DNA of 26,134 nt from a virus. Positions 1-26,134 of this stretch are shown here, in pieces; position 1 is the stretch's first letter, and each line of letters opens with the position of its first letter. The stretch spans positions 1-26,134 of the IMG/VR virus record IMGVR_UViG_3300003872_000013; one strand, 5' to 3'. The translations under genes and the position numbers were made by a program. The notes below the pieces were generated by a model, which saw nothing but the letters and a program-made list of their open reading frames with translations, made no database searches and was not told where the DNA came from.

Positions 1-363
1 GAAGAGTACCGTAAAAATGCTATTTGGAGACTTAATGATAACACTATGAAAGCGATTGATAAGCTTAAAGATGGTGATGGAAATTATCTTGTAACTAGTT
101 TTAGTGATGGCACAAAACCAACTATCAAAGGTTGTCCTATAGTTATTGATAGACATATGGCAGATTTAGGTACTAGCAACAAGTTTATTGTTCTTGGTGA
201 CTTTTCTTACTACCAAATTGCAGACCGTGGGGCTATGAATATTCAAAGACTTGATGAGTTATATGCTGGAACTGGTATGGTAGGTTTTCAAGTAACTGTT
301 CGTGTTGATGGAAAAATCACACTCAGTGAAGCATTTAATGTAGGAAAAAATTCGGATGGATAA
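1..363 (+). CDS. HK97-fold major capsid protein, C-terminal part (5' end outside window)
   Basis: The reading frame is open from base 1 and codes for about 120 residues before the stop. The C-terminal part of HK97-type capsid proteins is recognisable: a GCPIVI strand segment, then MADLGTSNKFIVLGDF and YQIADRGAMNIQRLDE, which correspond to the conserved 'gD...Y.i.dR.g' segment of the family, and a final VDGKITLSEAF strand. The protein would form the icosahedral head shell. It is followed directly by head-tail joining genes, the usual order in siphophages. A methionine at base 46 is internal and not a start. The N-terminal delta domain or protease cannot be judged because that part is missing. 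The assignment to the fold is firm; the subfamily is not. Confidence 0.85.
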   Translation, partial: EEYRKNAIWRLNDNTMKAIDKLKDGDGNYLVTSFSDGTKPTIKGCPIVIDRHMADLGTSNKFIVLGDFSYYQIADRGAMNIQRLDELYAGTGMVGFQVTVRVDGKITLSEAFNVGKNSDG

Positions 364-730
364 GATGATTAAACTTATTTTATTACAGCACCTCTCTGGT
401 GCTAAAGGAAGTTTTGCAGTAGGGGAGAGTGTTACAGTTGATGATGCAACTGCTCTTCGCTACATTAAAAAAGGTATAGCAAAGCCAAAAACAGAAAAAG
501 AGTTACAAACTTTTATGCAAAGGGCGCATGATATTGAAAATGAAATTGCAAGAAAAGAGGCTGAGGCTAAGGCTATTTTAGAATCAGACAAACTCAAAGT
601 GGAGTTAAAATCACTTTATACTCAGGTTGTTATCAAAGAAGCTGAATTTCTTGGTGTTGTTCTGAGCGATGAAGAGATAGTGGGAGAGATTGAAACTCTT
701 GGATTACGAGTAAAGAAAAAAGAGGAGTAG
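356..730 (+). CDS. small head-region protein, unknown function
   Basis: This 124-residue protein overlaps the end of the capsid gene by 8 bases. AGGAAA at 342-347 is a fitting ribosome site for the ATG at 356; a second ATG lies three codons on. The first ~40 residues form a small beta-rich unit (ILLQHLSGAKGSFAVGESV, then DATALRYIKKGIAKP), a pattern common in short proteins next to phage capsid genes. The rest is a charged helix rich in Lys and Glu, probably a coiled coil. Position between capsid and connector genes suggests a head accessory or joining role, but the sequence alone does not identify it. Confidence 0.75.
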   Translation: MDKMIKLILLQHLSGAKGSFAVGESVTVDDATALRYIKKGIAKPKTEKELQTFMQRAHDIENEIARKEAEAKAILESDKLKVELKSLYTQVVIKEAEFLGVVLSDEEIVGEIETLGLRVKKKEE

Positions 731-734
731 AATC

Positions 735-1280
735 ATGCAAATAGTTCAAACAGTAGTACCAGCTTCAACATCTGTTTCACTTATAGATGCAAAAGCATTT
801 TTGAGAATTTTGCACAGCGATGATGATGCTCTTATTACAGACATTATAAAGTCAGTAGAAGAGCATACTCAAAATATATTAAACAGACAGTTAGAGGTGG
901 CAACTTATGAACTATATACAGATGATTTTATATCTAAATTACCGAAAAATCCCATAATAGAAGTTTTAAAAATTGAGTACATGGGTGCTGATGGTGTTTA
1001 TGTTGAGCTTGATAGTTCTACTTACTATCTTTATGAGAGGGATGGTATAGGGTACATAAGCTATTCAGAAGTTCCAACATTTAAAGAGCATCAAAAAGCG
1101 ATTAAGATAACTTTTTCTTGTGGATATGCAGAAGTTCCATCTGCTATAAAATCTTATATGAAAGTGAAAATAGCAACTTACTATGAAAACCGTGAGGAGT
1201 TTGTAATAGGCACTATCACTTCTGATTTTAAAGATGGTTTTATAAGTGATCTTCTTAAACCATATAGGATTATACCATGA
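735..1280 (+). CDS. head-tail connector protein, gp6-like
   Basis: This 181-residue protein resembles the gp6-like head-tail connector family. The N-terminal part, SVSLIDAKAFLRILHSDDDALITDII followed by a helix ending in ILNRQLEVATYELY, matches the family layout in which a 'dlk.hLri..d.dD.li..li.aA...ie..l.r.l' helix pair comes first. The C-terminal half is beta-rich. Such proteins form a ring below the portal and link head to tail. It starts 5 bases after the upstream stop and its last codons overlap the next gene (ATGA at 1277), so the head-joining genes are translationally coupled. Confidence 0.8.
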   Translation: MQIVQTVVPASTSVSLIDAKAFLRILHSDDDALITDIIKSVEEHTQNILNRQLEVATYELYTDDFISKLPKNPIIEVLKIEYMGADGVYVELDSSTYYLYERDGIGYISYSEVPTFKEHQKAIKITFSCGYAEVPSAIKSYMKVKIATYYENREEFVIGTITSDFKDGFISDLLKPYRIIP

Positions 1281-1591
1281 GAAGTGGAAATCTAAAGCAT
1301 AAGATAATAATACAGACTTATTCTGGACCACAGGATGATTTTGGAGAGGTTACTAAAGGGTGGAGTGATTTTGAAATGGCTTACGCTTCTATAACTCCAC
1401 TTAGTGCTAAAGAGTTTTTTAAAGCTGGTACACATAATGAGGTGTCGCACAAGATAATAATTCGTTTTATTCCTGGGATTATCCCTAAGATGAGAATTGT
1501 ATTTGACACTCGTATTTTTAACATTGAAAGTGTTTTAAATATTCGTGAAGAGAATAGAAGCTTGCAGTTAATCTGTACGGAGTTTGTTTAG
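1277..1591 (+). CDS. head closure / head-tail adaptor protein (SPP1 gp16-like)
   Basis: At 104 residues this is the normal size for the phage head-tail adaptor family. It opens with MRSGNLKHKIIIQ, the typical 'mr.G.l.hrI.iq' start, continues with a GEVTKGW segment, a conserved A-I-P-L-x-A-K-E segment, and a small beta-barrel end (HKIIIRFIPGI, VFDTRIFNIESV). The protein closes the connector after DNA packaging. Its start overlaps the preceding stop by 4 bases and the next gene begins at the base after its own stop. Confidence 0.85.
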   Translation: MRSGNLKHKIIIQTYSGPQDDFGEVTKGWSDFEMAYASITPLSAKEFFKAGTHNEVSHKIIIRFIPGIIPKMRIVFDTRIFNIESVLNIREENRSLQLICTEFV

Positions 1592-2122
1592 ATGAGTGAA
1601 GTTTTAGGGATGGAAGAGTTGCTAAAAAACTTAAAAACACTTCCTGAGAAAGTACAAAAAAGAGTGCTTGTCGGTGCTGTTCGTGCTGCTGCAAAGCCTA
1701 TTGTAAAAGAGGCTAAGGCTCTTGTGCCGGTTGAGCATGGTGTGCTTAAAAAAAGTATCGGAGTAACCAAGTTTGAAACTCGCAAGAAGTCACTTGTGTG
1801 GTTTCAGGTGTCTCCAAGAGTTGAAAAATATAGGTTAAAAGCTCAAGATATGGATAACGGAAAAAATGTTGTACTAACAATGCAACAGAGTCCATTTTAT
1901 GGGTATTTTGTCGAATTTGGAACTTATGCCAAGCTCGACCATCCTCTCCTTAAACCAAGAAGTGGTAAAAGAGCAAAAAGAAGAGCTGCCATTGTCGCAA
2001 AAGGTGGTGGGATTAAGCCACACCCTTTTATGCGACCTGCTTTTGAGCGCGAGGGCGATAAGGCTATTGCCGCTTTGAAAGAATACATGGCAAAAAGACT
2101 TGATAAGGAGCTTGCAAAATGA
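1592..2122 (+). CDS. HK97 gp10-family tail component
   Basis: This 176-residue protein begins with a helix, MEELLKNLKTLPEKVQKRV, then VGAVRAAAKPIVKEAKALVPVEHGVLKKSI. That is the characteristic layout of HK97 gp10-like proteins ('l...l..a.....a...ak.lvPv.tG.Lk.sI'). The middle contains YGYFVEFGT and the end HPFMRPAFER, both family hallmarks (phage-tail neck proteins carry '...vefGt....a.PFlrPA'). It is thought to act at the head-tail interface or tail end. No gap separates it from the adaptor gene, and its 3' end overlaps the next start by 4 bases. Confidence 0.85.
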   Translation: MSEVLGMEELLKNLKTLPEKVQKRVLVGAVRAAAKPIVKEAKALVPVEHGVLKKSIGVTKFETRKKSLVWFQVSPRVEKYRLKAQDMDNGKNVVLTMQQSPFYGYFVEFGTYAKLDHPLLKPRSGKRAKRRAAIVAKGGGIKPHPFMRPAFEREGDKAIAALKEYMAKRLDKELAK

Positions 2123-2454
2123 TAGAAAAAGATTTGTATGCGGCACTCAAAAATGTTACACCAAATGCTTATCCTATGTTTTTGCCAGAGGATGCAGATT
2201 TTCCTGCTATCACTTATCAAGTTATTTTTGATGGTGCAAATCAATCTTTTAATGAAGGAGAAGTTCTTAGTAGAGATGTTCGTTTTCAAATCGATATATT
2301 TTCTAAGAGTTATGGAGAATCTAAGCGCCTTAAAGACTTAGTGATTAATGAAGTGATTGGATTAGGGGGAGGATCTATTTCCTCTTATGACCTCTATGAA
2401 GATGAATTGCAGCTGCATAGACAGCTAATTGATATAAAATTTAGAAGGATTTAA
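2119..2454 (+). CDS. tail completion / terminator protein (DUF3168-like)
   Basis: This 111-residue protein starts with a helix and then YPMFLPEDADFPAITYQVIF, the 'vyp...p..a.fPyi.y..i' segment typical of DUF3168 and related tail-completion proteins. A DVRFQIDIFSKSYGESKRLKDLV segment follows, as in family members ('...v.v.vws.....a..l...v'). These proteins cap the tail tube and join it to the connector. The ATGA overlap with the gp10-like gene and the position directly before the tail tube gene support the assignment. Confidence 0.8.
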   Translation: MIEKDLYAALKNVTPNAYPMFLPEDADFPAITYQVIFDGANQSFNEGEVLSRDVRFQIDIFSKSYGESKRLKDLVINEVIGLGGGSISSYDLYEDELQLHRQLIDIKFRRI

Positions 2455-2456
2455 TT

Positions 2457-2870
2457 ATGAGTATTAAAACTATTGGGAACATTGTGCGTGCAAATTCAAA
2501 AGTTGTTGGTGAAATAGAGTCTCTTGGTGACATTTCAAGAAAAAAAGCCGTCAAAGAGTATAAATCTATAAACTCTGGAAATATTGTTGTTGTTGATGGC
2601 ATTGCAACTGTTGACCCTATATCTATTGGTGTTTTGTATGACCCAGCAGATGCAAATGGTGCAGGAGAGCTTGAGAGTGCATTTATTAATAACACTTCTA
2701 TTCCATTTGAGATAGAACTTTCAGACAAGGGAGACAATAATGGAACAACATACAAATGGGATTTGGTAGTTATTAGTGAATTTAAGCAAACGCAAGAGGC
2801 AGAGGGTGCTGTTTTGGCAAACTTTACTGTAAATCCAAATGGTCTTCCAGCTGTAACGGCGGCTTCATAA
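2457..2870 (+). CDS. major tail (tail tube) protein
   Basis: This 137-residue, beta-rich protein lies between the tail terminator and the assembly chaperones, which is where siphophages place the tail tube gene. Its C-terminal part (YKWDLVVISEFKQTQEAEGAVLANFTVNPNG) resembles the end of tail-tube domains. Strands alternate with Gly/Asp turns; no signal peptide or membrane segment is seen. No tail sheath gene follows, so the tail is of the long non-contractile type. The role rests on position and overall pattern rather than a diagnostic motif. Confidence 0.7.
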   Translation: MSIKTIGNIVRANSKVVGEIESLGDISRKKAVKEYKSINSGNIVVVDGIATVDPISIGVLYDPADANGAGELESAFINNTSIPFEIELSDKGDNNGTTYKWDLVVISEFKQTQEAEGAVLANFTVNPNGLPAVTAAS

Positions 2871-2871
2871 T

Positions 2872-3357
2872 ATGAAAATTCAACTTAATTATAAAATTGA
2901 CATTGAAGTCAAAGAGTCAAACAAAACAAAAGAGAAACTCTCTATATTTTTTAGAGAATTTACTCTTGATGAGAAAGCAAAGCAAAAATTAAAAGAGAAA
3001 CAGTTTGTAGATATTTTTAAAAAAGTACAGAAAATAATTAACAAACAAAATACTCTTGGTAAAAAAGCTGAGCTCTATGAACTCGCTGGAAAATATGAAA
3101 GCTCTTTATCTGTACTTGAGAAAAAAGAGAAACTTGAAGAGGAAGCTGATGCACTGTTTTCAAATTTAGAAGAGATTGGTGGAGAGGACCAGGATGCTTT
3201 TGCAGAAGAGTTGTCAAAAAATAGATTTAATATGCTTATAAGTGGAAAAGATAAAGAAAAGCTTGAGACATACGCAGAGATAAAAGGCTATGCAGCACTT
3301 ATGCGTGATTTAGATATTGCTAAGGTTGAGTTGGAAAAAAAGCAGTTTGGAGAATAG
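2872..3357 (+). CDS. tail assembly chaperone, short (G-type) product
   Basis: The unshifted product is 161 residues: a beta start (KIQLNYKIDIEVKES) followed by long charged helices. It sits between tail tube and tape measure, the standard place of the lambda G-type chaperone that coats the tape measure during tail assembly. Near its end the frame contains GAA AAA AAG (3334-3342), a slippery site, and it terminates at TAG 3355-3357, four codons past the slip. The longer product made by frameshifting is listed separately. Confidence 0.75.
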   Translation: MKIQLNYKIDIEVKESNKTKEKLSIFFREFTLDEKAKQKLKEKQFVDIFKKVQKIINKQNTLGKKAELYELAGKYESSLSVLEKKEKLEEEADALFSNLEEIGGEDQDAFAEELSKNRFNMLISGKDKEKLETYAEIKGYAALMRDLDIAKVELEKKQFGE

Positions 3358-3668
3358 CAAGAGCATTAAGAGAACATAATGCAAAAATAAATCTTCAATA
3401 TTTTGAAAAAGTGCTAGCAAATGTTGCTGTTGATTGCGAATACAATTATAGTGCTATGGGGAAAGCTGGATTTCTTTATGACTCAATGAAAGATAGTCTA
3501 AAGTGGAGAAAGTTGAGTGTTAAGTATTACATAAAACTTGTTTCACAAATAGGACAAATTCTTTCAATGAGTGAAGAAGATTATAAAAAAGAGAAAGCAA
3601 AAGTTATGAAAATAAATGCTGAATTAACAGCTCAAGCTTTTAAAAGTGCGTTTGGAGATGGTAAATGA
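2872..3668 (+). CDS. tail assembly chaperone, -1 frameshifted (GT-type) product
   Basis: Reading shifts by -1 at A_AAA_AAG (3336-3342) and continues in the frame that ends at 3666-3668, giving about 265 residues. After the slip the protein reads AVWRIARALREHN and later LKWRKLSVKYYIKLVSQIGQ, a helical T domain. The downstream frame is closed by stops at 3306, 3321 and 3327 and becomes open only at 3330, just ahead of the slip. It has no convincing independent start: the GTG at 3411 lacks a ribosome site. In lambda, G and GT are made in a fixed ratio this way and the T part recruits the tube protein. The ratio here cannot be read from sequence. Confidence 0.75.
3336..3342 (+). promoter_or_regulatory. 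-1 programmed ribosomal frameshift site A_AAA_AAG
   Basis: In the upstream frame the codons are GAA AAA AAG, so the slippery heptamer is A AAA AAG, the same heptamer as in E. coli dnaX. An SD-like TAAGG lies at 3321-3325, ten bases upstream of the heptamer, a spacing that stimulates dnaX frameshifting. No obvious downstream hairpin was found. Confidence 0.8.
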
Positions 3669-6600
3669 GTTACAAAGCAGGAAGTGTTGTTATCGATATA
3701 AAAGCTGATACTGCAAAGCTTGTCAGTGGAATGGAAAAAGCTGAAAAGACAGTATCTAGAAGTGTCAATAATATGAAAAATGCTATTATCTCACTTGCCT
3801 CTGCATATGCCGGTTTCTCAGGTGTTGAAAAACTATTGAGAACTGGTATGGCATTTAACAAAAATATGGAAGACTCAATAGCAGGTCTTACAGCTCTAAC
3901 AGTAGCTACATCATCAAACACTTCTGCAATGGGTAAACATTTAACTATTGCAGAGAAGTATAATTTAGCACAAAAAGAGGCAGTGAAGACTGCACAAGAC
4001 CTTCTTGCTATAAACTCACAAACACCACACTCATTAGAGCAAACAACAGAAATCTATAAAACTATGTATGTCTCAATGAAAAAGGCAGGTGCATCAGAAA
4101 AAGACATGATAGACATGACAAAGCTTTTGAGTGTTGCTGCAAACGCAGGTAATGTCGAGTTTAACCAACTTTTAGCAGGTGTCGATGGACTTGCAACTGG
4201 TACAGTGTTGGCAAATAGTGATTTAGGTAGATTTTTAAACTCTTTAGGTTTGACAAATAAAGCTTTGAAAAATACTAAAGATGTAGTAGGTTTGGTAAAA
4301 AGTAAACTAGGTCAATTAAAAGTTCTTGATACTATGACTGTAGCAGTATCGAATTTTGATACTGCATGGACTCAATTAGCAGGGTTATTAACTCAAGATA
4401 TTTTTGATATTTCAAAGAATAATATAAAAAGTTTTACAAAAGATGTAGTGACATTAAAAGATGAATGGCACTCTTATCTAATGCAATTTAAAGAAGTTGG
4501 GGATATTAATAATATCAATGATTTAAATTTGAAATTAATTCAATTAATTAGAGAACGAGATAATATCTTAACAAAAGGACTTTTAGGAAATACACTATTA
4601 GCTAATAAAAAAGCAAAGAAATATATACAGTATGAAATTGATGTACTAAATTTAAAAAAAGAAACACTTAAACATCAAGATAAACTGCTTAAACAAAAAA
4701 ATAAAGTTGAAGAAGACTTAAAAAAAGAGAGTGCATTAGCAAAACAGATAAATTCTCTTTTAAACATACAATCATCAGCAAAAGACAAAATAAATGCAAA
4801 ATATAGCAAATATAAAGATTTAGTAAATACAACTTATAAATATGAATCAAGTAAGATTGTTCAAATTCATAAGTTAGATGTATGGAGAGCTAAAGCATTA
4901 TTAAATTACCAGCAAAAAGCCAAAGACCTTTATCTATCAATAATGGGAACAGACTACGATAAGTGGCTAAAAGATACAAGCGATAAAATGGCAGAACTTG
5001 CAGGGAGTGGGGCTTTTACAAACAAACAGTTGCGTGGTTTATTGGATACAATGCAACAAGACTATAGTATTGACCTAACTGTAAAAGGGCTTGATGATGC
5101 TAATTCTCAAATGCAGTCTATGCTTGATTCTCAAATAGCATTAGCACAAAGCGGAATGAACTGGGGAAACAGCTTAACTGGTACAGCTAAAGACATAGCA
5201 AACATATCAAAATCACTCACAAACCTTGATGTAGGAAAGTTAAAATACAATAAGGCTGATATTAAATTACAAAATGATTATGCAAAATCATGGTTAAAAT
5301 TAGAAAAACAGAGATTACCAGCTAGTGAAAAGCTAATAAAGCAAAAAGCCTTGTCTACAAAATTCACTAAAGAACAGAAGGCTCTTAATGAAAGCAAAAC
5401 CAGTGCAGAAATAAAAGGTTATGCTGATTTAGCAGGTAGTATGTCTGGCTTTTATGAAGCAGGTTCAGCACAAGCAAAAGCTTTCCAAGCAATACAAGCT
5501 ACACTCGGTATTGTGAATGGTATTACAGCAATACAAGGTGCTTGGGCTTCTGCACCATTCCCTGCTAATATTCCTGCCGTGGTTGCCACAACAGCAGCAA
5601 TGCTTCCAAATATAGCAATGTTGTCTCAATTAGGTGGCTCAGGTGGAGCTTCTGGTGGAGCATCTGCTCCGTCTCGTTCAGATGTATATAAACAAAAGTC
5701 AGAAACTTACCTAGATAACACTAAGCCAATCACAGATAGACTTGATAGGCAGATAGAGTTACTCCAAGCGATTAGTGGTTATGGTGGTAGTGCTGTTGCT
5801 AAACAGTTGGAGTCTGCAAGTAAAACTTACTCTATTCAATCTAAGGCTGATGCTATTGATAGTCTTGGTAAGATTGGTAAGGATTTTTATGCACTTACAC
5901 CAGGAACTGATGATGGGTTAGGTGCATACCCTAAAAAAATGAATGGGTATCATATAGGCTCATACCAAAGCGATACAGACGATATGGCAGAATACTTTAC
6001 AGACTCAAATAATAAAGTACATTTTGCTAAAAATGGTGGTTATTCTATAGACGGCAACAATGCTAAACTTGAAAGACTAAAAAAACTTTATGGTAATGCA
6101 ATAAATGCCGAGCATGTTACATTAAGCACCCCTACATCTTCTTATGGTTCTTCTGATGGTGATGTCAGAAATGACTCTTGGCAAGCAACTTTAAATGAGA
6201 AATACTTAAGTAATCAATCAAATCAGATAGATTTCCTTAATAAGCTTAAAGCAAATGGAGACCTAGGTAATTTTGGCGTAACAGATCGAGAGTACAAAAA
6301 CATCATAAACAAAGCTGAAAAGACTTCTCATGATTTTGCAATGTCTATTATAGACTCTTACAAGACTGTGCTAGATGCAGGTAAAGATTTTAAAGAGAAG
6401 TATGATGCTCTTTATAATAACTTTTATCAGAAGAAACAGCTAAGCAAAGATACAAATACTGTTAATGACTTAAAAGGCTCTCAAAGCCTACATGAATATT
6501 TAAAGTCATCTATAGATGTATTAGATAAGATTACGAACAATCTTACTAAAGATAATATAGCTTTACTTAATTCAGAAGACCCTACAAAGCTTGCTGAAAA

Positions 6601-7864
6601 AGTTAAGCTTGAAAATGACTTGTCAAATGCTTATGGTGTTAGTGCTGTTACTATTATGGATAATAAAGATGCAATTTTAGCAGTAGCAGAAGCAACATCT
6701 AAGTCAAATGCAAATATGAAAGAGTTCAAAGACTCATTCAAAACACAAGACCAATTAGTACAAGACCAAGCTAATAAGTTAGGTGTAAATGTTGCAACAA
6801 CTCAAACACAGCTTATGGCTCTATTTGATAATCTCAAAGGTGGTGTTGGTGGTTTAACGGATGCTGAGAAAAGCTTCCTACTAGCAAATAAAGAACTTAT
6901 CCATGTAACAGTCGATAACACCAATAAAGTAAAACAGTTAGATAAAATATATAAGCTTACTCATAATGCTAGAGACTATGAGATTTATCAGAGGCAAAAA
7001 GTTTTAGATAAGATGGGGCGAGAAGATAAAGCTAGACAGAGGTATATAAACTTATTAGAGGACACAAAGAAAGCCAATGATGATGTTATAAAACAAGCAA
7101 AAGCAAATACATCAATCCTAAACTCTATTATTGACTCTTTAACAAGTAATATACTAAAGCTAGAAGTATCAGCAAACGGTTCAAAGTTCGCTTTACAAAA
7201 TTATTATGATTCAATGAGCAGTACATTAAATCTTTCAAAAACAAAAGATTATAAAGCTTATCAAGATAGTTTGAAAAAAACTATTTCTTATTCTAGTACA
7301 CTTTTTGATTCTAGTAATTTTAAAACTTCTAAAGACCAAAAGTATGCACAGATTGTAGCTGCTAGACAATTTAAAGCTATGAAAGACTCTGCAATCACCA
7401 AGGTAGATTACTTAAAGAAAATTGAAAACAGCCTTACTACTAAGTTAGACACAAGTAACTTATTATTAGGTTCACTAGGCGTAAAACTAGATGCTATAAA
7501 TGCAAGCATATTATCGCCAAAATTAACAGATACAAAATCAGACTCTACAGGCTTTAAAAGAGCAGGGATAGTACATGAAGATGAGTGTGTAACCCCTAGA
7601 TGGATGCTACACAAACGCCCTGAACTCTTTAACGCTCTTGAAGAAGCTAGAAATAGTAAAACATTTGCTACTGGTGGATTTACTTCTAACGCTACTAGAA
7701 TTAGTGTTAGCAATAACCAAGATGATGTAGTTGTTGAGCTTAAGAAACTTATTATATTAACAGAGAAACAAGCAAATGAGATACGAGAGCTTAAGAAAGA
7801 ATCTCTTGAACAGAGTGCATTGCTCGATGAAATAGCAGTGAATACGACAAGGAGAATAGTATGA
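3665..7864 (+). CDS. tail tape measure protein
   Basis: At 1,399 residues this is the largest protein in the window. Its ATG overlaps the chaperone stop, as usual for tape measures. The start (AGSVVIDIKADTAKLVSGMEKAEKTV) matches the common beginning of the family. It is followed by long Lys/Asn/Gln-rich helices, a hydrophobic Ala/Gly-rich stretch around residues 605-660 (membrane-active segment), then more coiled coil. Near residue 1300 it has AGIVHEDE...TPRWMLHKRPELFNALEEAR and FATGGF, which resembles the 'GGivhagE.v.P.w.v......f..le..R....fA.GG' end seen in many tape measures. By the usual rule of about 0.15 nm per residue the tail would be roughly 200 nm long (inference). Confidence 0.9.
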   Translation: MSYKAGSVVIDIKADTAKLVSGMEKAEKTVSRSVNNMKNAIISLASAYAGFSGVEKLLRTGMAFNKNMEDSIAGLTALTVATSSNTSAMGKHLTIAEKYNLAQKEAVKTAQDLLAINSQTPHSLEQTTEIYKTMYVSMKKAGASEKDMIDMTKLLSVAANAGNVEFNQLLAGVDGLATGTVLANSDLGRFLNSLGLTNKALKNTKDVVGLVKSKLGQLKVLDTMTVAVSNFDTAWTQLAGLLTQDIFDISKNNIKSFTKDVVTLKDEWHSYLMQFKEVGDINNINDLNLKLIQLIRERDNILTKGLLGNTLLANKKAKKYIQYEIDVLNLKKETLKHQDKLLKQKNKVEEDLKKESALAKQINSLLNIQSSAKDKINAKYSKYKDLVNTTYKYESSKIVQIHKLDVWRAKALLNYQQKAKDLYLSIMGTDYDKWLKDTSDKMAELAGSGAFTNKQLRGLLDTMQQDYSIDLTVKGLDDANSQMQSMLDSQIALAQSGMNWGNSLTGTAKDIANISKSLTNLDVGKLKYNKADIKLQNDYAKSWLKLEKQRLPASEKLIKQKALSTKFTKEQKALNESKTSAEIKGYADLAGSMSGFYEAGSAQAKAFQAIQATLGIVNGITAIQGAWASAPFPANIPAVVATTAAMLPNIAMLSQLGGSGGASGGASAPSRSDVYKQKSETYLDNTKPITDRLDRQIELLQAISGYGGSAVAKQLESASKTYSIQSKADAIDSLGKIGKDFYALTPGTDDGLGAYPKKMNGYHIGSYQSDTDDMAEYFTDSNNKVHFAKNGGYSIDGNNAKLERLKKLYGNAINAEHVTLSTPTSSYGSSDGDVRNDSWQATLNEKYLSNQSNQIDFLNKLKANGDLGNFGVTDREYKNIINKAEKTSHDFAMSIIDSYKTVLDAGKDFKEKYDALYNNFYQKKQLSKDTNTVNDLKGSQSLHEYLKSSIDVLDKITNNLTKDNIALLNSEDPTKLAEKVKLENDLSNAYGVSAVTIMDNKDAILAVAEATSKSNANMKEFKDSFKTQDQLVQDQANKLGVNVATTQTQLMALFDNLKGGVGGLTDAEKSFLLANKELIHVTVDNTNKVKQLDKIYKLTHNARDYEIYQRQKVLDKMGREDKARQRYINLLEDTKKANDDVIKQAKANTSILNSIIDSLTSNILKLEVSANGSKFALQNYYDSMSSTLNLSKTKDYKAYQDSLKKTISYSSTLFDSSNFKTSKDQKYAQIVAARQFKAMKDSAITKVDYLKKIENSLTTKLDTSNLLLGSLGVKLDAINASILSPKLTDTKSDSTGFKRAGIVHEDECVTPRWMLHKRPELFNALEEARNSKTFATGGFTSNATRISVSNNQDDVVVELKKLIILTEKQANEIRELKKESLEQSALLDEIAVNTTRRIV

Positions 7865-8805
7865 TAATAGCTCCACGAACTAAAGCAAACATATTAGATT
7901 CTAACATAGATGAGGAAGAGGCTGGGATAGCTGTCTATGATAGTTCTAAAGATGATTATACAACAGGGGATTTGGTGCAAGTAAAAGCCCCTTATTATAG
8001 AAAATACGAGGCAATTCAAGCAGTTCCAAAAGGGGATGATAATGCATTAGCTAAACCAGAGAATGATGTGAATCCTGTAACAGGTATAGGTACATATTGG
8101 TTTGATAGAGGGGCTACAAACTACATGAGAGCTTTTGATGAGCTTGGGAGTAGCAAATGTTCTAATAGTGACGAGATTTACTACAAATTTGGTATTTCCG
8201 ACAGTGATGTTTTGATGATAGACGCTATAGAAAATGTAAAGACAATACGAGTAATTGTTACAAAGAATGATGATGACTCTACTGTTGTATTTGATAAGAC
8301 TTTTGATATTGCTTTTAGGGATGTTTATGATTGGCAAGATTGGACTTATGCACCTACTGAGTATAGACGAAGTTTCTTTGTGCTTTTACCTCTTGTTTAT
8401 GATGCAACACTTGAAGTTTATATTAACAATCCTGATAATGTCGTAGCAGTAGGGCATATAGCGTATGGTAGAAGTAAAAACTTTGGATTGACACTGATTG
8501 AACCAAACCCTACTTCAAGTATGAGAGGTGTTACATCAAAGTCACGAGATAGATTTGGAAATATAATCACAAGAAGAAAGGCAAGATATAAAAGAATGTC
8601 TATCTCATGTATTATAGATAGTTTTGCTATTGACATCATCCAAAACAGACTAAACGACTTAGCAGATACTCCTGCAATATTTGTTGGAGATGAGAGAGAT
8701 GGTGGATATAAAGCGTTGCTCATTTATGGAGAGTTGAAAGACCATGATATGCCGATAAGTGTAGCTAAGACTACATACCAACTCCAAGTAGAGGGGTATT
8801 TATAA
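7861..8805 (+). CDS. distal-tail (Dit-like) minor tail protein, tentative
   Basis: This 314-residue protein overlaps the tape measure stop by ATGA. It is beta-rich throughout. The N-terminal part (DDYTTGDLVQVKAPYYRKYEAIQAVPKG) looks like a carbohydrate-binding-type module found in fibre proteins. The C-terminal part (SISCIIDSFAIDIIQNRLNDLADTPAIFVGDE) resembles baseplate or distal-tail proteins. Its place between tape measure and fibre genes fits a tail-tip hub. No recognisable lambda L, K or J homologue follows, so this short protein may carry much of the tip. The assignment is by position and fold impression. Confidence 0.55.
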   Translation: MIIAPRTKANILDSNIDEEEAGIAVYDSSKDDYTTGDLVQVKAPYYRKYEAIQAVPKGDDNALAKPENDVNPVTGIGTYWFDRGATNYMRAFDELGSSKCSNSDEIYYKFGISDSDVLMIDAIENVKTIRVIVTKNDDDSTVVFDKTFDIAFRDVYDWQDWTYAPTEYRRSFFVLLPLVYDATLEVYINNPDNVVAVGHIAYGRSKNFGLTLIEPNPTSSMRGVTSKSRDRFGNIITRRKARYKRMSISCIIDSFAIDIIQNRLNDLADTPAIFVGDERDGGYKALLIYGELKDHDMPISVAKTTYQLQVEGYL

Positions 8806-8824
8806 TGAGAAAAGGAGAGAGATA

Positions 8825-9241
8825 ATGTCAATACCAACAGTAACGAATTTTGATGAGGCAAAGATACCAGTAGAGGGTAGTGCTGATTTTAGAGCTAATG
8901 CTTCTTATGTGTGGGGGAAGATTGTTGATGTAATAAAATCAATAAATGCGAGTATTGCAGGGATAAATAGCACTGCGAATGATGTAGAAACAAGTAAAAC
9001 AGCTACACAAACAGCAGAAAAAAATGCAAGTAATAGTGCTACAAATGCTTTTACAAGTGCTAATGAGGCAAAGGCTTTTAGAGATACTACAGAAGATTAT
9101 AAAAATACTGTAGAGGGGATTAACAATAATATTAGTGGTGCAATAGCAACAGCGATAGAGTCACAAATAGGCGAATATACAGCAAAAATTGACAAAAATG
9201 CAAGAGTGTTAAAAGCAAAAGATTTTGGAATAAGTCTATGA
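8825..9241 (+). CDS. coiled-coil tail fibre linker protein
   Basis: This 138-residue protein has a strong ribosome site (AAAGGAGAG) before the ATG. After a short N-terminal segment (VTNFDEAKIPVEGSADFRANASYVWGKIVD) it turns into Ala/Thr/Asn/Ser heptads (TATQTAEKNASNSATNAF), the pattern of trimeric phage fibre stalks. The N-terminal segment is probably the tail-tip anchor. It lies directly upstream of the receptor-binding fibre and is likely part of the same appendage. A 16-codon reading frame starts at its stop (ATGA at 9238) but is too short to call. Confidence 0.65.
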   Translation: MSIPTVTNFDEAKIPVEGSADFRANASYVWGKIVDVIKSINASIAGINSTANDVETSKTATQTAEKNASNSATNAFTSANEAKAFRDTTEDYKNTVEGINNNISGAIATAIESQIGEYTAKIDKNARVLKAKDFGISL

Positions 9242-9287
9242 CTAGCGATGTCATTAAACTACAAACTAAATTAAATAGGAGTAAGTA

Positions 9288-10811
9288 ATGGGAATGAAGA
9301 GTGCAAGAGATACAATAATCCAGAGATTAGAAGAAGTATCTAAAACTGAGACAGATTTAGAAAAGGTAGCGTATGCAGGTTCATCTTTAGAGAAGCTATA
9401 CACAATGAGTTTTGATATTCTTCCTGAAGATACAGCATACAACATTGGAGTACCTGGAACAGCAGGTTTTGGTGTTGCAGCATTAAAAGATGAGTTGTTG
9501 CCAGCAGGTTACACAAAAATGAGTGGTCATGATGATGTTATGAACCCAAACTACGGATGTGTTGTTGATGTAGTTGGGAGTGTGTTTGAGTATATAGCAC
9601 CTTTTTACTATAAGATGGTTGGGAATGTTATCTCAATATCTTCAACTTCAACAAGTGGTTTTGCAAAGCCTCGTGCGTTTTATGATGCACCAAATGGTTT
9701 TTTGCACTTCAAGTATTTGGCAGGAAATGTAGGGGGTAAGCTTACTTCTCAGCAGTATCTTGACCCAGTAAGTACAAGTAGCTCTCATAATCCTATTGGA
9801 AGTCTTGTATCTGCTCCAGCGAATAACTATGCAGGCTTTGTTGATGCTTGTCATGCAGCGGGATATAAAACAACGACAATATTTGAGTGGAATGCACTGC
9901 AACTTATAGCACTTGCTCAAAGTCAAAGTGGTGCTTCAACTGCTTTATGTGCGTTTAATGATGTAGCACCTTACTTTCCAAAAGGTTGTCTAGTAAGTGC
10001 CCTTCACGATGTGAATGATACAAGTGTAACTTTTACAGGTAGTGGATACTCAAACTGTGCATTAACAGGAAGTGGTTCAAACTTTGCAAAGACTACACAT
10101 AATGGACAAAACTCAGGTGTTGCAGATATGAACGGTAATATGTGGAAGATTGTTACAGGGCTTACATACCTAGCAAAAGTAACTGGAACGGCATCTAGCA
10201 GTGGACAAAAAGATGTAACGATTACAAGTCACGGATTAGCAGTTGATGATGTTATTTATTTTGGTGGGTCTCCTCATAGCGGTTCTACTTACAATACAGC
10301 AGCTTACACTGTAACAGATGTAAAAGATGGCAATACTGTAACAGTAGATAATGATTTGGAGAGAGATATAGCTGATACAGATGGGGTTTACTCTGCAAGA
10401 TATTTTAGAATCCTAAAAGCAGGTGTAAATCCAAATGACTTAACAAGCGATAATCTTTTAGATGCAAGTCTCTACGATATGTTAAATCTAACTGGAATTG
10501 TTGGAAGTAATGCAGGATGGACTTATTTAGGAAATGGCTCTGAAACTGTACTAAACTTTTCAACAGATACAAACTCACTTGATTACAAAAAAGCAAGTGT
10601 AGGTATTCCAACTAGTGCTGGTGTAAGTGGCTCAGGAACTACTAGCTTTGGTAATGATGGTGTTTATAGATATTTAAGACACGGTGCGGTCGTGATTGTC
10701 GGTGGGAGTTGGGGCAGCTCTGGTTATGCTGGTGTTTTCTGCTCCAGTCTCTACAATGATTCGTCTCACTCGGGCGACGATGTGGCGGGTTTTGCCTCTG
10801 TTACTCTGTAA
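9288..10811 (+). CDS. tail fibre / receptor-binding protein with C-type-lectin fold and DGR-like variable end
   Basis: This 507-residue protein follows a clear ribosome site (AGGAG) and has a helical N-terminus (SARDTIIQRLEEVSKTE). The remainder is Gly/Ser-rich. Residues ~277-286, GVADMNGNMW, form the GvaDmnGNvwE-type signature of the formylglycine-generating-enzyme/C-type-lectin fold used by DGR variable proteins such as phage Mtd. Earlier elements of the fold include AGFVDACHAAGYKTTTIFEWNALQLIA. The last ~36 residues begin GGSW and contain AGVF and AGF, matching the 'GG.W...gn.AGvF...L......S....GFR' pattern of DGR targets. It most likely binds the host receptor at the tail tip. No DGR reverse transcriptase lies in the window. 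Confidence 0.75.
   Translation: MGMKSARDTIIQRLEEVSKTETDLEKVAYAGSSLEKLYTMSFDILPEDTAYNIGVPGTAGFGVAALKDELLPAGYTKMSGHDDVMNPNYGCVVDVVGSVFEYIAPFYYKMVGNVISISSTSTSGFAKPRAFYDAPNGFLHFKYLAGNVGGKLTSQQYLDPVSTSSSHNPIGSLVSAPANNYAGFVDACHAAGYKTTTIFEWNALQLIALAQSQSGASTALCAFNDVAPYFPKGCLVSALHDVNDTSVTFTGSGYSNCALTGSGSNFAKTTHNGQNSGVADMNGNMWKIVTGLTYLAKVTGTASSSGQKDVTITSHGLAVDDVIYFGGSPHSGSTYNTAAYTVTDVKDGNTVTVDNDLERDIADTDGVYSARYFRILKAGVNPNDLTSDNLLDASLYDMLNLTGIVGSNAGWTYLGNGSETVLNFSTDTNSLDYKKASVGIPTSAGVSGSGTTSFGNDGVYRYLRHGAVVIVGGSWGSSGYAGVFCSSLYNDSSHSGDDVAGFASVTL
10701..10808 (+). other. putative DGR variable region (VR) at fibre 3' end
   Basis: The last 36 codons are much richer in G and C than the gene upstream. At the positions that are Asn (AAY) in typical DGR templates the codons are agt, ggc, agc, tat, tgc, tcc, agt, tac, aat, gat, cac, gac and gat. 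All end in C or T and differ from AAC/AAT only at positions 1 and 2, the footprint of adenine-directed mutagenesis. The constant frame GG-W, AGVF and AGF is kept. No template repeat or reverse transcriptase was found in the window. Confidence 0.55.
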
Positions 10812-10832
10812 GAGTGAACGATAGTGAGCGGT

Positions 10833-10946
10833 ATGAGTACACACGAAAAAGTTAGTGGTGGCGAAATAAGTTTAAATAGAAAGTTTGTTGAGATGATGAA
10901 ACTTCTCAACAGCATAGAAAAGGATAATAAATGTTCAAGTATGTAA
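10833..10946 (+). CDS. small ORF after the fibre gene, unknown
   Basis: A 37-codon frame starts at ATG 10833 and ends 16 bases inside the next gene. It begins MSTHEKVSGG and continues with a helix, EISLNRKFVEMMKLLNSIEK. It has only a weak ribosome site (GAGCGG). It fills the otherwise empty gap between the fibre and the next gene. It may be a real small protein or the leader of the next gene; the sequence does not decide. Confidence 0.35.
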   Translation: MSTHEKVSGGEISLNRKFVEMMKLLNSIEKDNKCSSM

Positions 10947-11470
10947 AATTTAACAAAGTAGAAGATAAGTTCACAACTCATGAGTTTCGTGGGGGTGATG
11001 ATAAAGTAAAAGTAAATAATTTTACTGGGGTTAATGTTGTAAGTGTTGGGGCTGATGTAGAAGATGACATTGATGCACTTATTGCAAGTCAAGAAGATGT
11101 TATTAACTGTACTGCTATAGAACAAGATGAGTTTAAAGCATTGGTGCAGGATACAGCACAACTTAACAGAATTAGAGAGGTCGTAAAAGAGTCTCTTGAG
11201 AAAGATATGCGAACTGTTATTGAAGCTTATCCACTCGTAGAGCGTGAGACATGGACCATTCAATATAACGAGGCATTAAAGTATCTTGATAGCTCAGATG
11301 CAGACGATGCACCATTTTTGAAAGTGTTAGCAGATGCAGATGGAAGTTCTCTTGATGACTTTGCAAATGCAGTCATTGCAAAAAAAGATGCGTTTATTGC
11401 ATTTGCTGCTGAAGCACTTGCTAAAAAACGAGCATTTGAGAAAGAGATGCTTAGTGAGATTGGATTATAG
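10931..11470 (+). CDS. tail fibre assembly-like protein, tentative
   Basis: This 179-residue acidic protein follows an AAAAGGA ribosome site. The N-terminal ~60 residues look like a small beta unit. The C-terminal half has YPLVERETWTIQYNEAL, then DDAPFLKVLADADGSSLDDFANAVIAKKDAF and AEALAKKRAFE. This resembles the C-terminal domain of fibre-assembly and DUF4376-like proteins ('yp..Er.tw..Q..EA..yl......pfl..la.arg.....la..i......y'). Its place just after the fibre gene fits a fibre chaperone. Similar domains also occur in other tail proteins, so the call is tentative. Confidence 0.55.
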   Translation: MFKYVKFNKVEDKFTTHEFRGGDDKVKVNNFTGVNVVSVGADVEDDIDALIASQEDVINCTAIEQDEFKALVQDTAQLNRIREVVKESLEKDMRTVIEAYPLVERETWTIQYNEALKYLDSSDADDAPFLKVLADADGSSLDDFANAVIAKKDAFIAFAAEALAKKRAFEKEMLSEIGL

Positions 11471-11499
11471 TATAGCAAATATCGAAGGAGTAGATGAGT

Positions 11500-11748
11500 A
11501 TGCCTAGAACAGTAGAAAAGAAAGAACTATCAAACTTATATGCTAAGTTTGATAGGGATATGAAAAAGCGTAGAAGATGGTATAGATTGTTACTTGTATT
11601 AGACCAAATGGGTAATGTATTGTTTCTTAATGGCTCGCAAGATGAAACTATAAGTAGCTATATAGGTAGAACAGGTAAATTACCTTGGCTATGTAAGATA
11701 CTTAGAAAGTTTGAACATAACCACTGTTACAGGAGTAGGGGTGAATAG
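11500..11748 (+). CDS. small conserved phage protein of the lysis region
   Basis: An AGGAG at 11486-11490 is 9 bases from ATG 11500 but only 3 from ATG 11494, so 11500 is the better start (82 residues). The sequence WYRLLLVLDQMGNVLFLNGSQDETISSYIGR followed by NHC near the end matches a small protein seen near lysis genes of many proteobacterial phages ('...lDq..n.ll.G..DETlSsr..R...........d.....HC..s'). Its function is not known to me. It overlaps the next gene by 8 bases. Confidence 0.65.
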   Translation: MPRTVEKKELSNLYAKFDRDMKKRRRWYRLLLVLDQMGNVLFLNGSQDETISSYIGRTGKLPWLCKILRKFEHNHCYRSRGE

Positions 11749-11947
11749 AGCTGATATAAAGTTAATAGCAAGATACTTAGTTATTGGATATTTAGGCTAT
11801 CTTGCTTGGTTTATCCTACAGCCTCAGTTTATAGCAGAGGTAAAAGGAATGGGTGATATAGGAATAGGTGCTATCTATACATCTATATTAGGTGCGTTAG
11901 CTTATATGGCTAAGACAAATTGGAGTACAGCTCCTACAAAGGATTGA
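11741..11947 (+). CDS. holin-like small membrane protein
   Basis: GTG 11741 is preceded by AGGAG (11731-11735) and is chosen over an upstream in-frame TTG at 11711. The 68-residue product has two hydrophobic helices, IARYLVIGYLGYLAWFIL and GIGAIYTSILGALAYMA, separated by a short polar loop, and a polar tail. Small size, two membrane spans and the neighbouring spanins and endolysin suggest a class II holin that permeabilises the inner membrane. There is no sequence signature that proves it. Confidence 0.55.
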   Translation: MNRADIKLIARYLVIGYLGYLAWFILQPQFIAEVKGMGDIGIGAIYTSILGALAYMAKTNWSTAPTKD

Positions 11948-11948
11948 T

Positions 11949-12254
11949 ATGTTTAGTATAAGATTATTATTTTTTGGTGTGTTAGCTACATTGATAGTAA
12001 GTGGATATGGATATTTCAAATACACTATGTATGAGCAACATCAAAAAGTCAATAAACTAAAAGATAAATTAGTAGTTCAAAAAGTTAAATCAAATAACTT
12101 ACGAACAGTAATTCAAGATATGAACACGACAAATAAAAATAAGTTATTTGAAGAAGTTCAGAAACAAAAGAAAAAGGATTTAAAGGGTGAAGTCAAACAG
12201 TATAAAAAAGATGACATTCGTAATAGTGCTGGTGTTTATAAGCTCACTATTTAA
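11949..12254 (+). CDS. Rz-like inner-membrane spanin (i-spanin)
   Basis: This 101-residue protein has one N-terminal membrane helix (residues ~4-23, LLFFGVLATLIVSGYGYF). A long charged coiled coil follows (QHQKVNKLKDKLVVQKVKSNNL...KKKDLKGEVKQYKKDDI). That is the i-spanin layout: anchored in the inner membrane and spanning the periplasm. Within its 3' end a second gene starts in the +1 frame and encodes a lipoprotein, the classical Rz/Rz1 arrangement. Together the two would fuse inner and outer membranes at the end of the lytic cycle. Confidence 0.75.
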   Translation: MFSIRLLFFGVLATLIVSGYGYFKYTMYEQHQKVNKLKDKLVVQKVKSNNLRTVIQDMNTTNKNKLFEEVQKQKKKDLKGEVKQYKKDDIRNSAGVYKLTI

Positions 12255-12396
12255 TGCGTGTTGTGATAAACCTAAGATTATAGTTAGAACAGAGTATGTA
12301 AAAGCTAAATGTCCTAGATTACAAACTTATGATGTTAATAAAACTATTATGACCCCATTACAAATTCAATACAAGGTGGTTAAAGGTGCAAAATAA
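12187..12396 (+). CDS. Rz1-like outer-membrane lipoprotein spanin (o-spanin)
   Basis: This 69-residue product overlaps the i-spanin gene by 68 bases in the +1 frame. It has a lysine-containing n-region (MKSNSIKKM), a hydrophobic helix (TFVIVLVFISSLF) and a lipobox-like LFNAC, so Cys25 would be lipidated. The mature part is short with a conserved-looking PRLQTYDV segment. The GTG start is preferred because it supplies the positively charged n-region; ATG 12211 is the alternative. Lipidation and overlap with the i-spanin are the main evidence. Confidence 0.7.
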   Translation: MKSNSIKKMTFVIVLVFISSLFNACCDKPKIIVRTEYVKAKCPRLQTYDVNKTIMTPLQIQYKVVKGAK

Positions 12397-12565
12397 ATTA
12401 AAGGTACAAGCTCAAGGGGATAATGTTATATTGCCTTTAAAACAGTTTAATAAGCTAATTAAGAACTATACAGAACTCAAAGAAGCTTGTAAGGAAAAAG
12501 ACAAAGCTATTGCATATCTAAATGAGGAAATAAAACAATACAACGAGGGGTTTGCAAATGGATAA
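12386..12565 (+). CDS. small coiled-coil protein, unknown
   Basis: A 59-codon frame starts at GTG 12386, overlapping the end of the o-spanin gene, and ends inside the start of the next gene (ATG 12558). AAAGG in the spanin end is the likely ribosome site, although very close. The product is hydrophilic: a short beta start (KLKVQAQGDNVILPLKQF) and a helix (LIKNYTELKEACKEKDKAIAYL). No function is recognised. Overlap with both neighbours supports a real coupled gene. Confidence 0.6.
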   Translation: MQNKLKVQAQGDNVILPLKQFNKLIKNYTELKEACKEKDKAIAYLNEEIKQYNEGFANG

Positions 12566-13130
12566 TGTACCTATTGAAAATATAATTATGAGTATAAATA
12601 GTTTAGTTACTTCACAACACGAACTAACAAAAGAACTTGGTAATGTAGCACAAAAACTTAGCAGTCAAGATTTAGTAAATAATAGAATTGACTTACTTGA
12701 TAAAGAACTCACTGAAAGTTTTAAACGCAGAGACGAGACTTTCAGTGAAAACAATAAAAGAGTACATAATCGTATTAATTCAGTAGAAGCTATACAAGCA
12801 AGTGACAGTGGATGTAATAGTGTTAGATTGCTCACTAAAGATGTTCAAGCTCTTACTAAAGATACACTAAGACTTGTTGGAGTTACTGAAGAGCATAGAA
12901 TTAAGATTGAAAATATAGACTCGAGCAGAGCTAAAGATATGTCTCCTACTCTTATTAAGGGGGTTGTAGTTGTAATGATAGGCTATAGTGTTACATTCGG
13001 GACTTATATAGTTGATTCTATAAGTAAGCTTAATGCAACAGATATTAAAACTCTGTCAATGCTTGGTAGAGATATGAAAGACACTAATAAACTTATGAAC
13101 TTAGAATATAAACCTAAGATTACTAAATAA
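12558..13130 (+). CDS. coiled-coil membrane protein of the lysis region, unknown
   Basis: ATG 12558 follows GAGGGG (12545-12550) and is preferred to an in-frame TTG at 12552, giving 190 residues. Most of the protein is helical and hydrophilic (IDLLDKELTESFKRRDETFS, RIKIENIDSSRAKD). One membrane helix lies at residues ~135-152 (GVVVVMIGYSVTFGTYIV). Sitting between the spanins and the endolysin, it could be a second holin, an anti-holin or a tail-associated protein. Nothing in the sequence decides between them. Confidence 0.65.
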   Translation: MDNVPIENIIMSINSLVTSQHELTKELGNVAQKLSSQDLVNNRIDLLDKELTESFKRRDETFSENNKRVHNRINSVEAIQASDSGCNSVRLLTKDVQALTKDTLRLVGVTEEHRIKIENIDSSRAKDMSPTLIKGVVVVMIGYSVTFGTYIVDSISKLNATDIKTLSMLGRDMKDTNKLMNLEYKPKITK

Positions 13131-13158
13131 ATAAAAATAAGACAAAGGAATAAAACAA

Positions 13159-13566
13159 ATGCAAAGTAAATATTTTAAAATTCACGAATTAGTACCGAAA
13201 AAAATGTATAGGAAATATGGAGATAAATCTTGGCGTTATGTTGATGTGAGATTGATTGAAACTATTGATATACTCAAAGAGCATTTCAATCTTGGAACTA
13301 TGACAATTAATAATTATTTTTGGGGTGGAAATAGAGAGTGGAGTGGAATAAGGACACCTGATAGCCCGAATTACAGTTATGGTTCACAGCACTCATACGC
13401 TAATGCGTTTGATATTGTATTTAGTGATTATAATGCAGAAGAGGTTAGAAATTTTATTACAGAAAATAAAAATGTGTTTAAATATGTGAAAGGAATGGAG
13501 CTTGGTGTGAGTTGGGTGCATTTAGATTGTAGAAATGAGGATGAGATGGTTTTGTTTAGGGTTTAA
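13159..13566 (+). CDS. endolysin, peptidase M15 family
   Basis: This 135-residue protein carries the M15 zinc-peptidase pattern. SQHSYANAFD (residues 76-85) supplies zinc ligands His78 and Asp85 in an SxHxxxxAxD context, with Ala where Gly is more common. SWVHLDCR (118-125) supplies the third ligand His121. The N-terminus, YFKIHELVPKKMYRKYG, is typical of the M15_3 phage endolysins. It would cleave peptide cross-links of peptidoglycan after release through the holin. It ends the rightward late operon and faces the integrase gene across 168 bases. Confidence 0.85.
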   Translation: MQSKYFKIHELVPKKMYRKYGDKSWRYVDVRLIETIDILKEHFNLGTMTINNYFWGGNREWSGIRTPDSPNYSYGSQHSYANAFDIVFSDYNAEEVRNFITENKNVFKYVKGMELGVSWVHLDCRNEDEMVLFRV

Positions 13567-13734
13567 AATTTTGTACCGTTTTTGACCCGTTTTTTTTCAA
13601 TGGTTTTTCAATGTATAGGTTGAAAGGTAGTGTGTGGAAGTGCTATTTAATATATATTTCTTGCAAATAAATTGCAAAACTTTACTTGTACTTAAACATA
13701 AATTAAAGCTCTAAGCCTTATTTATCGGTATTTG

Positions 13735-14799
13735 TTAGCTGTGTGTACCATTTTTGTACCTATTATCTAAAAATTCTATTTCAATTTTTTCTTTTTTAGG
13801 CATAAAATGAGTATATACACTTAGCGTTATTTGCAAATTATTATGACCTAAAGTATGTGATACCCAGAGAGGTTTAATTCCATTATTTAGCATCATACTT
13901 GCAAATGTATGTCTTGTGTTATGCAAGGCTCGTTTTTCAATTCCTAATTTTTTTAGAACGGCTTGATATTTTCTAAAGAAAGTATCATTGGAACTGTAGT
14001 GAGTTCCTTTTGCATTTAAAAAAATATAGGTATTGTTTAATCCAGTTAAAAATCTTTGATTTTGAAAGAACTCTTTTGCTTTGTCTATCATTTCGATGTC
14101 TCTTTCGCTTGATTTTGTTTTGGCTGAATTGATTACACCTTGAGCTACTGTTTTATTGATAGTGATTGTACTTGTCTCAAAATTTACATCATCCCATCTT
14201 AAAGCAAGTAGCTCACCACTTCTCATACCAGTAAAAAAAGATATACCTAAAAAGTTTTTATATTCACCCTCTGCACACTCTAAAATCTTATCAATCTCAT
14301 CAAGTGGAAAAGGTTTCGGTTTCTTTTTTGTATAGTTTATCTTTGGCATACTTACAGCTTCTACTGGATTATGATTTATAATCTCATTCAAAACAGCCAT
14401 TTCAAATGCTTCTTTTAGCAGTATCCTTGCAAAATTAATGCTCTGTTTTTTTAAACCTTTTGCTACCATCTCATCTTGAAATATCTTTATATCCATTGGC
14501 TTAATCAAAGATACATATTTGTCTTTGAAAAATGGTATAATATGGTTATTAAAAGATGATTTATAGGCTATCATACTTTTATGCTTCAAGTGCTTACTTT
14601 TATCACTTATCACATCTTCTACAAGTTCGATAATTGTTTTACTTGATGTCATTTTATCTTCAAATAGCTCTCCTCGATTGAATTTTCCTATCAAAATATT
14701 TCTATTTATTTTAGTATCTTTCATTCGAGAAGATTTTAAACTATCTCCAAATCCATAATATAGAACACCATTTCTATTTTTAAAACGCAACTTTTTCAC
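13735..14799 (-). CDS. int: tyrosine recombinase (phage integrase)
   Basis: This 354-residue protein has an N-terminal arm-binding part, a SAM-like core domain (residues ~55-150) and a C-terminal catalytic domain. Catalytic residues are visible: Arg193 in FTGMRSGE, His293 and Arg296 in HNTRHTF, His319 in LGHN and the nucleophile Tyr329 in SVYTHF. A basic segment near 228-233 (TKSSERD) holds the expected Lys. It would integrate and excise the phage. It overlaps the upstream excisionase-like gene by ATGA. It lies at the convergence of late and early operons, not beside the suspected chromosomal junction at the right edge. Confidence 0.95.
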   Translation of the reverse strand: MKKLRFKNRNGVLYYGFGDSLKSSRMKDTKINRNILIGKFNRGELFEDKMTSSKTIIELVEDVISDKSKHLKHKSMIAYKSSFNNHIIPFFKDKYVSLIKPMDIKIFQDEMVAKGLKKQSINFARILLKEAFEMAVLNEIINHNPVEAVSMPKINYTKKKPKPFPLDEIDKILECAEGEYKNFLGISFFTGMRSGELLALRWDDVNFETSTITINKTVAQGVINSAKTKSSERDIEMIDKAKEFFQNQRFLTGLNNTYIFLNAKGTHYSSNDTFFRKYQAVLKKLGIEKRALHNTRHTFASMMLNNGIKPLWVSHTLGHNNLQITLSVYTHFMPKKEKIEIEFLDNRYKNGTHS

Positions 14800-15074
14800 G
14801 CTATTATCCTTTTATCAAAATTCAAAATAGCATCTTCCACAAACAAAAGTTTACCATTTTTTCTATGGAAATGTGTACCCTCTATTAAATATCCTTTTGT
14901 TATGTAGTTATTTATGGTTCTTGGTCCTACATCAAAATAGCTTGCAACTCCTTTTTTTGTGGTGAGGGGAGGGGCTATTACTTGCTCTATCCTCATGAGT
15001 TTATTTTCAAGACTTTCTATATGTTGCATAAGCTTAGGAATGAGTTCTAAATTATTGAAAGCTTCTAATTGCAT
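14796..15074 (-). CDS. excisionase-like DNA-binding protein
   Basis: This 92-residue protein starts with a coiled-coil helix (LIPKLMQHIESLENKLMRIEQ). It then has a winged-helix/MerR-like unit, TTKKGVASYFDVGPRTINNYITKGYLIEGTHF, the layout of small excisionases and HTH_17 proteins, where a 'k.evA.yf.vs..ti..w...G.l' segment binds DNA. Its stop overlaps the integrase start, so the two are co-expressed, which fits a directionality factor. A regulatory role not linked to excision is possible. Confidence 0.7.
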   Translation of the reverse strand: MQLEAFNNLELIPKLMQHIESLENKLMRIEQVIAPPLTTKKGVASYFDVGPRTINNYITKGYLIEGTHFHRKNGKLLFVEDAILNFDKRIIA

Positions 15075-15096
15075 CTTTTTTCCTTTTATGTGATTT

Positions 15097-15186
15097 TTAC
15101 CAATGACTATGTTTAGCCATTGTCTCTGTGTTTAAGTTCTTTCCATCATTTGCTAAGTTTGGCAAGAGTTGGAAACAGTTTGTCAT
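15097..15186 (-). CDS. 29-codon ORF repeating the antirepressor C-terminus
   Basis: ATG 15186 overlaps the stop of the upstream gene (ATGA). The frame begins MTNCFQLLPN and ends KHSHW before TAA. It lies inside a 93-bp copy of the antirepressor gene's 3' end. The two copies differ at 5 positions: four are silent in this frame and one is Asp to Glu. Silent divergence and the ATGA coupling suggest that the peptide is, or recently was, translated. It could equally be a gene-end remnant brought in with the neighbouring gene. Confidence 0.45.
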   Translation of the reverse strand: MTNCFQLLPNLANDGKNLNTETMAKHSHW

Positions 15187-15192
15187 TTTTGT
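15100..15192. repeat. 93-bp direct repeat, copy 1
   Basis: It matches 15632-15724 at 88 of 93 positions without gaps. Copy 2 is the 3' end of the antirepressor gene; this copy follows the 15183-15611 gene. The repeat period is 532 bp, exactly one gene. Confidence 0.95.
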
Positions 15193-15611
15193 TTCTCTTG
15201 TTTTTCATACTCTTGAGCAATAATATCTCTACAATTAATCTCGTAAGTAAAACCGTTTTTAATTTTGTAGTCTTCCCTCGACATCTCTATTATTTTCATA
15301 GCAATTTCAGTAAATTCATCATCTAAACTTTCAGATAATTTATAAATATCGAATTCATCAAATGAAACAATTTTTCCATTTTCAAATTCTATACATTTTA
15401 ATATGCTTTGTAAATGTGATAAATTAACACATATCCATTCATTATCTAATGTATCTACACCCAAATCATCAAGTTTGATAATATGTGTTTTATGAAGAGC
15501 ATACATTTTTCCGTCTTTATTTGATTTTATTAATGTATATTTTTTCTTATCATTTCCAACGGGAGCTATCTCCATACCTTCTAATAATCCTACTTTTACT
15601 GGTAAAATCAT
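15183..15611 (-). CDS. hypothetical protein between the 93-bp repeats
   Basis: This 142-residue acidic protein has an AAAAAGGAAA ribosome site. It starts MILPVKVGLLEGMEIAPVGN and has alternating short strands and helices (THIIKLDDLGVDTLDNEWICVNLSHLQSIL). No catalytic or DNA-binding motif is recognised. The gene lies wholly within one repeat unit, with its last codons entering copy 1, so it looks like an acquired cassette inserted behind the antirepressor gene. Confidence 0.7.
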   Translation of the reverse strand: MILPVKVGLLEGMEIAPVGNDKKKYTLIKSNKDGKMYALHKTHIIKLDDLGVDTLDNEWICVNLSHLQSILKCIEFENGKIVSFDEFDIYKLSESLDDEFTEIAMKIIEMSREDYKIKNGFTYEINCRDIIAQEYEKQEKQK

Positions 15612-15625
15612 TTCTTATTTCCTTT

Positions 15626-16267
15626 TTAATTCCAATGACTATGTTTAGCCATTGTATCTGTATTTAGGTTCTTTCCATCATTTGCTAAGTTTGGCAATAG
15701 TTGGAAACAGTTCGTCATTTTTGTGAGTTCGCTTTTTATGGCTTGTACTTTGTCCTCAGCTTCTAGCACGATAGTGTGGTATCTATTTGAGAAGTCTATG
15801 AGGGTGCGTTTTAGGGCTTTGTTGTCGTCTTGTAGCTTTTTAAGCTCTTCATTGTATGTTGGTTTGAGAGATAGGCGATTTATAGCACGGCGTAGTTCTG
15901 TGTTCTCTCGTTCTAGTTGGTAGATGTATGGGTTGTGTTGCGTTTGGGTTGCTTTTTTATTTACTATGTAGTCCTCAGCCCAATCACGAAACTTTTTAGC
16001 ATTTTCACTTTTGATGAAGAAGCCTAAACGCACTATTCCTTTTTTGGTCCAGTGGATAACTTTTTGTTTGCCACCTTTTGTTTGGACTTCTAAGCGTAGC
16101 CAGTGTTTGCCTTCTATGAGTTCGTCGGAGCGTCTTTTTAAATGTTTAATGATTGCATTTTCAGTTATACCATACCCTAAAGCGACCTCTTTGTTTGATA
16201 ATAAAAACTCATATTGTGAATGTTCTTGTAGATGAAGCTCTACATCGTTGAATGTGATAAGTTGCAT
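15626..16267 (-). CDS. phage antirepressor-like protein (Bro-N type N-terminus)
   Basis: The ATG at 16267 has GGAGAG 7 bases ahead and is preferred over the ATG four codons upstream, giving 213 residues. The N-terminal ~100 residues contain EFLLSNKEVALGYGITENAIIKHLKRR, KHWLRLEVQTKGGKQKVIHWTKKGIVRLGFF and KKFRDWAEDYIV. This is the sequence layout of Bro-N-like phage antirepressors ('...vA..lG......v..h........w.t..Gv..L......e.a..f..Wv...v'). A long coiled coil follows (ELRRAINRLSLK...EAEDKVQAIKSEL). The C-terminal ~29 residues are duplicated downstream. It probably acts in the lysis-lysogeny switch by binding the repressor or DNA. Confidence 0.7.
   Translation of the reverse strand: MQLITFNDVELHLQEHSQYEFLLSNKEVALGYGITENAIIKHLKRRSDELIEGKHWLRLEVQTKGGKQKVIHWTKKGIVRLGFFIKSENAKKFRDWAEDYIVNKKATQTQHNPYIYQLERENTELRRAINRLSLKPTYNEELKKLQDDNKALKRTLIDFSNRYHTIVLEAEDKVQAIKSELTKMTNCFQLLPNLANDGKNLNTDTMAKHSHWN
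15632..15724. repeat. 93-bp direct repeat, copy 2 (3' end of antirepressor gene)
   Basis: This is the in-gene copy of the repeat described at 15100-15192. It ends 6 bases before the antirepressor stop codon. Confidence 0.95.
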
Positions 16268-16313
16268 AATTCTCTCCATAAAATAATAATCTTTTACAGA
16301 GAGATATTAAAAG

Positions 16314-16412
16314 TTAGTGAGTGTGTTTCTCTTTTGGTTTTACAAATGCAAGTGCAGTTGCTACAATGGCTACTAAAATAGTTAGTGCTAGTATGATGTC
16401 TTGACCATCCAT
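16314..16412 (-). CDS. 32-residue single-span membrane peptide
   Basis: ATG 16412 directly follows the stop of the upstream gene (TAAATG) and has a near-perfect GAGGAGG ribosome site inside that gene's end. The peptide starts MDGQDII, has one membrane helix (ILALTILVAIVATALAFV) and a basic tail ending KHTH. It resembles the 28-residue peptide at 17003-17089, with a shared hydrophobic VA-VAT core and a -TH end. Function unknown. Candidates are a modulator of the larger membrane protein encoded just upstream, or a superinfection-exclusion peptide. Confidence 0.65.
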   Translation of the reverse strand: MDGQDIILALTILVAIVATALAFVKPKEKHTH

Positions 16413-16571
16413 TTAATCCTCCTCATAAATTACAGTAATTATCATAGCATATAAAGAAACGCTGGTGATAATCAAAGATTTTGTTGTAAGCCCATCTTGG
16501 CTTATTGCAAAACTACCATTTACAAAAAGTCCTAATGCGACATTCTCTACAATCTTTCTGGTTTTTTTCAT
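16413..16571 (-). CDS. 52-residue small membrane protein
   Basis: The frame starts at ATG 16571 (MKKTRKIVENVALGLFVNGS) and ends EED. It has a moderately hydrophobic first helix and a clear membrane helix (SLIITSVSLYAMIITVIY). No ribosome site is seen. An extended -10 (TGCTATACT) ends 7 bases upstream of the ATG, so a leaderless transcript is possible. The layout resembles the 72-residue protein at 17083-17301. The gene is coupled to the 32-residue peptide by TAAATG. Confidence 0.65.
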   Translation of the reverse strand: MKKTRKIVENVALGLFVNGSFAISQDGLTTKSLIITSVSLYAMIITVIYEED

Positions 16572-16629
16572 AATCAAAGTATAGCACACTTTTAACTTTT
16601 AAATCTCTCTGTTTTAAAGAACAATGTTA

Positions 16630-16642
16630 TTGTTAATAACAA
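16630..16642. promoter_or_regulatory. operator-like palindrome at the start of the antirepressor-operon transcript
   Basis: TTGTTA-A-TAACAA is a perfect 13-bp dyad. On the minus strand it begins about 10 bases after the -10 box at 16653-16658, so a bound protein would block transcription start. The half-site TGTTAAT recurs at 16667-16673 (inverted) inside the promoter spacer, and GTTAAT at 16690-16695. Confidence 0.6.
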
Positions 16643-16652
16643 ATGTGAGAGA

Positions 16653-16681
16653 ATTATATCAATTAAATTAACACAAGTCAA
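16653..16681 (-). promoter_or_regulatory. strong sigma70-type promoter for the antirepressor-integrase operon
   Basis: On the minus strand TTGACT (16681-16676), a 17-base spacer and TATAAT (16658-16653) are the best -35/-10 pair in the window. It points towards the small membrane genes, antirepressor, excisionase and integrase. Operator half-sites lie in and beside it. Confidence 0.75.
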
Positions 16682-16720
16682 TAGTAAAAGTTAATTTTAT
16701 TTACATTTTCAAGTTATAAG

Positions 16721-16737
16721 TGTTAATCTTATTAACA
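16721..16737. promoter_or_regulatory. upstream operator-like palindrome
   Basis: TGTTAAT-CTT-ATTAACA is a perfect 17-bp inverted repeat with the same half-site as the dyad at 16630-16642. It lies about 75-90 bases upstream of the predicted transcription start, directly after the XRE gene and its terminator. Confidence 0.6.
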
Positions 16738-16739
16738 AA

Positions 16740-16762
16740 GGGTATGACAAAATGTCACACCC
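16740..16762 (-). terminator. hairpin at the end of the XRE gene
   Basis: Arms GGGTGTGACA and TGTCATACCC (minus strand) pair at 9 of 10 positions around a TTT loop and include the XRE stop codon. The tract after the stem is TTTGTTAAT, only partly T-rich, so termination may be incomplete. Confidence 0.5.
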
Positions 16763-16991
16763 TTGCTTCATCAAGCATATTAAGAGCTGTTGAGAATTTA
16801 GTTACTCGTTCATTTAGCAATTTATTTTCAATAAGAACATTCATAAATTTTATAGCCCATTCTGGTGGTTTAGTTTGAGATGACCATTGTCTAACAGTCC
16901 CATCATTAACCCCCAACCTCTCAGCCAACTCCTTCTGCGTAATCCCCAACTCTTTACAAGTCTTTTTGACTATGTTTTCATCTTCTGCCAT
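16755..16991 (-). CDS. small XRE-family (HTH) regulator
   Basis: This 78-residue protein contains a helix-turn-helix of the Cro/CI (XRE) type: CKELGITQKELAERLGVNDGTVRQW, where 'iTQkeLAerLGv....v..W' is the family signature. There is no C-terminal cleavage or oligomerisation domain, so it resembles Cro or a minimal repressor rather than a LexA-like CI. It is the best candidate to bind the TGTTAAT dyads just downstream. Its first nine residues (MAEDENIVK) are identical to those of the unrelated membrane protein at 17083-17301, through a 30-bp DNA repeat. Confidence 0.85.
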   Translation of the reverse strand: MAEDENIVKKTCKELGITQKELAERLGVNDGTVRQWSSQTKPPEWAIKFMNVLIENKLLNERVTKFSTALNMLDEARV

Positions 16992-16992
16992 A
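16963..16992. repeat. 30-bp direct repeat, copy 1 (5' end of XRE gene)
   Basis: It is identical to 17273-17302 and covers the start codon and first nine codons. The period is 310 bp. Confidence 0.95.
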
Positions 16993-17002
16993 CTCTTTCC
17001 TT

Positions 17003-17089
17003 TTAATGAGTCTTTACATTAGGTATTTTTTTCACTACAAAATAAGCTATTGTTGCTACTACTGCAACGATTATTCCAAATTCTAGCAT
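17003..17089 (-). CDS. 28-residue single-span membrane peptide
   Basis: ATG 17089 overlaps the stop of the upstream gene and is preceded by AAAGGAGA. The peptide is MLEFGIIV followed by AVVATIAYFVV and a basic tail ending KTH. It looks like a paralogue of the 32-residue peptide at 16314-16412, and sits in the same relative place: after a small membrane protein and before a DNA-binding regulator. Function unknown. Confidence 0.65.
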   Translation of the reverse strand: MLEFGIIVAVVATIAYFVVKKIPNVKTH

Positions 17090-17301
17090 TTCGCATCTCC
17101 TTTGTTGATGGCTGTATAGCCTGTAACATATAGCATTATGATACCATAGATAGATAAAAGCACACCTAGCATACTAAAATTATCTTTTTGTAGGTAATTA
17201 TTGAGTAAGAAAATAACAAAAACAAGATTTGCCAATGCTATAAAGCCTTTGCCAACTTCTTTTAAGCCCTCATTTTTGACTATGTTTTCATCTTCTGCCA
17301 T
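17083..17301 (-). CDS. 72-residue two-span membrane protein
   Basis: The protein starts with the same nine residues as the XRE regulator, then has two hydrophobic helices: ALANLVFVIFLL (residues ~22-35) and SMLGVLLSIYGIIMLYVTGY (~43-62). AGAGAGGAAAA upstream is a good ribosome site, and a TATAAT box lies 26 bases ahead of the ATG. Its shape resembles the 52-residue membrane protein at 16413-16571. It may be a superinfection-exclusion or lysogenic conversion protein, but no family is recognised. Confidence 0.65.
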   Translation of the reverse strand: MAEDENIVKNEGLKEVGKGFIALANLVFVIFLLNNYLQKDNFSMLGVLLSIYGIIMLYVTGYTAINKGDAKC

Positions 17302-17302
17302 A
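17273..17302. repeat. 30-bp direct repeat, copy 2 (5' end of membrane-protein gene)
   Basis: It is identical to 16963-16992. Homology stops on both sides, so only the translation start and the first nine codons are shared. Confidence 0.95.
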
Positions 17303-17327
17303 TTTTCCTCTCTTTTTTTATAGTGTG

Positions 17328-17333
17328 ATTATA
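17328..17333 (-). promoter_or_regulatory. -10 box before the membrane-protein/XRE operon
   Basis: TATAAT on the minus strand, about 26 bases ahead of ATG 17301, in the gap after dut. No good -35 is evident. It would let the XRE regulator be transcribed separately from the upstream early genes. Confidence 0.45.
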
Positions 17334-17342
17334 GCGAAATAT

Positions 17343-17876
17343 CTACTCTCCAGTGCTACCAAATCCACCGACACGCTCTTCATTGCTTTTAACGCCCATT
17401 AAAAAGCCTTGGTGTTCTTTTAAAAGTATTTGTGCTATTTTATCCCCTTTATTGATTGTATATTCATAAGAACCGTCAATAAAACTATTCTCTTTATCGC
17501 ACTCTACACCAACTAAATCAAAGCTATCTAGCACCCTAATAATTGGATTATGTATAATAATTTTAATTTCATCTTTATAATCAATGTCGATTATGCCTGT
17601 ATTTGAGATAAACCCTTTTGCTCTTAGGCTACTTCTTGGATGTAGTTCTAAATAGTGAGTTTCTTTAAATCTTTGTGTCCTTTCATTAAAAAATGTTTTA
17701 TTAACGATTTTTTGTAACTTTATAAAAGATTTTTCCAAATCAATACAAACCCCCAGACCAACAACAGCAGTCTCTCCAGCCATTATAACAACATCTTCAG
17801 AGGCATATAAGTCAATCCCTGCACTATATTCAGAGCCTTTTGTGGGAGTACATCCCTCACATAATACTTTTAACAT
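17343..17876 (-). CDS. dut: dUTPase (trimeric type)
   Basis: All five motifs of trimeric dUTPases are present in the 177 residues. They are AGIDLYA (19-25), PRSSLRAKG (80-88), NTGIIDIDYKDE (92-103, with the catalytic Asp in IDIDY), GDKIAQ (144-149) and the flexible C-terminal RVGGFGSTG (168-176). The enzyme converts dUTP to dUMP and pyrophosphate, keeping uracil out of phage DNA. An insertion of about 20 residues (QKIVNKTFFNERTQRFKETH) before motif 2 makes it longer than bacterial Dut. Its start overlaps the upstream gene by 7 bases. Confidence 0.95.
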   Translation of the reverse strand: MLKVLCEGCTPTKGSEYSAGIDLYASEDVVIMAGETAVVGLGVCIDLEKSFIKLQKIVNKTFFNERTQRFKETHYLELHPRSSLRAKGFISNTGIIDIDYKDEIKIIIHNPIIRVLDSFDLVGVECDKENSFIDGSYEYTINKGDKIAQILLKEHQGFLMGVKSNEERVGGFGSTGE

Positions 17877-18121
17877 TTATTTATCCTTTTTATAAATTCC
17901 AACGCAGTAACTTCCTCTGCTATATCTATCTCAAAATTACACTCGTGAATGCCATACTGAATAGAGTTCGATTTGCTCCTATAATACATAAAGTTACAAT
18001 CATCAAAATAGTTTCTTGCAACAAGACCTGAATTATCCCATCCTATATTTTTATCAAAGCAAGCCGTTTGTATTGCATAAAATTCAGATTCATTTATCTT
18101 TGTTCTTAAATCTTTGTTCAT
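17870..18121 (-). CDS. hypothetical protein
   Basis: This 83-residue protein has FYAIQTACFDKNIGWDNSG and ends with a helix, EEVTALEFIKRINKC. No family is recognised. It overlaps the dut start by 7 bases and its own ATG overlaps the stop of the gene before it (ATGA), so it belongs to the coupled early operon. Confidence 0.65.
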   Translation of the reverse strand: MNKDLRTKINESEFYAIQTACFDKNIGWDNSGLVARNYFDDCNFMYYRSKSNSIQYGIHECNFEIDIAEEVTALEFIKRINKC

Positions 18122-18339
18122 TTCTTCTCCACCATAGTCATCTCTTTTTTAAACAAATCAGGGGCTTTATCCTCTGTTGCAAATCTCCCATCTTTTGTAA
18201 AGTTTTCGAATATGCCATTTTTGAATTTAACTCTAATTGGATAAGAGGAACTAAAACCGTTTCTCCTTTTTGTTACACTTTTTACTTTACCTTTTTTTTG
18301 CATTGAATAGCACCAGACTTTATCGCCTACTTTAAACAT
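18118..18339 (-). CDS. small SH3/KOW-like protein, unknown
   Basis: This 73-residue basic protein opens with FKVGDKVWCYSMQKKGKVKSV, a pattern seen in small beta-barrels (SH3/KOW-like) of phage and plasmid proteins. It continues with IRVKFKNGIFENFTKDGRF. Nucleic-acid binding is possible but not shown. Its 5' end overlaps the YopX gene by 8 bases. Confidence 0.6.
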   Translation of the reverse strand: MFKVGDKVWCYSMQKKGKVKSVTKRRNGFSSSYPIRVKFKNGIFENFTKDGRFATEDKAPDLFKKEMTMVEKK

Positions 18340-18748
18340 CTAATAACTCCTTGTCTTCGTAGATATTACCGACGACTTCAAGGTACTTCTCTGTGTCTGT
18401 ATAAATGAAATTTGAGAAGTCAAAAGAATAAGTCCTTACTGGTGGTTTTCTTTCGCCTGTTTCTTCATTCTCATAAAACAATAGTCTAAATTTTAAAGAT
18501 GGAAAAAGCTCAATTGAAGCATATCTTACTCCAGAACGCTCTAAACCACCCATTCCCCATCTTACAATATCCCCCTCATAAATCTCAACGCCGTTTTTGT
18601 CTTTTAAGCCTGTATATTGCAGAGAAATCTTATTTTTATAGTCTTCTTTGCTACAAAGACTGCCACCTGTAACAAGTTGTTCAAGTGTTACAACCTCTAA
18701 CATCTTATTCTCTTTTGTATCCCACGCCCTAAATTTATTCTCTCTCAT
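18332..18748 (-). CDS. YopX-family phage protein
   Basis: This 138-residue protein begins MRENKFRAWDTKENKMLEV and has SLQYTGLKDKNGVEIYEGDIVRW in the middle. These are the two defining segments of the YopX family ('ikFRaWd...k.M' and 'l.QyTGLkDknGkeiyEGDiv'). It ends with VVGNIYED, matching the usual 'vIGNiyen.el'. YopX proteins are common in phage early regions; their role is unknown. The start codon overlaps the upstream stop by ATGA. Confidence 0.95.
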   Translation of the reverse strand: MRENKFRAWDTKENKMLEVVTLEQLVTGGSLCSKEDYKNKISLQYTGLKDKNGVEIYEGDIVRWGMGGLERSGVRYASIELFPSLKFRLLFYENEETGERKPPVRTYSFDFSNFIYTDTEKYLEVVGNIYEDKELLDV

Positions 18749-18906
18749 CTTCTTCCTTTTTCAAAGTACCATTCCACTTCATTAAACGCAGTCTCTCTGC
18801 ATATCTCCTCAATTTCCTCTTCCGTTGCATTGTCATCAATCTCAATTTCAATCGCTTGTGTGCTTCCTCTGACGCTTGGCATACCTACATATACAGTATA
18901 ATTCAT
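18745..18906 (-). CDS. small acidic protein, DUF7167-like
   Basis: A 53-codon frame starts at ATG 18906 after GGAGGATTAGGA and ends in an ATGA overlap with YopX. It reads MNYTVYVGMPSVRGSTQAIEIEIDDNATEEEIEEI and then NEVEWYFEKGRR. This strand-then-acidic-helix-then-W layout resembles small early phage proteins of the DUF7167 type. The good ribosome site and the coupling support a real gene. Confidence 0.65.
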   Translation of the reverse strand: MNYTVYVGMPSVRGSTQAIEIEIDDNATEEEIEEICRETAFNEVEWYFEKGRR

Positions 18907-18908
18907 TC

Positions 18909-19046
18909 CTAATCCTCCACAACGCTATATTCGTGTTCTTGAAACTTGCACATAGTACCAACAATTTTAACAGTTGCCACCTTCGTCTTAGCGTCGTAAT
19001 GCTCCACATTTAGCACTACTTTATGCTCGTTTATTCTTATTTTCAT
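18909..19046 (-). CDS. small hypothetical protein
   Basis: A 45-codon frame starts at ATG 19046, overlapping the stop of the upstream gene (ATGA), and ends two bases before the next start. The product looks like a small beta unit: MKIRINEHKVVLNVEHYDAK, then KVATVKIVG. Its 3' end supplies the GGAGGA ribosome site for the next gene. No family recognised. Confidence 0.6.
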   Translation of the reverse strand: MKIRINEHKVVLNVEHYDAKTKVATVKIVGTMCKFQEHEYSVVED

Positions 19047-19477
19047 AGTTTTCTTTTGTTATAGTTGTATCTTGCAAGCGTTATATCAATCTCTTTTAAA
19101 AGAGCATTTGTAACTTTTGCAGTTCTAAAAATATGCTTATCAAGTGAGTAGCTTTTTTCTAATTGCTCAAAATGTTTCATATTAAGCTTAAAATACTTTA
19201 CAAGCCACGGCTCTTTTTTTATTAGCATTTGCAACTTTATAACTTTTGAGAACTCAAATCCTCTACCTATAAACTTCTTTTGTGTGTTATACCACGAACT
19301 TGAAGCAAGATGATATGCCTTATCAAACAAAAAAGCGTCATTCCTTGCTATTGTATAGTGCTTTTTTCGTATTTTTCGTATTTCAGCATATACAAAAGGC
19401 TTTCTTTTTGTGTCGTCTTCAAGCTTGCATATTGTTTCATCAAAGAGTATTCCTATGATTGTTTTTTTAAGTGTCAT
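19043..19477 (-). CDS. hypothetical protein downstream of the PAPS-reductase-like gene
   Basis: This 144-residue basic, mainly helical protein includes FVYAEIRKIRKKHYTIARND and LVKYFKLNMKHFEQLEKS. It shares one base with the stop of the PP-loop gene, suggesting translation coupled to it. No motif is recognised. The constant pairing could mean a functional link, but that is inference from position only. Confidence 0.65.
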   Translation of the reverse strand: MTLKKTIIGILFDETICKLEDDTKRKPFVYAEIRKIRKKHYTIARNDAFLFDKAYHLASSSWYNTQKKFIGRGFEFSKVIKLQMLIKKEPWLVKYFKLNMKHFEQLEKSYSLDKHIFRTAKVTNALLKEIDITLARYNYNKRKL

Positions 19478-20181
19478 TACTCACATATCCCATACTGATT
19501 GACACAATGGTTTTCCATTCCCATATCGAGAGTTTTTCTTAAATATTTTTCTCTATCTGGGGCAAAGAATGTTGCACCTATATCTTTTTCAAGTTTTTGA
19601 AGTCTTTTTTTGTATTTGTCTTCCATCATCATTAAGTCGTGCTTTCTTGCATAAATACACGGATAACAACCAACCCTAGTAAATCCTTTTTTATAGAGTG
19701 GATTTACATCAATGCTATGCTCTTTGTGATAGTCAAAAACTCTCTGCGTATTCCAATATACAATCGGGTAGAGCGTTTTAATTCCATCTCTTGAAATACT
19801 AAAGCTTTCCGTGTCTGCTCTTGATTTACTCTCATCTCTTCTAATTCCTACAATGTTTATAAAGTCAATCCCTTTATCTTGAAAAGTCTTGTAAAATTCG
19901 AGAGCTGGTTTCACTTTTAGATTTTCAGTACAAAATCTCATAGTTTTATTTGGCATCATCTTCTTTCTTTTGCTAAGGGCTTCCATTCCCTCACTTCCAA
20001 GTCTTATTACTTTAATATTAAGTCTATTTTCAAGATAATCAATATATTCATAAACTGCTTCGTGCTCCCATTTCGTATCTATATAATATGGGATAATATC
20101 TTCTTTAGGCAATGTATCCAAAGCCCATAACAAGCACGCCGTGCTATCCTTACCACCACTTAAACTAACTAAATATTTCAT
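19477..20181 (-). CDS. PAPS-reductase-like PP-loop protein
   Basis: This 234-residue protein starts with a strand and the PP-loop SGGKDST (residues 8-14), which binds the pyrophosphate of ATP or an adenylated substrate. IVGIRRDESKSRA (110-122) is typical of the phosphoadenylylsulfate-reductase family, where it contacts the nucleotide. Cys84 (FCTENLK), Cys172 and Cys175 (GCYPC) and Cys226/Cys233 near the end could hold an Fe-S cluster, as in DndC-like relatives. Phage members are common but mostly uncharacterised; sulfur transfer to DNA or RNA, or nucleotide chemistry, are possibilities. It overlaps the upstream gene by 17 bases. Confidence 0.85.
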   Translation of the reverse strand: MKYLVSLSGGKDSTACLLWALDTLPKEDIIPYYIDTKWEHEAVYEYIDYLENRLNIKVIRLGSEGMEALSKRKKMMPNKTMRFCTENLKVKPALEFYKTFQDKGIDFINIVGIRRDESKSRADTESFSISRDGIKTLYPIVYWNTQRVFDYHKEHSIDVNPLYKKGFTRVGCYPCIYARKHDLMMMEDKYKKRLQKLEKDIGATFFAPDREKYLRKTLDMGMENHCVNQYGICE

Positions 20182-20461
20182 TGTTTATTACCTTAAAATG
20201 TTTTGCAATTCTTATCATATTATCCCACGCATCAAGGTACAGAGGTCGTGCAACCAAGAAAGGGTCGTCTATGTACTTCTCTTTTTTATGTTGGTAGTGT
20301 TTTATTATCTCATCAGGGTTAAAAAACACAATAGAACAGAGAGATTTTTCACATTGCTTCATCTTGAAATACCCAAGCTCATCTTTTCTCAATTTTACAA
20401 AAATAGAATTTGCCTTACTCTTTCCAAATGTTTTAGATAAATCAAATCTATTAAAATCCAT
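20165..20461 (-). CDS. hypothetical protein upstream of the PP-loop gene
   Basis: This 98-residue protein begins MDFNRFDLSKTFGKSKANSI and has a central SLCSIVFFNPDEIIKHYQHKK segment and a helical end (NMIRIAKHFKVINNEIF). No family is recognised. It starts 9 bases after ssb and overlaps the PP-loop gene by 17 bases, so it belongs to the same operon. Confidence 0.65.
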   Translation of the reverse strand: MDFNRFDLSKTFGKSKANSIFVKLRKDELGYFKMKQCEKSLCSIVFFNPDEIIKHYQHKKEKYIDDPFLVARPLYLDAWDNMIRIAKHFKVINNEIFS

Positions 20462-20470
20462 CTCATTCTC

Positions 20471-20956
20471 CTAAAATGGTATCTCATCTTCGCTAATATC
20501 AATTTCAGGAGTTGTATTTGGCACTTGTTGTTGTGCTTGTTGATACTGTTGTTGTGTTTGTGGTTGCCCTTGTGCGTTTTGGTAAGTTGGAGTAGGGGCT
20601 TGATAAGCTTGTTGTTGTGATTGTTGATTATCGTCTTTTGTGCCAAGCATTTGCATACTCTCAACGATTACAGAGTGCTTACTTCTCTTTTGCCCGTTTT
20701 GGTTAGTCCATTGGTCGAGCTTTAATCTACCCTCTACAAGTATTTTACTCCCTTTATGAAGATATTGGTTTGCAACTTCTGCACTTCTACCAAAGAATGT
20801 TATATCCACAAAGCAAACCTCCTCTTTTTTCTCTCCGTTGCTTGTGAATTTTCTACTTGTTGCAATAGCCGTGTTAGCTATCGCACTTCCTGCTTGTGTG
20901 TATTTCAGTTCTATGTCTCGTGTTAAGTTTCCTGCTAGAATTATTTTGTTAAACAT
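20471..20956 (-). CDS. ssb: single-stranded DNA-binding protein
   Basis: This 161-residue protein has a complete OB-fold: MFNKIILAGNLTRDIELKYT at the start, then CFVDITFFGRSAEVANQYLHKGSKILVEGRL, all typical of bacterial SSB. A long Gln-rich linker (residues ~110-148) leads to the acidic tip DISEDEIPF, which recruits replication and repair partners. It would coat ssDNA during phage replication. Its ATG follows AAAAGGAAAA inside the end of a 32-codon upstream ORF. Confidence 0.95.
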   Translation of the reverse strand: MFNKIILAGNLTRDIELKYTQAGSAIANTAIATSRKFTSNGEKKEEVCFVDITFFGRSAEVANQYLHKGSKILVEGRLKLDQWTNQNGQKRSKHSVIVESMQMLGTKDDNQQSQQQAYQAPTPTYQNAQGQPQTQQQYQQAQQQVPNTTPEIDISEDEIPF

Positions 20957-21047
20957 TTTTTTCCTTTTCTCTGTATTTGAATTCTATCATCGCTTTTCCA
21001 AGTGCCAAAGACACTTCATCATTATTTATTAATGGGTGTAATTTCAT
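20949..21047 (-). CDS. 32-codon ORF before ssb
   Basis: ATG 21047 overlaps the stop of the upstream gene (TAATG), and the TAA stop overlaps the ribosome-site region of ssb. The product, starting MKLHPLINNDEVSLALGKAM and ending KEKNV, is a short helical peptide. Tight coupling on both sides suggests translation, perhaps mainly to carry ribosomes to ssb. Confidence 0.5.
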   Translation of the reverse strand: MKLHPLINNDEVSLALGKAMIEFKYREKEKNV

Positions 21048-21316
21048 TATTTATTTTCCAATTCTTTATATCTCTCTCTGCTCCCAAACATCAAAGCACT
21101 TACAATCTCTTTAATATGCTTCTCACTAATGCGTTTGTCATATTCATAATCTTGTGTCCAGTGGTTAAAGAGTTTTTTGTTGTAGTATTTGAGTGCCTCT
21201 TTGCGTCCCATTCTACTTGGTAGTTTTATTTTGCATGCATCTTCATCAAGCTTTAGTGAGTGAGAGTTTTGAAGCATACACTTATTTTCATACCACACTC
21301 CGCCATGAGTCTTCAT
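21047..21316 (-). CDS. hypothetical protein
   Basis: This 89-residue basic protein begins MKTHGGVWYENKCMLQNSHS and contains RMGRKEALKYYNKKLFNHW and a helix ending GSRERYKELENK. It lies 12 bases after the ParA-type gene and is coupled to the next small ORF. No family is recognised. Confidence 0.6.
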   Translation of the reverse strand: MKTHGGVWYENKCMLQNSHSLKLDEDACKIKLPSRMGRKEALKYYNKKLFNHWTQDYEYDKRISEKHIKEIVSALMFGSRERYKELENK

Positions 21317-21328
21317 CTGTTTTGTTGC

Positions 21329-22120
21329 TTAGAGTGCAACATCCTCCATAAATTGTAGGAATGAATTTTTGTGATTTTCAGCACAAAGGTTGTAAATCTT
21401 TACAAATGCCAAAGCTTTTATAAATGCTTCATAGCCTTTCTTTTGCTCTTCTTTCAAAAACTCATCTGTTTTAATCGCATCATTGGCTATCTCATAAGCG
21501 GTGAGTCCCAAGCCCTCAGACAAATCATAAACGCTCGTATCTTGCAATGATGTAACAATAAGGTTATCATCTTGATATACCTCTTCAAATACACCTTTTA
21601 TGCCCATCTCTTTATCTCCAAAGAAGTAGAGAAACTCAGACTTTATTATGTCATTTTGTGTTGATTTTGTTTGATTGAGTATTACTACTATTTTGCTTGT
21701 GCTTTTTGCTCTGATGCGTTTGTACATATCTAGGAGGTTTTTCATACCACTTTTATTTTTTAGTACAGGGATGAAATAGACTACATGCTCATCTATGCCC
21801 ATACTCAAAAGTGAATCTACCAAAGCGTTGCTATCGTTACCACCTCCTGCATCTATCACAACGCTCTCATCGCTCAATACATCAAACATTGCTCTCAATG
21901 TCTCTTCTATGCCTTTTTCTACTTTAAAACTTTGAGAGTGAAATAGAGAGCTGGTGTATGTGTTTGTGATGTTGTTGTCATCTACCTCTATAAGCTTTAC
22001 CTTTTTTTTCTCTTTTTCATAGAGTAGGGCAGTCAATACTTGATTTGATAGAGTGCTTTTTCCTACACCACCTTTACTTGATACTGCAACTGCAAATATG
22101 CCTTTTTTCTCTTTACTCAT
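21329..22120 (-). CDS. ParA-type partition ATPase
   Basis: This 263-residue protein has the deviant Walker A box SKGGVGKST (residues 15-23, with the signature Lys16 and Lys21) of ParA/MinD ATPases. A Walker B-like VVIDAGGG lies in the first half and VVILNQTKS corresponds to the later conserved strand. No N-terminal helix-turn-helix is present, so it is of the small ParF/StbB-like kind. Partner: the RHH protein whose gene overlaps it by 8 bases upstream. Together they look like a type Ib partition pair, unusual in an integrase-bearing phage. Confidence 0.85.
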   Translation of the reverse strand: MSKEKKGIFAVAVSSKGGVGKSTLSNQVLTALLYEKEKKKVKLIEVDDNNITNTYTSSLFHSQSFKVEKGIEETLRAMFDVLSDESVVIDAGGGNDSNALVDSLLSMGIDEHVVYFIPVLKNKSGMKNLLDMYKRIRAKSTSKIVVILNQTKSTQNDIIKSEFLYFFGDKEMGIKGVFEEVYQDDNLIVTSLQDTSVYDLSEGLGLTAYEIANDAIKTDEFLKEEQKKGYEAFIKALAFVKIYNLCAENHKNSFLQFMEDVAL

Positions 22121-22328
22121 TATAAAACCTTTTTTTGAAATCTGATTTTTCCTTATTTTCTAAGGACTTTTGCGCAACATTTACTGAACTTTCCTTATGA
22201 AAGTATTGTTCTACAAGCATATACAAAAACTCTTGTTTGCTTGAATACTCTTTTCTTTTCCCACAAATAGCCGTTATATCATTAAAAAGCTCAGGTGGTA
22301 CTGCTAAAGTGATTTTTCTTTCAATCAT
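22113..22328 (-). CDS. ribbon-helix-helix DNA-binding protein (partition partner)
   Basis: This 71-residue protein starts RKITLAVPPELFNDITAI, a beta strand followed by a helix, then SSKQEFLYMLVEQYF. That is the ribbon-helix-helix layout ('..itv.vp.el...i........s.seflr.ll...'). In type Ib partition systems such a protein binds repeats that act both as operator and centromere. TAAGGA/TCCTTA repeats occur just upstream and in its 3' part. The C-terminal ~25 residues are a charged tail that may stimulate the ATPase. Confidence 0.8.
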   Translation of the reverse strand: MIERKITLAVPPELFNDITAICGKRKEYSSKQEFLYMLVEQYFHKESSVNVAQKSLENKEKSDFKKRFYNE

Positions 22329-22371
22329 TTTATTTACTCACTTTTTAAGGACATTTTTGCAAATTTCCTTA
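22150..22371. repeat. TAAGGA/TCCTTA repeat cluster, candidate partition site and operator
   Basis: TCCTTA-TTTTC-TAAGGA (22150-22166) and TAAGGA-14-TCCTTA (22346-22371) are inverted repeats, with another TCCTTA at 22192 and one at 22503. Two copies share a longer motif, TAAGGAC followed by TTTTGC. Some copies also serve as ribosome-site complements, so part of the enrichment may be trivial. Confidence 0.4.
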
Positions 22372-22382
22372 CTTTTTTTATG

Positions 22383-22496
22383 CTATAATTTCACTGATTT
22401 AGCAAAAAGTGCAAACTCTTTTGCGGTCATACTACCTATGTTAATGCCTTGCTCTGATGCCAGTCTAAGCAAGGTTCTCATTTTTTGAACGCTCAT
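22383..22496 (-). CDS. 37-codon ORF at the start of the early operon
   Basis: ATG 22496 overlaps the stop of the upstream ORF (ATGA) and has ATAAGGAAA ahead. The product begins MSVQKMRTLLRLASEQGINI and ends FAKSVKL, a small helical protein. The RHH gene follows after 54 bases that hold one repeat pair. No family is recognised; ribosome site and coupling support translation. Confidence 0.5.
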   Translation of the reverse strand: MSVQKMRTLLRLASEQGINIGSMTAKEFALFAKSVKL

Positions 22497-22636
22497 ATTT
22501 TTTCCTTATATTTTTTTATAAAACTCTGTGCAACATACAGAGGAAAGCCCATGTCATTAAGCTGCAACTGTATGCTACATCGAGGTTTATAGAAGCGATT
22601 TGCCTTTCCCAAATCTACATGCTGCCTTAAAAGCAC
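22493..22636 (-). CDS. 47-codon ORF, first of the leftward operon
   Basis: The frame starts at GTG 22636 (no good ribosome site) and ends in an ATGA overlap with the next ORF. The product reads MLLRQHVDLGKANRFYKPR, then NDMGFPLYVAQSFIKKYKEK, which looks like genuine protein. Within it CTCTGT-GCAACAT-ACAGAG is a perfect 6-bp hairpin. An alternative view, a structured RNA, was considered. The coupled overlap favours a protein. Confidence 0.45.
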   Translation of the reverse strand: MLLRQHVDLGKANRFYKPRCSIQLQLNDMGFPLYVAQSFIKKYKEKI

Positions 22637-22682
22637 ATAGTTTTTTCACTACTGTTTTGTTGAGCCTATGTTTGCGGATAGG

Positions 22683-22709
22683 TTTACATGTAAAAGGTTT
22701 TGATATAAT
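22683..22709 (+). promoter_or_regulatory. promoter with palindromic operator before the 22728 gene
   Basis: TATAAT at 22704-22709 lies 18 bases ahead of the ATG. The -35 area is covered by the perfect 12-bp palindrome TTTACATGTAAA (22683-22694). A second inverted repeat, CCTAT-8-ATAGG, lies at 22665-22682. Both sit between the divergent 22493-22636 and 22728 genes and could control both. Confidence 0.5.
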
Positions 22710-22727
22710 TTGAAAAAAGGATAGTTT

Positions 22728-22994
22728 ATGGATATTTCTCTTGTAGGGTTGAGTGTAAACATTGGCTTACTTGCTACTGGTTTGGGAGTAGGGTATAAAA
22801 TAGGCTACACGCACTCCGAATCAAAAAAAGTTACAAAGATGAAAAAACCATGTTCTATCCTCTTTGAGCACAATAAGACTACTTGGAAAGAGCCTGTTGT
22901 CTATTATAATGGAAACAAGCCATTTACTAATACCTGCGAAGCACTTATAAAAAACAAGTGCCGCTACACAAACAAGCGATGTCAGTTACTCTGA
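22728..22994 (+). CDS. membrane-anchored Cys-containing small protein
   Basis: This 88-residue protein follows AAAAAAGGA and has an N-terminal hydrophobic helix (residues ~5-25, LVGLSVNIGLLATGLGVGYKIG). A basic, polar domain with four cysteines follows (C42, C70, C78, C85; e.g. KPCSILFEH and NKCRYTNKRC). It is the first rightward gene after the early operon, with its own promoter and terminator, as expected for a lysogenic-conversion (moron) gene. No family is recognised. Confidence 0.6.
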   Translation: MDISLVGLSVNIGLLATGLGVGYKIGYTHSESKKVTKMKKPCSILFEHNKTTWKEPVVYYNGNKPFTNTCEALIKNKCRYTNKRCQLL

Positions 22995-23059
22995 AATGCA
23001 CCAATGGCAAAGCCAACAGCTAAACCCACAAAAAGCCATACAAAATTTATATCTTCCAT
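22982..23059 (-). CDS. 25-residue single-span membrane peptide
   Basis: ATG 23059 has AAAAGGAAAAA ahead. The peptide MEDINF plus VWLFVGLAVGFAIGA ends FQSN. It converges on and overlaps the 22728-22994 gene by 13 bases. It resembles the other mini membrane peptides of the window in size, but its sequence is not clearly related. It could be regulated by antisense overlap. Confidence 0.45.
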   Translation of the reverse strand: MEDINFVWLFVGLAVGFAIGAFQSN

Positions 23060-23083
23060 ATTTTTCCTTTTAACAATCATAAA

Positions 23084-23132
23084 TCAAAACAACACAAACA
23101 AAGCCAACTCCGAAAGCTGGTTTTTTGTTTGG
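23084..23132 (+). terminator. 49-bp repeated terminator, copy 1
   Basis: AAGCCAACT and AGCTGGTTT pair around the loop CCGAA with one mismatch and one G-U, followed by a T-rich tract (TTTTTTGTTT). The 49 bp are identical to 23729-23777. It follows the rightward gene ending at 22994. The other strand is also T-rich after the stem, so it may work both ways. Confidence 0.75.
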
Positions 23133-23139
23133 TTATCTT

Positions 23140-23163
23140 GAATTATCACTGATAATGCTTATC
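23140..23163 (+). promoter_or_regulatory. 24-bp regulatory element, copy 1 (before 23237 gene)
   Basis: The element contains the perfect 13-bp palindrome TTATCA-C-TGATAA (23143-23155). An inverted copy at 23707-23730 matches 23 of 24 bases. Each copy precedes one gene of the convergent pair in the same orientation relative to that gene. Confidence 0.6.
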
Positions 23164-23186
23164 TGTTTAAAATATTCACGGTGAAA

Positions 23187-23229
23187 CCTTTGTGGTATAA
23201 TTAAGTTGCAACAAAAATCAACACAAAGG
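23187..23229 (+). promoter_or_regulatory. extended -10 promoter bracketed by an inverted repeat
   Basis: TGGTATAAT (23193-23201) is an extended -10. It is flanked by CCTTTGTG (23187-23194) and CACAAAGG (23222-23229), perfect 8-bp arms, with GTTGCAAC between them. The right arm also supplies the AAAGG ribosome site of the 23237 gene, so a bound protein or a hairpin could block both transcription and translation. Confidence 0.55.
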
Positions 23230-23236
23230 CTTCATC

Positions 23237-23491
23237 ATGAAGATAGAAGTAAAATATATAGACCAAGGAATATCGAGATTTTCACATGTAGATACTATGG
23301 ATTATCTCCCAAGAGTAGGAGAAATCATTATAAATGAAGAACTCGCAGACAGAGGTTGTAGTGGAAGATTTGTCATAAACGACATATTTCATACAAAAAC
23401 AAGCGAAGGTTTTAAATGCACTGTGAAGTGCATAGAAATATCTGACGAAGATGACATGAGATTTAGACTCCAAGAGTCAGGTCATTTGTAG
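23237..23491 (+). CDS. hypothetical protein, convergent pair member 1
   Basis: This 84-residue protein begins MKIEVKYIDQGISRFSHV and has RVGEIIINEELADRGCSGRFVINDIFH, then TVKCIEIS. It is beta-rich with a small-barrel appearance. No family is recognised. It faces the 23482-23691 gene and overlaps it by 10 bases. Each gene is preceded by a copy of the same 24-bp element, suggesting joint control. Confidence 0.6.
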   Translation: MKIEVKYIDQGISRFSHVDTMDYLPRVGEIIINEELADRGCSGRFVINDIFHTKTSEGFKCTVKCIEISDEDDMRFRLQESGHL

Positions 23492-23691
23492 ATTTTTTCA
23501 AATAACTTTTGTTGGAGTGAATCTAAATTTGCTCCAATAGACTCTATCTCTTCAAAAATTGGTGCTAACTCCTCTCTACTATAACCATCTCTTATTAATA
23601 TATACAAACTGCTGTTTAGTTTTAGCTTTGCATCTATCATCTTCTCTGTGGCACGTACCAAGCTTTTTATCTTTTTTGGTGCTAATAGCAT
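23482..23691 (-). CDS. hypothetical helical protein, convergent pair member 2
   Basis: This 69-residue protein (MLLAPKKIKSLVRATEKMID... SREELAPIFEEIESIGANLD) is almost entirely helical and looks like a two-helix coiled coil. TAAGGAAAG precedes the ATG. Its 3' end overlaps the opposite gene by 10 bases, so simultaneous strong expression of both would interfere. Function unknown. Confidence 0.6.
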   Translation of the reverse strand: MLLAPKKIKSLVRATEKMIDAKLKLNSSLYILIRDGYSREELAPIFEEIESIGANLDSLQQKLFEKIYK

Positions 23692-23706
23692 TTACTCTTT
23701 CCTTAC

Positions 23707-23730
23707 GATAAGCATTAACAGTGATAATTC
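23707..23730 (-). promoter_or_regulatory. 24-bp regulatory element, copy 2 (before 23691 gene)
   Basis: This is the inverted copy of the element at 23140-23163 with one mismatch. On the minus strand TTGAAT-16-TATCGT within and beside it could serve as promoter boxes for the 23482-23691 gene. It overlaps terminator copy 2 by two bases. Confidence 0.55.
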
Positions 23731-23777
23731 AAAACAACACAAACAAAGCCAACTCCGAAAGCTGGTTTTTTGTTTGG
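23729..23777 (+). terminator. 49-bp repeated terminator, copy 2
   Basis: It is identical to 23084-23132. It lies about 240 bases after the 23237-23491 stop and before the GTAC operator array, insulating the next rightward promoter. Confidence 0.75.
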
Positions 23778-23786
23778 ATAAGAGAA

Positions 23787-23850
23787 TAGTACAATAAGTA
23801 CATTTAAAGAGTACTTAAATTAAGTACTCAATGTACTATTATGCTATAAT
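23787..23850 (+). promoter_or_regulatory. symmetric GTAC operator array and extended -10 promoter
   Basis: GTAC cores start at 23789, 23798, 23811, 23824 and 23833, with spacings 9-13-13-9, mirror-symmetric about the middle one. Within it GAGTACTTAA-A-TTAAGTACTC (23809-23829) is a perfect 21-bp dyad. The extended -10 TGCTATAAT (23842-23850) follows directly, so the array covers the -35 zone and probably represses the 23880 gene. Confidence 0.65.
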
Positions 23851-23879
23851 TCTACTTGAAATTAAAAAAAGGATGGTAG

Positions 23880-24107
23880 ATGAGAGAAACATTGATAAAG
23901 TTAGACGATATTAACAAAGAGCTTCAACAGAAGTTACATGTAAAAGATGGAGTTGCTTCTATAGATAAAAAGTGGTTGTTTGTATTTGATACTATTTTAG
24001 AGGATATTATTCAAAGCAGGGTGGTTGTAGATTTTGCAACAAAAAAAGGTGATGGTATTGACTGGGAGTTTGTGCAAAACAGCATGAAAAAGACAAAGAG
24101 GCATTAA
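23880..24107 (+). CDS. hypothetical protein under the GTAC array
   Basis: This 75-residue protein follows AAAAAGGA. It has a helical start (TLIKLDDINKELQQKLHVKDG) and a second helix (KKWLFVFDTILEDIIQSRVVVDFA). It lacks a clear HTH but is small and basic at its end (MKKTKRH). It could be the regulator that binds the GTAC array (autoregulation) or the regulated product; the sequence does not decide. It ends inside a 9-bp hairpin shared with the opposite gene. Confidence 0.6.
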   Translation: MRETLIKLDDINKELQQKLHVKDGVASIDKKWLFVFDTILEDIIQSRVVVDFATKKGDGIDWEFVQNSMKKTKRH

Positions 24108-24124
24108 GTAAAAATTTAATGCCT
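24099..24124. terminator. bidirectional hairpin between convergent genes
   Basis: AGGCATTAA and TTAATGCCT form perfect 9-bp arms around an 8-base loop. The stem contains the stop codon of the rightward gene and part of the leftward stop. In the minus direction a T-rich tract (CTCTTTGTCTTTTTC) follows, so it should terminate the leftward 24123-24809 transcript best. Confidence 0.6.
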
Positions 24125-24809
24125 ACTGTTCCAAAGCAATAACAAAGTCGATCGCATAATCTATATTTTCAGAGATAAATGCGGTCGTCTCTTTTACATC
24201 TTTTGCTTTTTTTACTACTGTGAGGAGTTTATCGAGTATGCTTTTTGACTCTTGTGTCTTTTCAAGGATACATTTGAAGAGATAAAAGTCTTCACTTAGT
24301 CCTATTATTCCTCTATATTTATAATTCTTTATAGATTTTTTTATCTTATGCATCACAAGTATCATAATCTTTTTTGTTTCATCATCTAGTTCAAGAGACA
24401 TTATAGAATCAAGAAATTTATCAATCTCACTGTCAAACATATCTAGTGAGTCCTGTATATCATTTTCTTGATATTTTTTATTTGAAAAACTGTCAGAGAG
24501 TATCATAAATGAGAGTTCTAAATCATTTAAGTCATTTTGAAAACTGCTTATATAGCTTTCAAGATTTAGTGGAAGTATAAATTTATGAACACTTTTAAGT
24601 ATTCGCTCGTAGTTGTTATATCGTCCTATCGCATCTATTTCATTTTCTATTACATGTAAATTTTGTTGATAAATATGTAAAATTTCATAGATTTCATAGA
24701 TACTATCTGTTTTAAAAATCTCTTTATATATATTAATGAGTCTTGTGTTTAATTTTCTTCTCTTATGCAACTCTTTTAATAAATCGTAGATTCTACTTGC
24801 CGGGTTCAT
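24123..24809 (-). CDS. 228-residue helical protein, unknown
   Basis: This protein is almost entirely alpha-helical (YDLLKELHKRRKLNTRLINI, SLDMFDSEIDKFLDSIMSLE, ILEKTQESKSILDKLL) without membrane segments or recognised motifs. AAAAAAAGGA precedes the ATG. Its promoter shares the 16-bp core of the Panacea gene's promoter, so the two may be expressed alike. Lying directly downstream of the antitoxin/partner pair, it may be a further component of that system, but this is inference from context. Confidence 0.6.
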   Translation of the reverse strand: MNPASRIYDLLKELHKRRKLNTRLINIYKEIFKTDSIYEIYEILHIYQQNLHVIENEIDAIGRYNNYERILKSVHKFILPLNLESYISSFQNDLNDLELSFMILSDSFSNKKYQENDIQDSLDMFDSEIDKFLDSIMSLELDDETKKIMILVMHKIKKSIKNYKYRGIIGLSEDFYLFKCILEKTQESKSILDKLLTVVKKAKDVKETTAFISENIDYAIDFVIALEQ

Positions 24810-24825
24810 TAGAAATCCTTTTTTT

Positions 24826-24841
24826 AAATTATACTACAAAT
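24826..24841 (-). promoter_or_regulatory. promoter core P1 (before 24123-24809 gene)
   Basis: On the minus strand this reads ATTTGTAGTATAATTT, with -10 TATAAT at 24833-24828. The 16 bp are identical to 25676-25691. Weaker similarity continues upstream (AGCCTyTAAA...ATTC in both). Confidence 0.65.
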
Positions 24842-24862
24842 CAGCCTGAATTTTAAAGGCTC

Positions 24863-25144
24863 TTATTTGCATTTCATTTTTATATTTACAACTTCAAAAG
24901 AGCTGGTAAAACTATAGTATAAATAGAGGGTGCAATTAATCTTATCTATATTCTGTTTTATAAAATAATTTTCATTTGATACTTGATAACCAGTATGTTT
25001 ATCTCTACTAGCAAGAAAGCATAAAGAGTTTATTATGAGAATAATAATATTGTGATGAGTGTTGAAATAGTTATGCAATGATATTTGAGCATCATTAGAG
25101 AAGTCATATATTTCAAAGAGGTCGCTTGGTTTGTTAGGAAGCAA
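24863..25144 (-). CDS. unknown protein overlapping the Panacea gene; candidate toxin
   Basis: This 93-residue protein starts at ATG 25144, 11 bases inside the end of the upstream gene, so it depends on its translation. It begins MLPNKPSDLFEIYDFSNDAQ and has a helix rich in Ile/Leu (NIIILIINSLCFLAS). A strand-rich end follows (INCTLYLYYSFTSS, EVVNIKMKCK). No toxin family is recognised; the final strands superficially recall RelE/ParE folds. Small size and coupling behind a Panacea antitoxin are what suggest a toxin. Confidence 0.6.
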   Translation of the reverse strand: MLPNKPSDLFEIYDFSNDAQISLHNYFNTHHNIIILIINSLCFLASRDKHTGYQVSNENYFIKQNIDKINCTLYLYYSFTSSFEVVNIKMKCK

Positions 25145-25655
25145 AAATAGCTCCTGCTTCTTTAATTTCTTCTTCTGTTATGTCATCTGCAATATCTACA
25201 GAAAAAACAGTCTCTATTGGTATAATTTGCCCTATTTTTGCCAACTCCCAAGCTTTGTTGTGAGAGATATTGGAGATACTAGTTGCACTGTGTCTATTTG
25301 CTATCTTTTCTATATATTTGTCTATTATGCTTATTTCATTTGCTGTAAAACCTGAAATATCAGGCTCTTTTATAGATATAAATGAGTGTTGAATATAGTT
25401 GCCAAGAGGAACATTTTTTTTTATAATAGCACCATCTTTTACTAATAATCTTAAAATAGCATCTATTTTTTTAGGTACTGGACCATTTTTCAACTTGATA
25501 TAATCACTATGAGATATAGATGTAAAATTATTATACATATACTCCCTATCTGCAAACCATAAAATTTTATTCAATTTTACTTTTCCAAGTTTTTTGAAGT
25601 CAATATCCGTTTGTCTATTAATAATATAATGCACAAGATTATAAAGTCTTTTCAT
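25134..25655 (-). CDS. Panacea-domain (SocA-like) antitoxin
   Basis: This 173-residue protein matches the Panacea/DUF4065 family. KVKLNKILWFADREYMYNN and SHSDYIKLKNGPVPKKIDAIL (residues ~25-68) correspond to the family's 'klqKLlyfad......g....d.y.k..yGPVp' core. ISHNKAWELAKIGQIIP near residues 130-146 matches its late 'lSH...aw' segment. Panacea proteins neutralise many unrelated toxins encoded next to them. Here the next gene overlaps its end by 11 bases. It has its own promoter (P2). Confidence 0.8.
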   Translation of the reverse strand: MKRLYNLVHYIINRQTDIDFKKLGKVKLNKILWFADREYMYNNFTSISHSDYIKLKNGPVPKKIDAILRLLVKDGAIIKKNVPLGNYIQHSFISIKEPDISGFTANEISIIDKYIEKIANRHSATSISNISHNKAWELAKIGQIIPIETVFSVDIADDITEEEIKEAGAIFAS

Positions 25656-25675
25656 AAATCATCCTTTCTTCTTTA

Positions 25676-25691
25676 AAATTATACTACAAAT
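25676..25691 (-). promoter_or_regulatory. promoter core P2 (before Panacea gene)
   Basis: The 16 bp are identical to P1 at 24826-24841; the -10 TATAAT is at 25683-25678. The upstream part overlaps the stop codon of the queA-like ORF. The two cores are 850 bp apart and bracket the antitoxin/partner pair. Confidence 0.65.
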
Positions 25692-25701
25692 AGGCGAATA
25701 T

Positions 25702-26134
25702 TTAGAGGCTTAGTACCATTTTCAAAATATCTCTTTGCTCTTGTTCGCTTTTTTCATTGAAAATCTCTAAGAGTGTCATGGCTCTGTGGTTGAGTGGCTC
25801 TTGAGGAGTTGTGTTGTGGCTGTTTGTGGTAATGCTGTTTTCATCTCCATCTACAATAGTGCCTGAGTTATTGAAATTTTTTTGGGTAGAGTAGTAGAGG
25901 TCGATGAGTCTTTGTGTCTCTTGAGATGGATTTTTGAGAATATCTTTAAGTATTTTTTGCTTTTTTTTATCACTTTTTATTATTTTTGCCGTATTATCTG
26001 GGATTTCATAAAATTCACTATGCATTTTATGATCAAGTATATTTTCACATTCCACAGGTTTAAAAGTTCCGGCTCCAACATGTAAAGTAAGATAATAAAC
26101 TTCATAAAGTTTTTTCATTTTTTCAAAAAGTTCA
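25702..26134 (-). pseudogene. queA: queA fragment fused to unrelated C-terminus (5' end outside window)
   Basis: The frame is open to the window edge (…ELFEK before the Met at 26118). It then reads [19 protein letters not shown] and [14 protein letters not shown]. This is the conserved core of S-adenosylmethionine:tRNA ribosyltransferase-isomerase QueA (E. coli: [13 protein letters not shown]...DTIEDHIMHSEYAEVP), which makes epoxyqueuosine in tRNA. After SDKK, near 25,963, the expected GTTSVRSLE, PGF..KVVDALITNFHLP and YRFFSYGDAM segments are absent. About 86 residues of Gln/Asn/Ser-rich sequence follow instead, ending DILKMVLSL. The truncated product should be inactive. It marks a probable junction between host chromosome and the element. 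Confidence 0.75.

Follow-up and report, generated by a model that had tools for sequence, protein, structure and literature searches.

A convergent gene pair in the accessory region of a Campylobacterota phage: a probable moron-like cassette with two-way terminators and a predicted read-through hairpin

We analysed a convergent gene pair in a 26,134-base stretch of a virus record (the window; all coordinates are window positions) and found it to be located in the accessory region of a bacterial virus. Our main reading, to which we assign a probability of roughly 60 %, is that the pair constitutes a self-contained, moron-like accessory cassette of a Campylobacterota phage, with its own promoters, recurring two-way terminators and double insulation by a terminator and a hairpin. 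This phage is probably temperate. Comparison shows that the stretch from element to element is kept as a unit, while the neighbour cassettes differ around it. As phage cargo, the cassette belongs to a familiar kind, to which it adds a new example; it should not be taken for a proven genetic switch. The first-pass annotation had read the same layout as a bistable or balanced two-gene module under one regulator; what it observed is correct, and its interpretation is partly supported.

The two genes, an 84-codon ORF on the plus strand and a 69-codon ORF on the minus strand (hereafter the (+) and (-) genes), converge and overlap tail to tail by exactly 10 bp, as had been described (Table 1). The element reported before each of them is present at both genes but measures 26 bp instead of 24 bp, with the consensus TTGAATTATCACTG(A/T)TAATGCTTATC and one mismatch between the copies (25/26 identical). 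Its dyad, TTATCA-C-TGATAA, is perfect in the left copy only, the right copy reading TGTTAA. The identical 49-bp terminators outside the pair (TCAAAACAACACAAACAAAGCCAACTCCGAAAGCTGGTTTTTTGTTTGG) were found at both sites, within a 66-bp repeat of 94 % identity. This terminator folds on both strands, with a moderate advantage over shuffled controls (z −1.6 to −2.3). Also within the repeat, at 23070-23083, lies a diverged version of the (-) promoter region, which had been missed.

Table 1. Features of the gene pair and of the adjoining cassettes
Feature	Position	Strand	Remarks
88-aa gene of neighbour cassette	22728-22994	+	no relative found
25-codon ORF MEDINFVWLFVGLAVGFAIGAFQSN	22982-23059	-	converges with the 88-aa gene; AAGGA-type Shine-Dalgarno and TATGAT before the start
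Boundary module 1, 66 bp	23070-23135		bidirectional terminator 23084-23132 and (-) promoter region of the left neighbour cassette; absent here in L010
Element, left copy TTGAATTATCACTGATAATGCTTATC	23138-23163	+	24/26 kept in L010
Inverted repeat, left arm TTCACGGTGAAACCTTTGTG	23175-23194	+	kept in L010 and G221; upstream of the inferred transcription start
(+) −10 box TATAAT (promoter TGGTATAAT)	23196-23201	+	same position in L010 and G221; transcription start inferred near 23208
Inverted repeat, right arm	23222-23241	-	contains Shine-Dalgarno AAAGG and start codon
84-aa gene	23237-23491	+	orphan family; predicted partly beta (low-confidence model)
69-aa gene	23482-23691	-	predicted two-helix hairpin (pLDDT 88)
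Element, right copy	23707-23732	-	26/26 identical in L010; directly before AAGGA Shine-Dalgarno
Boundary module 2	23715-23780		bidirectional terminator 23729-23777 and (-) promoter region
Operator-like palindromic region and promoter TTATGCTATAATTC of next cassette	23785-23852	+	L010: different operator sequence, same −10
75-aa ORF of next cassette	23880-24107	+	promoter at 23785-23852

Both proteins are also encoded by a viral contig of 20,853 bases (L010). There, a conserved non-coding block of 182 bp is followed by the left element, the (+) and (-) genes and the right element, and then by a single terminator and a type II methyltransferase gene. The flanks of the cassette thus differ in this related phage: L010 lacks the neighbour cassette, and its right neighbour is not that of the window. 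Between the two sequences, identity is 97 % from the element to the −10 box, 95 % from there to the ATG and 100 % in the Shine-Dalgarno spacer. A further (+) homologue comes from G221, a genome of the same class, where it lies in a prophage-like region that also encodes a cI-type repressor, ParA and ParB; it is met by a convergent ORF, with a 41-bp overlap, that significantly resembles the L010 partner. The window itself carries a ParA-like ATPase and a 71-aa upstream ORF at 21329-22328 (-), with no ParB recognised, and the G221 pair adjoins ParA/ParB.

Compared with L010, the window is longer by about 437 bp in the interval that separates the non-coding block from the left element. These extra bases represent a second small convergent pair, with a 13-bp overlap, which the first-pass annotation had missed and which ends in a copy of the same boundary module. 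This second pair (22700-23137) is inserted or lost beside the studied pair. For its 88-aa gene, relatives were sought and none found; its 25-codon ORF possibly encodes a small membrane peptide. Because the extra pair ends in a copy of the boundary module and L010, which has the right terminator only, lacks both, the left terminator belongs to the neighbour. The identical terminators therefore record a repeated cassette boundary and are not part of a two-gene circuit. In L010, GCCGCC..GGCGG takes the place of the terminator stem between preserved flanks, and the hairpin form is retained at 67 % stem identity (GCCAACTCCGAAAGCTGG in one sequence, GCCGCCATGTTTCAGGCGG in the other). A search for the stem in viral contigs gave seven matches, which were dismissed as chance occurrences in unrelated sequence.

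On the right, the −10 region of the next cassette is 100 % identical between the window and L010, whereas the operator region is only 57 % identical. In the window, the palindromic array at 23785-23847, with GAGTACTTAAATTAAGTACTC between AATAGTAC repeats, precedes the 75-aa ORF and its −10 is as in L010; the array is perhaps a candidate operator of this phage's own, unseen repressor. The L010 cassette lies in the same stretch as a restriction-modification (R-M) pair and cI. An operator, GATACAATATGTATC, occurs in L010 at 3768, 3803, 7516 and 7574, beside an S24-type cI gene and at the type II methyltransferase promoter; the methyltransferase gene converges, with a 15-bp overlap, with its HATPase-type restriction enzyme gene. 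Given these operator copies at the methyltransferase cassette, the R-M neighbour is apparently under immunity control by the phage repressor. The cI-type operator is absent from the L010 pair's own promoters; since the neighbour has it and the pair does not, insulation between them would be meaningful.

We then considered the 26-bp element. Only the two copies were found with a 21-bp pattern and up to three mismatches (chance expectation 0.01). Identity between the window and L010 is 92 % for the left and 100 % for the right element, exceeding that of coding DNA (87 % for the (+) gene and 69 % for the (-) gene); the elements are thus probably functional, and control of two genes by one regulator is possible. 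However, an identical role at both genes, as had been supposed, is hardly possible, because the distances to the two promoters differ. The right element ends about 16 nt before the (-) start codon and should therefore hold the (-) promoter, probably with TATCAC at about 23719-23724, whereas some 30-50 bp separate the left element from the conserved (+) TATAAT downstream of it. In the diverged (-) promoter copy of the neighbour cassette, TATGAT is aligned to this TATCAC and the dyad is gone, which suggests that the right element's shared function is that of a promoter.

These data bear on the proposal that one regulator (either protein, or a phage or host factor) binds both elements and, together with convergent interference, forms a bistable or balanced module. 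Consistent with it are the presence of the element at both genes in two phages, its conservation beyond that of coding DNA, its TTATC half-sites spaced by 3 bp, and the pair in G221, which stays convergent and overlapping; moreover, convergent transcription can yield bistability in models (PMC3134472). We nevertheless consider this proposal unlikely. Apart from the unequal distances to the promoters, the dyad is broken in the right window copy and in both L010 copies. A search of relatives showed that L010 keeps both genes and both elements, but that in G221 no repeat is common to the upstream regions of the two genes, which argues that the element is not intrinsic to the pair. Bistability as such is unsupported, and no DNA-binding domain was recognised in either protein, which does not exclude one. 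As a host regulon, the element was rejected: there was no match with fewer than three mismatches in 41 genomes of one genus, and the counts were near those of the control. As a cI operator it was also rejected, GATACAATATGTATC being absent at the pair's cassette and the element not lying near L010 cI. Insulation alone does not explain why the left element is so strongly conserved, and the 26-bp element may have a regulator of its own. A more specific version, in which the 26-bp element is the operator for a cassette-encoded regulator (one of the orphan proteins) and antisense transcription and hairpin set a ratio or two states in an undescribed paired phage-protein family, appears to us quite doubtful.

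The same elements could in principle be recombination sites, that is, terminal or inversion repeats of a mobile or invertible core. As near-perfect inverted repeats they bound the core, and just outside the left element the flank is wholly different between the window and L010 (1/8 bases identical). Their orientation is, however, the same in both phages, no target-site duplication was detected at the element ends, and no invertase or transposase was recognised among the accessory ORFs examined; in addition, the right element runs straight into the Shine-Dalgarno sequence, as a promoter would. Recombination sites are therefore very improbable.

Next, we turned to the (+) promoter, TGGTATAAT, which fits the Campylobacter sigma70 consensus (PMC3656092). 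Its −10 box is flanked by a long inverted repeat, a stronger dyad than that of the element and one that had been overlooked; this repeat is conserved in the window, L010 and G221. Folded as RNA, it gives energies of −20.2, −17.6 and −26.1 kcal/mol in the window, L010 and G221, with z scores of −4.7, −3.3 and −3.9, respectively. In G221, the left arm has one more C and the right arm one more G to match it, and one pair of the outer stem is changed on both sides. Because the hairpin is known from three loci, this covariation is thin (one matched insertion and one two-sided change). In all three loci, the Shine-Dalgarno sequence and AUG are predicted to pair with sequence upstream of the inferred own start. 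The predicted openness from the Shine-Dalgarno sequence to the AUG is 0.47/0.55/0.65 in the transcript with its own start and 0.14/0.21/0.21 in a read-through transcript (three loci). The inverted repeat is thus predicted to be a read-through-silencing hairpin like that of T4 gene e.

As a dyad, it could equally be a DNA operator. The two arms might serve a looping repressor instead of forming an RNA hairpin, the cassette being otherwise unchanged: they flank the −10 box at a centre-to-centre distance of about 47-48 bp, and in the window each contains an 11-bp palindrome, TTCACGGTGAA and TTCATCATGAA (one mismatch to symmetry). G221, however, loses the arm palindromes and keeps the complementarity between the arms, and in three of the three loci the right arm coincides with the Shine-Dalgarno sequence and start codon. 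We regard such an operator pair as possible but somewhat doubtful.

Both proteins are orphans. Homologues of the 84-aa (+) protein are 79 % (L010), 49 % (G221) and 27 % (G418) identical, and purifying selection appears to act on its gene (dN/dS 0.24, window versus L010). It belongs to no family in Pfam, PHROG, NCBIfam or PADLOC, and its structure model is of low confidence (59.9), so that structural matches are meaningless. In a wide search, G221 was the sole convincing hit among about 400 genomes of the class or phylum, with G418 in the genus; tblastn with the G221 and G418 proteins detected no homologues in phages and plasmids. The G418 homologue, the more distant, has no recognised partner and adjoins a BRCT-domain gene. 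This chromosomal copy (L102 6562-7365) lies directly downstream of that gene, a hint to a DNA-related role of the G418 homologue.

The 69-aa (-) protein is 46 % identical to its L010 copy and its gene evolves fast (dN/dS 0.56, window versus L010). Its amino-acid identity does not exceed that obtained in neutral simulation, and its frame would remain open without selection in 5 % of simulations. The two-helix model had no significant structural match. Compared with the G221 partner, the L010 protein scored 71 against a maximum of 51 in 2000 shuffles; the window protein, more diverged than that of L010, scored 30, which was reached by 233/2000 shuffles. No DNA-binding family was found in either protein. 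Rfam gave no match at the gathering level, and phage records gave none at the DNA level. A toxin-antitoxin or similar functional couple, with the convergent layout enforcing the ratio, would agree with the co-occurrence of the same layout in three phages or prophages and with the convergent R-M pair (15-bp overlap) adjoining the pair in L010. Neither protein, however, showed similarity to known toxin or antitoxin families or defence proteins, and the (+) homologue of G418 stands alone without a partner. Such a couple therefore seems improbable.

Taken as an accessory cassette, with terminators and with its own promoters, the latter recognised by sequence and conservation, the pair would work as follows. 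The (-) gene would be transcribed from a promoter inside the right 26-bp element, and the (+) gene from the TATAAT at 23196, while the border terminators would stop transcription both ways. In any transcript started upstream, by terminator leakage or by initiation in the left element, the left arm would fold onto the ribosome-binding site and start codon, and the folded read-through transcript would go untranslated, as in T4 gene e. The (+) gene would thus be insulated twice, by the terminator and then by the hairpin. Interference had been expected at the gene ends; since there is no terminator between the genes, each transcript would instead run antisense through the whole of the opposite gene, and with transcripts complementary over the 0.5-kb core, mutual damping is likely. 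In addition, the 26-bp element may bind a regulator.

Several further features were noted in the window. The 182-bp non-coding block (22519-22704, minus strand), which has a terminator at its end, shares about 90-94 % identity with its L010 counterpart. It folds well on the minus strand (z −3.7), with one compensatory pair, and had no match in Rfam or in about 400 Campylobacterota genomes; it may be a small RNA of the phage or the terminator-bearing 3′ end of leftward transcripts. At 22524-22580 (-), the pairing GCATACAG..CTGTATGTTGC competes with a terminator hairpin, CTCTG..CAGAG, and could form a candidate terminator/antiterminator switch. A protein with a SocA/Panacea antitoxin domain is encoded at 25134-25655 (-), and the adjacent orphan ORF at 24123-24809 could be a candidate toxin partner. 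The ORF at 25702-26133 (-) is cut off by the end of the window; it opens with a C-terminal segment of QueA (queuosine synthesis), followed by unrelated sequence. Its best matches are only about 62 % identical, and it could be a fused or truncated gene or an integration junction.

This cassette shows how accessory genes are packed in a phage of an understudied bacterial phylum: shared two-way terminators separate convergent pairs, and an RNA hairpin is predicted to guard a second time against read-through. Such double protection hints that untimely production of the (+) protein must be avoided, which makes this protein a worthwhile candidate for a phage-host interaction factor, and the two protein families are unnamed and testable.

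Morons are acquired as single genes, often carrying promoters and terminators of their own (PMC2147016). Like phage morons and prophage accessory loci of HK97-type and lambdoid phages, the cassette has its own promoters and terminators, lies among accessory genes, varies in its flanks between relatives and has no recognised role in phage growth. Unlike in morons, two convergent genes here occupy a single cassette, and a repeated boundary module is common to adjacent cassettes. Expression in the lysogen is a usual trait of morons; for the present cassette, the relevant observation is that its L010 copy lacks the cI-type operator. A read-through hairpin that hides the ribosome-binding site is found in T4 genes e, soc, 49 and I-TevI (PMC3014915) and in segB and mobE (PMC2988022). 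As in T4 e, soc, I-TevI, segB and mobE, the site would be hidden only in upstream-started transcripts, the own promoter starting inside the hairpin region. In contrast to the T4 hairpins, the present one is predicted, goes with a housekeeping-type promoter and a probably temperate phage, and its loop, which includes the −10 box, spans about 27 nt. The PeSL cassettes (early promoter plus stem-loop) of T4-type phages, reportedly described by Arbiol et al. in 2010, are said to be repeated promoter and terminator modules that can promote cassette shuffling. Repeated promoter and terminator modules likewise lie at the gene boundaries here, but in two copies only, carrying a reverse promoter and a bidirectional terminator, and recombination between them would be conjectural. 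Finally, as at convergent interfering pairs such as scbA-scbR, the transcripts are complementary and the polymerases would run head-on; at scbA-scbR, the overlap is a 53-bp stretch close to the promoters and a known repressor is among the products, whereas here only the 3′ ends of the genes overlap.
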